Shown here: piece by piece, positions 1-64,000 of the stretch
Numbering within the stretch: position 1 is the stretch's first letter
Layout of the letters: each line of letters starts with the position of its first letter
Assembly: GCF_002104995.1 (NCBI RefSeq)
Contig: NW_024468256.1
Span: 516,001-580,000 of the forward strand
Length of the DNA stretch: 64,000 nt
Origin: Linderina pennispora
Lineage: Eukaryota > Kickxellomycota > Kickxellomycetes > Kickxellales > Kickxellaceae
Direction: 5' to 3'
Notes under the pieces: generated by a model
Database searches by the model: none
What the model saw: only the letters and a program-made list of their open reading frames with translations
What the model was told of the DNA's origin: nothing
Translations under genes and position numbers: made by a program

Positions 1-1448
1 GTGATGCTTGACAGGGATGTAGTGTACGAGATTTAGTACATAAGCTCGAGGATGCTGTTGCAGAATTCGTTCGTGAAGGAATGCCTGCATCACAGCCGAT
101 TCTGCAGACACGAACACACGAACATCCTTGCTTGGTGGAGGGCTTGGCATGAAGGCGATAACATTGGCAACAAATCTTGGAATGGGCGTCACTAGAGCAG
201 GTGCTCCATGTCCGAAATCTGCGTCATACATTCTGAATCTGGTTTGGTTTGACACAAGCAAGTTTGCTCTGTGCGAGGCTGCGTATGCCATGGGCCGAGT
301 GAAGCCGGTTGGATGCAAATTAATCAAGTCAATGAACCCAGCAATGAGAGGGGCATCGAGGTCATCGACTGCTCGACGTACTGACTCGACGACTGTCGCT
401 AGGGACTCTATAGTTGTCGGCATTTCGACCTGCTCGAGACTGTTCAGGATGGACTGCGAGGTTAACGCGTTTCCCGAGTAGTCTATATCCGCCATGCCAA
501 TGCGGTGGCGAATATCACAGATAAGGGCAATGCCTTGCTCAGTCTCTCGGTTGAGCAGCCTGCCAAACATAGTCTGGGTAGATTTTCTGCGCCTGTGCCA
601 TCGTCTTGGCAATAAGCGCTGTAAGCAGATCATTGTCAGAAACACGCATACCGCTGGAGACATGTCTCAGAACCTGCTGGCGCTAGCACATCGAGCTTTT
701 GGCGAGTAGCAAGGAATGTATGCCCATCAGCACTAGCCACATTCATTGCCTTGTCCAGGATCCTTCCACGCGAGTTTGGAGACAGCCAGGCCAGAAACGT
801 CGCAGGTATAGTCGGTGTTGTATACAGCTTTTGAATGAAGTCGCATTGCTCGCGGCGCTCCTCGGACAAGTGACTATCAATCTCTGAGCGGTCGAAGCAG
901 GGAGAAGGGACGTCAGCCTCAGGATTTCTTGTCAGTTCAGCCCAGCGGTTCACAAAACCAAAGAATCCTATCCCATCAACGACATAGTGTGGGATGTTGA
1001 CAAGCAGGATCGCGCCGCTGTTGTTCTTTAGTCTCACGACATGCACATTCAGCAGCTTCAGGCTCCCATCTGCTCCAGCGCGCGCAATTGGGCCGACAGT
1101 GGCCACCCCGCTTGGCCACGTGTCGGCGCTGAACTGTGCTGCTTTTATTGCGCTGTAGCTGATATTGTCGACAGCTGTCTCGAGGTACTCGGGCATGTTC
1201 AAATCGTCCTTATCAACCACCACCTTGGCTTGGCCATGGCCATCCATGCGGATATATCCTGCAAGTATCGGGTACTTTGCCAGTGTCTTGTAGAAAGCAG
1301 TGCGCAAAGCGTCGGAGTCCATAAAGTCAGGGCTTCCATCGGAGTTCTCATAAAAGAATATGTAAGGGATATTACTGAACGATGTTTGCGTGTCCAGGAC
1401 TGAGAGCGGGAATCCTTGAGACTCGACAGTACTTAAAAAGCCGTCCAT
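1..1448 (-). CDS. BAHD/HXXXD-family acyltransferase (frame-broken, 3' end outside window)
   Basis: Transferase-family (PF02458-type) enzyme expected to move an acyl group from acyl-CoA to an alcohol or amine. The start is the ATG at 1448. The N-terminal half carries HYVVDG (about 975-992), the HxxxD catalytic motif, within a typical NIPHYVVDGIGF context. The C-terminal half carries DADFGHG, a variant of the family DFGWG motif, ending near VHYIPVKHH at the window edge. The roughly 480 codons match family length. Two single-base shifts interrupt the frame, near 665 (after APAGSE, before SSGMRVSDND) and near 580 (after AQKIY, before MFGRLLNRE). Both are cured by deleting one base, so this is probably an intact gene with sequence errors; a pseudogene remains possible. 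Substrate unknown; fungal relatives include trichothecene 3-O-acetyltransferase-like proteins. Confidence 0.75.
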
Positions 1449-1722
1449 GAGAGTATACAGGTTAGCAAAGTAGTAGGGAGAGATATGCAGAAAGCAGCTT
1501 GCGCATCCAAGGGCGGTTGCTGCTTTATAAATGTCAGGCAGGTGCTGGAAGGCATGGCCCAGCAAACAGTCGTCTTGCTTACGGCAACCACGGCGATACA
1601 CGGGAATCCCCTTGGAAAATTTGCTCGCAGCCAAGAAATCAACGATGCCAGTCAGCTTAATGTCTACAGCGTTTCTTGCATTAAGCAGCATAAATCGGCA
1701 CATTTGATTTTTAGCTAACAAG
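1449..1722. other. Intergenic, upstream of the acyltransferase
   Basis: No convincing gene. The minus-strand frame of the acyltransferase stays open upstream of 1448, but its composition is not protein-like and no conserved block is visible. Confidence 0.5.
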
Positions 1723-2960
1723 CTATACCCGCTTGGCCCGCTTCGACACCCTTGTAGGCAGAGCGGTTGCAGCACCAGTAGCAGAGGCTGGATGATTTGC
1801 TGGCGTGGCAGCCCTCGGCACGGGGCGCCTACGACGCGCCTTGGGCTTGGTAGCAGCCTTGGCTGCACTTTGCATATGGGCCGTCTCTGCCGGGCGCTCT
1901 GGCGATATTGGTCGTTTGCGCAAGGCATGGCCGCCGACAATGACGGCCGCAATGGCAGTGTCTTCCACAGCCGGCGCCTCAGCCTTGCGGTTTGCGGGCA
2001 GGCGGCCAGGTCTGCGTGTACTCTGAGGCGGCTTCGACACAGGTGCTTTCAGCGGAGCGGCCTGGTGTCCTCGATCCGATCTCTGATGCTGTTGCGTGAC
2101 GATGCCGACAGTCTGGTCACTGCTCGGCACACGACTGACAGACTGAGACGGAGCGGATGCTCCTGGCTTTCTCTGTCGGGGATGGTGCATGGCGAGGGGT
2201 GCTGGTAGTCGACAGGCTTCTGGCTGAGGCTAGGGATTGAAGGCTTGCGAGATGGCGCCCTAAGGTTTGCTGTTGACAAAAGGATACTCTCGTCTTCGAC
2301 CACAGGCTGACTTAGCGCGCGAAGCTCCACCTGCTCGGTAGTATCCGCATGCTCCGTCCCGCTGTCTACTCTCTCTCCAAGCTTGGTGGCTGGCGGTATA
2401 GTGGTGATGTCTGCAACGTGAGACTTTGGGTTTCCAGTATTGCCCTCGCTAGCAGCATCGGCAGGAATGCTGGAGGCATCGATTGTCTCCCAGTCCTGAT
2501 CCAGCGGTACCGGGCGAGGTGGGTAGGCATGCTTTGCTGCGGGTCACTGGCGGCATAGCGTCCACGAGCAGAACCGAAGCTGAAAATACCCTTGCGAGTC
2601 CTGGCCGCTGTGGGCGTTGCGCTACGCAGTGCTGGTGTTGAAAGTGGTGGATGCATACTGCCCAATGTATTCACTGAGAAAAATGTCCGAGTGAAGATGA
2701 AGGGGCAGCAGCAGAGTCCGCCGGTCTTGACGCGTTGTTGCCAGCAAGCCGCTTTGGTGGGGCACGTGGCAGGCTCGCGTGATTGCCGCCATCCTCCTCC
2801 TGTGCGCTAAGATTGGACGGTGATGGCGGCTGCACATGGCCACTAGTCATAGGCACCAGCAGCAATGATGAGGTCAACGCTTCAGGACACACCACAATGC
2901 ACGCTGTGATCGTGCTGAGGACAGTGGGTGGCCAGGTCCCTCTACCACTTGACATACCGA
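1723..2960 (-). CDS. Ser/Pro/basic low-complexity protein with GG-x-ALRKR C-terminal motif (frame-broken)
   Basis: Not recognised as a known family. Overlapping minus-strand frames each look coding over a limited span. In order they contain PPKRLAGNNASRPADSAAAP, SEYIGQYASTTFN, ARTRKGIFSFGSARGRY, PLDQDWETIDASSIPAD, RKPSIPSLSQKPVDYQHP, and a basic tail that includes VGGHALRKRPISPERP and ends RVSKRAKRV. Successive single-base shifts would join them. The GG-x-ALRKR motif is shared with the C-terminus of the neighbouring ORF (3149-4552), and the underlying DNA is similar (around 1905-1935 and 3180-3215), so the two tails are probably duplicates. The N-terminus is not resolved; a GTATGT at about 2960 could be a donor site. 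It may be a real gene damaged by sequence errors or a decayed paralogue. Confidence 0.45.
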
Positions 2961-3148
2961 ACAATCCGTTCAGGAGAAAATTCTCACTGTACTCGCCCTG
3001 GACATTGGACACTAGTTCACTAGACTCTCTGGTTACTTCCAGGAGATAGGATGGAGAAAGAGAAAAACTATATTGACATTGGAATATTAATTACAGCCGG
3101 CGCCGCACACTCGCAAATCGCGAGGGGGCAGCCTGGCCTGCGGACACT

Positions 3149-4552
3149 CTAGGGCGCCGCTTTCTTTGGGCGGACAGGTGGCACCTGCCGCTTGCGCAAG
3201 GCATAGCCGCCGACATTGGTGGCTGCCTGCGCAGGTGGGGTCGGGCTCGCCGGCACCCAGCCTTGCCACGACGACCGCCGGCGCCGCAGCGAGGCAGCCG
3301 TCTGGCGACGGCGCCGACGGTCCTGCAGCCTATGAATGCGGTCCCGGCGGCTAATGATCTCTTCGATGCTGGTGTTGGAAATGTCCAACACCTCCGCCTC
3401 AGGATCGGGTGCCGGCGCTTCGGTTGGCTTCGCACCAAAATTCAGACCGAGGGACCGGAACCGCCTGCGCTCATGCACCGGTGTGTCAAAGTCGAGGCGC
3501 GAAAACGCTGCGTTGCTCTTCTTCGGCGTTGCGTCTGGCTTCTCCGGTGTCGCTGTGGGGGCTGCGCCAGTGTCGGCCGCCAAGTCGCTCGTGTTGTCCA
3601 TATTGGTTGCACTGATTCGGGCCTGCAGCTCGGCCTGCTCGCGCAAAAGAACCTCGGATGCCGACAGACGCTTACGCGGGTCCCTGCGAGGACGTTTCGC
3701 CGATGGATCGACGGCCTCCGATGTCGAGCTGCGGCTGCCGCGGTCCCTGGGCGCCGGTCGCTTTACACCCTTGCGCGGAGGCGTTACTGCGTCCCAGTTT
3801 TTGTCGAGCTCGTCCAGTGCCTTCTCACTGTCCTCATCGTCTTCACGGTCCTCGTCAATGTCGTTCAGCACCGATCCTTGGATCTGCTTGACCTTCTCCA
3901 CCCCCAGCTGCACTGCTTCCGCTAGCCCTAGTGCTGGAGTAATCGCCTGCGCAATGCTGGATTCGGGCAGCGGCACAGGGTTCACGCCGTCATCAATCTC
4001 CTCCATGGGTTTCTCCTCGACTGGTGACTCCTTCTTCGCAGACTTTTTGTTGAAGAACTGGGGCACATCCTCGCCAAGTGCCGCAGCCATTGCTGCGATC
4101 GAAGCGTCAATGTCCTCCAGGGAATAGGACTCTTCCTTTGCCTCCTCTGGAGATGACGGGATCGTGACCCGGCGGTCCTTCCGCAGCTTGCGGATGCGTC
4201 TCACCGGGCTACCCAAAGGTCCGCTGGATGGTGCTCCAAGTGGCGACGGCGCCACAGCTACACTTGCCCGCAGCATCTGCCGTGGCGACCCTGGCAGCGG
4301 GGACGCACCGAGTGGTGATGCTGGCAGCGGCGAGGCTGGCGGTGACTCGTCAGCTGTTAGCACATTCTTCGCCAAAACATCGCTGTCCATGGTTGATCTG
4401 CGTCTGCGCTCAGAGGCGCGCAAGCTGCGGCGCCGGCGCTGACGGCCGTTCAAGGTGGCAGGGGAAGTGATCATGCTCGGGCTGGCCGACGGAGCATCGG
4501 CTGCCAGATCGCTGGAACTGACAGTGGAGCTGGCGGGACTCTCTTCAGTCAC
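3149..4552 (-). CDS. Ser/Pro/Arg-rich basic protein; possibly the C-terminal half of the Ki-67-like protein
   Basis: An open frame of about 467 codons rich in Ser, Pro, Arg and Glu, with no globular domain recognised. Visible elements are basic clusters (NGRQRRRRSLRASERRRR), a possible RVxF-like DRRVTI, an acidic stretch (NDIDEDREDDEDSE), Arg-rich helices (ISRRDRIHRLQDRRRRRQ) and the terminal GGYALRKRQVPPVRPKK. The first in-frame ATG is at 4474, yet the frame stays open and protein-like upstream of it, into the end of the Ki-67-like gene that stops at 4618. Either this is a separate gene starting at 4474 only 143 nt after its neighbour, or it is the continuation of the Ki-67-like protein beyond a frame error. 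The composition suits a chromatin or nucleolar protein; function is not established. Confidence 0.6.
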   Translation of the reverse strand: MTEESPASSTVSSSDLAADAPSASPSMITSPATLNGRQRRRRSLRASERRRRSTMDSDVLAKNVLTADESPPASPLPASPLGASPLPGSPRQMLRASVAVAPSPLGAPSSGPLGSPVRRIRKLRKDRRVTIPSSPEEAKEESYSLEDIDASIAAMAAALGEDVPQFFNKKSAKKESPVEEKPMEEIDDGVNPVPLPESSIAQAITPALGLAEAVQLGVEKVKQIQGSVLNDIDEDREDDEDSEKALDELDKNWDAVTPPRKGVKRPAPRDRGSRSSTSEAVDPSAKRPRRDPRKRLSASEVLLREQAELQARISATNMDNTSDLAADTGAAPTATPEKPDATPKKSNAAFSRLDFDTPVHERRRFRSLGLNFGAKPTEAPAPDPEAEVLDISNTSIEEIISRRDRIHRLQDRRRRRQTAASLRRRRSSWQGWVPASPTPPAQAATNVGGYALRKRQVPPVRPKKAAP

Positions 4553-4617
4553 AGAGGCAATAGCTGAGAGATACTGATGCGTTATGCGTCTGCGTGACAG
4601 CCTAGGGTGCCAGCAGA

Positions 4618-6689
4618 CTATCGATACCCGCTGAATCCGGCTGAGTTGACAGTGGCGAATTGGGCGAAGCTGCCGATCAGCGACGTGTTGCCGGTGTAAG
4701 CCCCAGGCGACCCACGGAGCAACACATGGCTGCCGAAAACGCCTGGGTGCGGGGTCGAGATCTGCACAAACTCCGGGGTCTGACGCAGAATGCTGGCTGC
4801 ACCGGGGGCCATCTGCATCGGCGTTCCGCGGCGCAGCGGGGTTGCTGGCGGTTCATGGGTGTCAAACAGCTCGGGAGACAGCGGGGGTCCAAATCTGACG
4901 CTTTTGCGCGGGGGCGTGCCCTCGTCATCTGTCAGATGGTGCCGCTTCCTAGTCAGCAACCCCTGCGATGCCCGGCCATTACTGGCTGCTACAGGGGCTG
5001 GCTGTTCGTCCTCGCTCTCTGACTCTGGTTCGGGCTCCGTCGGCACCTCGTCACTGCTGTCGCCTTCGGTGGTCTGGCCATTCGACACAGCCATCGGCCC
5101 AGTGCACGGTGGTAGATACGACAGGGACTCTGGACAGAGTCTGCGAGCTGCTGCGAACGGTCCTCCGCTTGACCATGTGCGCTTTAGTGGTGATGTCATG
5201 CTTGGCATAGCGCTGCGCCGATGCATTTCTGCCTGGGGCTGCTGCTTCTCGCCTGACACGCTCACCAATTTAGTAGCAGCATCAACCGGGTCCAGTGCTT
5301 TGTCCTTCTCCTGCTCCTTGCGCTGGCTACGCAACTGCATCGTCATCCGCTTCCTTTGTAGGGTGGGTGATTTGGTGAAGGCTGACTCAGCATTGGCTCC
5401 AATCGTCACGCGCGACGTCTTATCCTCAGAACCGTACGCTGAAGCAGTAGACTTCATGGGGAGTGTCGAAGCGGATGAACTGCTTTGGGCCGGTGTAATC
5501 AATTCCTGCGGCTGAGATAGCATCACAGGATGCACGTCGACACCAGGGTCTCTGGAGTTCTTAAGCCCGTCCATAAACTGCGGCACAGATGTCCGACGCT
5601 GCAAAAGGCATGCTGCAGACTCTTTGCCCTCGCTTTGTGCAGTACCATTCTCGAGGAGCCGAGCGCGTTTCCGGCCTGATACCGGTGTGGTGAGCTGTGG
5701 ACGGCGAGATCCCACATTGGACCCCTTTATGATCTGGGCCGCTTCATCCGCCCGCCGCTCATCTCCATCTCCATCGTCATGTGGTGTCGAAGGCACAGAG
5801 CGCTTCCGCGAGGTGCCCTCTCCAAGATCATCAAACAAATCTGCTGGCGGTGACTCTTCAGTAAGATCAGCCTCGCTACCAACCGCGTCAGCACCTTGCC
5901 GGCTGCGTGGTCCGCTGGGCTTCCGTGGCTGATCGTCGGACTCGGAGTAGAACAGGTTCCATCTGTCGATCTTTGCTTTAATGTCCGCCGCCCGCAGCGC
6001 ACATCTCACTAGTCTTGCCCGCTGCTGTGTCCGTCCCTCCGAAAGAGGCATCGGCTTTGCACGCACTGTGGGAGTCGTCGGACTCGCGCTCTCCGGGCCA
6101 TCAGCGCGCCGGTGCTGGCGTGGTACGGGCTCTGTTTGTGGAGTTTGTGGAAGCGATCCGATGTCAATGCGGGTACCGGGCGGAGTCGCTGTTTCGGTAT
6201 AGCTCATGGTTGGTTTTTCATATCGCAGAGATCGACCGGCGATTGTGATGATATCGCCATATCGAAGAACGCGTTGCTGGCCAAGTGCAAGAAATTGCCC
6301 ACCGACAATCGTTTTGTTTGAACTCAGGTTGGTCAGGGTAACCTACGTAGAGAGAACATGAATTAGTAGGAATGCGTTGTGCATTTCAAAAATGTACTGC
6401 GCATTTCAACTTACCTTCCTGCCAACAACCCGGATAGCACAATGCTCCTTTGACACCTTAAGGTTTGGGATACGGATGTTACATGTATCTTGCCTATAAA
6501 TAAAGCCACCGGTGTTGTTGAGCACATGCACACAAATGAGTTTCTGAATTCGGCTTTATCTCAGCACCTCTGCATTCGCTATAAACCTTACCTTCCAATG
6601 GTCACCCGTGTCTCGGTAAGGGGGTAGACTTTGCCGTCCCCACCAGAGGGCTTGATAATAACGATAAAGCCGTATAGAGGCACACCCAT
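4618..6689 (-). CDS. Ki-67-like protein: N-terminal FHA domain plus Ki-67/Repo-Man-type PP1-docking module
   Basis: Three exons: 6689-6592, 6493-6415 and 6342-4618 (introns of 98 and 72 nt with GTAAGG/GTAAGT donors and TAG acceptors), giving 633 residues. Residues about 1-103 form an FHA domain: GFIVIIKPSGGDGKVYPL, then TIGRQDTCNIRIPNLKVSKE followed by HC (the GR and SxxH phosphopeptide-binding signature), NLSSNKTIVGG in place of the usual NG, and YGDIITIAGRSLRYE. The middle is low-complexity Ser/Pro/basic. Residues about 539-570 carry KSVRFGPPLSPELFD followed by PPATPLRRGTP, which matches the RVxF plus PELFD..PPxTPLRRG layout through which animal Ki-67 and Repo-Man bind PP1. In animals Ki-67 coats mitotic chromosomes and organises the perinucleolar region. 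Divergent from Ubc12; the adjacent downstream ORF may be its continuation. Confidence 0.8.
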
Positions 6690-7110
6690 GCTTGCTTACG
6701 ACAAATTTTGCTGTGTGAATAATGATAAAAATGTGGGGGAGGAAGCGGAGGAGAGAGGAAAAGAAAAAGGCGCCTTCGTCGCCCAGCCGCGATGGGATGT
6801 CGCTGATTCAAAAAAAACGTACACAAAGCGCGCCCCGTGATGCCAGGAATGATTCCTGCGCGTTCATTGGCCCCCGCTTGTTTGTCGCCCAAAGTGGACA
6901 GGCTTGATCACCCCAGCGGATGTAATCATCAGCGGACAGCTCGGAGCGAGTTTTTGGCTTTGGCCAGTGCCACTAGCTGTGCCGTGGGTCGTTTCTTTCA
7001 AGTTCCTTTCGTCTTCTACTCGCTTTGCCTGCTTCCTTTGCTTCCTGTCTCGAATTAGCGTACACACCCTCTTTTCCTTTGCATTTGTCTATACCTACTT
7101 GACTGCCACC
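6690..7110. promoter_or_regulatory. Divergent promoter region between the Ki-67-like gene and Ubc12
   Basis: About 420 nt with no gene. Near Ubc12 there is a pyrimidine-rich leader (TTTCTTTC, CTTCCTTTGCTTCC) ending in a GCCACC context at the ATG. No clear TATA box seen. Confidence 0.5.
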
Positions 7111-7752
7111 ATGCTCAAGATTTGGTCAATGAAGAAGGACCAGGCTGCGGCCGAGAAGAAGAAGCCCAAGGTCACGGCTGCGCACATTCGTCTTCAGAAG
7201 GACATGGGCGAGCTCCAGCTTGACCGGAACACGACAATGTCATTCCCGGACCCTAAGGACCGGCTCAACTTTGTTGTTGCCTACAGGCCCCCTACGGGTA
7301 TGTATATGCACCATGCATTTTATTGCAATGCGTGCAGCACACGTACAGAGCAGGTCGTACTAAATAGACTTTCCCCTTATTAATTAATTTCCTCTGTAGG
7401 CATCTATAGAGGCGGGGAGTTCAAGTTCACATTCGCTGTCAGCCAGAACTACCCACATGAGGCGCCCAAGGTCCTGTGCACACAAAAAATCTACCACCCG
7501 AACATTGACACCGAAGGACACGTCTGCCTCAACATCCTGCGCGAGGACTGGAAGCCGGTGCTGAACATCAAGTCTATCATTTTTGGCCTGCAGATGCTAT
7601 TCCTGGCACCTAACCCTGAGGACCCGCTGAACAAGGAGGCGGCCGAGCACATGTTTAACAACCGGGGGGACTTTGAGATGGCAGTCTCGCGCACCATGAA
7701 CGGCGGGTTCCTCCACAATATCCACTACGACAACGTACACTACCGCGACTAA
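7111..7752 (+). CDS. UBC12: NEDD8-conjugating enzyme E2 Ubc12 (UBE2M)
   Basis: E2 that carries NEDD8/Rub1 from its E1 to cullins. Exons 7111-7297 and 7400-7752 (102-nt intron, GTATGT donor and GTAG acceptor) encode 179 residues. The N-terminal extension [11 protein letters not shown] resembles the Ubc12-specific peptide that docks on the NEDD8 E1, which supports this start; GCCACC precedes the ATG. The UBC fold follows: [36 protein letters not shown], and the catalytic cysteine in [15 protein letters not shown]. It ends NVHYRD. Length and motifs are typical. It should act in the cytosol and nucleus in cullin-RING ligase activation. Confidence 0.95.
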
Positions 7753-8220
7753 GGGCCGCGCCATTGTGTCTGTTTACGGTTTCATGTTTGACAGTAATTT
7801 CACTTTCTGGATTGATTTCTAGGCGGGTCCCTGGAGCAATTGTATGCTCAGCGCCGGTATGTGCGGAATAAACGTAGACGTGTAGAGTGTGGAGTCAGAC
7901 AGCCGCAACGTAGGGTGCACCCATCAGATGACACTTAGTGCTGGATCACGGCCTAATCAAGACAGATCTAGGCCATGCCGATTTTGTTTACGGTTTTTCA
8001 CGCTCGAGCACCATACTGAAAAGCCGGGCGGTTTCGCGTTTTACAGACGCTGCCTCTTTTTTCGCACTCTTTTCGAGATTATTTTAATTATTTTACACTC
8101 TTTTGCTGTATACACCAGCGCGTTTTATTTTGCTCAATTCACAGCTCCTTCAGCCCGCAATGATTCAAACAAAGGACGCATTCCCGCCGCCAGGCAATCG
8201 ATCGCTTTTGAAGCAGGGCA
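7753..8220. other. Intergenic between Ubc12 and Dsn1
   Basis: No gene seen. An ATG at 8160 opens a short frame (MIQTKDAFPPPGNRSLLKQG) that would join the Dsn1 frame if one base were removed, so the true Dsn1 start may lie here. Confidence 0.45.
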
Positions 8221-9679
8221 ATGACCACGGATTTATATTTCGTCCGCGGAGCCGCCCCTACTGCGACTCCCAGGGTCGTGAGAGCAGCTGGCCAAACACC
8301 ACGCTCGAGGGTCCCCGTAGGCAAACTAGCGCTGTCTATGAAGCGGCCAGTTGATGTGAACAGCGCCGGCCGCCTGCATTTCCCAGAGGCCAAGCGGCGG
8401 TTGACCTCTGCGATTGCCTCTGCATCTAGAGTGGGCGCGAGTAGCCAAACGTCTGAAGGGACAAAGGACTTGTTTGTTGACGAAATTGTCAGCGTGCCTG
8501 TCCGCAAGCCAACGCAGCCCACACCACTGATTCCTCGCACACGCAACCGCTTGTTCGAGCCCTCCACACCAGCAACTGATGCAACACCGGCACAAAATGG
8601 AAGCGTGAGCAGACGGCGTCGCAGTTCCTATACTCGCCATCGTGCGTCGGGGATGGGGGACGACGGCGACGACAGCCGGTCCAGACGCAAGTCAGCCCGC
8701 AAATCAACACTGGGCCGTCGCCGTTCCACATTTTCGATGCGCGGAAAGCGCGCTTCTTCGATTGGTGGTGGATTCAAGGCGCTTCCGCACGACTCGGTTG
8801 ACTCAGCTGACCTGTACCGGCATATCTCGCCTGAGCTTCCCGAGCCCATTCGTCTGCGGCAGCTTCTTGCCTGGTGCTCAATGCGCCTGGCACCAAAGAC
8901 CCCGTGGCTAGAGGATCTGCCGGAGCCTGCACAAAATTTGCTGAGCAACGCATTAAAGGAGGCAGTCGACGAAGTGCATTCCGCGTTTCAGAAGGGTGAG
9001 ATCGTGACGTCGTGGTACCACAGACCAGTCAATACAGATGATATGGCTGATCAAGGCGATGTAGAGCTGCAGCCACATCCAGAGAATATCTCCAATCAGA
9101 GAGCGAAAGAAGAGCTGCTGGCGCGGATTGCAAAGCTCAAGGCGGAGGATGACTCGTGGGTCGAGGAGCGGAATCGTGCCTGTGCAGAACACGCGGAAGC
9201 AATCGATCGGCTACCCTCGTCAGTCCGCTCGCTTTCGCCATCAACAGCCAGATCTGCTAGCACAAAACAGCAGCCCGTCATTGAGCCTATCAATCGAGTC
9301 AGCACGACCACAGACTGGGCAGCAGTGGACCAGGTACCAGAAGCAGCAAAATACGTTGAGGAGTCCTCTACCGATGTTATAAAGAGCGAAATTGTGGCAG
9401 CTGAGGAGCAGATGGACCGGGCGACAAAAGAAATTGAATTGCAGCTAGACGCGTTCCATATCGACATGCATCCGGTACAAGGAGCTGCATAAGGAGGCGG
9501 CCGAGCAATGTGCCAGGCTGTCAGCTAACTTGAGCTTCTCGATGGCGCAGCGGCGAACCAAAGCACAGGTCGTGGCATCTAAACCCCGCCCAGTATCGGC
9601 GAATCCCGACGATGAGGAGGCTGATCCAACACGCGACCTGCTCCGAGCGCTGTCAGCGGCATTGTGTCGAGCAAATTGA
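8221..9679 (+). CDS. DSN1: Kinetochore MIND/Mis12-complex subunit Dsn1/Mis13
   Basis: Structural kinetochore protein that links the inner kinetochore to Ndc80 and KNL1. The diagnostic block is at residues about 170-225: basic RRRSTFSMRGKRASSIGGGF (Aurora B-type Ser sites and the autoinhibitory basic motif), then ALPHDSV and LYRHISPELPEPIRLRQLL, followed by AWC. The C-terminal half is helical/coiled-coil (KEELLARIAKLKAEDDSWVE; VAAEEQMDRATKEIELQLDA). One base shift near 9471 ends the frame early (stop at 9492); in the next frame ELHKEAAEQCARLSANLSF continues to DPTRDLLRALSAALCRAN, the conserved Mis13 tail. With one base removed the gene has exactly 486 codons. The start could be further upstream (8160). 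Confidence 0.88.
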
Positions 9680-9811
9680 GTGCTATATTTCGCTGGCCAT
9701 TCACAATATATCATTTTGAATTGCCCACCCTGTCTTGGCACCAGGTAGCCGTTTCGAAGACTGTAAGGCGTTCACCGTTAAACAAATAGTGTCTATATTT
9801 CACATTACATA

Positions 9812-11323
9812 TCAGAAACCACAGCCTTGCTTGCCAAAAGATGCGTATCTCAGTCTGGGGATGTGCTGCTTGACCGTGCTAGCAAAGCTACTCATTCTGG
9901 ACGATGGCCATCCGACCGCACCGCATACATGTAGCTCTTCCAGACAAATACGCCCTGGCATTACTGGTATGGTCGGGTAATCCATATCGTGCTTGGCGAT
10001 CCCTGCTGTAAGTTTGATCAGCGACGGACATGATGAGGCGAGGACGACTATGTCCCTAGTGGCGAAGGCAACTCGGGGCAGGGCCAGCACTTGCAGATGT
10101 GTCAACCCCACCGCAGATATCCTCGAAGCTACACAGCCACTACTCATCTCGACCGGACAGGCGATATTCAGATGGATATTCCGTGCCTTTGGCGCGGCTG
10201 AAAACGCAAGGGTATATATACTTTGGGCTAGTTCATCAGGGCAGCAGTGTATCCGTGACGAAATTCGCAGTGTGGTTGCACTTCGGAAACGGCCGCTGGT
10301 AAGCACAGAGATGTTTCTGAGCAGCTGCAGGGATCCTGGGTCAACCTCGATTGAGACATGGGCCAAGTGTGCGGCATTGCCCCGGAAGATGATGTCGTTG
10401 GCATACGGGTATGAGTTGAGACACCGAATGGAGCGCAGCGCGGGAAAAGGCACACCGTCTGGCGCCAGGCGCGGAGTCTGGAACCACGAAATCTGTCCGT
10501 CCACAACTATGTTTGTGAGGCGCGGATACACAACACACCGGCCGCTCTCGTCTTGCACAGCAAGCAGCCAGGTCTGAGGGTTCGAGTCATGCAGAACAAA
10601 GCTCTCCAAGGTCAATCTGCTGTGGTATAGGAGTGAGAGCAGTGTCGAGGCATTTGTTTTTGGCAGTGTTGTCCACTCCAGCCGTGTAAGCTGCGACACA
10701 GGACCCGAGTCAAAGAGCATGCGGAGCGGGCCATCTTCCGCCGATTGTATATTTGCGAATCTGTCTGTATGGGTGCTGCTAGTAGCCGAGAATGACCCGC
10801 TATGGTCGTCCTTTATAATGGTGGTTGTGGCCAAATGAGGAAATAGGAATGCGAGGCGCCGAATGCACTGTGTGGAGTAGATACCCCTCAGTTTTGTTCT
10901 CCGTCCTGGTGCATAAACAAGTGTCAGCGCCATTGTCGCAGGAAAACAAGCATTTGACAGGATGTCGTGGCTTAGAAAGCTGATAGAGCTATAGCTGGGC
11001 CCTGTGGTACTGCTGAGCTCGAAAATAACGGCATGGACAAGGGCCTCCATGCCTAGAGACACTGCAGAGCAGATGTTGATGCGAAGCGGGTTTAGAAGAG
11101 CCTTGGGTGCTCGATCGGCGTCAGAGTAGAATGCGAGCTGAAATATGATGGGGCGTGCGACACTGCGCCAGCTGCGACAAATTGATATGAATGCGATGGC
11201 CCCAGATGCTGTGCACGCCTGCTGTCGACTGGCAAAGCCCTTGTTGTTGCGTGAGAGTCCGGTTGAATGCTCGAGGATGTTGCCAATGACGATTTCAGGC
11301 AGGTTTTGAAATGAGCAGGCCAT
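9812..11323 (-). CDS. F-box-like/LRR-type hypothetical protein
   Basis: 503 residues from the ATG at 11323 (MACSFQNLPEIVIGNILEHS); an alternative ATG lies four codons upstream. The N-terminal LPEIVIGNILEH...CRSWRSVARPIIF resembles an F-box (LPxExxxxIL...CRxWxxxA), which in SCF ligases binds Skp1. The rest is a long region with irregular leucine-rich segments (LTRLEWTTLPKTNASTLLSL, LTHLQVLALPRVAF, LEELHVCGAVGW), consistent with a degenerate LRR substrate-binding part. Such F-box-like proteins are abundant and fast-evolving in early-diverging fungi. Convergent with Dsn1. No partner can be named. Confidence 0.65.
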   Translation of the reverse strand: MACSFQNLPEIVIGNILEHSTGLSRNNKGFASRQQACTASGAIAFISICRSWRSVARPIIFQLAFYSDADRAPKALLNPLRINICSAVSLGMEALVHAVIFELSSTTGPSYSSISFLSHDILSNACFPATMALTLVYAPGRRTKLRGIYSTQCIRRLAFLFPHLATTTIIKDDHSGSFSATSSTHTDRFANIQSAEDGPLRMLFDSGPVSQLTRLEWTTLPKTNASTLLSLLYHSRLTLESFVLHDSNPQTWLLAVQDESGRCVVYPRLTNIVVDGQISWFQTPRLAPDGVPFPALRSIRCLNSYPYANDIIFRGNAAHLAHVSIEVDPGSLQLLRNISVLTSGRFRSATTLRISSRIHCCPDELAQSIYTLAFSAAPKARNIHLNIACPVEMSSGCVASRISAVGLTHLQVLALPRVAFATRDIVVLASSCPSLIKLTAGIAKHDMDYPTIPVMPGRICLEELHVCGAVGWPSSRMSSFASTVKQHIPRLRYASFGKQGCGF

Positions 11324-12020
11324 GGTAAGCGACATGTAAGAAGAGTATAGAAATGTACAGGGGTGGAGAAAGAAGAAATGTAAGGACAGTAATGCACAGC
11401 TCCAGCTGTCATCCTTTTTCAGCGTGAGCGACAGATGCCTCACATCCTTCGTGAATGCACGCCCATTGATGCGCCCAATTTAGACTGGGGACACCTTCCG
11501 CCACGCGTGACTGGGAAGGAATGTCGACAGCTGGCCCCAGAGGCCAAAACGACAATGCAGGTTCCGAAAGCCAGACAGCGGACAACCGACGCCTTAAATT
11601 CTAACGAAGATGGGTGGGTATTCCAGTCTCTTGAAATCAGCTGAATGGCTGGCAGCCGTGGCAAGAGCCACAGAATAGCAATTTATGCATGAGCTTTTTC
11701 TACTTGTCCTCCATGCCACAAGGCGGCCTGGCCATGTTCTCCCCATGTGCCATTGTCGGCCACCTCGTTTGTTCTCCAGATGAAGGCTCTATGGAAAAAG
11801 TAGTCGAAGACAGCATCGACTTATCCTCAGAGATTCCCCAATCGGCAACTCTAGCGTGTGCTCTAGGTGCGGATACCCGAGATCAGCAAATGTAATTACT
11901 GCTTCTGTGGACTGTAACCTGCCCTAGTCCAGACTGCGCCTAGAAATGTCCAACAAACACGTTTTCTTTTTCTGCATTCCATGGCTCTGTTTCTGATTAT
12001 TTCCTTTCTGCACTTTACCA
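11324..12020. other. Intergenic between the F-box-like gene and the esterase
   Basis: About 700 nt between divergent genes. Short open frames exist but none shows a domain or sustained coding character. A pyrimidine-rich leader (TTTCTTTTTCTGC, TTTCCTTTCTGC) precedes the esterase ATG. Confidence 0.5.
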
Positions 12021-12921
12021 ATGTCGAGATATTCCGGGCAGCTCTACGACACAATTGTCTGTTTCGGGGACAGCTTGACGCAGCACGGCTGGGACGTCAC
12101 AAAGCATGGCTGGGTCGCACAACTGTCGCAGGCATACCTGCGGCGACTTGATGTGGTGAACCGCGGATTCAGCGGATTCAATAGCAAGTGGGTGCGGGTC
12201 TTGTTTGACCAGCTCCTGCCAGTAAACCCAGCAATCAACGATCCCAACAAACCGCAGGATGCCCCCAAGACACCGGCCAACGAGCCTCAGGAAGCCGAGC
12301 CAGACATGCCTTCTGTGGCAGATTCAACGTGCAGCACACGCAGGTCTAAGCTCCGCCTATTCACAATCCTGCTGGGTGCCAATGACGCCCAGCTTTCCCC
12401 ACTCAAGCAACATGTCCCATTGGACGAGTTCCAGGCGAATATCGAGTACTTTGTGCGGTCGCTGACCTCGCCTACCTCACAGTTCTATTCGCCCGATACG
12501 CGCATTATCCTGATCACACCACCGCCAGTAGGCGAAAAGCTGTGGAAGGAGCGGCTGGCCAACGATGGGATCGATGGGCTTGATCGGCGTAATGACAATA
12601 CCAAGAAATATGCTGACGCGGTCAAGGCTGTGGGCGAAAGGTTTTCGGTCCCATGCATTGATCTGTGGACGGCTATTGAGGACAAGGTCAGCGAAGTAAG
12701 GTTGCGTAGCAACGGACAAACTTGAGTATGGTGGGTATGACACATACTCGTGGGATGGGGTACACCTTAATGCCAATGGAAACGATCTGCTGTTTGGGCT
12801 TTTGATGGCCGCGATCAGGGAGAACTTCCCAGAGCTTGATCCAGATAGCATGCCGTTTGTGGTCCCTGACCATCGGTCATTCACTGGCAGTGAGGATTTC
12901 GGCCAGCTCTTCCGGCTGTAA
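12021..12921 (+). CDS. IAH1: SGNH/GDSL esterase, isoamyl acetate-hydrolysing type (IAH1-like)
   Basis: Serine esterase of the GDSL family; yeast Iah1 hydrolyses acetate esters such as isoamyl acetate. Start MSRYSGQLYDTIVCFGDSLTQHGW, with the nucleophile Ser in GDSL near residue 18. NRGFSGFNSKW (block II Gly), LLGANDAQ (block III Asn) and ITPPPVGE follow. The catalytic Asp/His are in DTYSWDGVHLNANG. A single-base shift near 12712 ends the first frame at 12725 (after LRSNGQT); the next frame gives LEYGGYDTYSWDGVHLN and ends FGQLFRL. Removing one base restores exactly 300 codons. The insert between block II and III (residues about 75-105) is Pro/Glu-rich. Confidence 0.88.
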
Positions 12922-13062
12922 AGCTTCAGGTATTGCACAGCTACACATTCCGTGTATGCTAGCATGCTGGGTCCTAATGGGAGGCTTGCTCGTTCCAAAG
13001 CGATGGGCAATTCCCCGGTTGAAGAGCAGTCTTTGTTTCTTTCAATTCATCTGACTTGCGAC

Positions 13063-13087
13063 TTTTTTTTTTTTTTTTTTTTTTTTT
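13063..13087 (+). repeat. Homopolymer T(25) directly before the Zip3-like start codon
   Basis: Twenty-five consecutive T residues end three bases before the ATG at 13090. As a genomic element it could be a nucleosome-depleting promoter tract or a retroposed poly(A) on the minus strand; its length may be unreliable. Confidence 0.9.
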
Positions 13088-13089
13088 AA

Positions 13090-13941
13090 ATGGCATCTTC
13101 AGACATGGCGTTTCCAGTTTGGCTGCATTGTAACAACTGCATGGCATTCGTATCAGGCAGTCGTGCAGAGATCTGGCAACAATAGGCTGTTCTACATACT
13201 TGAGTGTACACATTTGCTCTGCTCGCTCTGTCTTGGTCGTGGCCAGGCATTGCGGCGAAGTCCAGGAGCACAGACTACATGTCTAGTATGTTCAACAGTG
13301 TGTGCAATGCGATGTATAAACAGCGACGAATTGCCGGCCGAAGTAGGCAGTTTCTTTGACCCAAAGGTGGTGCTCAGTGAACTGGAGCGACTGAGATGCT
13401 GCATTCAGGTAAAAGCACAAGCGGACCAGAAAACTCTGTTGCTTGTTCCGGAACGTGGTCCATTCAGCGTCTAAGCCGTATCTTTACTCACATTGTAGTT
13501 TCAAGCAGACAACCAGCAGGCAGCAATCAGCACGCTTCGCAACAAGATAGCTCGGCAGAACAATTTGCTGGAGGAGGCTAGACACGAAGTTGAGCGAGTG
13601 CTGCGAGACCAGGCCAATTCTCAGGTGCATATGTGACGTCACCAGCGAGGAATGGCAATATCAGTCGGCAGTCGGTGCACACGTACGGCGCTATGCCTGC
13701 TGCGCCTGGGGCAGCGCGTGCACGGAATCACACCTACATACATTACTCAGCCCCAGCACCACGGCGACAACACAGTAGCCGACTTGTCTCGCCGCAGCCT
13801 GCATCACCTCCGCCGAACATGTATGCGTCTCGGGGATTCCCACATCCATTTGTTCCGCCAGCGTCACCCTCGCCGATTCATTCGCGGTCAAGCCGGCTGG
13901 TATACAGCAATCACTATAGCAGGCAGCGACGTCAATTCTAA
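13090..13941 (+). CDS. Zip3/RNF212/HEI10-like RING protein (meiotic crossover type), frame-broken
   Basis: Resembles the small RING E3 family (Zip3, ZHP-3, RNF212) that marks meiotic crossover sites, by SUMO or ubiquitin transfer. The N-terminus FPVWLHCNNC opens a C-x2-C pair. After a base shift near 13171, ECTHLLCSLC (C-x-H-x2-C-x2-C) and CLVCSTVC complete the RING layout. VGSFFDPKVVLSELERL and a coiled coil (STLRNKIARQNNLLEEARHE) follow, as in the family. Intron 13409-13498 (GTAAAA...TTGTAG) joins CIQ to FQADNQQ. After QANSQ the path is unclear: a possible 47-nt intron or further shifts lead to a Ser/Pro-rich tail ending SRLVYSNHYSRQRRQF. The family assignment rests on RING spacing and order, not on a search. 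Confidence 0.6.
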
Positions 13942-13971
13942 GTAAAAAAAATGATATGTAAAGTAAAACCG

Positions 13972-16900
13972 CTACTCGACGCAGGTGAGCAGATACAGAT
14001 CTGCCATGGCCATGTCCTTGGAAACTGGCTCTGCGGTCCTCAACCGCATAGTGGGCCATATCGCGCAGACCATACAGAGACCGCAGGACCCACGGATGCA
14101 GCGGCTGGATTTCAGCCGACGCCAAAATGCCTTCGATACATGACACGATCTTGTGCAGGCTCTCTGCACCGCCATGGCCTGTCATTCGCGAAGCAGCGAA
14201 CACGGCGACTCGTGCACCAAGGATCCACGACTGGATGTGCGAGAACAGCACTGGCAACGATGTTGCACCAAGGGTGCCTGAAATTTCGACACCGTTATCG
14301 CTAATCTGATGCTTGGCATCCAGCAGTGCTGCATGAGCCAGCGACAGAGCTTCCTCGCACAACATTCCGCGGTCCATGAATTCTTTGCAGGCGGTGGGCG
14401 AGTCCTCAAACATGGCCGCCAGGTTGATCAGGGCGCGGTATGCGAGCTGCAAGTTGCGGAACTCGTCAATGTAGATGTTTGGGTTCTCATGCTCAAACAG
14501 ACGGCGGTTCGGGCTCACAGCCGTCTGCACAACCACCTTGCCGCTGCTCGATCTCAGCAGGTGCTCGAAGCAGTGACTGACCAGCATGTGCGGATACTGG
14601 TTCCCGAGAGGAGTGAACCTGTCGATAATCTGCTCACACGCTTGATCACAGGCCAATTCCTTGCCCAGACGCCTGGAAATGTGCTTGGCCATGAACTCGC
14701 GGATGTCCTCGTCATCGTCCTGCAGGAGCCTCCAGAAGCACATGCGCAGGATTTCCTCGCTGGTCGGATTAAAAGGAATGTCGACTTCGCCGTCCGGTCC
14801 CGTATAGAAGCGCTTGATCATGCTGTACCGGATCACAGCTCTGCTGACAGCCTCGCGGTACGGCACTGCGCGCTCCGGGTCAGTCCACTTGAGCAGGTAC
14901 GCGGCCCATTCAATCGACCGCTTGTGGACGACCTCCAGGGCGTAGTCACCTGGACTGCTGCACACTGTTGGAGCAGATGGAGGAGAGCACCCTGGTACTG
15001 CACGAACGAGGTGGCAACGGAGAGCGGGCAGAAGCGGGCATTGAGCTGGTTGGAGATGTCGTCCCAGTGGCCGATCAATCGCCAATGGGGAATTCGCGGG
15101 CGTCAATGTCCAGGCGAGTGCACAGAACGGCCAGCAGCAGGATGGATTTGGAGCGCACCAGTGGGTCGAGCGCCGGCTGTATGGTGCCAGGGAGCTCGCT
15201 CGCGCGCTGGGGCGACATGGCGTCAATGACAAGGAAGCTGAGGAGATTGAGGATGCCGATGCGCTCAAATATCTCGATCTGGCCGGTGCTAATGTGGGCA
15301 ATCAGCCAGTCCAGCAGCACAATCTTGGCCTCGTAGAACTCGTTGTTGGTGAGGATGTTTTCAAACACAACCCACGGGTTATACGACACCTGGCGACCCT
15401 CAGCAGCATATGGGGAAGTGTCCACCTCGAGCTGCACGGTACCGTCGTCCTGCAGAACTGCAGCGGTTGTGTCGTCGATGCAGGCCAGCAGCAGGCTGGT
15501 CAGCTCCTGGAGCGTACCAAAGGCGCCGGGGATCTGGGCGCCACCGATGGCCACCAGTGTGTCGGGATTAGAGAACAGCGGGTGCAGGAAGCCGTATAGG
15601 ATGGAGATGCGGAACCGCGACAAAACAAGCTTTGTAGTCTTGATCAGTGACAAATCGTCGACGCCAGCCAGCAGCCAGTCCTCGCCACGTGCCACATACT
15701 CGTTGATAATGCACAGATACTTGAAGCGCACCATGTCCGACACGTCATCGGCTGACTGGGCGTAGCAGCCATCATCGGCACCCTGTATCAGCTGTGGCCA
15801 CAGCGAAGTCAGTGCCGGGAAGACCTGCATGACAAAGGCGCGACGCATGGAATCGGTGGAGTTGCCCTGGCGCCAATGCACGCGCAGCAGCTCCTGGACC
15901 TGACACAGTACGCCGTGGCAGCTGTTGGTCAGGATGGCATTGCCGTTCTGACGGATGCTCTTAAGCAGCGCCAGAACCACAGATACAGCCTTGTCGCCGG
16001 GGATCAGTGGAGCAAAGGCGCGGGCAGCCATTTCGCGAGTCTTGAAGACGGGGCTGTCGACGCACATCTCGACAAGCTCGGTGAACGAGTACATGGTGAG
16101 CATGGTGGAGGCCGAGGTCACGTGCACAGTCGAGTTGCGCTCATTGACCTTGGTCATCGGTTCTTGGTCCAGGTTCATCGGCGGCGCAACCGCAGCGGAG
16201 GCGGACTCCGAGTGTGGCGACGTAGCAAGCACACCAACTGATGCGGCAATCTCGGCCTGGCTCGGCTGGCGCTGGTGGCCGGTAGCAGCAGGAACGTTCA
16301 GGGGTACGCTGGCAGCAGCGACAGTGAAGGGCTCAGGAGTGTTATCATCGGGCTTCTCGAGCTCCTTGGGTGACGGCTGCAGGCGGGCAAGCAGGATCAG
16401 GCACGGATAGAGCGCTGGGTGGATTAGGCGGGCGCCGCTACGCATCACCGCACCAACGGGGTCGTAATCGGGCAACTCAGCATCGCCAACAGCCTCCTGC
16501 AGCATTTCGGCTGAGTGCTCGACGATGTCGGCCTCGGCCATCTGGTCGACTGCGTCCTTCAAGCTGATTAGTCAGGAACGGATGCAGGCCTGGGAAGCGT
16601 GTGAACAGCTCGCGGCCGGTGATGCCGTCGTAGATGGTCTCCTCGCGCGCCTTGTTGGCGCCGAAAACGCGACGCGTCAGGGCCGCGTACAGCAGCCCGC
16701 ACACGTTGCGGATGGCCCAGTGGCGTGAGCGCAGCCCAGTCAGCGAGAGGAACATACGCATGCTCTATGTATGGCACAATGTCGGACGCAAGCGTCTTGT
16801 CGTCAAGCAGCACGCGCAGCATGTTGATAGCATGCACCTGCGGTAGGTCCACTGTGCCGTCACCCGCCGAGTCCACATTGACTGCAGTGTTTACAGGTTC

Positions 16901-19900
16901 GGGATCGACGTGGAGGTCGGTGGCCAGCGCAAAAATACGGTCCATAGCGCGCGGCAGCAGTGCCTGCGTTGCGTTTTTATCACACGTCAGAATCGCCAGC
17001 AGGCAGAGCGGCCAGCCCGCGCTGCGCCGCGTGACCGAGACCTGGCAGATCGTGACGATGTCCAGACACTGCTCGAGCCACTGCGCGACTCTGCGGCTCA
17101 GCTCGGCGTTGGACGAGTGGTAGAGCCGCCGGCACACCGCTGTGAACGCCGGGTGGACTGCCGGAGAAAGCGCCGCGGTGGCGGATCGACGTCAGCAGTG
17201 TGCGCAGGAGGTCGCCGATTTCGCCCACCTTCGACTCGTCCAGCAGCGGCTCGACTCGGTCGTGGACCAGGTCAGTGCCTGGCGGGCTGGTGGCCACAAC
17301 GGCAAGCAGACCGGCCACCTCCTTGATTGCTCGCCAGCAGTACGAGAGAATCACCTGCTGCCGTGGTCCCACCAGGACCCTCGAGGCCTGACACATCGCC
17401 ATTATACTCGTCGTCATCCCTCGTCGTCGTCATCATCACCACCAATATCGGACTTGGGCGTCGGCATCCACAATGGCCGTCGACGACTTGATGATCTCGT
17501 CGATCTTTGTCTCCATCTCTCTAAACGACGATGGGATGTTGCCTTCGGGTGACGCGCTGGTCAGAACGCCAAGCACGATGTTGCTGATCTCGATGGCTGA
17601 GCCAGACAGATCCGCGAGCCACTGCTTCCACAGATGCGCGTTCTGCTGGACAGCCCGCGACTCGAAATCGACCTCCTCGGCGACATAGTGTGCGGCGGTA
17701 AGGAGGCCGTGCAGCGGGTAGTTCTGCGCTGCATCAAGCAGGTTCTTTGCCGCGGCGTCCTGGCACCTGCGGATCATCGCCAGCAGGCCAGGTGGCAAAA
17801 GCCAGATCGTGCGGCAGCAGCCTGTTGATGGGCGCCAGATCGGGCTGCGCGTCAGCAAAGCTGAGAGGGATTCCCTGCAGAATGACAAACTTGCGGAACA
17901 GCCAGCGGATGATCAGCGCACCGCTCTCGCTCTCGCCGGCTCTGGTGTTGTTGACCAAGCGCAACGCGCGCCGGAGCAGGCTGTCAGCCCAGCTCTTGGC
18001 TGCCTTTTCGGCACTGGCACTGCCAGCGGCCACCAGGGGCCACTCAGTCAGCAGCGCAAAGGCGCTGGATCGGTTGGTATCAAATGGGTCGTCGAGGAGA
18101 ACGTGTGTGAGCACCGGAATAACCTCGTTCGCGGTGACATTTGAGCCAGCATTGGCGATGGTCAGCTGGGGACATGAGCTGCTCAAAGTCCGGCGACGAC
18201 AGCCCCTGGACTGATGAACGGCACCATCGAGTCATCGGGTGCCTGGGCAGGGCGCCCCGGAGTGAAGAAACGCGTCAGAATGTCCAGCCACTTGAGCCCC
18301 ATTGCAACCTTGGCAAAGCCAGCTCCCGGATACAGGCATCCGCGCACGGCCAGATCCACCCACTGGTTAACAGCCCGCTCGACACCCTCCAGCGTGGCAC
18401 GGGCCTGCGCAACCATCTCGTCCTGCGACAGAATGCCCAGCTCGCGCAGCACCTGCTCCTCGGTCTTGCCCTGAGCCAGCCCATCTGCCACAGCAGCTTC
18501 ACGCTTGGCCTTCTCGCGGTGCCGCACCTTCTGCGACGGCACTGGCGGCCTGCCCGTCGTGACGATCCGGTGAGCATGTGTGGCTATGCTGACCAGGCGT
18601 GTGGCCAGCATAGTCAAGGCGCTGTACTGCTGCTGGCGGAAATCTGCCGACGTGGCATTGGAGGACACGCGCAAAAGCTTGAACAGCAGATCGAACTCGA
18701 CATTGGACAGCGGCGTCGACAGACGGCGGGCCTCGCACAGCAGCCCAAGCATATCGGCACGCACCGACCAGTCGGGGTGGTAGACCGCCTGGTTGAGCAT
18801 CGCCATCAGCGGTGCTCTGGTGCCCTCAGCGAGCTTGACTTCGCCAGTTGGCTGCTGCTCCTGCTCCGAGTCGACGCGGGCCAGCTGTCCGATGGTAATC
18901 AGATCCAGCGACCTTGCCACTTTCAGCACAATGATCAGTGCATGCTGGCGGCTGGCCTCCAGCACTTGTTCCGAGATCGACAGCGAGCGCTTGCGGCCCA
19001 TCGATGATGATGGCAGCGGCTGCTGGTAGGGCAGGTGCCTGGTCAGCGATTTCAGGATCTCGGTGACAATGTGCGGGAACGTGCGGAACAGATTCGGGCA
19101 GACGTGCTTGGCCAGCATGCGGCGGATGTTGTCGTCATGCTTGCAAAGGGCACTGATCACAGGCGTGACCCACAGCCGCATGTACTGGCCCTCGAGGTGA
19201 TGTGCAGCCGCCTCCCGCTGGTCGTCGCTGAGCCCGTCGCTGGGCGAGCCCTTGCGCATGTTGCGCACGTCGGCCTCGCAGCGAACCAGAATGGCTGCAA
19301 ACAGAGCCGCCACGCGCGGCGCCATCATGACCTGCGCAAGCGTCACAAAGCACTGCTCCAGGAGATCGGGCTGGCGGCGGAACAGCTGCAGGATGTCGAC
19401 GCGTGAGCACAGTGTGGCCAGCAGCGAGTACTTGACCTTGCGACTCCAGTCCATGGTCAGCACCAGATCCAGCACGTCGTTGAGGAACGCGTCGCTGCTG
19501 GGCTCGGCCGGGCCAGCTGTCCCACCCGGCAGAGTGCCGATCTTGGCCACCGCCTTGCTCATCGCCGAGCCAATGTCCAAGAATGCCTCGAAGATCACCC
19601 GGACCTTGGCCTGCACCGCGTCCAGCGGATCGTCCCAGTAGCTCCACAGATACCCCATGATGCGCTCGCGCTGCAGCACCAGCACGCGCTGCCCCAGCGC
19701 AAATGCCACAGTATGGCGGTTCCGCGACTCGACATCGGCGCAGCCCGAGTCGTATTCGTCGACACAGCACATCAGCAGCTTGGCCGTCTCCTGCAGCCAC
19801 ACCGCCATCGACTCAAACACGACCACCTTGACTCCTGGCGCCAGCTGCGAGCGCCCACACACGGACGCGATATGTGTGAAGACAGCCTCGTGGACAGTGT

Positions 19901-21101
19901 TGACCACGTCAGAGTACTTGGCCGATGGTGCGATGTCCAGCGGCAGCAGCGTTGTCTCGTATGGTGCAAACGACACAATCGCACGTGCCACGCATACCAT
20001 CGACACTGCGTCGTCCAGGCACCGCGCGCGCTGGGGCGAGTTGTCGATCTCGGGCAGATACGACGTGGGCTGGTCTGCCACATGAGCCGTCGCGCTGACC
20101 TCCATGTCCAGTGTGCGCTGCGCCAGAGCCATGGCTCGGTCGCGCACAGACATACCCGAGCCGCCAATCAGCGCTACAAGCACCATCGCTGCTACTTCGC
20201 GCGCTTCGAGCATGGCGCCCTCGCACCCAACCACGCTCCAGCACAGCAGGTATAGCTGCGCCAGAACCGCACGAACGCTGTCTGGTGATGCTGGCGGCGC
20301 CAGGGCGGCCAAGACCTCGTCCTGCAGATTGCAGGCCCCTTGCCTGCTGCCGTCCTCGCGCTGCAGGAACTTGGAGATGACCAGGAATGCCAGTCGGATT
20401 ACATGTGTGCAGTCCTCGCGCATGGCTACCACCTCTGCCGAGCCCAGATCCGGGCTTGGCTCATGCAGTTGCGGCACGATCTTCTCCAACGACCTCGCAA
20501 TGTGGCTCAGCACCGCATCGGCCATTCTCCTGACCACCGGCAGCCCGACCGAAATGCCCACCAGCGTCTGCAGCGCCTGTGCCTGGTGGCCCGCCCCGTG
20601 CTTCGCGTACTCGTCCACTATGGCTGTACTAACAGCGTCTGCATCACTACTCGCTTTGGTAATGAACGCCAGCAGGTGCTGCCGCAGGCTGCCATTGACC
20701 GCCGACGGGTCCATAGAGCTCAGCGCCTTGATCAGTGGGATTGCCTGGCGCCGCACCGTCACGTCGGATGGCAGAAAGAAGCACTCGACGGCCAGCGGGA
20801 CCAACACCGAGCGCACAAACCCGAGCGTCGCCTCGCTGATACCCTCGATTTTTTCCAGATCCACCAGGTGCTTCTCGATGACCTTCAGGTGCTTGCTCTG
20901 CTCTAGCCAGGTCGCGCTGCGCTCCGTGGACAAACGCCCGGCCTCGTCTGATAGTTTTTGTAGGAGCGCTGCCTCCTTGCTGTTAGCGGTGCCTGATGCC
21001 TGGTACGGCGATGCCTCGATCCGCTCCGCCCAGCATGGTGCCACTGGGATCGGACGTCTGGCTCCCTTGGTGCCGCGCTTGTTTTTTTGAAGTATCCCCA
21101 T
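13972..21101 (-). CDS. TRM732: THADA/Trm732 family HEAT-repeat protein (many frame breaks)
   Basis: Large alpha-helical-repeat protein; yeast Trm732 partners Trm7 for 2'-O-methylation of C32 in the tRNA anticodon loop. Start MGILQKNKRGTKGARRPIPV at 21101; the first 972 codons are uninterrupted and include YLWSYWDDPLDAVQAKVRVI and DWSRKVKYSLLATLCSRVDI, matching THADA. The DUF2428 core is downstream: GPRQQVILSYCWRAIKEVAG, SIRHRGA...HPAFTAVCRRLY, SVTRRSAGWPLCLLAIL, PQVHAINMLRVLLDD, RHWAIRNVCGLLYAALTRRV and GRELFTRFPGLHPFL. The C-terminal part has DDDEDIREFMAKHISRRLG; the likely stop is after ADLYLLTCVE at 13972. Frame shifts occur near 18205, 18178, 17785, 17450-17385 (three), 17165, 16755, 16567, 15085-15065 (two), 14965 and 14036, mostly curable by removing one base from a short homopolymer. 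About 2,370 codons, longer than known homologues. Confidence 0.87.
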
Positions 21102-21379
21102 GAGTTTGTACGGCTGCTAATTGCTAGGATAGTAGAAAGTGTGTAAAATTTTTTTTCTTCAAAAGTCCGACAAGAGCTCGCTGAGACGCCAGAGCCTAGA
21201 AAGAGGTCCACAGCACACCTAAATATCTCGACTCGCCAACAGAGCGGATCAATGCGGCTCGGCTCGGGTGGGCAGATTTTTCAAGCTTTTTTGTGTCCAG
21301 CGTTGAAATACAATGCCTGTGTCTTTTCCCCTTTCACCGTTCAGCTCTCAGCAAACAATATTTAAATTTCATACGCGCA
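21102..21379. promoter_or_regulatory. Divergent promoter region between THADA and Mtr4
   Basis: Short intergenic stretch with A/T tracts (ATTTTTTTTC) on the THADA side and TATTTAAATTTC just before the Mtr4 ATG. No other feature seen. Confidence 0.4.
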
Positions 21380-24300
21380 ATGGAGAGTAGCAAACTGTTT
21401 GACGTGTTCAACGAGTCCGACAGCGGCTCCGAGATGTCAGACGTTGAGGAGGACTTCCAGACCACGACAACGACTGCATCGAATGACTCCGAGCTGAAGC
21501 GGAAACAGACTGAGGACGAGAGTGAAGACATGGGCAGCAGCATCGGCGACAGCCAGACAGACGAGGCTGACACAAAGCGGTCGCGCGTAGACTCTGACGC
21601 TGTGTCCAAGAAGCAGCAGCCCGAGCAGGCAGCGATCCTGGCCGACTCGTTCGAGGAGGACCTGAGGCGCGAGGTGAAGCCGGCCGGCCTTGACACAAGC
21701 GCAGGCGGACAAGGAGACAGGCAATCTGGTTCTGAGCCACTCAGTGCGCCACCAGGTGTCGATTCCGCCTGGCTATGATTACGTGCCCCTTTCGCAGCGG
21801 CCAAAGATCGCCGATCCGGCGCGCACCTACCCGTTCGAGCTGGATCCGTTCCAGGCAGCCTCCGTGCAGTGCATTGACAGTGACGAGTCGGTGTTGGTGG
21901 CCGCCCATACGTCGGCCGGTAAGACCGTCGTGGCCGAGTACGCAATTGCACAGTGCCTGCGCAACAAGCAGCGCGTTATCTACACGTCGCCGATCAAGGC
22001 ACTGTCGAATCAGAAGTTTAGAGAGTTCCAGGAGGAGTTCAAGGATGTGGGTCTGATGACCGGCGATGTGACGATCAACCCACAGGCCAGCTGCCTAGTC
22101 ATGACCACCGAGATTTTGCGCAGCATGCTGTACCGTGGTTCCGAGCTGATGCGCGAGGTTGCCTGGGTTGTCTTTGATGAGATCCATTATATGCGCGACA
22201 AGGAGCGCGGTGTTGTCTGGGAGGAGACCATCATTCTGCTGCCCCACAACGTGCACTTTGTGTTCTTGTCCGCTACCATCCCGAACGCCATGCAGTTTGC
22301 CGAGTGGATCACAAAGACACATAACCAGCCGTGCCACGTTGTCTACACGGATTTCCGGCCGACGCCACTGCAGCACTATCTGTTCCCGCAGGGCGGTGAC
22401 GGCATCCACCTGGTCGTCGACGAGAAGAGCCAGTTCCGCGAGGAGAACTTTCAGCGCGCTATCTCGTCGCTGCAGCAGGCACAGGGCCAGACGGCTGATG
22501 ACGTCAAGGGCATCGGCAAGGGCAAGCAGAAGAAGGGCAAGTCGAACAAGGGCAAGCAGGGGTCCAAGAGCGACATCTACAAGATTGTGAAGATGATCAT
22601 GACCCGCAACTACCAGCCGGTGATTGTGTTCTGCTTCTCAAAGCGCGAATGCGAGGGTCTGGCGCTGCAGATGAGCAAGCTCGACTTTAACACTGAGGAC
22701 GAGAAGGAGCTTGTGTCCAAGGTCTTTAGCAGTGCCATCAACTCGCTTGACGAGGACGACCGCAAGCTGCCGCAGATCGAGAACATCCTGCCGCTGCTGC
22801 GCCGGGGCATCGGAATCCACCACTCGGGCCTGCTCCCAATTCTGAAGGAAGTCATTGAGATTCTGTTCCAGGAGGGTCTGCTCAAGTGCCTCTTTGCCAC
22901 AGAGACCTTCTCCATTGGCCTCAACATGCCGGCGCGCACGGTTGTATTCACCTCGGTGCGCAAGTTTGACGGCAAGGACTTCCGCTGGGTCATGTCTGGC
23001 GAGTACATCCAGATGAGTGGTCGTGCTGGTCGACGTGGTCTTGACGACCGTGGCGTGGTCATCATGATGCTGGACGAGAAGATGGAGCCGGCGATTGCCA
23101 AGGGCATGGTCAAGGGCGAGCCCGACGTGCTGAACTCTGCCTTCCATCTGTCGTACAACATGGTTCTGAACCTGATGCGCGTCGAGACGTTCACACCGCA
23201 GTTCATGCTGGAGCGATCGTTCCATCAGTTCCAGACCCAGGCGCAGATTCCCAAGCTCGAGGCCAAGGTGGACGACCTGCAGGAGGAGCTCTCGCTGATG
23301 AAGATTAACGACGAGCCCAGTGTCAAGCGCTTCTACGATCTGCGCACCCAGCTCGATTCGATGTCGGGCGAGATGGTCAAGGTCATTGTCCACCCGTCCC
23401 ACTCGCTGCCGTACCTGCAACCAGGCCGTCTGGTGCGGGTTAATGTCGGGGGGCTGAACTTTGGCTGGGGCTGCGTGACGTTCTTCCAGCGCAAGATCAT
23501 CAAGGACAACAAGAAGAAGAACCCGAGGTCCAAGGACGAGGACGACAAGAATGTCGGTGCCGACGACTACATTGTGGACGTGCTAATGCACTGCAAGCGT
23601 GCTGACAAGGACACGCTGCGCAAGCTCGAGGCGACATCAACTACCGATGGCGATATGGCGGTAGTGCCGTGCGATATCAACGACACATCTGGCGAGACCA
23701 TGGTCGTGCCCGTTCTGCTGTCGGCCTTGGATCGCATCAGCTCGGTCCGCGTGCACTTGCCCAAGGACTTGAAGGCGGCGTCGCAGCGCAGGGACATGCG
23801 CAAGCGTCTGGCTGAGGTGCAGAAGCGTCTTGAGGGCAAGATTCCGACCCTGGACCCGGTCAGCGACATGGGCATCAAGGACGAGGCGTTCAAGCAGCTT
23901 GCCCGCAAGATCACAATGCTGGAAACCAAGCTGCACGAGCACAAGCTGTTTGGCAGTCCTGAAGAAGCCGCGCTGTTCACAAAGTACCAGGAGAAGGTGC
24001 AGACCGAAGGCCAGCTGCGCGAGCTGCAGCGCAAGATCTCGGACGCCAACTCTGCGGTGCAGCTCGAGGAGCTCAAATGCCGCAAGCGCGTGCTGCGCCG
24101 TCTCGGCTACACGACCTCGGAGGACGTGATCACGATAAAGGGCCGGGTAGCGTGCGAAATCACGTCTGGCGACGAGCTGCTCCTGACCGAGCTCATGTTC
24201 CACGGTGTGTTCAACGATCTGACTGCCGAGCAGACGGTCTCGTTGCTATCGTGCTTTGTGTTCCAGGAAAAGACCAACGATGAGCCGCCCAAGCTCAAGG

Positions 24301-24653
24301 AGGAGCTGGCAGCGCCGCTGCGCGTGATGCAGGAGTCGGCGAGGCAGATTGCGCAGACATCGAACGAGTGCAAGCTGCATGTCAACGAGGAGGAGTACGT
24401 CGAGAGCTTCCGCCCCGAGCTGATGGATGTGGTGAGCTCGTGGTGCCGCGGTGCCAAGTTCTCGCAGATCTGCAAGATGACAGATGTGTTTGAGGGCTCG
24501 CTGATCCGCGCCTTCCGCCGCCTCGAGGAGCTGCTGAGGCAAATGTGCCAGGCGGCCAAGGCCATCGGCAATGTCGACCTGGAGAACAAGTTTGCGGACG
24601 GCATCACCATGATCAAGCGCGACATTATCTTTGCTGCCTCACTTTATCTTTAG
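21380..24653 (+). CDS. MTR4: Exosome RNA helicase Mtr4 (Ski2-like DExH)
   Basis: ATP-dependent 3'-5' RNA helicase that feeds nuclear RNA to the exosome, in yeast within TRAMP. Start [20 protein letters not shown]; acidic, disordered first 120 residues. A one-base shift near 21690 separates REVKPAGL from [16 protein letters not shown]; removing one base gives exactly 1,090 residues. Motifs in order: [18 protein letters not shown] and YPFELDPFQ (Mtr4 entry and Q region), AHTSAGKT (Walker A), [17 protein letters not shown] (motif II), LSATIPN (III) and [10 protein letters not shown] (VI). The arch/KOW insertion follows (residues about 600-830, with [16 protein letters not shown]), and the helical C-terminus ends [12 protein letters not shown]. 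The arch and SVRHQV entry favour Mtr4 over Ski2. The first part of a Trf4 gene lies about 23 kb away. Confidence 0.95.
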
Positions 24654-24725
24654 CGACCCATCCTTCTGCAGGCCTGTGACGTATCTTTATAAAAAAGACT
24701 TATTCTTTTTGCTCGATGAGTAGCG

Positions 24726-25175
24726 ATGCCAAAGGGCCCGGCCAACAGCCAGCTCCCCTCAGCCGACCCCCTCTCCCTCAGGCACACGTCATCCATAGGC
24801 TTCCCGCTATTTTTACCATACTCCTGCTCGCATGTTCTCCCGGTGGTGGTGCCTTATCCCAAGTGGGACGAGTATCCCGCGGCTCGCATGGCATGCAAAC
24901 CGATGAGTCGCAAAAGGGAGCTGAAGTACTGGAGAGCATTGCTAGCGCTGCTTTCTAGTTTCCTAATGAAGCAACACCGCCGCAAGGTTTCCGGATGTGG
25001 GACAATCAATAGTAAGCATTACAACTCCCGCATGTTCAGACAGCCGATGGATCTGTCAGCAGGTATAGCGGTATGACAAATGCATGCCAATACTAATCTT
25101 CGGTCTCTAGGACCGACGAAGCCCCTGCTGCTGCCGTTGCTCATGCCCCCCGATGTGTGGCTTCAAGAGGTATAA
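24726..25175 (+). CDS. Small two-exon gene of unknown function
   Basis: Not recognised. Exon 1 24726-25062 and exon 2 25111-25175 join through a 48-nt intron with a GTATAG donor, a TACTAAT branch site and a CTCTAG acceptor, giving an intact 133-residue frame. The protein begins MPKGPANSQLPSADPLSLRH, has a Pro-rich hydrophobic segment (IGFPLFLPYSCSHVLPVVVP), a basic stretch (KPMSRKRELKYWRAL, KQHRRK), and ends PTKPLLLPLLMPPDVWLQEV. The end of exon 2 overlaps the TATA box of the next gene, so expression of the two may interfere. The intron signals are the main support; the ORF itself has no family match I can name. An overlapping frame from 24716 is an alternative start region. Confidence 0.4.
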
Positions 25176-25178
25176 AAA
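25171..25178 (+). promoter_or_regulatory. TATA box of the WrbA-type flavodoxin gene
   Basis: TATAAAAA about 95 nt before the ATG at 25267, followed by a pyrimidine-rich leader (CCTTGCCTCCTACCTCCTTC). Confidence 0.6.
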
Positions 25179-25266
25179 CAAGTTGAGACAGCGCCTCAAT
25201 CCCTTGCCTCCTACCTCCTTCACTTCCTCACCAACAGCACTCGACATTCTATATTTTTCAAACACC

Positions 25267-25875
25267 ATGGCACCCAAGGTCTTTGTCATCACTTACTCGG
25301 TCTACGGACACGTCAATAAGCTTGCGTCCTCCGTCGTCAAGGGCCTCCAAAAGACCGGCGGCGTGCAAGTGTCGCAGTTCCAGTTTCCTGAAACCCTAAA
25401 CAGCACTATTCTGAAGGCCATCCACGCGGCGCCCAAGCCCGACATCCCCGAGATCACCGTCGACAAGCTAGCCGAGGCCGACGGGATTCTGTTTGGGTTC
25501 CCGACGCGCTATGGCAACGCGCCGGCGCAGGTCCGCGCCTTCCTCGACTCGACCGGCGGGCTGTTCGCCAAGGCCTCGCTGTACGGCAAGGCCGGCGGGG
25601 TGTTCTTTTCGACCGCCTCGCAGCATGGCGGGCAGGAGGTCACGGCGTCCTCGTTCATGTCTAATCTGGTGCACCAGGGGATGGTGTATGTGCCGATTGG
25701 GTATAAGAGCCCGCATCTGTCGGATCTGAGCGAGATCGTCGGCGGGTCGGCGTGGGGCGCAGGCACGATTGCTGCCAACGACGGGTCAAGGCAGCCCAGC
25801 GAGAAGGAGCTGGCGATTGCCGAGTTCCAGGGCGAGGAGTTTGCAAAGGTCGTCAAGAAGCTGGCTGGAAAGTAG
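25267..25875 (+). CDS. WrbA-type NAD(P)H:quinone oxidoreductase (flavodoxin-like)
   Basis: FMN-dependent quinone reductase of the WrbA/Pst2/Ycp4 family; it makes two-electron reductions that limit semiquinone stress, and fungal members are often cytosolic or eisosome-associated. 202 residues from MAPKVFVITYSVYGHVNKLA (FMN phosphate loop TYSVYGH). Further family motifs are PEITVDKLAEADGILFGFPT with RYGN, FLDSTGGLF, FFSTASQHGGQE, and GGSAWGAGTIAANDGSRQPS. Start has AACACC before the ATG and a TATA box upstream. The stop is followed by T(15). Strongly similar to the inverted paralogue at 27443-28321, with BCKDH E1-beta between them. Confidence 0.95.
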   Translation: MAPKVFVITYSVYGHVNKLASSVVKGLQKTGGVQVSQFQFPETLNSTILKAIHAAPKPDIPEITVDKLAEADGILFGFPTRYGNAPAQVRAFLDSTGGLFAKASLYGKAGGVFFSTASQHGGQEVTASSFMSNLVHQGMVYVPIGYKSPHLSDLSEIVGGSAWGAGTIAANDGSRQPSEKELAIAEFQGEEFAKVVKKLAGK

Positions 25876-26196
25876 TTTTTTTTTTTTTTTCCTTAAAATG
25901 GTCGCGTGGGACAGCGCATTGGCCAGACAGTCGTGCGGAATCAATGGATCGTGTGTTTGGCCAGCGCCTGCAGTCACGTGAGCGATCCGGTGTGCGTGGG
26001 AACCATCGGCGATCGCCTCTCTGGGAACTTCCCATGGGTCATTGCGGAACGGAGCGCACTCGAGACACCCTGTCCGCGCCTGTTGTCGCTTATAAGAACA
26101 GCACTCTTCTCTCTTGTTTCCCCCACCGTGACGCTTCTCTGTTTCTCGCCCCCCTTTCTACAATACATACATCACCAGTGCACAAAAAGCAGAGCC
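25876..26196. promoter_or_regulatory. Intergenic/promoter of BCKDH E1-beta with TATA box
   Basis: T(15) at 25876-25890, then a promoter with TATAAG at 26091-26096, about 105 nt before the ATG at 26197, and a CT-rich leader (CTCTTCTCTCTTGTTTCCCC). No gene seen. Confidence 0.5.
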
Positions 26197-27390
26197 ATGT
26201 CTCGGATCTTCAACTTTGCGCTTCGCTCGATAAACCGCCCGACGACCACAGGCATCGCACGGCGTCTCTACTCGACAGCCATGGATCCGTCGGTTGAGCC
26301 CATCCGCGGGCTGGACCTGGGCGTGGCACACAGCAAGCTCCTTCTTCGCACTGTATCTGATGTGCGGTCAAACGCCGAGCTGCAGCACGCGGGGGTGGCC
26401 GACGGGGAGACGAAGAAAATGAACATGTGCCAGGCCGTCAACGATGCCATGCGCACGGTGCTGGCAACAGATGAGACGTCGGTGGTGTTTGGCGAGGACG
26501 TGGCCTTTGGCGGAGTGTTCCGGTGCTCGGTCGGACTGGCCGAGGAGTTCGGGCGCGAGCGCATTTTCAACACGCCGCTGACCGAGCAGGGCATCGCCGG
26601 GTTCGGCATTGGGCTGGCAGCCATGGGACACACGGCGATTGCCGAGATCCAGTTTGCCGACTACATCTTCCCGGCGTTCGACCAGATCGTTAATGAGGCA
26701 GCAAAGTACCGGTACCGGTCCGGCAACGAGTTCGATGTCGGCGGCCTGACGATCCGCACGCCGTGCTCGGCGGTGGGCCATGGCGGACACTACCACTCGC
26801 AGAGCCCCGAGGCGTTCTTTGCGCACGTGCCTGGGCTCAAGGTCGTCATGCCCAGATCCGCCGTGCAGGCAAAGGGCCTGCTGTTGTCGGCGATCCGCGA
26901 CAAGAACCCTGTGGTGTTCTTCGAGCCCAAGATCCTCTACCGGTCGGCCGTCGAGCAGGTGCCTGTCGACGACTACGAGCTGCCGCTGGGCAAGGCCGAG
27001 GTGCTCAAGCCCGGAAAGGACGTGACTGTGGTTGGCTACGGGTCCCAGATGTATGCTCTGGAGAACGCGGTGCAGATGATTGAGCGCGACATGCCTGGCG
27101 TCTCGTGCGAGCTGATCGATCTGCGCACAATCCTGCCCTACGATATTGACACCGTGATGGAGTCGGTGAACAAGACCGGCCGCCTGGTTGTTGCCCATGA
27201 GGCCCCGAGGACCCAGGGCTTTGCTGCCGAGCTGGCCGCCGAGGTCCAGGAGCGCTGCTTCCTAAGGCTTGAGAGCCCGGTCCAGCGTGTCTGCGGTCTG
27301 TTTGTGCCGCACCCGCTGGTGTTTGAGCGCATGTACATGCCATGTGCCGTCAGGGTATATGAGGCGATCAAGAACTCGTTGTCGTATTGA
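26197..27390 (+). CDS. BCKDHB: Branched-chain 2-oxoacid dehydrogenase E1 beta subunit, mitochondrial
   Basis: Beta subunit of the thiamine-diphosphate-dependent E1 that decarboxylates 2-oxo acids from Leu, Ile and Val in the mitochondrial matrix. 397 residues. The first 30 ([20 protein letters not shown]...RRLYS) are Arg/Ser-rich without acids, a typical presequence. The Pyr domain has [73 protein letters not shown] and [19 protein letters not shown]. The C-terminal transketolase-like domain has [21 protein letters not shown] and [15 protein letters not shown]. These blocks distinguish it from pyruvate dehydrogenase E1-beta. It suggests mitochondrial branched-chain amino-acid oxidation, which budding yeast lacks. 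Confidence 0.95.
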
Positions 27391-27442
27391 AACATTTGAA
27401 TAACCTATAACACTCGGAACTTTTAATCCATTCTGGATGTGA

Positions 27443-28321
27443 CTACACAATGATACACTTGTCGCGAACACGATGTTTCTTCTCCTTTTTGCTGCCCTGT
27501 GCACCCGCGGACTGGACTGGCGCGGCTGCGGGTGCGGCTGCGGCTGCGGGTGCGGCTGCGGGTGCGGCTGCGGGTGCGACAGGTGCTGGCTCGGGCTGCG
27601 CGCCGCTGTCCTTCTGATCCTCTGCAGTTGGCACCGCTGCATCATCAGCAGGAGCGGCGCCAGCTGCCACAGGCACAGCAGCATCTTGGGCTGCATCTGC
27701 CGCAGCACCCTTCGGCGCCAGCTTGGCCACAAAGCAGGCAAACTCTTCGCCCTGCATTTCAGCAATGTTCAGCTCCTTTTCCGTGGGGATCCGTCCGCCA
27801 TCTGACCCTGCTACAGTACCTGCACCCCATGCCGATCCGCCAATGACCTCGCTGTTGTCAGCCAGGTTCGGGTTCTTGAATCCGATCGGCACATAGATCA
27901 TGCCGTGATGGACCAGGTTCGGAAGAAAGGTCATGGCGGTTGTCTCCTGGCCGCCGTGCTGCGAGCCCGTCGAGAAGAACAGTCCTGCGGGCTTGCCGTA
28001 CAAGGCGCCGCTCATCCACAGACCGCCGGTGGCATCAAAAAGCGCCTTGACCTGCGCGGGTGCATTGCCGAAGCGCGTCGGGAAACCGAACATGTACCCG
28101 TCGGCTTCGGGCAGCTTGTCCACGGTAATTTCAGGAACATCCTTGGGCTTTGATGGCGCGTGCATCATGCCCAGGATCTCATCAGAGAGGGTCTCGGGGA
28201 ACTGAAACATCTCGACATCGACCTTGCTGGTCTTCTCGAGCCCCTCTTTGACCGACTCGGCCAGCTTGCGGACATGCATGTATGTCGAATAGTAAATAAC
28301 GAAAACCTTTGGCTTGGCCAT
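27443..28321 (-). CDS. WrbA-type flavodoxin with Ala/Pro linker and C-terminal CaaX-like box
   Basis: Residues 1-202 are a complete WrbA domain: MAKPKVFVIYYSTYMHVRKL, VPEITVDKLPEADGYMFGFP, GNAPAQVKALFDATGGLW, FFSTGSQHGGQET and GGSAWGAGTVAGSDGGRIPT. Unlike its inverted paralogue it continues with an Ala/Pro-rich low-complexity linker (about 203-272), a polybasic stretch (GSKKEKKHRVRDK) and the terminal CIIV, which fits a CaaX prenylation signal; polybasic plus CaaX usually targets the plasma membrane. This would make it a membrane-anchored quinone reductase, as proposed for eisosome-associated fungal flavodoxins. The linker DNA is a GC-rich imperfect repeat. A TATA-like GATAAATAA lies about 140 nt upstream of the ATG. 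Confidence 0.93.
   Translation of the reverse strand: MAKPKVFVIYYSTYMHVRKLAESVKEGLEKTSKVDVEMFQFPETLSDEILGMMHAPSKPKDVPEITVDKLPEADGYMFGFPTRFGNAPAQVKALFDATGGLWMSGALYGKPAGLFFSTGSQHGGQETTAMTFLPNLVHHGMIYVPIGFKNPNLADNSEVIGGSAWGAGTVAGSDGGRIPTEKELNIAEMQGEEFACFVAKLAPKGAAADAAQDAAVPVAAGAAPADDAAVPTAEDQKDSGAQPEPAPVAPAAAPAAAPAAAAAPAAAPVQSAGAQGSKKEKKHRVRDKCIIV
27518..27582 (-). repeat. GC-rich Ala/Pro-coding imperfect repeat
   Basis: Tandem GCGGGTGCGGCTGC-like units on the plus strand encode the (A)PAA(A) linker of the minus-strand flavodoxin. Copy number is likely to vary between strains. Confidence 0.85.
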
Positions 28322-30101
28322 ACTGATTTGTTAGATAAGAAGTAGCGTTTGTATGTGGAAAAGAGAACTGAACGAGATCCCTCCTCGGGCCGCTATGGCG
28401 AGAAAGGTGACCAGGCAAGGAACCTAACCCTCGTCGGACCTCAAGCACACCATTGCCCGTTATTTATCACTCTGCTCAGCTAATCTCCCCCATCTGAAAC
28501 ATCGTCACACATGCTGTACCAGCACTGTTCAGAAATTCTCCACCTCCAGCGCCCGCGTGTTGCACAGAAACCAATATGCAGAATCACTTCGACCCGGTGC
28601 CCAGATCTCCCCCTCTCGCTCTGGCCGATTGGTTCACTGAGCACTGTCTGGTGGTAAAAGGGACGGCCAGTACGTGCAGATTGCACCGCATGATACATGA
28701 AACAAGGAATACGAGATGCATGATCGGGGCACAAAAAGGCACCTCACTCCACCATATCCCATCTGCACTGCATCCGACCGCCGTACGTTTCCCATGCACC
28801 TCGGCAAACAAAAAAAAGCTGCTGGCTCGGTTTGTCGCAGCCGCACCAATTGGGAAATGCCTTACATCTACATTTTCTCGCCACGCCATTCTCCGAGATC
28901 GGGGAGAAGCATGTGGTTGTGCACCTATCGTGTATACCGCCACCAGGAGATAATTCGCTGATGCCAAGGTCGGTGCTGGGCACCACATATCCTCGTGATG
29001 CGCAAATGTATGCAATGGAGGATGAGATCGACGCTACCCGCTCACACTGTCCTTAGTCATGAAGCATACATTGGGCGTGGATGAGTGGATGCCTCTCATC
29101 CCCCAACCCCGCATCACGTCAAATGATATGGAAACCGGAAGCGAATTTATCGTGGTTCATGGAAATATAGACAGAAAATATATTGCAGGGATATGAGAAA
29201 ACTAGCCAGCAGAAAACAGGCTGCTACACCCGGAAATAACCAAACACTATGCTCATGAAGACCCGTCGCAGACACCACCTAGTCCGTCGTCATCGGCCAG
29301 TCGCGCGCCTAGTCTGAGCTTGGATGTGTCTTGTGGCAGGGTGCCTTGGCTGACGTAGCAGTTGAGATACATGGCTACGGATTTATATACAGGTGGGTGG
29401 CAACGTTTCAGAGGGGAGGGTGCTGAAGAAAAAAGTATCCAGTTTTTCCGTGAAGGAACCGATGGAGGGAGGCCACCATAGGCTACGTATTTATATGGCC
29501 AGCTTGTCCACACCGCAGGTGGGAAGCCCACCTCATCCATATGCACGCTGTCGCCCGGCAGGCAATAAGAGCAGGTAGGTTGTGAGAAAAGTAAATATAG
29601 AAGTCATCCTGTGGCGACAAAACCAAACAAAAATCCCGCCTTTACGATGGCCACAGCGATCCTGCTGCCGCTCGGCATCTAGCCAGGTTGGGATGGAGCA
29701 AAAAAAAAAAAAAAAAGAAAGTATACAGAAAAACTGCTCAAGGGCAATTTATCTGCTCTGCCGCAGGCCGTGTACAGGGGATATTCCAGCAGTAGCCGAT
29801 GCACGCGCCTGCCTCCACCTCTCGGCGGGTTCTATTCTTCCCGTCCTTATTTCCGTATGCATGGTCATGACCGGGCATTTCGCTATTGCGCAGATACACA
29901 CATATGTGCCAGCCATCGCACTGCCAAAGAGAGCCAATGCTGATCCGGCACTAATATTCACGCCTCCTGATCAGAGCCAGCATTAGCAACCAGGCCAAAA
30001 CAACCCCCGCTGCTACACCCGGTAGCTTCGGTTGTTTATTTGGATCTCGTCTGCTCTTGTTTGCTGCTCTATTTAAAAGAACCCCGCTTTACTTTCGCAG
30101 A
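28322..30101. other. 1.8-kb intergenic region without a supported gene
   Basis: Several open frames of 60-145 codons occur on both strands and overlap each other (for example around 28580-29015), but none has sustained coding character or a domain. A(17) lies at 29700-29716. The 3' end should contain the Arp10 promoter (TATTTAAAAG at about 30069). Confidence 0.5.
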
Positions 30102-31529
30102 ATGTCCTCGACAACCGACACATTCAGCACATCTCGATTCGCTTCCGGCGCAGGAGGCAGCGGCATTGCCGGTGCATTCAGCAAGCTCAGCTCGTTTGGG
30201 TCGGTCGGGTTGGGCCGCGGTAGCGCATCAGTTGGCAGCTCACTTGCAGCATCTGCACTGTTCGGGGGGACAGCCGAGGAGAAGATTGTGCTAGATATTG
30301 GGTCATTCTCTCTGCGCGCCGGATTTTCAGGCGACTCTGCGCCACTGCATACCGCTGAGCTTTTCAGCAACTATACCGCAGTTGGGCCGATGCACCGGCT
30401 GGCCGGCAGCAAGCACGGGATCTACGACTTTCCGATTGGGGACCAGGAGCTGCTGGATGCACTGCTTCTGGAGCAGGTGAAGGAGGTGTACCGCAGCCAT
30501 CTGCTGCTCGATTCAAAGTCACGCAAGGTGGTAGTTGCCGAAAGCGCGCTGATGCCCATTCAGCTCAAGCGCGCGCTTGCCCGTGTGCTGCTGTGCAACC
30601 TGCGGGTCCCGCAGATCACGTTTTACCCGAGTGCGGTAGTGGCTTTGATGTCGTGTGGTATTACTAGCGGCCTGGTTGTTGACTGCGGACACAAGCAGAC
30701 CACGGTGACGCCTGTGTATGACGGCAGGCCTCTGATTCCATACATGACGTCGACGCCGCTGGCTGGGGAGGCGCTGTTTGAGAGCTTGAAATCGCTCATT
30801 AAGAAGCATGCGCAGTTTGTTCCTTTCGACGGCAATGCACGTGGCGTCGCGGTCACAGACGACATGCTGAGCGATGACGTGTGCCGCCACATCCAGACCA
30901 AAGTATTGTATGTGTCGCCACTCTCGATCCCCGGCACCCTGTCAAAGAAGACTGTCGAGCTCAGCGTCGGCGAGGTCGATCCTCGGCTGGTCGAGTGGTT
31001 CGAGCAGAGTATTACTGGCAGCCCCACCATCACGCTCACCATCTCCACCAAGACACACGGCCATGGTACACTGAAGATTCCGGGCTGGGTGCGCGAGCGT
31101 GCTGCTGAGGTCCTGCTGGCGGGTGATTCGACCGAGGATTGCATGGGGCTCGTTGAGGCCATTGTTGCATGCATCGAAAACCTGGATGTCGATCTGCGTC
31201 GCCCGCTGGCATCCAAAATCCTGATGGTCGGCGGTGTGTCCGATGTGCCACACCTCCGGATCCGGCTACTGCACGATTTGGTAGCGAAGATGCGCTCGAT
31301 TCCCAAGTGGACGGCGCTGGCTGATAACGTCGCTCTGGCAGAGGAGAAACAGCAGACCCGCGACAATGGTGTGGTCGTCGAATCGTCGGCAAATGGGCTT
31401 ATTTTCAAGTCGTCGGATCGGTGCTGGATCGGTGCCTCTCTGGCGGCAGCGTCGAAGATCGGCGGCGTGGAGCTGAAGCGCGATGACTTTGACGGATACA
31501 ATGTTGCAGACTGGACAGCAGGCATCTGA
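30102..31529 (+). CDS. ARP10: Actin-related protein 10 (dynactin pointed-end subunit)
   Basis: Arp10/Arp11-type protein that caps the pointed end of the Arp1 filament in dynactin, the dynein cofactor on microtubules. 475 residues from MSSTTDTFSTSRFASGAGGS; an upstream in-frame region (from 30057) lacks a better start. The first 60 residues are a Gly/Ser/Ala-rich extension not seen in core actins. The actin fold starts at EEKIVLDIGSFSLRAGFSGD (phosphate 1 loop), then VVVAESALMPIQLKRALARV, FYPSAVVALMSCGITSGLVV with DCGHKQTTVTPVYDG (phosphate 2), and KILMVGGVSDVPHLRIRLL. The C-terminal DRCWIGASLAAASKIGG is the actin-like WxGxS block. Convergent with the OPT transporter. Confidence 0.87.
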   Translation: MSSTTDTFSTSRFASGAGGSGIAGAFSKLSSFGSVGLGRGSASVGSSLAASALFGGTAEEKIVLDIGSFSLRAGFSGDSAPLHTAELFSNYTAVGPMHRLAGSKHGIYDFPIGDQELLDALLLEQVKEVYRSHLLLDSKSRKVVVAESALMPIQLKRALARVLLCNLRVPQITFYPSAVVALMSCGITSGLVVDCGHKQTTVTPVYDGRPLIPYMTSTPLAGEALFESLKSLIKKHAQFVPFDGNARGVAVTDDMLSDDVCRHIQTKVLYVSPLSIPGTLSKKTVELSVGEVDPRLVEWFEQSITGSPTITLTISTKTHGHGTLKIPGWVRERAAEVLLAGDSTEDCMGLVEAIVACIENLDVDLRRPLASKILMVGGVSDVPHLRIRLLHDLVAKMRSIPKWTALADNVALAEEKQQTRDNGVVVESSANGLIFKSSDRCWIGASLAAASKIGGVELKRDDFDGYNVADWTAGI

Positions 31530-31737
31530 ATATGCTGATATACTAGTGTCTGTTTTCCTTAAAACACAGTGAATGATAATCTTTTAGTACCCTCCATGTA
31601 GCCCATTTCTTGACAAGAGATAACGACCATGTATATATTATTGAGCAGCTCCGGTGCAGGGTAAAATCCTCGTCGATACAAGTATGAAGCCAACTCATGA
31701 GATTCGTTATTTGGCACAGAACGTAAACCTTTGTTGG

Positions 31738-34065
31738 CTATGGAGGAGACTGAAACTCTTGGTAGTTCTTGAACCCTCCACCGCTCGATGAAAGCGGACA
31801 CAGCTTAGTGCTTGTGCCCCAGTAGGATGGCATCCTGACGTCTGAATAGGTGAATATAAAGAAAATCAGCACAGCAGCGATTGCGACACTCGAGTCGAAA
31901 GCTGCCACCAGAGTGAACGCATATCTCCTGTAGTACCCGTACCAGTACCGGTGCACCACGTACTGGAATATAAAGCAGCCGAAAAACCAGTTAACCACCA
32001 CTGTAGAAGGAGCACCAGGTAAGATAGCCAAGGAGGACAGCGCCACAGGCAGATGGATGTTGTGCCAGAAGCTGTTTGGATATCGTCTTTGCAAGTACCA
32101 CACCGGAAATGGCACACAGATGCCGACAATGAACATGTACGGGATATACGAGTAGTTGCTTCCACTATTGAAGAGGCGGTGAGGACCAACCAGACCCCAG
32201 ATCACCGACGACGCGTAGAGCGAGTTGATTGGGATGCAGGACCATGTCAGACTGGTTGAACAGAAACCGTCGACTGTCTGCATCATCCAGATTCCGATAC
32301 CGCACTGCACAAACGACATAAGAACCGTGCTGATTACCTGTGAGAGGAAGACATGGCGTGGTGGGATCTTCAGGTAGTGGCCCATTTTGAAGTTTGCAAC
32401 CAGTATGATCGCTTGTCGCATCGGCACATTGGTGAACGCCTTGAACAAGACGCTAGCGAGCTGGTTCCCAGGCATTCCATATCCGGCGATAAAGTACGAG
32501 ATGATACTCAGCTTCAGTGTCTGGTTTGTGAGGGCGAGCAGGATCCCATTCGGAATGACGTAGATGAACGAGATTGTTGACCCAATAATAGTCCAATACC
32601 ACGGAAGCAGGTGGTAGGTTTCACAGACAGCAATACTCATGGCGAGCATAGAGGCGAATATAGCCGCATACCACCAGTGAGGGACCTCTGGATACTTGCG
32701 CATCAGCCGAGCATGGATATCGTCGTCACCAAGCTCACTGTCATCATTTTCATAAAAAATGCTGTGGTAGATGTCCTTTCCGTGGTGAAGAATCGTGTAA
32801 ACCAGAAATGCCGAGATGGCAATTAAAGCCCTGGAGTACTGGAGTGGCTCAGCAATGGGCAAATGGAGTGGTCCAAACGCATCGTATTTCTGCTGGTCAA
32901 GCTTGCCATCGTCGCGAACTACCATCGACATGTCGTACTTGGAGCCATTGGAGTGGAACAGGCGGTTCGAGTATACTGGGAGATTGCCTGAGTCCCAAAG
33001 GTCACTGTAGTATGTTGCGGGGAGCAGTACCCAGAACATGATGACAAACCCAGCAAACATGTTGCAGGCAATGTACCATGGGACGGCGACCGGAGGACCG
33101 AAATACCCGCTTGATATCATCGACCAGTCAAATGTGAGGTTCGCCATTCCGAGCCCATGGTATGTGTCTCCAAGTTGATGCGCAATGACGTTGTTTGGGG
33201 CTGCCAGACACAGTATTGGCACTGCACTAAGCAGAGGCATGACAATTCCTGGTAAGAACGCGTACACGAACATACCTGTGAATGCGACCCAGAAGAACCT
33301 GACACGCGAAACATGGTTGAGGTATGATTTGGACTCGTGGAATGTGCGGAAAAGCGTCACGCTGACCAGGGATGCGGGGAATACCATGGCCGCCGGGTAG
33401 ATGAGGATCTCACGCACAACGCCGACGAATCCGTACCCGAGCAACTGCGACGAAAGATTGAGAAGGATGGACGGCCCATAGTCCAGCCTCACTCCATAGC
33501 GCAGATTCTCCATGATTACAACATCCATTATGTAGCTGCCACTGGCAACAGATGAAGCGAATATCGTAATGAGAGCATGCTCCTTGATGCTGAATCGGCC
33601 AGGATTGAATGACCACGTGTAGCCAAAGGTGCTGAAGTTCCGAGTAGGTAGAATCCGTGACATAAGGTAGCCGAGTGGGAACGATAGAATCTGCACAACA
33701 TAGCCAGTGATTTGGACCGGTGTGCTCCGGAATATCATAAGCTGGTTGACAAATCCGACAACACTTGCAAAAAGCAACCCGAGCATGACGGATCGAAACG
33801 TAAGCGAGGGGACATCAGAATCTGTCGGTGCTACAGTCGACCGCACCAAGTCGTAGGGCGAGTCCTCACTATACATGGTCGATTCGATACGCCCGCTTGT
33901 GGAATGAGTGTGATTCCAGTTGGTCAGACCCGCTTTGTCGTCCGTTCGCGAATGTGACTGGTCGCCATCAACTGAACGGGAGATGCTTGAAATTGAATAA
34001 TCTGATATGTTCCTAGAGCCACTATGGCTCCCTTGTGTCAGCACCATGTCGTCTTTCTCGACCAT
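31738..34065 (-). CDS. OPT-family oligopeptide transporter (Isp4-like)
   Basis: Proton-coupled importer of small peptides at the plasma membrane. 775 residues. A cytosolic Ser-rich N-terminus (MVEKDDMVLTQGSHSGSRNI) precedes about 14-16 hydrophobic segments. Family motifs: SFNPGRFSIKEHALITIFAS (the NPGxFxIKEH signature), LSSQLLGYGFVGVVRE, NVIAHQLGDTYHGLG, YFIAGYGMPGNQLASVLFKA, GHYLKIPPRHVFLSQVISTV and GSNYSYIPYMFIVG. The C-terminus ends GGGFKNYQEFQSPP. Length is typical of the family. No frame errors seen. The gene starts beside a long AT-rich region that may hold its regulatory sites. Confidence 0.95.
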   Translation of the reverse strand: MVEKDDMVLTQGSHSGSRNISDYSISSISRSVDGDQSHSRTDDKAGLTNWNHTHSTSGRIESTMYSEDSPYDLVRSTVAPTDSDVPSLTFRSVMLGLLFASVVGFVNQLMIFRSTPVQITGYVVQILSFPLGYLMSRILPTRNFSTFGYTWSFNPGRFSIKEHALITIFASSVASGSYIMDVVIMENLRYGVRLDYGPSILLNLSSQLLGYGFVGVVREILIYPAAMVFPASLVSVTLFRTFHESKSYLNHVSRVRFFWVAFTGMFVYAFLPGIVMPLLSAVPILCLAAPNNVIAHQLGDTYHGLGMANLTFDWSMISSGYFGPPVAVPWYIACNMFAGFVIMFWVLLPATYYSDLWDSGNLPVYSNRLFHSNGSKYDMSMVVRDDGKLDQQKYDAFGPLHLPIAEPLQYSRALIAISAFLVYTILHHGKDIYHSIFYENDDSELGDDDIHARLMRKYPEVPHWWYAAIFASMLAMSIAVCETYHLLPWYWTIIGSTISFIYVIPNGILLALTNQTLKLSIISYFIAGYGMPGNQLASVLFKAFTNVPMRQAIILVANFKMGHYLKIPPRHVFLSQVISTVLMSFVQCGIGIWMMQTVDGFCSTSLTWSCIPINSLYASSVIWGLVGPHRLFNSGSNYSYIPYMFIVGICVPFPVWYLQRRYPNSFWHNIHLPVALSSLAILPGAPSTVVVNWFFGCFIFQYVVHRYWYGYYRRYAFTLVAAFDSSVAIAAVLIFFIFTYSDVRMPSYWGTSTKLCPLSSSGGGFKNYQEFQSPP

Positions 34066-36804
34066 TATGATAATAGATAAAGTGAGATGAAAAGGAATAT
34101 CCTAAAAAAAGTAGTGCGGTTTTTTTTATCTTTGAAGAGGTGAAGAAAATGATGTATTCAAGATATAGAAGGATTCAGACCGCACCCAGACACAAAAGCA
34201 CTCGATCCAATTATTCAGATTGGCGACACGCCCCTGCCTGCTTCAGACTGGCCTAGAAGACTGAGCATATGTTTTCAAGCGAGTATATTTTACACTCCTC
34301 TTGTACTTCTGAGATCCATGCACGCCGGAGGGCACGGCTTCTCCGGAGCAATTATATATGTAGGATTACCCAGATTGACATACTATTAACGGTGTGTTAT
34401 TGGCAAACAGACAAGTGTTGTTTCTCAGTGGTATGGTTTGAGCACACAGAATGAACTTTACTCGGGTCAACCATTCGATTTCAAGGCTGCCAAAAACCTC
34501 ATACTCTGCATCAGCAGGTTTGGTTCGCACATCCAAACACTGCAGCTTCAGCAACCCAATGTGTAGATCTTGTGTCGCCTACCAAAAGCACAGCTTTGAA
34601 AGGGGCATCCTGAAAGCTATACCCCATTTTGTAGTCCTAGGCAGACCATTTGCAGAAAAGGGAGTGTTTTTGTCACTCGTTCAAGATAGAGGCAAAAGAG
34701 GATATTGCCCACTTTCCTACCGCCCTTTCTAAACACCGCAGAATTTCTATTGGCAAACGCTGTCTGATTTAACCTGTTTTACATAGAGCACGATGAGCAG
34801 TTTCAAGAGCCTACCCTGCACAGTTGCCTGCGGTTGTTTATATTATTGAATCTTCACGTCGCATTAAAATAATATAACGATCTGCACATGGGCAAAAATT
34901 CGCGCACAATCTGTGCTTTGGATCAGCATGTGGAAACCCCAGCCCTCATTTCATTTCATTTCATTTCATGATGCTGGTATTGTAAACAGACAGTCACGAA
35001 AAATATATCGGCTTAAATTGCCGCGATACATATTCCCCGCACCCTTCTCTATTTAGCGGTATTTTATAAAGCCCTCGAGAGGTTGGAATCTTACCGAAAC
35101 TGCAATGGCCACATGGAATATGTTGATGAGGAAGCCTGCCAAGCGAGAATGCAATAATGCCCGGATCCTATCTGAGCAAAAGCCAATTCTGTCATAGTCC
35201 CCGATCGAGAGAAATCTTTATGCTGAGCCCTTTGGCAAACGTGCTGTTACACATCCATATTTCGCACAATGTTTATATGTGTATTCCGTATAGCGTTTTA
35301 TGCAACGGGAGTGTTGGGTTTACGAGCAAGCAGTACTTACATCATCATTAGCCTCGACAAATTTGGGCAGCTATGGCGAATCGAATATTCTCTGACCAGT
35401 AACGATAGTGTAACTTGACCCTGGTTATCTCTCTTTGTGGTCCCTACGGAAATGACCCTTTAGAGGTATTACCTGGCAAATATACCCGCACAAGGTGCAT
35501 TTTGAAGCAGTGAGCGTTGGAAACCCTGGAATATTTGAAATAGGCTGGCAATTATATACAGCGAGCAATCATTTTACCGCTTCAACATTGCTGGCGGCTA
35601 TCGAATTTCCTTGAAGCTGCTTTACTGCTGGTACAATAGCTTTCATTTCTGTTGCATTGATGCTTGTTGATTCAATGCTGGCGGTGTATTGCTCAGAATG
35701 TCTTATAAATTAGTAGTTAACTATTGCATGATTACACATACAGCACATAAGGAGACATAGTGTTCAATAAAGGTAGAGGTTGGCTTTATCAAGCGGATCT
35801 GTAGACCATTCAGTCAGTTTGTAGAAAGTGATATTTCGTGTTGTAGGTGTAAAGCATATGATGAGTGGTGTAGGACGATAAGAGAAAAAGAAACAGGATA
35901 AATAACGAAAAACACCTTATATGCGGATATGTGTGTATTTTTCGCGTAGCGCGGGTTCCTAATGAACCGTAAAGCGGCGATATCTCAGTTCAGAAGTGCA
36001 CTTGTAGTATGAGTGTAATACCAACAGATAGCGATAGAGTCAAGGATTATATTGAAGTGAAAAAAGCTAAAGAGAAAGGCGAACGTAAAGGTTTTATACC
36101 ATTGCTCAGGTGGCACAGCCAAAAATGATATGATAAATAAGAAAAAGGAATTCGCAGGATGGAAAGGCTATGTAGTTTACAGTAATCGGATCTTGAGATT
36201 CTAACAGAGAGCAATACTGGCCTGGAGATTTTGCTACAGGCTTCAGCAACGCAAGGCCAACAGGGATCTTTATGCTTACAGAACTCTGTTCCACGTGCAG
36301 ATATCGCTCCACACCAGCAGGCTGCTTAGTTATCACTCGTGGTTTCAAAATGTAGCTATGCTGTATCAAACAACTGTCGCCAAACTCCTTTCCTCATACC
36401 GTGATTATTCGGATCTACGTTTCCAAGGTTGGACGACGTACTTTTTGTTCAATGTAGGGATCTGGTGCCGTAAATGTATATCTAGGAAGACAGAAAAAAC
36501 AAGGAGGTATTGAAAGACGAAGGCAAATTTACCCGGTCCTTGTACTGGCTTATGTCGATTTTAAATGGATTAGACATGTTTGTTTTATCAGTGAACTCAG
36601 TTGTCCTTGTCCGAGCCAGTAAACCAACAGCCAGAAATAAGCAGAGTTGCCTGCCACGCCTATTGTGTAGATCTTTTCTACATACATGCTGAGCAGCTTG
36701 TCATCTATGCCAATATAGCTCTATGATTAGGCTGTGTAAATACGTGTGATAGTGCCTAGTTTGCCTGGGCTAGATATAAAATTTACTAATGAGCTGTTTG
36801 ATAT
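34066..36804. other. AT-rich gene desert of about 2.7 kb
   Basis: No supported gene. It is clearly more AT-rich than the flanks. Open frames are short and lack domains; the longest (34451-34732, 93 codons) shows no coding signature. A CATTT tandem run lies at 34947-34969. It could be an upstream regulatory region of the OPT transporter or old decayed sequence. Confidence 0.55.
34947..34969. repeat. Short tandem repeat (CATTT)4-5
   Basis: Four consecutive CATTT units followed by CAT inside the AT-rich region. Confidence 0.9.
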
Positions 36805-37905
36805 CTATTCAACAAATCTCTTGGTCTGCCCCTTAATACGCTCAACCGCATGCTCCATTTTCTCCGTCTCCTCGTTGTCCAGGTCAAGCTCAAGGACACG
36901 GTCGATTCCACGCGAGCAAATAACAGCAGGAGTAGACACATATCCGCCCCACTTGGTCGAATGGCAGCAAACGCTGCGGATATCATGCTGGTTCTGCAGG
37001 ACCGAGGTGGCCAGGATTGCGCCGCATACGCCAACGCCATAGTAGGTAGCGCCCTTGGCCTCAATGATATCGTAAGCAGTGCGGGCAATATCATGTTCGA
37101 TCTTAGCCTTATCGATAGTCTGCATTTCGGGGAACTGATCGAGCTTCACACCACCAATGCGCGCCGACGACCACCCGACGAACTGGCTGTCGCCGTGCTC
37201 GCCCAGCACATGGCAGTGGATCGAGGTCTGGCGGACGTTGATAAGCTTGGCCAGATAATTGCGCAGCCTGCCGCTATCAAGCAATGTGCCGGAGCCAAAC
37301 ACCTGGCTTTTGGGCAACCCGGTGATGTTCTGTGCAATGCCGGTCAGGACATCCACAGGATTGGAGATCATCAGAACCACGGCATTTGGATTCACCGGCT
37401 TCAGGCCGCTCAGGATACTGTGCAGTATCTCGTAGTTGCGGTCCAGCAAACCGTCGCGCAATTCGCCGGGCTGCTGGCGCGCACCGGCGGTGATTATGAT
37501 TAAATCGGCCTGGCCGGCCTCCTTCAAGTTGGCGGTGCGCACGCGGTGGCCGGTGGGCCAGGCGGCGTCGGCCAGGTCCATCGCTTGGCCGCGCACCAGC
37601 CGCTGGTTCACGTCTACCATCATGATGTCGGCCGGATAGGTGGTGTTGACTAGCGAGAACACGACGCTGGCGCCTACATTGCCAGCGGAGCCGATCACGG
37701 CCACTTTGCAACCCGGCGCCATTGACTCCTCGCGGAACAGCATGCTGAGACTGGACGAGGATGTCAGGTATGAGGGTGGGTAGACTGGGGTGTTGGAGAC
37801 GAATGAGCGGGCGAGCGGTCTCAGGGCCATGGGCTGGGGGGTGGCGATTGTCGCGGATGCCCGGGCAGCCAGGCGGAAAACTGAGCGGAAGCGAGGCAGC
37901 ATTCG
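36805..37905 (-). CDS. LDH: L-lactate dehydrogenase with predicted mitochondrial leader
   Basis: NAD-dependent interconversion of pyruvate and L-lactate. 366 residues from the ATG at 37905. The N-terminus MLPRFRSVFRLAARASATIA is Arg/Ala/Ser-rich and acid-free, as in mitochondrial presequences, and precedes the catalytic domain by about 65 residues. CKVAVIGSAGNVGASVVFSL is the NAD Rossmann loop. TAGARQQPGE carries Gln at the specificity position (Arg in malate dehydrogenases). SNPVDVLT, GSGTLLDSGRLRNYL and HVLGEHGDSQFVGWSSA with catalytic His complete the active site. In-frame codons extend upstream to 37992, and a TATATA at 37925-37930 lies too close to 37905 for a normal leader, so the used start could be one of the downstream Met codons. 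Confidence 0.92.
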   Translation of the reverse strand, partial: RMLPRFRSVFRLAARASATIATPQPMALRPLARSFVSNTPVYPPSYLTSSSSLSMLFREESMAPGCKVAVIGSAGNVGASVVFSLVNTTYPADIMMVDVNQRLVRGQAMDLADAAWPTGHRVRTANLKEAGQADLIIITAGARQQPGELRDGLLDRNYEILHSILSGLKPVNPNAVVLMISNPVDVLTGIAQNITGLPKSQVFGSGTLLDSGRLRNYLAKLINVRQTSIHCHVLGEHGDSQFVGWSSARIGGVKLDQFPEMQTIDKAKIEHDIARTAYDIIEAKGATYYGVGVCGAILATSVLQNQHDIRSVCCHSTKWGGYVSTPAVICSRGIDRVLELDLDNEETEKMEHAVERIKGQTKRFVE

Positions 37906-38588
37906 TAAAAGTGTATTAAGCAAGTATATAAACAGAGATGGCATCCAGAGAGATGGTAGAAGAAAAGGAGAGCGGAAAGCAGCAAAAAGCACGGATGGTT
38001 TGTTTGGCGGGTAGGGAAATGGTCGAGACCCCGGGAACCTCTTTTAAAGCCTAACCTCCGACCAGATCAGTGGAGGCAGGCATTGAGTATACACAGCTGT
38101 CCCCCCGCTCCCCAACCTACGCGCAGCACAAGAGGTTTTGGTGTGCATTTTGTGGCACACAGCCAAGTGCTACGTAGGCAGCGCATACCTCAGACGCAGG
38201 CAGGCTCTGTTCGATTTGCCGGCCAATCGATTTTGCTGAAATTCTGGCAGTTTATGTGGTCCCACTGGGAGACCAAGCGCTAAAGATCCGGAAATACCCG
38301 CCAAGGCTTCCAGGCGGAATGTGAAAAATCCTGCATCCTCTCCAGTGCAGGCAATCTACTGCACATTGCCTGCCAGACCCAGTTGTTGGGAAGCTGCTAA
38401 GCCACACAGAAGCTGATCTGATCGAAGCGATCACCAACGCGAATCGTCCTCCGCTGCACCTCCTCGCGTAACCTGCGCAAATAGTGCCTTCGCAGTAGCA
38501 AGGACCCTTGTTTGCTTCTCCCCACACCCATTTTATTCCACGCAGTTTTATCTTTTGAATTCAGCTACATTTGTTTCATTCTCCTTGC
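37906..38588. promoter_or_regulatory. Divergent promoter region between LDH and FANCJ-like helicase
   Basis: About 680 nt with no gene. TATATA at 37925-37930 (plus-strand coordinates) faces LDH. TTTTATCTTTTGAATTC precedes the helicase. Confidence 0.45.
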
Positions 38589-41450
38589 ATGCTTCCCATT
38601 TGGAATTTTCTAAAGACGCTTATGCCCACTTCCGACTCCGACGCACCTTTAGACGAAACGCACAGGCATGCGTCGGTAGCTCAGCCAACACAAGCAGATG
38701 GCAGGCATCGCAAACGACCGCGGAGCCGCAGCAGCTCGCCTGAGCCTTGCACTAGACAGGCAAAAGGCAGGCGGCGCAACACGGAAATGCCTGAAAGCAA
38801 GGTGTTCCGGATCTGCGGCGCGCAGGTGAATTTTCCATACCAGCCATATCCGTCGCAGCTGAGCATGATGAACCACATGATCCGGGCCATGAATGCGGCC
38901 AAGCACGCGATGATCGAGAGCCCGACGGGCTCGGGCAAGTCCCTGGCGTTGCTGTGTGCGGCGCTGACGTGGCAGAAGGAGTTTACGGAAAAGCAGCGTG
39001 CTCTGCAGGCGCAGATCAGCCAGGCGATTGCCAGGTTCGGCAGACATAATTCGCTTAGCGAGGTGTTGAGCGAGGACAGGGCGGGTAAGTTTGCAATGGA
39101 TGATGATTTTGCCCGGCCACGGTCCCATGCGACGGCCAGCGAGATCTCCCGGGCAACGGTGATGGTCGAGAAGACAGTGCCGTACATTCTGGAGCAAAGC
39201 GTGGACGGACAGGTGCCCAGGGGGCTGACGCAGGGCGACATTGATCTGCTCAAGGCGAACAAGGATGGACTGCATTTGCTGGGGCGGCGGCCGCGGATAT
39301 ACTTTGGGTCACGCACGCACAAGCAGGTGTCGCAGCTGATTGAGGAGCTGCGCGTGAAGACAAACTACCGGCCACGGTCGGCAGTGCTAGGCAGTCGTTC
39401 GCAGACGTGCATTCGGAAGGATGTGCTCCGGGCGCCGTCGGTGGACGACCGGTGTCGCGAGATGGTGGAGAACGGCAAGTGCGCGGCATACCATCGGGTG
39501 AAGAAGCTTGTGCAGCATACTGCCCTGGCTACGGGCGGCGAGAGCCAGATCTGGGATCTGGAGGATCTGGTCAAGGTGGGCAGGAAGGTGAACGGATGCG
39601 CATACTTTGCGTCGCGCGAGCTGTCGGGGTCGGCGGACATTGTGTTCTGCCCGTACAACTACATTCTGGACCCGGGTGTGCGCGAGGCCGCGGGCATCAT
39701 TCTGGAAGACAATATTGTGATTCTGGACGAGGCGCATAATGTCGAGAATGCGGCCCGGGATGCCGGGTCCAAGGAGTTCACCGACCAGCAGCTCAATGGC
39801 CTGGCCGGCGAATGCGCGGGGCTGATCCATCGTGGGATCCTGTCCGAAGAGCACCGGTTCGTGAACACCCTGGCTAATACGATTATCGCGCAGCTGCAGC
39901 AGCAACAGCAGTTCGAGTACCACGACTACGAGACGCGCACAAACGTATGGCCGGGCAGCGAGTCGGTCAGATCGCTGTTCCAGCGGCTCATGCTGACCGA
40001 CGAGTCGCGATCGCAATTGCAGCTCACGTACCTTAGCCTGGAGGCACACCGGAACAAGTGCCGTGAGGAGATGAAGCGGCGGCAGGAGGAGCGCAGGCAG
40101 AGGGAGGTGTTCGGGGCGGAGGGCGATGAGGAGATGGAGGAGCCCCTCGGGCATCTGTCGAACGGGTCGATGAAAATGCTGACGGGGCTATTGCGCATGC
40201 TCTCGTACTGCTGGCCAGAGTCCGAGTTCGCCAACGACTACCGCGTTGCGATGATCCGCCGGCCCAACCCGGAGCTGTTCCTGGGCTCACGGCAGAGGCG
40301 TCGCCGCAACAATGGGCTGGAGTCGACGATTCCGCCGCACATCAACGTCCTAGCGTTCTGGTCGCTGAACCCGGGCGTGATTTTCAAGGACATTGCTTCC
40401 AAGGCTCGGTCGGTGATTCTGACCAGCGGCACGCTGTCGCCGCTGAGCTCGTATGCGTCGGAGCTGCAGGTGGAGTTTCTGAGCACGCTGGAGGCCAGCC
40501 ACGTGATTGCCCCCGACCGCTGCTGGGCTGCAACCATCGCCTGCGGACCCTCGGGCACCGTCCTGGAGGCCAAGTACCAGACATCCGAGCAACTGGAGTT
40601 CCAGGACGACGTGGGCTCGGCCATCCTCAGCATTGCGATGAAGTCGCCCGACGGCATGCTGGTGTTTGTGCCCTCGTATGCGCTTCTCAACAAGCTTCTG
40701 GGCCGGTGGCAGGCTACCGGCGTGCGGCAGGAGCTCGAGCTCCACAAGAGCGTGTTTGTTGAGCCGCAGGGCGGATCGAAGAAGGATTTTGAGAAGCTGC
40801 TCAAGAAATACCGCACAGAGCTGGCCGAGCGCAAGGTCTCGGGGGCGCCGGCTCAGCGCGGGGCGGTGATGTTTGCCGTGTACCGCGGAAAGGTCAGCGA
40901 GGGCATTGACTTCAAGGACTACTACTGCCGGACGGTGGTCAATATCGGGATTCCGTTCCCGGCCTTCAAGGACGTGCAGGTGGTGCTGAAGCGCGACTAC
41001 AACGACCGCTGCCCCGGGAAGCTGCCCGGCCAGGCCTGGTACGAGGTGCAGGCCTTCCGCGCAATCAACCAGGCGCTCGGCCGCTGCCTCCGGCACAGGA
41101 TGGACTGGGGCGCCATCATCATGCTCGAGGCCCGGTTCCGCTTTCCTGGCAACATCGAGAAGCTGTCCAAGTGGGTGCGTGGCCGCGTGCGTGTCTTTGA
41201 CCAGTTCCTCCCAGCCATGGACAGCCTGGCCGAGTTCTACCAGGCCCGCATCCAGGAGGACATTCAGAACAGCGATGCCGCACACTTTGCCGACATGGAG
41301 TGCGATGACGATGAGGACGACATGGACTCGGCGGTAGTGGTCCCCAGGAAGACTAAGGAGAAGTCGCTGGTCACCACGCTGCACTCGTTCTTTTACAAGC
41401 CTGGTCAGCGCCATGGCGCGTGCTCGCCGGGCGGCAGCGATCAGGAGTAA
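38589..41450 (+). CDS. FANCJ/BRIP1-like Fe-S DNA helicase
   Basis: XPD-family 5'-3' DNA helicase for replication and interstrand-crosslink repair. 953 residues from the ATG at 38589 (next Met at 38622). The entry NFPYQPYPSQLSMMNHMIRA and ESPTGSGKSLALLCAAL (Walker A, about 110-120) match FANCJ closely. A long insertion precedes FGSRTHKQVSQLIEEL. The Fe-S cysteines follow the FANCJ spacing: SQTCIRKD, DDRCREM, GKCAAYH and VNGCAYFASREL. ADIVFCPYNYILDPGV, ILDEAHN (motif II), LTSGTLSPL, YRGKVSEGIDFKDYY and NQALGRCLRHRMDWG complete the helicase core. The C-terminus is acidic, then SLVTTLHSFFYKPG, which resembles a PCNA-binding PIP box. A run of 15 A residues begins within the stop codon. DDX11 and XPD are less likely given the PYPSQLSMMN entry. 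Confidence 0.87.
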   Translation: MLPIWNFLKTLMPTSDSDAPLDETHRHASVAQPTQADGRHRKRPRSRSSSPEPCTRQAKGRRRNTEMPESKVFRICGAQVNFPYQPYPSQLSMMNHMIRAMNAAKHAMIESPTGSGKSLALLCAALTWQKEFTEKQRALQAQISQAIARFGRHNSLSEVLSEDRAGKFAMDDDFARPRSHATASEISRATVMVEKTVPYILEQSVDGQVPRGLTQGDIDLLKANKDGLHLLGRRPRIYFGSRTHKQVSQLIEELRVKTNYRPRSAVLGSRSQTCIRKDVLRAPSVDDRCREMVENGKCAAYHRVKKLVQHTALATGGESQIWDLEDLVKVGRKVNGCAYFASRELSGSADIVFCPYNYILDPGVREAAGIILEDNIVILDEAHNVENAARDAGSKEFTDQQLNGLAGECAGLIHRGILSEEHRFVNTLANTIIAQLQQQQQFEYHDYETRTNVWPGSESVRSLFQRLMLTDESRSQLQLTYLSLEAHRNKCREEMKRRQEERRQREVFGAEGDEEMEEPLGHLSNGSMKMLTGLLRMLSYCWPESEFANDYRVAMIRRPNPELFLGSRQRRRRNNGLESTIPPHINVLAFWSLNPGVIFKDIASKARSVILTSGTLSPLSSYASELQVEFLSTLEASHVIAPDRCWAATIACGPSGTVLEAKYQTSEQLEFQDDVGSAILSIAMKSPDGMLVFVPSYALLNKLLGRWQATGVRQELELHKSVFVEPQGGSKKDFEKLLKKYRTELAERKVSGAPAQRGAVMFAVYRGKVSEGIDFKDYYCRTVVNIGIPFPAFKDVQVVLKRDYNDRCPGKLPGQAWYEVQAFRAINQALGRCLRHRMDWGAIIMLEARFRFPGNIEKLSKWVRGRVRVFDQFLPAMDSLAEFYQARIQEDIQNSDAAHFADMECDDDEDDMDSAVVVPRKTKEKSLVTTLHSFFYKPGQRHGACSPGGSDQE

Positions 41451-41463
41451 AAAAAAAAAAAAA
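41449..41463. repeat. A(15) tract at the helicase stop codon
   Basis: Homopolymer beginning with the last two bases of the TAA stop of the helicase and ending 38 nt before the Pan2 stop of the convergent gene. Confidence 0.9.
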
Positions 41464-41501
41464 GGCTTTCTCATTGGAAATACATTATACTTATTTGAAA
41501 C

Positions 41502-44500
41502 TCACTCGGGGACCTTCCAGGCGACCTGGGCGCCCATGTCGTAGATGGAGTCGAGCAGATTCTCGCAGCCGTCCTCGGGATCGGCCTCGACGCACTCCTT
41601 GTATTTCTCGTAGACGCTGAGAGTCGCCTGGGCATCCTCGACACTGGAGTGCTCGCCTGCCTGGATGGTCTTGTGGCACAGGAACCAGTACAGGAACTTG
41701 AGCGCAATCGGCCGCATATGCGTGCGCGACTGGAACAGCACCATGGTGTCGCGGCGCTGCGGCATCGGCACCACAATATCGATCACGCGGAAGTCGTGCT
41801 TCAGCCCGTGGCCGATAACCACGCACCCGGCGTCCACCAGGAGCCGCAGCTTCTTGTAGGCCTCCTTCAGCGTCGACAGCTTGAACCGCGACACCCCAGG
41901 CACCAGGTCGCCCTCGTGGATGCCAGAGTACGCGGTGGCCAGATCGGCGATCGGCGTCGTGGTGGCCACGTAGTCGTCGACGAACGGAACGCCGTACATG
42001 GGCCCGGGCGTGGCCCTGACCAGACTCAGCCGCGCCAGCTGGTGGATCGGCGGCCGGTGCATCTCCTGCGTACCGTCGCTAAACACCTCCGTCTTGGCCT
42101 CCTCCAGAACCACAAACTCTGCGTCAAACGCATACTGGAACCCAGGCCCCAGCTGCGCTGCCTCGTCCTTGGTCAATGGCACTGCTCCGTTGCGCTTCTG
42201 TGTGCCGCGCGCACTGCTGCGCCGGTTCGACGCCGGCTTGTCCAGCGACGACGCCGGCTGCGTCAGAATCCGCGTGCTGATCCGGTACGGGAATCGCCGC
42301 TTGATTAGATTCACTGCGTTGGCCAGCGGCGCCCGCGACGTGTTTGCGTACATGGCAAACGACGGTGCCCGCCATGCGTCGCCCAGACCCGCTACTGCCG
42401 CTTGTGCTGCCGGCTGCACTAGGAAGTCGTTGAACAGCAGCCAGCCGTCGGGCGAATCCGGATCCCGCACGTGCGCTACCAGGTGCTCCGGCCCACGCGC
42501 TGTATCGCGGATGCTCGACACCACCGCCACAAGCTCAAAGTTGCCCTCCCGGTTCTCGCCGACCTTGACACGTGCGCTCTTGTTGCTGGTCACTGTCAGA
42601 TCCAGGCGCATCGGCAGCGTGAAGCGCCAGGGCTCAGCGCCAGCATTGCCGCCGCCTGCCGGTGTCATCGGCGTCGGCGCGCTGTTCGTAGGCACAGTGC
42701 CTGTGCTGGGCGCGTCAACTGCAGAAAAGTTGACCGCCAGGTACCCGCTGGGCACGCGCGTCATGTACTTTTCGGTTTGCAGCAGCTGGAACTTCTTGCA
42801 TTGCGCGCACCACGCGCGCGTGGTCTCGGTCTTGCTCAGTGCCTGCTCGATCAGCTCTGCCACGCCCTGCCGGCTCTTGCGGCGCCCCAGCTCCGCGCGC
42901 TTGACCGACGCCGAGCCGCCCGCCAGCAGCGTGGCCAGGTCTGCTGAGCCGTACGGCGAGTCCAGGTCCACCGCGAATACGTGCGAGTCGCGCGACTGCT
43001 GGCTGGAGCATACCGGACACGTGGTCTGTGTCGCCTGCGGAAACCCGACAATCGCCTCCACCACCCGCTTGCTCATGCCCGGGCCCTGCCCCGTGATCCC
43101 CAGCGCCGCGCACTCGTTGTTCGCCTGCTCCAGCACAAACCGCAGCAGCCGCTGCGTCAGCACGCTGTACGACACTCCGTCCGTCGGGTTGCCGTGCGCG
43201 TCCTCCAGCAACGCCAGGGCCACTGCCTCGGGACGCTGCTGGATCACGTGTAGCAGATGTGTCGCATGGCAGCTGGCTCCCTCCGCTGTCTCCAGCATGC
43301 GGAACAGCAGCCCCAGCTGGCACGTCAGACAGAGCGGCTCTGGGCAGTCTGTCGCGCAGTGCGACAGCGCGATCTCACGCAGCTCCGGCATAAAGAACAG
43401 CACCTGCAGCAGCGCATTCGCATACGAGTTGGTGATGTTGCCCTCCAGCCCGCCCCACCGCGTCGCATTGTACAGCGAGAAGTCAAAGTCCTCCACTCCG
43501 AACCGCGAGTACTCAATCCGCATCTGCTGCAGATGCGTCGGCACCTTTCCCACAACCCCAGACGATGACGGCGCTGGCGAGCTGCGCGACACCGTGTCGA
43601 ATGACGCCGTGCGTCCGCCATTCAGCAGTGGTAGCGCTGCTGCCGCAGGCACCGGCGATGACACCTGCTGTTGCTGCTGGATGTACTCGGCCGTCTCCCG
43701 CCCCATCCCGCACCGCCGCTGCACTGAAATGAACTTTGACCGGCCCTGTGTCAGCTCATCGTCATCCGTCACCCCCTCTCGCCACCGCCGCCGCCATCCC
43801 ATCCCATACGGCTGCTGGTTGCGCTTGGTCGTGCGCGGATTCGGTGCATATCCGACTCCATCCATGTGCTTCAAGTTGCCTAGGATGTTCGGGTCCACAT
43901 ACGAACACGGCCGCCCCACATCATACAACGTGTCTACCGAAAGCCGCGACAGCAAGGGCTCGGTGTACTCCGGCATGTACACATAGGATAGCGGCACCAA
44001 CTCATTGTCAATGTCGATCCCGCACGTTGTGTACGCTCTGGCATGCTGCTCCTCAGACATGACCGTCGGAGGCACCTCGCCGCCATTGCTCATGATTATG
44101 TTGGACTTGTTGGCCCAGACGTGCACCATGCCGTCGGTATCCGACACCACTGCCACCGACTCCGTCGGCGACACACTGAACCCCGACATGTATGCGTACT
44201 CACTGAGTACTGGCTCAATAAAGTCCGCTGACGGCTCAAGCACATTCGACAGCGGCCGTGACTCGGCATACCCGCTGTCATAGCACACCCACAGGTCCCC
44301 GCCTGTCACCTGCAGCTTGCTGGGCACACCCTCGCAGACAATCTCATCCACGGCCGCCGTCAGCTTGCGCACATCATACACCTTGATCGTCGACCCCGGC
44401 ACCATCTCATACGATGTCGACGCATCCATTGACATGCCACACGCAAACAGGGTGTGGTCGTGCAATGCAATATCTGACACCGGCCCGAGTACGCCGACAC

Positions 44501-45052
44501 TGCCTGCGTAACCTTGAACGCCGCCCGCGGATCCCGCACTGCCAGCGTGCCCGTCATGGTCGCCAGCGTCAGCGCCTGCGACGTGTAGTCCATGGCTGTC
44601 GTCGACAGCTCCATCGTGAACCGCTTCATGATCGTGCCCTGGCCCAGCGTCACCACTGCCGCCCCGCCCGAGGTTGTGCACGTGATAAACTCGGTCTGAG
44701 TATGCTGGTTCACCGCGCTGCCCGTAAACACATCGTTCGCCGACGTCGTCTTGCCATATACCTTGCATCCGCCGCTCGTGCGCAGCTGCACCGAGTCGTC
44801 GCTGCGCACCAGCACGCTGTTCTGAAGCCCGTGCAGCTGCCGAATCGGCGAATGCGAGCACACGCAGATTGCTTGCTTCTCCAGCTCCTCATTGGGCCCT
44901 CCTAGCATGTACGCTGTAACGCGGCCGCCGATATCGCCTGCGTACAGCAGCTCCGACTGCTGGTCAAATGCCAGTGCGGACACCGGCCATACCGCCCCTG
45001 AGCCCTCGAATACATCGAAATTCTGTGCGTACTCATACCACGACGAGCCCAT
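41502..45052 (-). CDS. PAN2: Pan2, catalytic subunit of the Pan2-Pan3 poly(A) nuclease
   Basis: Cytoplasmic mRNA deadenylase. Start MGSSWYEYAQNF at 45052. Residues about 1-330 form a beta-propeller (PVSALAFDQQSELLYAGDIG, GPVSDIALHDHTLFACGMSM). Next is a linker that would bind Pan3, then a catalytically dead UCH domain (GGLEGNITNSYANALLQVLF in place of the active-site Cys). A C-terminal DEDD exonuclease follows: FDAEFV near residue 980, IGHGLKHDFRVIDI, and HSSVEDAQATLSVYEKY. The frame breaks near 44482: YSG in one frame and PVSDIA in another, as if one base (a C in GGGCC) were missing. Adding one base gives exactly 1,183 residues, the usual Pan2 size. This is the only break that looks like a deletion rather than an insertion. 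Confidence 0.95.
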
Positions 45053-45218
45053 TGTGAAAAATAGTCGAACCTGATTTAACAGAAAATTGGCAACAAAAGA
45101 AAAAGCGGAGCCTGAGGAAAAAGCCCCGAATAAAAGAAACTGCCTTGAGCCAATACGCCCCGATGCTGCTTGCGCCGCCGATGAACTTTGAGGCCTGGTA
45201 CTCTCTGGTACATCACTA

Positions 45219-45950
45219 CTACGCTGCCGATTCGGCTGTGCCCTGCTGGGGCCGGTCGCCCCTCGGTTCATCGTTACTACGGGCGCTCTTCATGACGAAC
45301 TCCTTGACTTTCCCCACTGCATACCAGTCGTCGGCCTCAGTCTTCGCGTAGTTTGGACTCATATAGCCCTCGCTTCCACACTTTGGATTATCAGCCCCAC
45401 AGCTGTCAAAGTCAATCAGAAAGAGGTTCCCATCGTGGACCATGATGTTCTTTGGGTTGATATCCCCATGGACAACTCCAACCGAGTGAATGTATCTCAC
45501 AGCATCCTCGAGCTGTTCAACAAGCCGCTGTGGGCTGTCTATCACAGCGTCTTCTAGCGGCTCGCTGTACTCATCGAGAACGATCCCTGTGACCAGGTTA
45601 TCCTCGACCTGGCAGCCATGGTACTTGCAGATATTCGGATGTCCACTCCCCAGCTTCTCGTAGGCCTCAATCTCGTTTCGCATGGTGACTACGTATGAGT
45701 TATCCAGCGCGTAGTAGTCTGAAATCGGGGTCTTGACGTGCTTTCCTTCAACCGAGCCACTGGCCATCTTGTAGCCCTTGTACTCTGGGCAGAGCTTCGT
45801 CCTATCCACTCTATCCCCAGCAATATCGGGTGTGAACTTTACCATCTCATTGCTAGTTTTATTGTACCAGTTCCCCTCTTGGTCCTTGAAGTTGAGGGAG
45901 TGGTACGTGTTACCCTCCGTATACACGGTTAAGGCAGATATTATTTCCAT
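45219..45950 (-). CDS. Small divergent protein kinase-like protein
   Basis: 243 residues. The C-terminal two-thirds looks like a reduced kinase domain: MRNEIEAYEKLGSGHPNICK (alphaC-like Glu and beta-4), HSVGVVHGDINPKNIMVHDG (catalytic loop with HGD in place of HRD and the KN dyad), and LFLIDFDSCG (DFD in place of DFG). GSEGYMSPNYAKTEADDWYA resembles the APE and alphaF region. A canonical glycine loop and VAIK lysine are not obvious in the N-terminal part (GNWYNKTSNEMVKF). Similar HGD/DFD kinase-like proteins occur in several fungal and mobile-element contexts; whether this one is active is uncertain. No frame errors seen. Confidence 0.65.
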   Translation of the reverse strand: MEIISALTVYTEGNTYHSLNFKDQEGNWYNKTSNEMVKFTPDIAGDRVDRTKLCPEYKGYKMASGSVEGKHVKTPISDYYALDNSYVVTMRNEIEAYEKLGSGHPNICKYHGCQVEDNLVTGIVLDEYSEPLEDAVIDSPQRLVEQLEDAVRYIHSVGVVHGDINPKNIMVHDGNLFLIDFDSCGADNPKCGSEGYMSPNYAKTEADDWYAVGKVKEFVMKSARSNDEPRGDRPQQGTAESAA

Positions 45951-46329
45951 GACCTGTAGCCTGTATACTGTCCAGTTTGGTTGGTATCTCTAGAAGTGTG
46001 AGACGCAAGAAAGAGGGAAGCGATGTCTCAGTTCAACGGACACGAAAGCGCCCCTTTTAACAAGATCTCCGACCCCAGAAGCAGTGCTGCGGCTATCCAA
46101 CTATACCAAGCGCCTGCCTGTGCTGGCATCCGAATCCGCCTAAGCCACCAAATAATACAATACAATCCACGAATGCGATGGCTGCGGCATAGAACAATCT
46201 TAGCATATAGCGACCAAGGGTCTACATATGGTGGCTTTGTGTGCTACACCAGACATGGCCAATACACGCATTGCATGACCGCCGATATATGCTCCATGGC
46301 TACACAACGCTGAGTCGTCTTTTATTGAT
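45951..46329. other. Intergenic upstream of the kinase-like gene
   Basis: No supported gene. A 96-codon plus-strand frame from 46023 has no recognisable domain or coding bias and faces the 3' end of Atp11. Confidence 0.45.
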
Positions 46330-47278
46330 CTAGTCCAGCTTCTGAGCAGCCTCCATCAGCTCATTGTAGTCGAACTCCTCAGGCTTGTGGTTGAATTTTT
46401 CCAAAATCCGACGCTTCTCCTCCCCGCCAGTGACATAGAACTGCTGCATCTGCAGGGCCAAATACTGGGCATTCGACGTATCAATCATCTTGCTCTTGTC
46501 GTCAAGCTCACCGCGCATCAGCACGACGCCCTTCGAGTCCATCAGATCCGTGTAATGTGTCAGCGTCAGGTACGGCCGCGCGTTGATCGTGTTGGTCTTG
46601 TACTCGAGCAATGACGTGAAGTACACCTGGTGGTAGTCAAACTGCATGAAAAAGAACTCGACGCCCTCCTCGCGCGGCAAGGGAATAACAAACAGCGGGT
46701 TCTTGCTCGCAGTCTTCAGCAGGTCCTTGTAGGTAGAGGCTGGGATTGCCGCCGAGATCGTGTCCTTTGTCGCATGGTACTGGTTCCAGATGTGGCCGAC
46801 CTCCTCGGACGCCTTGTCGGCCAGCAGATCAGTGCGCATGATCTCATCAAGAGACTTCACGCCCGGCGGCAAGTTGTTTGCACTTAGGTTCGAGCTCCTG
46901 TCAAGCGGGCGCTCGGATTTGGCTGCTGCAGTCTGCGCGGCATTTGGCGCAGTTGTCGGCTGTTTGCCTGATGGCTGTGCGTCCGATTGCTTGGTCGCAG
47001 TTTTTTGGCTTTGCTCGGCTGCCTTCTGCTCCTCCTCCCTGATCTTTTGCTTCAGCTCCTCGATTGAGTCCAGGCCGCGCACCTTGGCCTGCTGCAGCAT
47101 CTTTTCGCGGTACTTTTCTTCGTAATCGGGCACATTCGGACATGCGCATGGCGCCAAAGCGAGGCCCCAGCGGCAACAGCGACTGCATGGACAGGGGCGA
47201 GGCATGGCTGGCCAGACGCGTGGCGGTGTTGAGCCGGGCAAGCATTTTGCCGGCAATGGGTCTGTAGGCAGGCAGCAT
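46330..47278 (-). CDS. ATP11: Atp11, F1-ATPase assembly chaperone (mitochondrial)
   Basis: Binds free F1 beta subunits and prevents their aggregation until F1 is assembled in the matrix. The start at 47278, MLPAYRPIAGKMLARLNTAT, is an Arg-containing presequence. A one-base shift near 47137 separates FGAMRMS from NVPDYEEKYREKM, the conserved Atp11 opening. Removing one base gives exactly 315 residues. After a Gln/Ala-rich linker come LDEIMRTDLLADKASEEVGH with IWNQYH, and then NPLFVIPLPREEGVEFFFMQ and TLTHYTDLMDSKGVVLMRGE, the family's beta-binding domain. The C-terminus is EEFDYNELMEAAQKLD. Confidence 0.93.
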
Positions 47279-47528
47279 TCTGCAAGTATGCAAAAAGTGA
47301 GAATATGCGACAAGCAAGTGGAAGAGAGCAGCGCTGACGATAAGGGCCGGTTCCACGCTGTCGTGCCTGCTTATAGAAGGGCGTTTGATCTGATGGGCTC
47401 TGATCGTGATCAGCGTGGTACCAGTACCCTTCAACCAGAGTAAAAAAAAAATCGATTTCGATCATTAGCTCTTTATTTCTCAACTTGCAGTATACAGCAC
47501 ATTCATTCGCCCATTTTCTATTCTTGTA

Positions 47529-49262
47529 ATGTCGGTCCGCAGCGAAACCGCAACAAAAGCGACCTTCAAAGGAGACCGGTGAAGACTATATCGGACTGGC
47601 GGAATCGTCGTCAGAGTCAGAGGTGTCGGACACAGAGCCAGCACCCGTTGTAGCGGGCACAAAGCGCAAGGCGCCGGAGGACGACCTAGAAGACAGTGAG
47701 GCATTGCCGGCAGCAACCACCTATGAAAAGTGCTACAACGGACAGCCACTTCCGCCATGGCTGCACGGCAAGCAGCGACTGGGCAAGGGCAGCAAGCCGG
47801 CGATCAGCGACATGCTGAACGAGGAGGTGAAGGATTTTGTCGATTTTATCTCGCCAACAGGCGAGGAACGGCAAATGCGGCAGTGGGTGATTGACCGGAT
47901 CCAGCGCGTGCTGGACGGGCTGAAGATGGTGGGCGTGGAGGCGAAGGCGTTTTGCTTTGGCAGTTTCAGCACCAACCTGTTCCTGCCAACGTCGGACATT
48001 GACATGACGGTGATGATATACGATAAGGGCACGACGCGGGTAGCAAGCAGATATGCCACAAAAGACTCGGTGAGGAAGTTTCTGTACACGCTGGCGCACG
48101 AGCTCAAGCGCTCCACCTTCGCGTCCAAGTGCGAAGTCATTGCCAAGGCGCGTGTGCCGATTATCAAGACGCATGAGAATGTCACCGGATATGCAGTTGA
48201 CATCTCGGTGAATGCTGACAGCGGTCTGGGATCGGCCAGGGTGCAAAAGTCGTTCTCTGAGCACGTTTACCCAAAGACCCTGCGCAGCATTGTGCTGGTA
48301 ATCAAGCAGTTTTTGTCGCAGCGGATCGATGAACGAGGTGTACACCTGGCGGCCTGGGCTCGTATGCGATCACGCTGCTGGTGGTCAGCTTCTTGCAGAA
48401 TCACCCGCGTGTGCGCTCGGGCGGACTCGATCTGTATGAGAACATGGGTGTGCTTCTGACCGAGTTCTTTGAGCTGTATGGCAAGCGGTTCAACTATGAC
48501 AACGTGGGCATCAGCGTTAGAGACAGCGGCAACTACTTTGACAAACGCAGTCGCAACATGCTGAATGTGGGCCAGCCGTACCTGCTGGCGATCGAGGATC
48601 CGTGCGACGAGACAAACGACGTGACCAAGGGCACGTACGGAATCAGCCGGATCAAGCAGACATTTGCAGGCGCTTATGACCTGCTCAACAACGCCATCTA
48701 CGCGTACCACCAGACACGCAAGTTCGGCGAGCCCATCAACAGCACACTCAAGGCGACAGCCGTGCCCGAACAGCCGGGCTCGAAGCGGTCGAAAAACAAT
48801 AAGGGTGGCAAGTCAAACCGGAAGTCGGCCAAACTGTTCAACGACGATCCGTGGGCGCCTGTTTCGTTCCTGTCCAGCATCCTGAAGGTCAACCAGTCGG
48901 TGGTCACAGCCCGACAGCGCATCATTGCCACCTTCCACAAGGGCACGATGCAGCGCATTCTCGGCGTGTCGTACAACCCGGTTATTGTGAATCTGGCAGA
49001 GGGTGACTCGAATGGAATCGGGTCGGTGTCGGCACCGGCATCAAATCCGCCATCCAACCCACCCAGCGCCCCGCCGACTGCGCCGGTATCTGAACCTGAG
49101 AATGATGCCGAGGTTATCAGTGACGACGGCGACGACGGCGACGACGGCTACGATAGTGTGGATAGCCAGGAAGCCGACGATTTGAGGATGCTGCAGCAAG
49201 CTTTTGGGAACACCACCAAGGACCCAATTGTGATCCCGAGCGACAGTGACTTTGAAGAATAA
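47529..49262 (+). CDS. TRF4: Trf4/Cid14-type non-canonical poly(A) polymerase
   Basis: Nuclear poly(A) polymerase that tags RNA for exosome decay; with Mtr4 it forms TRAMP in yeast. Start MSVRSETATKATFKGD. Shifts near 47575, 48330 and 48350 break the frame; together they are a multiple of three and give 576 residues. DYIGLAESSSESEVS and an acidic start precede the nucleotidyltransferase. That domain has FGSFSTNLFLPTSDIDMTV (GS...DxD catalytic Asp), GYAVDISVNADSG (third Asp), and the rejoined MNEVYTGGLGSYAITLLVVS motif. The PAP-associated part has LYGKRFNYDNVGISV and INRLKQTF-like RIKQTFAGAYDLLNN. The C-terminus is basic, then Pro/Ser-rich and acidic (DDGDDGDDGYDSV). Confidence 0.92.
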
Positions 49263-50511
49263 TAGCCTGACGCTCCAAGTAAATACATTGCGCCATTTGA
49301 CAGTACGGTTGCGCTTCCCAGAGCTCGGGTGGCTAGTAAAGCGAGAAAGGAGGGGGGCATAGGGGTGGGTGACCCATGCAACTGGTGGCGCCTGCGATTG
49401 TCGACTCGCCACCAGCAAATGGCGGCAATTCTGTTTTGACCGGCCCGCCAGGACGCTTTCCCCTCCCGCCACTGTTCCCCAACGGCCACCAGAAGTTGAC
49501 TCATGTCACCCGAAGGTGGTGTAGCGGAGATGTCTGCGCTTTATTGACTAGAAGCTTTTCGCATAAACAGGAGGCATGCCGGTAGACATGGTGGCAAAAT
49601 CCCATCGGGCAATCCAGTTGCGCCACTCTGGTAACACACTCGCCCAGATCCAACAATATTCTCCGACACAACCGCAGGCGAAAAAATAACAGTGGCAAGT
49701 GGTGGCCGCTCTATGTTGGTGAAAATGCTGGTATTTTTAACAACAGCGCTTGACGAGTCACTAAAAATCAAAAATTGCGCTAGCACGTTACTGCGCTTTT
49801 TTATCTACGTTGCTGCGGTGATATGTTGCAATATCGGACAGCGCAGCAGTAACCGGTTTCACCATCATGAACTCGGAAGCTGCACTGGATCGGAAGCTCC
49901 CTGTTGCCCTAATTGACACTGCAAGCTACAGAGTGACAAGATCCCACCCATGAATGACTGTCGAGGGGTCTGTTATGAATCCAGGACCGCCAACCAGCCT
50001 GCACGGCATAGGAAGGAAAATAATAAATAAAAAAGGTGCCACTCCCTCCACCGGGTTGTGCTCACTTGGCAAGGCCCGGTATAGCGCCACAGCATGATTG
50101 AACCAAATGCCACCTCCTTCCGATACCTGGAGAGAATAGGGAACACTAGACAGTAACGTATTATTTTTCTCTTCGCACACACAGCCCTATCATTTTGCTC
50201 TCGTACTTTTTGCTGCAACCGCTTCGCATACGCTGCGTTCTATGGCGGAACGAGAACAGAAACGCTGGAGGCGCAAAAGCCCAAGGCTTTTCCCTTGCTC
50301 ACAAGACTGCTCCACGACACGAGCAATATCTCCGTTCGAATATAAATACTCGCATGCGGCGAGAGGTTTGTGCTTTTTTCCTCAAGCACTTTGCATTTCA
50401 TTCATTTTTATTTCTCCGTTCAGCCGATTCCACCGCTTGTTTCCAGCCTTGGTTCCGGTTCAATACACCTGCTACGCACTGATACCACCCAACCACCCTC
50501 CATCTAATATC
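49263..50511. other. Intergenic, ending in the promoter of the 34-codon ORF
   Basis: No supported gene from 49263 to about 50180. The 3' part has a TATAAATA at 50341-50348 and a pyrimidine-rich leader (TTTTTTCCTC, TTATTTCTCC) leading to the small ORF at 50512. Confidence 0.5.
50341..50348 (+). promoter_or_regulatory. TATA box upstream of the 34-codon ORF
   Basis: TATAAATA in a GAATATAAATACTC context about 165 nt before the ATG at 50512. Confidence 0.5.
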
Positions 50512-50616
50512 ATGAGCCCGTTTGTCACCTTTGGCCAGGACCGCGACGTCAACACCTGCGATCCCCGTGGTGGGATCTCTATCGAGGAGGCCAGGGAATA
50601 CTCCATCTACGTGTAA
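50512..50616 (+). CDS. 34-residue small protein (candidate)
   Basis: Not recognised. A short ORF with a codon pattern like the neighbouring genes (third-position C/G), beginning MSPFVTFGQDRDVNTCDP and ending REYSIYV before TAA. It is preceded by a TATA box, a CT-rich leader like those of well-expressed genes here, and a TAATATC context at the ATG. In its own frame the sequence stays open upstream to 50242 but without coding character. It could be a genuine microprotein, the last exon of an unseen gene, or a transcript leader ORF. Confidence 0.35.
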   Translation: MSPFVTFGQDRDVNTCDPRGGISIEEAREYSIYV

Positions 50617-51101
50617 CCAAAAAGCTTTACATTTGCTCGTCGCTCTCTTGCATAAACTACCCATCCAATAAATAGCTGCATCTGCATTTTTCACCCCTCT
50701 CTTCCGTGCAATGTTTCTGGTACATGTGAGAAGGATGGAATTAGAAAGGCGGAGGCGGGGTAAAGTGTGCAATGCTCTGTGAGAAAGCGCCCTGGATATG
50801 CCATTACGACGCACCCTCCAGCCTGGCCATGGACAGGAGAGTTCTCTTACCAATAACCGCCCCTGCCACATCAATATCAGTGGGTATCATGCACAAGGAC
50901 ATGCACTCTGTCCAGAACAGCCGGCAGATAGACTCTTGTAGCCATGTTCAGTCATAACACGCACTTCCGGCCCTACTGTTGTGATCAGGTGCCAAGAGCA
51001 CATAAATAGCAGGGGATACCTGCTTAACGGTGCACCATACATTGGGGTATTTTTATTCTGCACGCCACGCAAAGAGAGCGTGTCGCATGCATGGTCAACA
51101 A
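50617..51101. other. Intergenic between the small ORF and the pseudouridine synthase
   Basis: No supported gene. Open frames of about 60 codons only. Confidence 0.45.
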
Positions 51102-52334
51102 TTAGGCTTGCTTTTGCTCAGTGGGAATGTTTTTGGCAGCCTCCTTGGCCCACTCCGGCAGCTCGGTTGCGTACGACCATCCGGGCCCACTGTACCGCCA
51201 TGCATGCAGCCAGATGCACAGCTGATCCGGACGCGGATCCGGGTACGCCGGGATCGAGCACTTGTCGCACACACGGTCGCCCTCGCCCCGCTCTATTTCC
51301 TCCTGCAGGTCCTTCCACTTCTCCATCCGGCGCACCAGCGGAATCCACGCTTCGCCATTAGCCGCCGACAGTCCGCTTGGCGCCGGAGCATCATCGCATT
51401 GCGTATCCGAAGGCAGCTCGCCCTGCTTGCCCATCTGATCTCCCCACACTGCGGCGTTGCAGTAGAGCGGGTCGTTGGCAATGGGGTAGCCCAGGTACTG
51501 CAGGTGCACGCGGATCTGGTGCGTCCGCCCCGTCTTGGGCTTGCAGTACACGATGCTGTGCGAGCCGTCAGTGTGAAGTCGCTCGAACTCTGTTAGCGAG
51601 GGCTTGCCTTCAGACTTGTCCACGCAGTTCAGACTCAGCTTGTGCGCGATTACGCGGATCGGCTGGTCGCAGACAATCTTGCCTTCAGGGAACTCGCCCT
51701 TGACCTTGCAGATATACTCTTTCTGGATCCGGTGCTCCACCATCTGGCGCTCGACTATGCGTGCCATGTCGGCATTCAGCCCGATCAGCATCAAGCCAGA
51801 TGTCAGCCGATCGAGTCGGTTGACAGGAAACAGCTTCGCATATCCATGCTTGAGTTCCAGGATCTTGATCACAGAGTTGTAGTTGTACCGACCGCTCGGG
51901 TGCACTGGAATGCTTCCTGGCTTGTCCACCACCAGCATTCCCTCCTCGGTCTCGCGCACAATTTGCAGCGGCTGCGGCGTGACTGGCGGCTCGTGTCGGT
52001 GGATCTTGTGAGTGACAAGATCGCTGTTGCGGATAACTGTGTCGGGCGTGACGCGCTTTTCGTTGATCTCAATCAGACCGTCCATGATCGCCTTCTCGTA
52101 GTAAGTTGAGTCGCGGTCGCGGAATTCTTTGACAAACACCTCCAAGATTGTGCGCCCAACCCACCGCCCCTTGGCGTACGTCGAGTACTTGTGGAAGTAC
52201 GGGTGAATCCGCTGCAGGCCACCCTCCTCGTAGTACAGCTCAGAGGCCCTGGGGGCTGGCGATTCCTCCTTCGCCACCTTGTTGCCACGACGGCCCTTGT
52301 CGTTCTTGTCGTCTAAAGGGTGCTTCCTTCCCAT
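51102..52334 (-). CDS. RluA-family tRNA/rRNA pseudouridine synthase (Pus8/Pus9/RPUSD2-like)
   Basis: Converts uridine to pseudouridine in structured RNA; yeast members act on tRNA position 32. 410 residues from MGRKHPLDDKNDKGRRGNKV (basic tail) at 52334. YYEEGGLQRIHPYFHKYSTY and VGRTILEVFVKEFRDRDSTY with EINEKRVTPDTVI form an S4-like region. The catalytic core has MLVVDKPGSIPVHPSGRYNY, LFPVNRLDRLTSGLMLIGL (catalytic Asp in NRLDRLTSG), and CKPKTGRTHQIRVHLQYLGY with PIANDPLY. A C-terminal CDKCSIPAYPDPRPDQLCIW pair of cysteines may bind zinc, as in the Pus8/9-like branch. No frame errors seen. Confidence 0.9.
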   Translation of the reverse strand: MGRKHPLDDKNDKGRRGNKVAKEESPAPRASELYYEEGGLQRIHPYFHKYSTYAKGRWVGRTILEVFVKEFRDRDSTYYEKAIMDGLIEINEKRVTPDTVIRNSDLVTHKIHRHEPPVTPQPLQIVRETEEGMLVVDKPGSIPVHPSGRYNYNSVIKILELKHGYAKLFPVNRLDRLTSGLMLIGLNADMARIVERQMVEHRIQKEYICKVKGEFPEGKIVCDQPIRVIAHKLSLNCVDKSEGKPSLTEFERLHTDGSHSIVYCKPKTGRTHQIRVHLQYLGYPIANDPLYCNAAVWGDQMGKQGELPSDTQCDDAPAPSGLSAANGEAWIPLVRRMEKWKDLQEEIERGEGDRVCDKCSIPAYPDPRPDQLCIWLHAWRYSGPGWSYATELPEWAKEAAKNIPTEQKQA

Positions 52335-52651
52335 TTTTAAACCTCGAAAATAGATAGAGGGCAGATGTGCTGAAAAGACAATCTGCCAACTATCGGCAAA
52401 AAATTGGTCAGGCGAATCCCCATTTTTCCGGGCAATTGCCAACTATGGAGACATTGTGTTTTCCCGTCTCTACGCCACACCCATGCGCTCTCCTCACCGC
52501 GCCTCCTTTGCCGTGTGCATGGTCAAGACTTTGGAGACAAAAACATTTATTCAAGCAATCAAGTACCGGGTATTTCTTGAGAGCAGTCAGCCACACTGAG
52601 AGCCGGCTGAGCCATGCATATTTCTGGCACTAGCATGTATCTTGGCTGATG
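52335..52651. other. Intergenic upstream of the pseudouridine synthase
   Basis: About 320 nt with no supported gene; should contain the promoter of the minus-strand pseudouridine synthase. Confidence 0.45.
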
Positions 52652-53065
52652 CTACTCAGTGTCTCCAAGCAGACTAGCGACTGATGCCCAATCGGCCAGA
52701 ACATACGCTACAACCAGATTGTTTAGGGCCTCTGAGACCTCGCTATTCTCTGAAGCTGCCTGGAGAACAAGAGCACGAGTGTTTACCATCATGCGGATCC
52801 CCAGCGCGGCTGCTGCCATAGTGACTCCCACCTCCTTACTGCCCATGCTGCCAGCGTTCCTCTCCAGTCTCTGGATAACTTCATTTGGGTCTGGTGGGCT
52901 CAAATGTGTTTCGGTGGTAGCTCCTGCACCTAAAACTGGGGTGCTAACTGCATCGGCAATGAAATGGGGTTTATTGGCCGGCCAGTGAGATAGAACTTGG
53001 GATGCCCTTCGAGTCCAAGATCCCCAACTTCCATTACTGGTATCGACAGTGCTTTTATGTGCCAT
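52652..53065 (-). CDS. Hypothetical protein of 137 residues
   Basis: Not recognised. An intact ATG-started frame: MAHKSTVDTSNGSWGSWTRR, a Pro-rich middle (STPVLGAGATTETHLSPPDP), and an Ala/Leu-rich helical C-terminal half (VTMAAAALGIRMMVNTRALV, ALNNLVVAYVLADWASVASL). It lies at the edge of the AT-rich accessory region. It could be a small soluble helical protein; no conserved motif. Sequence around 53200-53440 repeats a CCTCAAAGCT element and may hold diverged related segments. Confidence 0.4.
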   Translation of the reverse strand: MAHKSTVDTSNGSWGSWTRRASQVLSHWPANKPHFIADAVSTPVLGAGATTETHLSPPDPNEVIQRLERNAGSMGSKEVGVTMAAAALGIRMMVNTRALVLQAASENSEVSEALNNLVVAYVLADWASVASLLGDTE

Positions 53066-54964
53066 GTTGTTAGATATTACGTAGGCTGTTAAAACAAGTC
53101 AAAGATGAGGAGGGCAATCGTCAGAGGTTAGAATCACCTGCCCTTGTCATTTTCACAGACCATATCTTTTGATATGAGCTAGGGTTCTAGCACAGAGCCT
53201 AACTCACCTCAAAGCTAGCCAAATTGGCTACTACCAATGAGCGTGCCATTTTGATCTCAGGACGCACAGACCGAGGAATGACTGTCAAACACATCACACC
53301 ATCAGTAATCCTTCGCTCAGTATTTTGAGAACTAGAGCAGCTGCTTCTGTCCAGGTAACCAGGGTCCAAATGTGCCATAGCGCAGATATTGTCCGAGTAA
53401 CTCCCCTGGATCTGACATCCTCAAAGCTGGCTGCCCGTGTAAGATAAGCGAATGTTCCAGTTATTCCTGTGCTCCATTTATGATGTATATGTATTCTGAT
53501 TGAGGCAAAACTAGTATCAGCTAAGAAGCTAAAGAGGACTCTACCACTGTGGATACACAGCCAATTATGTAGACTGGACACAGTAGTGGCATGACTGTAT
53601 GGATCTGATTGTAAGCCTCAACACTAATATGTAACAGGCTCCACCTCTGATCCAGACGGCAGCCGACATTTTCCTCATGCATTAATTTTCATGGCTCCGA
53701 GTTTAACATGTTTGTGCACGGTGACCCGTTTGAAACAGCGATGCCAGGAATTTATTGTGCAGAGTTCAAGGAGAACTGCGAGCGACGGAATCGGATTAAC
53801 GCATTTGGAGCGACAAGGCGGCTTCCAACTATCTGATCACTGGGTCTAAGGGAACCCATGGACTCGAACCCCCATGCTACAATAGCCTCAATCACTATTC
53901 AGAATGGCAGATACTATCTAGTAGCGGATAGCCACCCCTTCGCCTTACTACCCCTTCCCCCTTCTTTCATAGAGCACATTTTCATACACTTCTATAAATC
54001 ATGAAAGGATTATTGCAAGACAAATGTATCTAAATAGTTGCAGAAGACTGTTCTCCATGTATATCGCACGCGAGATACCACAAGCAGATTTGTACCTTCA
54101 GGTAGTATTGCTCTATTAGTTGCCCAGCGAGCATATATGTCGGATGATAAAACTACAACTAGCATTGGCCAACAACACAAACATGAACTCCTGGATGTTT
54201 CTTGATGCATTTTTTTTTTTGGCTAACATGCTTATATACCAACGCAAAAAGGGTCCAGTCAACTACATTGAAATATCCAATTTGCTGAAGTGCTGCAGCT
54301 AGGGAGGAGGCTACTGCAGTCTGAAGAACTAGACATTCCAAGTACACCCTCTGCCTGTGGTTGGGTAGGGCTGTCGACAACATAGTACACGTTGTCAATC
54401 CATGGGTCTATGATTTCCGTCTCAATGGCAGTACCAAGCGCCCTTGCTTGGCCACAGGCAAGGCCAGTACTGGTATCAAGATCAAAATTCTATCCTGAAT
54501 GGCGCCAATGCTGTCCCTCCAAACTCTTTCACCCAATTATATCTGTTGATGCTTAGGCTCACTGGAGCCGAACTAATTGAGCCCGCGAGCCTGAATATGA
54601 GACTTGCAAGCACAGGCAAGGATAGCTTTATTTTATAAAAGTAGTGAAAAAGGTACGCAGCCCTGGAGTTGCGGTCAGAATAGTCTGTATTTATAAAAAC
54701 CCAACTCAGGAATGCTCTTCAGTATATCCATATTATCAAGCCCTCATTGGCAATATTTGTGGTTGGTATACTGGGAAAGTATTAAATTGTTTAAACCATG
54801 AGGGTGATGTAACTTTGCTCACTAAGAATCCATGACAGTGTTTGCGTTATATACACCACAAAGAACTGGCAATTGCTAAATGAGCAGCATCGTGTGGGAA
54901 GTTGCATGTGGCGTGGTACTGTTGTGTTTTGCGTATAAATTTTGAAATATGCAAAGAGTAAACT
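53066..54964. other. AT-rich accessory stretch without a supported gene
   Basis: No intact gene. Open frames are short and scattered. A tRNA-like B-box lies at 53857-53867 on the minus strand (separate entry). Compared with the flanking genes the composition is AT-richer and codon structure is lost, as expected for decayed mobile or duplicated DNA. This interval is where the missing C-terminal half of the Fanzor-like ORF would be expected; I see no RuvC or zinc-ribbon motif in it. Confidence 0.5.
53857..53867 (-). other. Pol III B-box-like sequence, possible tRNA or tRNA-derived relic
   Basis: GGTTCGAGTCC matches the B-box/T-loop consensus exactly. The expected T-stem pairs poorly and no clean cloverleaf or A-box is found upstream, so a functional tRNA is not supported; a decayed tRNA or SINE is possible. 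Confidence 0.3.
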
Positions 54965-56011
54965 TTAAACTGAAGAAGAAGAGAAAGATATGTTACGCGG
55001 CCGTGCCAGTGCACCTCCATATCTAGCTGCTGCTTTCCTTGCTTCTGTTGCTGCCCTCTTTGCTGCGTTGATCTTGGTAACCTCCTCACGTGTTTTCGAA
55101 ATAAACACCTGCTTGATTATTTGCTTGTCCAAACGCACATGGCCTGGGATCCATGATGTCTGCAGAGGCAAGCATTGGGGGGGAGACTTGCCAAGCTGCT
55201 CATTCTCAATAAGCTGGCATAGGTGAATATATGCACGCAGATGCTGAAGTGGATTTACCTTGGCATCATAGTATCGGCTGTCTTTGGCGAATCTGTGCTT
55301 GGCATCATAGGCACTAAGGACTGGTGCCAGCTTGTTGTAGATTGCAAGCATCGGTGGGGTGAGCACACTGAGATCAGGGTGCCTAGAGGCAACTGCCTGG
55401 CGGAGCTTCTGTGCAGGCATGTAAATATACACTTGACATGCATTATTGAACTCAGCCTTGGACACATTGCCCATTGTACTGTGTAGTGTGTTTTTGCGGC
55501 TGCGAATATCAATCAATTTGGCCAGAATCCGCTGTAGGCAAGTGCCATAGTGCAACACAATGTTGTTCTTGTATGCTGTCATCAGCTCGGTATCCATGTA
55601 TGTTGCCACTTGAGTCATTTCGCGCTCGCCATGTAGCTCGATATCGCCATTATGTAATAGATAATCATAAATATGGTATCTAACTACATCACCGAAATCT
55701 GCGCTTAACAGTTCTGACCTGTCCTTCCAGTTGATGAAATCCTCGGCAGATATGGCCGTCTTTTCCTTCAGATTGTGGTATATAAATAAATAAATGGAAC
55801 GAAAGAATCCCTTTTTCACAAGTATTGAAGGGTCAAAGGCATCATCATCAGCTAGTTGATGGAGTAATATCCATGGTGCAAGCATGTATGTATGCTCTTT
55901 GATGATATTGACGCTGTGTACAAATTGCTCTAGGCGGGGCAACATAGAATCACGGAAGCCAATACCACCAAGTGATGTCTTTATGACAGCAGTGCTGCGG
56001 GTAATATTCAT
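54965..56011 (-). CDS. Fanzor (eukaryotic TnpB-like) N-terminal-region protein, probably truncated
   Basis: 348 residues from MNITRSTAVIKTSLGGIGFR. From memory, the helical pattern resembles the N-terminal half of fungal Fanzor1-type proteins: HSVNIIKEHTYMLAPWILLH, YMDTELMTAYKNNIVLHYGT, RYYDAKVNPLQHLRAYIHLC, and especially LPLQTSWIPGHVRLDKQIIK, which resembles the conserved PLRTSIIPKHIRxD segment. Fanzors are RNA-guided nucleases carried by eukaryotic transposons, with a RuvC core and zinc finger in the C-terminal half. Here the frame ends after an Ala/Lys tail (NAAKRAATEARKAAARYGGA) with no RuvC motif, and none is visible downstream. So the ORF is either a broken element or a domesticated N-terminal protein. 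The assignment needs a profile search. Confidence 0.42.
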   Translation of the reverse strand: MNITRSTAVIKTSLGGIGFRDSMLPRLEQFVHSVNIIKEHTYMLAPWILLHQLADDDAFDPSILVKKGFFRSIYLFIYHNLKEKTAISAEDFINWKDRSELLSADFGDVVRYHIYDYLLHNGDIELHGEREMTQVATYMDTELMTAYKNNIVLHYGTCLQRILAKLIDIRSRKNTLHSTMGNVSKAEFNNACQVYIYMPAQKLRQAVASRHPDLSVLTPPMLAIYNKLAPVLSAYDAKHRFAKDSRYYDAKVNPLQHLRAYIHLCQLIENEQLGKSPPQCLPLQTSWIPGHVRLDKQIIKQVFISKTREEVTKINAAKRAATEARKAAARYGGALARPRNISFSSSSV

Positions 56012-56869
56012 TTGAGAAATTCAATAGGCAAGTAAGAAGAGAAATGATGCTGTTCAGTTTTGCTTTATTATGTATGCATAGCATTAAGAACTTTTTATTA
56101 ATAATGATCTGGCTTGCATTATTCTTGGGGCCCTTAGCACTGATACAGTCTCTTGAATAAGTCTATACAGACTGGGTCCATTGTAGCCCAAATACTACTG
56201 CTTACGCATGTTCATAAGACAAATTAATTTATAAAATAAACCCGTAAATATTGTCATCCTGAACGAACGTCTCGTGACGTTCTGGAAACATTAGTCGAAC
56301 AGCAGTGACTGCTGCCCTCCCTCCTCTCCCTCTCTTCCGAAAAATTTTCCGGTAAGGAGCTCATCCATAGAGGTACTAGCTCCCTTTTTTATACGTGTCG
56401 GATGATACTCAGAAGCTCACCCTCCACGTTTCATTTATGATTTCATCTAAAATTTCATTTTAAATTTCTATCTTAATTTCGGTCTTTAATACAGAAAGGT
56501 TCCCAGCAGTCACTGCTGTGATGACTAATGCATGAATGCTAGAAGAGCTATATGGTCCTATTCAATAGGTGCTCATAGATAAATATCCTAAGAGTGTTGC
56601 GCAGCTGGTGATGACCACCATGATGACGCCATGGAGGTTATCAGGCCAACTGACAATGAGAGCAGCTCTTGCGCTGAACCAGTGGAGATATATAGTGGAG
56701 ACCTGTGACCACTACAATAACAGCTTGTCACCCTAGTTTTACCGATGAGGTCAGATGCCGCACAAGATCAAAAGGAGTTTACGGAACAAGCCACTCAAAC
56801 TCGTGTTGAAGCTTAAGAGTTTTATCTTTTTAACCAATTTAAAAGGTTCTAGCGGACAGTCGGACACCT
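56012..56869. other. AT-rich stretch with palindromes, no gene
   Basis: No supported gene. A perfect 7-bp inverted repeat with 4-nt loop lies at 56265-56282, and two self-palindromic 16-mers (around 56299-56314 and 56503-56518) are reverse complements of each other. Repeated ATTTCATTT-type runs lie between them. These could be relics of a transposon end, regulatory palindromes, or chance. Confidence 0.45.
56265..56282. repeat. Perfect inverted repeat GAACGTC-TCGT-GACGTTC
   Basis: Seven-base arms around TCGT, just upstream of the Fanzor-like ORF start; it could form a hairpin or be a binding palindrome. Confidence 0.6.
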
Positions 56870-57300
56870 TTTGGACTATAAAATCTTATTTATAGGTAAA
56901 GATTCTGGTCTCCCCAAGGTGGGTGTGAGCTCAGTTGCGATTGATACTGACGACAATATGGCGATTGTTCCAGCGAGTGTCAACACTGCAAAAATATATG
57001 ACAGCTGCTATGAGCTGGTCAGTAGCACGCAGCGCTGTAGCGAGGGATTTGGATAATGTGCCAGTGACTATTGAGCACCGGGTTAAGGGGAGGAACTGGA
57101 AACTGATAATACCAGATGGAATCAGGTTCATATGGGATGTTAGGCAGCTAAAGAGGCACTGTGAACTACGTAGCAGCAAGATGATATTGACAAGTTTTGA
57201 CGGCAGTTACATTTGGAGGCAAGGGCTTGGATATTTGAAGATCACTACCCTATTGGCAACTACTCCAAGCTTCTGATTACTGCGTCTTTGGGACTAATCG
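56870..57300 (+). pseudogene. Decayed copy of the neighbouring beta-rich (Tubby-like) gene
   Basis: Frames at 56871-57056 and 56935-57276 contain stretches parallel to the intact gene at 57861-58475: KVGVSSVAIDTDDN against KVIVSSTDIDVDDD, and VTIEHRVKGRNWKLIIPDGI against QTVEHRKKGKSWKMTVPSGK, then ILTSFDGSYIWRQGLGYLKI against VIASFDSYYFWKKEPGYLKL. The copy lacks a start-to-stop frame and shifts between frames, so it is not translatable as a whole. It lies about 600 bp from the intact copy in the same orientation, indicating a tandem duplication followed by decay. Confidence 0.65.
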
Positions 57301-57860
57301 CCTAAACAAACCTGGAGAAGACTACGGATGAGTTGAGAAGAAGAGGGGATATGCGTATTCAAGGAATGGCGTTAGGGTCTTGGTAATTGAATGTTTGCCT
57401 ATATACATCTGAAAAATTCATCACTGCAGCTGCTATAGTTTTAGCGAGATATGGTGATATTAGCGGGTCTTGTCCTGCACGACCCTAGGCAATAGAGCTG
57501 ATAGTTTTGAGCCAAGAAGAATACTTACAGCAAACATAGATGACAGTGCTCCCGGTGTCTTTGAAGCTAAATGTTTCCGTCAAGCCTGCTAATTTGTGAA
57601 CTAAGCAAGCTGAGAATTGTTCGATATTCGAAATAGGATTTTGGCTGCATGGATCGGAGATTAACTGGCACGAATCCGATCATTGAGCGGCATGAACACA
57701 TCGCTTTGAATCAGCCAAGACCGCCTGATATCTTGGCACATGAAAATCTCCGGGTAGGTGAGAAATAAAATTGGCATATAGTGCTAGCTAGCCTGGCCAT
57801 CTTCAAGTATCAATCTGCCTAGTTGTTTCTCTTCACTCCTGGATATTTTTTTTGTAAACT
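57301..57860. other. Intergenic between the decayed and intact copies
   Basis: No supported gene; CT-rich leader (TTTCTCTTCACTCC) and a T-run precede the ATG at 57861. Confidence 0.45.
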
Positions 57861-58475
57861 ATGCAACTTGCTGACACCTACACTTTCTTCCTCGGAGCAA
57901 ACAAAAAGGATTGGGTTGCCTATGCAGGCACATTCAAAACATATGCTGATGCTGTGAAATCTGGCCGCAAACCACTCAATTACTACGCTGGTCTTTCAAA
58001 AGTAATTGTCAGCTCCACAGACATCGATGTTGACGATGATCAGGCTGCTATTGCAAAGACAGCAGCCTCCAACGATATAGCCGTGGTAGCCACTATTGAC
58101 TGGTCGACAGTTCGCAAGGCCGAGGTGACAGGACTGACCGGGCCACCGCAGACAGTCGAACACAGAAAGAAGGGGAAGAGCTGGAAGATGACGGTGCCAA
58201 GTGGAAAAAAGTACAAGTGGGAGATTGAGGAGCCAAAGAGACGCTGGAGGTTATGCAATGGCGATGAGGTGATTGCGAGCTTCGACAGCTATTACTTTTG
58301 GAAGAAGGAGCCCGGGTACTTGAAGCTCCATGGTGTCCACGACACCGACACAAAGCTCTTGATCCTTGCATCATGGGGGTTGGTAGCCAAGTCCCATTTT
58401 GAAAAGAGCACAATTGATAACCTCAACTCGGGCGCAATAACAGCTGGCACATATGGATTGGTGGCTCTGACATAG
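57861..58475 (+). CDS. Beta-rich lineage-specific protein, Tubby-C/DUF6593-like
   Basis: 204 residues, soluble, no signal peptide. The first 90 residues (MQLADTYTFFLGANKKDWVA) have Asp/Ala-rich segments (DIDVDDDQAAIAKTAASND). Residues about 95-175 have alternating beta-strand character: TVEHRKKGKSWKMTVPSGKK, YKWEIEEPKRRWRLCNGDEV, FDSYYFWKKEPGYLKLHGVH and LLILASWGLVAKS. This pattern resembles fungal Tubby-C-like/DUF6593 domains of unknown function, but I cannot verify it. It is intact, while a decayed copy lies upstream, so this is a duplicating family. Its setting is the accessory island next to the Fanzor-like ORF. Confidence 0.55.
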   Translation: MQLADTYTFFLGANKKDWVAYAGTFKTYADAVKSGRKPLNYYAGLSKVIVSSTDIDVDDDQAAIAKTAASNDIAVVATIDWSTVRKAEVTGLTGPPQTVEHRKKGKSWKMTVPSGKKYKWEIEEPKRRWRLCNGDEVIASFDSYYFWKKEPGYLKLHGVHDTDTKLLILASWGLVAKSHFEKSTIDNLNSGAITAGTYGLVALT

Positions 58476-58620
58476 GGTGGAAGCGCTCACATGATTATAC
58501 CATACCTATGCTTCACGTTTCAAGCAGTATAGAATTTCTTTCTCCATTTTTTAAATATTGGGTGGTGTTTATTCTGCTTCAACATATTTCCACCAGCACA
58601 CCTGCCTTTTAAAAGAATCA

Positions 58621-59595
58621 ATGGAGAAAGCATCCCAGAAAGAGCGTGAGCGCGACAAGCTCTCGAAATACCGGTACACAACAGAAATCCAGCAGATGAT
58701 GTTTGTGTTTGGCGAAGTGCAGGACCCTCTACCTGAAACCACCATGCTCATTGAAGACATTGTGCGCTCGCAAGTGATCGAAATCATTGTTATGGCGGCG
58801 GCACAAGCACAGCGGCGTGGCTCGCGCTTTATGGCGGCGGAGGACCTGATATTCCTGATCCGCCACGACCGCACCAAAGTGCTACGACTGCGTGAGTACC
58901 TGAGTTGGAAAGATGTGCGCAAAAAGGTGAAGGAGAGGGAAGACGCAGGGGAAGAGCTGATGGATGACACGAGCCCAGATAAGCCGGACCGGGCGGCCAA
59001 GGTCAAGGTCAAACTGTCGTGGGAGCTGGCAAACGCGTTTTCCGAGAACATGGTCGATGATGATGAGGACGAGAATGACGACGAGATGGCAGATGCACGG
59101 AGCGACTCGCTGAAGCGGCTGCGGGACGCCGATGAGGTCACAAAGCAGATGACAAGGGACGAATATGTGCATTATTCGGAGTGCAGGCAAGCATCGTTCA
59201 CGTTCCGCAAGGGCAAGCGGTTCCGCGACTGGGCCAATATGTCGGCGTATCTGGACACAAAGCTCAACGACGACATCATCGACATTCTGGGGTTCCTGAC
59301 GTTTGAGATGGTGTCGACAATGACGGAGACAGCACTGAAGATCAAGTATAGCCTGGACAAGGCCAAGAGCGACGCGCAGGGAGTGATTAACAACGCGCGG
59401 CGGTCAGACAGCGGGGCTAAGCGGCAGCGGACTGGAGAGGGCGAAAAGGTGACGCTGTTTGCAGGTCCACCAACAGCCAGAGCGCCGCTGGAGGCACAGC
59501 ACGTGCAGGAGGCGTTTCGACGCATGCAGCGGTCGTCGCAGCCGATACGCAACTTCAAGGGCGGGCTCACCAGGACCCGGGTGTCGCTGATTTGA
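58621..59595 (+). CDS. SPT3: SAGA subunit Spt3 (SUPT3H)
   Basis: Histone-fold subunit of SAGA that helps deliver TBP to promoters. 324 residues from MEKASQKERERDKLSKYRYT. The first histone fold is diagnostic: YRYTTEIQQMMFVFGEVQDP, LPETTMLIEDIVRSQVIEII, MAAAQAQRRGSRFMAAEDLI with FLIRHDR, and LREYLSWKDVRKK. An acidic linker (MVDDDEDENDDEM) precedes the second histone fold (YVHYSECRQASFTFRKGKRF with RDW; DIIDILGFLTFEMVSTMTE with TALKIK). The C-terminus is Ser/Arg-rich (NFKGGLTRTRVSLI). No frame errors seen. In Spt3 both folds occur in one chain, as here. Confidence 0.93.
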   Translation: MEKASQKERERDKLSKYRYTTEIQQMMFVFGEVQDPLPETTMLIEDIVRSQVIEIIVMAAAQAQRRGSRFMAAEDLIFLIRHDRTKVLRLREYLSWKDVRKKVKEREDAGEELMDDTSPDKPDRAAKVKVKLSWELANAFSENMVDDDEDENDDEMADARSDSLKRLRDADEVTKQMTRDEYVHYSECRQASFTFRKGKRFRDWANMSAYLDTKLNDDIIDILGFLTFEMVSTMTETALKIKYSLDKAKSDAQGVINNARRSDSGAKRQRTGEGEKVTLFAGPPTARAPLEAQHVQEAFRRMQRSSQPIRNFKGGLTRTRVSLI

Positions 59596-59740
59596 GTGGT
59601 TTTGATGTCTGAGCCGTACCGTTGAATAAATGCGCCATACACCATGTATATGTTGCGAGTGGCCGTGCGGTGAGTTGCCACATTCTGAGTGGCTTTAATA
59701 TGGATGTTTATATGGTTCTTTCACTGCGTATCCACCCTAT

Positions 59741-60991
59741 ATGCTATCAGCACTAGAGGCAGTTCAGTACCAAAACCAGGCACCGCCAGACACATTGCAT
59801 ACCGCTAGCTCGTCAGCGTCAACAGATATGGGCTTATCCCACATCTATGTTATCCAGAGACTTGATGGTATGGAGGTATGCGGCAAGCAGGCCAATATCA
59901 ATATCGACACGGGCGGGAACAGCATCTCTTGGGGTGAGTCGTTTGTTATCTACCGCCATGTACAGACATATTGTCACCTGCCTTCAATACCTGGTATGCC
60001 AGCGGCTACCGCACTCTAGGTGCTCTTAACCCATATCAACACAAGCCCAAGGCCGTTGAATGAATCAAACTCCCTGGTCGCCCAGTCCTCAGCTGACATC
60101 ATTATTCCAGATCTCCCCATTGATACTTCGGCTACCAGAACTGCAGTATGCACTTGTCCGCAATAGCCGTGAAGAGTTAGACCTAGACTGACGGTTTAAC
60201 CTTTTGGCAACAGCAACACTGGCGACAACCGTGTGCCAATATGTAGACAACGACAGTTGGCTAGCTGAGCGACAGAGTGGCGCACTCGAAAGCCTTCCGA
60301 GGGTTTGCGTTTCCAACCACCTCACCGGCTGAAGCTGGAGCCAGCCGTATAATTGCAAACATGTCCAGCAGGACTGCCAACCCGTAGTACAACCTGAATA
60401 GACTGAAAAACCGGCAGTTCCCACTGAGGCCCGCTTTGAATACCTAAGACATGTCTGACTCCTCAATGGGTTTGTCGCATGATCCTTCCTACTACTCAAA
60501 TGGGCCGGTTATGCACCTGTTCTACTCGGTAAACCTACCGCATGGTCTCTTCTACACCTACGGCTTTGAAGCTGCGTGCGAGCTATGCTTGCAACACTGA
60601 TGTGGTTCTTGCCGACTATGCGCTTGCTAGGGGTATGAGGGCGCTCCCATACTCAACCAACATGACTACTAGCCCAGCTACGTATATGGTGCTAAGAAAA
60701 GAAAAGTGTGAAGACGTGCATGCTGTAAGGCTGGTGCGGGCAACAGTACTTTCCGAGGTGATGTGGAACTTCATTGAGGCCATGGGACTCTCGGTCGATT
60801 TGTTTGAGCATGGCCTGTCAAGGGGCAACTTGCTGTTCCTGCAGCTTCTGGTAGACAGCCTCAAGCTGCAAAAAAAAACCAACCCGGTGTTTACCGATAG
60901 CCAAGATGCGCTACTTGGGGCCAAGCGGCCTCGGACCAAGGGTAAAAACGCAGACCTCATCGTGCGAGGCTTTGGAAAACGCGGTCTGTGA
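59741..60991 (+). pseudogene. Disrupted gene of unknown function
   Basis: Not recognised. Several frames look coding in turn: SHIYVIQRLDGMEVCGKQAN with INIDTGGNSISWG, followed by a GTGAGT donor and an intron-like stretch to CTCTAG (about 59934-60018); LNESNSLVAQSSADIIIPDL; RLPELQYALVRNSREELDLD; AEAGASRIIANMSSRTANP; PVMHLFYSVNLPHGLFYTYG with FEAACELC; then an intact 149-codon frame from 60542 that includes RLVRATVLSEVMWNFIEAMG and ends ADLIVRGFGKRGL. Some joins need single-base removal like other genes here, but in-frame stops (TGA, TAG, TAA) between segments are not explained that way. It may be a decayed gene or a real one with several missed introns. Confidence 0.4.
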
Positions 60992-61121
60992 AGCAACCTG
61001 GAAATCCAGCCGCCACACGTGGATTCTCAGAAAATGCTCACCTTGAGCCCAACTGTCCTTTTTTTTCTCGAGTCCTTCATTTTCAAAACTTTTTAGCGCT
61101 ATTTTTTCAGCTAGTTTGCAA

Positions 61122-63341
61122 ATGCACGCGCCGCAGACCGAGAAACTAAAGCGCCGGCTGGCGTCAATTCACGATTCGGCGCAGCGGCAATCGGCACACA
61201 CACCACAGGCAATGCGGCAGCCGACAATTGCCGCTAAGCCCGAGCCCTTCATAAACGAGCAGTTTGTCGGGTTCCTGGCCGGTGGGCCCTTCAACCGGTT
61301 CGCGTTGGCATTGAAGTCGCAGCTGGAGAACGAGATTGACTGGGCATGCGCGCGACTGGTTCCGGCGACACACCAGTGCCCCGACACGTGGACATTGCAC
61401 CAGCACGCGCCGTTCCTGGTCGAGGCCATGCTGAGCATTCTTGAGCGGTCGCGCAGCGAGCTCGCGTCTCCCAGCAAGCCAAGCGACGACGTAAAGGCGG
61501 TGCTGCTAGCGGACGTGGGCAGCGAGAGTCTTGGGCAGCGGGCGTCCGAGCGGGCGGACCTGCTGGCGACAGCATTGTTCAACATAGCGCAGATTGGCGA
61601 AAATGCCGGGGTGATGGCGCAGGACCCGCGGCTCATCATTGAGGCGACGAACTGGCTCAAGACCGACGGGCACGCAGCCATCAAGGCAAATATGCTGGAC
61701 CTGCTCGACATGCTGCTGCCATTGGCGCCGCAGCCGCCGTTCGACACGTGCATCAAAACGTGGCCGGTGTTTGGGTCGCGCGAGGCCATCACGCTGGACC
61801 CGCTGGTGCTGGTCGAGACGTGTCTGTGGGAGCAGCTTGTGCGTGTGCTGTGCGAGTCGCAGGAGCGCACGCTGGTGCTGGGCGCCATCAGAGTGCTGGT
61901 GCAGGCCATAGCCTGGCACCCGCAGCTGGCGCGCGAGGTACTGGAGCTGAGCGTGCCAGACAGCCTCTCAGGCCATACCGTGGAGTCTGTTGGCGAGCTG
62001 GTCAACCGGCGGCTCAGCGAGCTGATTCTGTCGCCAGACGCCGAGCTGGTGAGTGCGGCGCTGGAGCTGTTGCTGAACACGGTGCGGCTCGAGGCCATGG
62101 CGAACGCGCTGGATGACGAGCTGGATGCGTATGCAGAGCGGACCGGCAAGGGTAAGAAGAGGAGAAAGGTGCGCGGCATCGACATCTCTGAACCGCAGTC
62201 GGGCACAGACTCGGGCACACAGACGCCGATTTTCGGGCTCCGGCCGTTGTCGCGGTCGATCAGTGTGATGCAGAGCGAGGAAAGCGAGCCGAGCATGCTA
62301 CCAGACGGCCTGGCTGCGCTAGTCGCGCTAGTGAGCCAGCAGTGGCTGTCAGCGGCATGCCCACCGGTTTTGGACGATAGCAAGGCCGAGCCGACGAAAC
62401 ATAGCAGTAACACGCAGCCCCAGACTGCTCCGGAGCCAGCGAATAAGCCACCAACGGAACCCGAGCTGCGCGAGGCCTGCACATGGGTGCTGCTGAACTA
62501 CGAGCTATGTCTGGTGCCGCCGGGTCAGCAGCCGAGCGTGGTGCGTATGAGCGAGCTGTACCGCCGGTACATGATTGCCAAGCAAGGCCAGACAGTGCCG
62601 CGTATTGGACGGGCGCTGAATCCGCCCGAGATTGTGCGGGTCGTCGCAGCTGTGTTCCCCAAGGCGCCATTGCAAAATGCGGGTCAGCGCGGACAGGACA
62701 ATTGGATTGCAATGCACCTGAAGGCAAAGTCACAGAACATCGTGCCCATTCCTGCCGTGGTTGTCGATGCCGTCGAGCAGCCAAAGCCCGAGCCGGAGAA
62801 AAAGCCGCCCAATACATGCCTGTGGTTCGAGTGCGACCAGGCGTTTGACAGCGAGCAGGCGGCGCTCGAGCACCTGCACTCGCATATGCCAGGCGCCGAC
62901 GCGTGCCGGTGGAGCGGCTGCAACCGGCTCCCCGCAACTGGCGGCGTAGCGGCCTGGTTGCCCACCCATATCCTGACGCACGGCCCGTTCTTCAAAGACC
63001 AGAATGACAAGCCTGCCAAGAGCCTGCCAGACGTCCGCACGCTGGCAGCCAAGCTGCGCGACGAGAAATCGCATATGCTGGCCAGCATCGTGCCGCTGTT
63101 CAGAACCGACAACCAGCAGCAGGTGCTCGGCTTGGTGTTGCAGGGCGTGGCAGTGCTGGAGCAGCTGCAAAAGTGGGCCGACAGGCGGTCTGGGCGTCGT
63201 GGCGAAATCGACCGCAAGCGCGTGTGGAGGAACGGCGACTTGGTCGTCGAGCGCATCGCTGATCTGGCCGGCCTGAGCGTCCACATTTCTCCCTACGTGT
63301 CCAAGTTGCTGGCCTTGATCAAGCGATCAAATGTCGATTAG
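61122..63341 (+). CDS. RSC9: Rsc9/ARID2-like chromatin-remodelling subunit (RFX-like domain and C2H2 finger)
   Basis: Likely subunit of RSC/PBAF-type SWI/SNF remodellers. 739 residues from MHAPQTEKLKRRLASIHDSA at 61122. The N-terminal half is helical/armadillo-like (ADLLATALFNIAQIGENAGV, AIRVLVQAIAWHPQLAREVL). At residues about 445-535 an RFX-like winged helix follows: ACTWVLLNYELCLVPPGQQP with SVVRMSELYRRYMIAKQGQ and LNPPEIVRVVAAVFPKA. A C2H2-type finger region is at about 565-605 (CLWFECDQAFDSEQAALEHL with HSH; CRWSGC). ARID2 and Rsc9 share this RFX plus finger order. No ARID domain is visible at the N-terminus, as in yeast Rsc9. No frame errors seen. Confidence 0.7.
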   Translation: MHAPQTEKLKRRLASIHDSAQRQSAHTPQAMRQPTIAAKPEPFINEQFVGFLAGGPFNRFALALKSQLENEIDWACARLVPATHQCPDTWTLHQHAPFLVEAMLSILERSRSELASPSKPSDDVKAVLLADVGSESLGQRASERADLLATALFNIAQIGENAGVMAQDPRLIIEATNWLKTDGHAAIKANMLDLLDMLLPLAPQPPFDTCIKTWPVFGSREAITLDPLVLVETCLWEQLVRVLCESQERTLVLGAIRVLVQAIAWHPQLAREVLELSVPDSLSGHTVESVGELVNRRLSELILSPDAELVSAALELLLNTVRLEAMANALDDELDAYAERTGKGKKRRKVRGIDISEPQSGTDSGTQTPIFGLRPLSRSISVMQSEESEPSMLPDGLAALVALVSQQWLSAACPPVLDDSKAEPTKHSSNTQPQTAPEPANKPPTEPELREACTWVLLNYELCLVPPGQQPSVVRMSELYRRYMIAKQGQTVPRIGRALNPPEIVRVVAAVFPKAPLQNAGQRGQDNWIAMHLKAKSQNIVPIPAVVVDAVEQPKPEPEKKPPNTCLWFECDQAFDSEQAALEHLHSHMPGADACRWSGCNRLPATGGVAAWLPTHILTHGPFFKDQNDKPAKSLPDVRTLAAKLRDEKSHMLASIVPLFRTDNQQQVLGLVLQGVAVLEQLQKWADRRSGRRGEIDRKRVWRNGDLVVERIADLAGLSVHISPYVSKLLALIKRSNVD

Positions 63342-63503
63342 CCCGCTCCCGTAACCGAGCTCCTCCGGCCGATCGCATATATTCTATGTGTAGGGTGGCC
63401 TTGCTCTGCTGGTAGCGCCTAGTTCTTTCTTTTTCTTTGGTCGATCTTTTGTTCTGTTTGCACATATACCCTACTATTCAAACTCGTACGATATTTTCCT
63501 GAG

Positions 63504-64000
63504 ATGCCGAGGACAATGGCCATGGCTAAGAGGCGCGTTCCTGCAGCACCGGCTGTAAAAGAGACAAGGCCCGCCACCGCCGAACGCGCAGAGGACAGGT
63601 CGGAGATCGAAAAGCTCGCTGCCAAGCACTGGCTCGGATCAAAACCAAAATACACAAAGAAATGCGTCGACACCATCGCCAAGCACCTGGCTGGCAGCCA
63701 TTTCGCCAAGCGCGCTCTGCAAGAGCTCGAGCGTACGCAGTACCTGGAGCGCTTCCTCTGGCCGCACTTTTCCGACGCCTCGACCGACATCCACGTTCTG
63801 TCGGTGCTTCTGATGGTGAACGAGAAGCATCAGGAGAAGCTGCTGGCGACTCTGTGGCCTGTGGTCGAGGAGAGCTTCCAGATGCTGTTTGCCAGGGTGA
63901 TAAAGATTGCGCTCAAAGCCGTCGATTCCAGGGACGTCAAAATCGGCGTGTTTGGGCAGTCCGAGGTGCGCTCGGTGGTGACACAGTTTCTGGTTGCGTG
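63504..64000 (+). CDS. Aquarius-like spliceosomal helicase (5' part, continues past the window)
   Basis: Intron-binding SF1 helicase of the spliceosome (Aquarius/Cwf11). The N-terminal region is visible from MPRTMAMAKRRV at 63504. DRSEIEKLAAKHWLGSKPKY resembles the AQR entry (EKIAxKYW). RALQELERTQYLERFLWPHF and IHVLSVLLMVNEKHQEKL match the conserved MLLEFSQYLENYLWPxF and MVNEKFRE blocks. The first 160 codons are uninterrupted. Other Met codons nearby (63516, 63522) are possible starts. Confidence 0.85.
   Translation, partial: MPRTMAMAKRRVPAAPAVKETRPATAERAEDRSEIEKLAAKHWLGSKPKYTKKCVDTIAKHLAGSHFAKRALQELERTQYLERFLWPHFSDASTDIHVLSVLLMVNEKHQEKLLATLWPVVEESFQMLFARVIKIALKAVDSRDVKIGVFGQSEVRSVVTQFLVA

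Follow-up and report, generated by a model that had tools for sequence, protein, structure and literature searches.

The window analysed here, a 64,000-nt stretch of the genome of Linderina pennispora (phylum Kickxellomycota), carries on its minus strand a gene of three deposited exons that starts with the ATG at 6689 and encodes an FHA domain followed by a PP1-docking module (Table 1). Both introns run from GT to AG and split the FHA domain. Their removal gives a product of 633 aa that is 100% identical, over its full length, to the NCBI protein DL89DRAFT_172086 of Linderina pennispora (P0001). This exact agreement bears out the two-intron splicing proposed in a preliminary description of the locus, except that the interval 6415-6493, put forward there as an intron for RNA-seq, is exon 2. 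The motifs quoted in that description, namely IKPSGGDGKVYPL, GRQDTCNIRI, VSKEHC, NLSSN, GDIITIAGRSLRYE and KSVRFGPPLSPELFD...PPATPLRRG, were all found in the product. No Rfam match was obtained in the 64-kb window. On the other side of the gene start, a ubiquitin-conjugating-enzyme gene (exon at 7387-7752), possibly related to UBC12, is followed by the gene of the outer-kinetochore subunit MIS13/Dsn1, which is separated from the first codon of the Ki-67/bridgin-like gene by about 1.5 kb. As regards the assembly (G000) in general, several gene hits occur twice with identical or nearly identical scores, for instance on C17/C112, C24/C44, C122/C212 and C140/C212, mostly on one long and one short contig, as if these were second haplotypes or duplicated ends.

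Table 1. Positions of the features of the Ki-67/bridgin-like gene and of adjacent genes in the window.
Feature	Position	Strand	Remarks
Exon 1	6592..6689	-	start codon and first part of FHA domain; product identical to deposited protein
Intron 1	6494..6591	-	98 nt, GTAAGG...TATAG; splice implied by identity to deposited protein
Exon 2	6415..6493	-	central part of FHA domain (VSKEHC)
Intron 2	6343..6414	-	72 nt, GTAAGT...CGTAG
Exon 3 as deposited	4618..6342	-	FHA end, long linker, PP1 module, stop TAG 4620-4618
Acidic stretch DSSDEVPTEPEPESESEDEQ	5002..5061	-	residues 487-506, N-terminal to module
PP1-docking module RKSVRFGPPLSPELFDTHEPPATPLRRGTP	4819..4908	-	residues 538-567; RVxF-type KSVRF, SPELFD, KiR-like stretch
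ORF B, probable gene continuation in another frame	3152..4606	-	485 codons, contains DIDASIAAMAAALGEDVP and RRRRRQTAASLRRRRSSWQGW; tblastn of relatives
Further C-terminal piece (AKHAYPPRPVPLDQDWETIDAS)	2052..2543	-	HMM of relatives, E 1.3e-15
Possible basic C-terminal tail	1726..2229	-	GGHALRK, TRVSKRAKRV-stop; pI 12.0; short motif matches only
Transferase-family frame	637-1470	-	PF02458, E 3e-16 over frame 637-2048; directly downstream of long gene
Ubiquitin-conjugating enzyme exon	7387-7752	+	PF00179, E 1.1e-34
MIS13/Dsn1 gene, outer-kinetochore subunit	8221-9489	+	PF08202, E 9.2e-34
GDSL lipase/acylhydrolase exon	12018-12725	+	PF13472, E 4.7e-18

Both Pfam profiles named in the preliminary description matched the spliced protein above their curated cut-offs: FHA (PF00498) at residues 29-93 with E 2.7e-13 and PP1_bind (PF15276) at residues 538-580 with E 3.1e-10. 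Among solved structures, the FHA domain was best matched by that of human Ki-67 (2aff and 1r21; E 7e-13 and 8e-13, 51.5 bits), the runner-up being the FHA domain of a bacterial GGDEF protein (36 bits, E 3e-8). Reciprocally, the human Ki-67 FHA domain scored 50.8 bits on the spliced Linderina protein and 27.4 on the runner-up frame. The genome gave 16 FHA hits, this locus included, and the reciprocal comparison set consisted of the open frames of 60 or more residues in the 13 stretches holding the 15 others; since these frames were unspliced, the score would be too low for any rival FHA domain that introns interrupt. When the whole genome was searched in six frames with the human Ki-67 FHA domain, two other loci were listed and the Ki-67-like locus was not, probably because the two introns split its FHA domain. 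The profile, the structural match and the reciprocal scoring all agree on an FHA domain of Ki-67 type, which is how the domain had been read at the outset.

The PP1_bind match was the single one in a six-frame search of the whole Linderina genome. Comparison of the whole protein with the PDB retrieved the PP1-docking peptides of Repo-Man (5ioh, E 7e-4) and Ki-67 (5j28, E 1.5e-3), and a 100-aa piece retrieved the same two entries at E 4e-5 and 9e-5, these being the module's only PDB matches with an E-value below 0.5. The predicted RVxF PP1-binding motif is present as KSVRFG and aligns to both peptides. The PF15276 match, together with the alignment to 5ioh and 5j28, upholds the earlier proposal of a Ki-67/Repo-Man PP1 module and points to a predicted dock of that type. 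The published KiR-SLiM consensus, FDxxLP(P/A)N(T/S)PL(R/K)(R/K)Gx(T/S)P (PMC5005033), is not strictly followed by FDTHEPPATPLRRGTP, in which the KiR-like stretch reads FDxxxPPxTPLRRGTP and departs at three points.

Among the matches listed for the 8000 candidates with the most shared words were 30 proteins, 28 of them named Coemansia, one Linderina and one other. PP1_bind is listed for all 30 and FHA for 13, some of the records being partial. The module pattern was fitted by 31 of the 33 proteins scanned, outside it being P0014, which lists PP1_bind, and P0033, which is not a family member; the scanned proteins are not independent, since nearly all come from Coemansia and several are near-copies. 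V-R-F-G-P and the PP pair are invariant in the 31 fitting proteins. As for the three departures from the KiR consensus, Leu is replaced by Ala in 30/31 (by Glu in Linderina), Asn gives way to Ser or Ala in 31/31, and the last TP is preceded by one residue fewer. The stretch VPTEPEPES in the acidic region is mostly common to the relatives, as judged from the alignment to P0002 and from the relatives' consensus. The long Kickxellales records measure 1225-1927 aa, and the last 100 residues have a pI of 11.4-12.0 in all ten relatives examined (P0012 among them being labelled partial). The part C-terminal to the module has a pI below 7 in eight of the ten, yet is basic in Linderina ORF B.

Two kinds of putative regulatory position within the module deserve separate treatment. 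In animals, Aurora B phosphorylates the residue between V and F of the RVxF motif (PMC5005033); this residue is Arg in every one of the 31 module-fitting proteins. A Ser directly precedes the Val in 28 of them, 26 reading RKS, and it is our guess that this Ser could be a displaced replacement for the Aurora-B site. The three Cdk1 sites of Repo-Man, S400, T412 and T419, have their equivalents in S548-P, T560-P and T566-P, and are well kept in the set (LSP in 30/31, the first TP in 30/31 with SP in one, GTP in 30/31). Should PP1 binding be shown, the Linderina module would separate kept Cdk sites from an absent Aurora-B site.

Ki-67 repeats (PF08065) were not detected at E 1 in the deposited protein, in two downstream frames or in six relatives, nor in a whole-genome search, where the control was also silent, so that this last result proves nothing alone; further convincing Pfam domains were absent from the Linderina protein, the downstream frames and the relatives searched. 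As no Ki-67 repeats were detected and the module departs from the strict KiR consensus, the protein is filed under the Ki-67/bridgin family and not as a strict Ki-67. Its sequence supports membership of that family, with the two domains in one fungal protein. Searches with the module only (53 candidates) and with a Coemansia FHA domain only (152 candidates) returned Kickxellales, one further member and the FHA/transporter protein P0033; as the protein search sees only relatives sharing exact five-residue words, its silence outside Kickxellales says little.

A dock of this kind calls for a fitting phosphatase. Arg20, which stacks on Phe81 and pairs with Glu77, makes PP1-gamma bind Ki-67 and Repo-Man more tightly than PP1-alpha does, and Arg20, E77 and F81 are named as the basis of the PP1 selectivity of Ki-67 and Repo-Man (PMC5005033). 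The Linderina PP1 (G000:C146; 291 residues from one frame, beginning VRGSRPGK, the preceding exon not having been located) aligns without gaps to PP1-gamma as complexed with Ki-67 and Repo-Man, its best PDB match being 5inb/5j28; position 20 is Arg, and FEYGGF is retained with E77 and F81. The next best match to it in the genome is 67% identical.

With these elements at hand, we consider it likely that this protein represents the Ki-67/bridgin family in Kickxellomycota and is a mitotic scaffold, long and with few folded regions, that recruits PP1. By analogy it is probably a scaffold of the mitotic chromosome or kinetochore; PP1 binding, phospho-control, location and role are all inferred from Ki-67, Repo-Man and bridgin. 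The FHA head (residues 9-107) would read phosphothreonine on a mitotic partner, while the module (residues 538-567) would dock the genome's PP1 through KSVRF, SPELFD and the KiR-like stretch, and a basic C-terminal region like that of the long relatives would hold the protein on chromatin. Phosphorylation of S548-P, T560-P and T566-P by Cdk1 may keep PP1 off until anaphase, whereupon dephosphorylation of the three sites would deliver PP1 to chromosomes or kinetochores and reverse mitotic phosphorylation there. Between these two locations we lean slightly towards the kinetochore over the chromosome surface, given that CENP-C was found, no clear CENP-T was seen in the genome and Dsn1/MIS13 is a neighbour.

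The foremost alternative is that the protein is chiefly a bridgin. It would then act as a kinetochore linker: its FHA head and linker region would serve its recruitment by the outer kinetochore, its basic tail would tie the outer kinetochore to centromeric chromatin, and PP1 docking would be secondary. Bridgin is the functionally studied fungal homologue with an identical order of parts (PMC7794384); it is located at kinetochores, and in Cryptococcus it is recruited by the outer kinetochore, bridgin being characterised by recruitment through the KMN network. The Linderina genome holds a CENP-C C-terminal domain (65.7 bits), and the CENP-T model gave five genome hits, of which the two opened were histone H4; CENP-C without a clear CENP-T fits the basidiomycete pattern, in which bridgin occurs with few other linkers. 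The Dsn1/MIS13 gene at 1.5 kb could be counted on the same side, but gene neighbourhood in fungi is often meaningless. However, the Linderina dock lies near the Ki-67/Repo-Man form, unlike the site of bridgin, which is termed 'unconventional'. The absences of CENP-T and CENP-I, moreover, weigh little, the search having been made exon by exon and that for CENP-I having no working positive control; the genome search for CENP-I was empty with a silent control, which alone proves nothing. We regard a mainly bridgin-like protein as a credible outcome that nevertheless falls somewhat short of an even chance.

A protein acting like animal Ki-67 would instead coat mitotic chromosomes, organise their periphery and, at mitotic exit, supply chromatin with PP1. 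In favour of this, the solved structure closest to the FHA domain is that of Ki-67, which together with Repo-Man also gives the best match of the module; the Linderina PP1 keeps Arg20, Glu77 and Phe81, and the C-terminus is basic in all ten relatives examined. Against this stand the undetected Ki-67 repeats (deposited protein, two downstream frames, six relatives) and the position at kinetochores of the fungal family member that has been studied (PMC7794384). The domain of the FHA partner NIFK was also absent from the genome search, though with a silent control, so that this alone proves nothing. We hold such a role to be possible and put it forward tentatively. A scaffold that recruits PP1, at either location, remains our preferred reading.

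The extent of the gene bears on both the proposed scaffold and the next alternative. ORF B matches the parts of the relatives that follow their modules with up to 141 bits, and nine of ten relatives surpass the highest score (47 bits) among 200 locally shuffled controls, P0003 (28.5) remaining below. Its 485 open codons compare with a maximum of 328 in 500 base-shuffled copies. In the frame 2543-2052, all ten relatives exceed the best of 200 shuffles (30.8), while at 1726-2051 none of the ten rises above the shuffled maximum, this last piece being recognised only by two short motifs, GGHALRK and, ahead of the stop, TRxSKRxKR. The middle region 3149-2543 gave no recognisable match with the HMM of the relatives, and no second copy of the locus was found in the assembly. 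It can be gathered from these matches that the gene probably extends past 4618, so that the deposited protein would be the front part of a longer gene, its model cut short by frame breaks.

The frame is interrupted at three places (about 4720-4600, 3150-2543 and 2300-2050), and stop codons stand in frame at 4618 and at 3149. Near 4602, what reads SLLQP-R-x-TRR in the relatives runs as SLLAP in one frame and as RLSRRR in the next, and the change of frame amounts to a one-base difference in a C run (CCC) beside the in-frame stop of the other frame. The breaks lack good splice signals, the best candidates scoring 0.1 to 2.1 in a simple ad hoc scheme in which the two real introns reach 8.6 and 14.0, and on these scores we rejected the possibility that exon 3 is spliced to the downstream frames across a conventional intron. 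Assembly slips, recent decay or frameshifting are possible causes, and the breaks leave the basic tail uncertain in Linderina itself. In the same region, the intervals 3093-3226 and 1892-2030 of the minus strand contain partial repeats in opposite order (59 nt at 73% and 64 nt at 70%), the 59-nt one encoding GGYALRKR and GGHALRKR at its two places; they are possibly a rearranged partial duplication of the 3' end of the gene.

One could accordingly argue for decay or truncation of the Linderina gene, with only the FHA domain and the PP1 module being made and the downstream frames being remnants. The three discontinuities with their poor splice signals, the two in-frame stops, the unmatched middle region and a last piece that does not rise above shuffles would all be expected in that case. 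ORF B, however, is open for longer than in all 500 base shuffles and still matches the relatives, so any loss would be very recent, and the single-base difference in the C run near 4602 can equally well be an assembly slip. We therefore judge decay unlikely, without treating it as negligible, and retain a longer scaffold gene as the working model.

That Kickxellales acquired an animal Ki-67 gene horizontally could be suspected from the close resemblance of both domains to the animal protein and from the occurrence of the pair only in Kickxellales and one further protein in the five-residue-word search, but it is disfavoured by the published distribution of homologues across Basidiomycota, basal ascomycetes, other fungal phyla and Amoebozoa (PMC7794384, PMC9252888) and appears very improbable. 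The least credible explanation of all is an unrelated protein whose FHA domain is accompanied by a PP1 motif of chance or convergent origin. FHA is a common domain, with 16 hits in this genome, and the short RVxF motif turns up often, but the FHA domain and Ki-67 are matched best in both directions, and the module, which matches over 30 residues, occurs once in the genome and recurs in 31 of the 33 scanned proteins; on these grounds we reject the explanation.

The preliminary description had further claimed that a protein with both domains in an early-diverging fungus would push the PP1-recruiting mitotic-exit scaffold back to before the animal-fungal split, and had allowed that the same pair, if already known to be widespread in fungi under another name, would cost the finding its novelty but not its identity. 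The two-domain identity stands; the scaffold claim itself was largely anticipated. Ki-67 is described from animals in one review (PMC8354752). Sridhar et al. (2021, PMC7794384) reported bridgin, a protein with a human-Ki67-like FHA domain, from Basidiomycota, basal ascomycetes and lineages outside fungi, and identified Ki67 as the homologue in metazoans; a 2022 review adds other fungal phyla and Amoebozoa (PMC9252888). At NCBI, 'antigen identified by monoclonal antibody Ki-67' is already the name of 11 of the 30 listed proteins. With bridgin published and these names in use, a Ki-67 relative in a fungus is not new; the novelty that persists lies in the near-canonical dock, as no published description of a near-canonical KiR-SLiM in a fungus, with a matching PP1, was found in the literature searched.

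Taken together, the sequences suggest that the Ki-67-type mitotic-exit device predates the animal-fungal split. A more specific proposal, on which we are nearly evenly divided but lean to doubt, is that the Kickxellomycota protein is of ancestral type, combining bridgin architecture with the Ki-67/Repo-Man module, an Arg20-type PP1 and three Cdk sites. Were it true, the Cdk-gated PP1 holoenzyme of mitotic exit would predate that split, the dock would have disappeared or changed in the described bridgins, and switching by Aurora B within the RVxF motif would be a later animal addition. As a proliferation marker, Ki-67 ranks among the best known. The near-canonical dock with an Arg-keeping PP1 renders the age and original job of the mitotic-exit phosphatase testable with peptides, in binding assays that do not require the fungus to be genetically tractable. 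The PP1 surface concerned is stated to be used by Ki-67 and Repo-Man only (PMC5005033); if binding were shown, that use would reach beyond animals.

Among the matches listed, the Linderina protein is most similar to the Coemansia proteins named after Ki-67, with which it shares family, order of parts and module; several of these are deposited as longer, continuous proteins, whereas the deposited Linderina model stops after the module. With bridgin (Bgi1) of Cryptococcus neoformans it shares the fungal origin, the FHA head, a long middle without recognised domains and, as seen in the relatives, a basic end, the length of bridgin being 1295 aa vs 1225-1927 aa for the long Kickxellales records. 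The central region of bridgin is unstructured and acidic in C. neoformans (PMC7794384). Bridgin differs in having 13 repeat motifs of its own and a putative PP1 site termed 'unconventional', in contrast to the near-canonical Linderina module; PP1 is in the table of proteins recovered with Bgi1, where other kinetochore proteins could have brought it (PMC7794384). Ki-67 (MKI67) resembles the Linderina protein in the N-terminal FHA domain, the module of RVxF-SPELFD-KiR type and the basic C-terminus, the last as seen in the relatives and being leucine/arginine-rich and DNA-binding in Ki-67, whereas Linderina shows no detected Ki-67 repeats, has Arg for the Aurora-B Ser and lacks the Asn of the KiR stretch. 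A 22-aa conserved-domain motif is reported to occur in all Ki-67 homologues (PMC4841783). Repo-Man (CDCA2), whose homology with Ki-67 is confined to the PP1 module (PMC5005033), is set apart by the FHA domain of the Linderina protein and is alike in the PP1 module, where the equivalents of S400, T412 and T419 are kept in Linderina.
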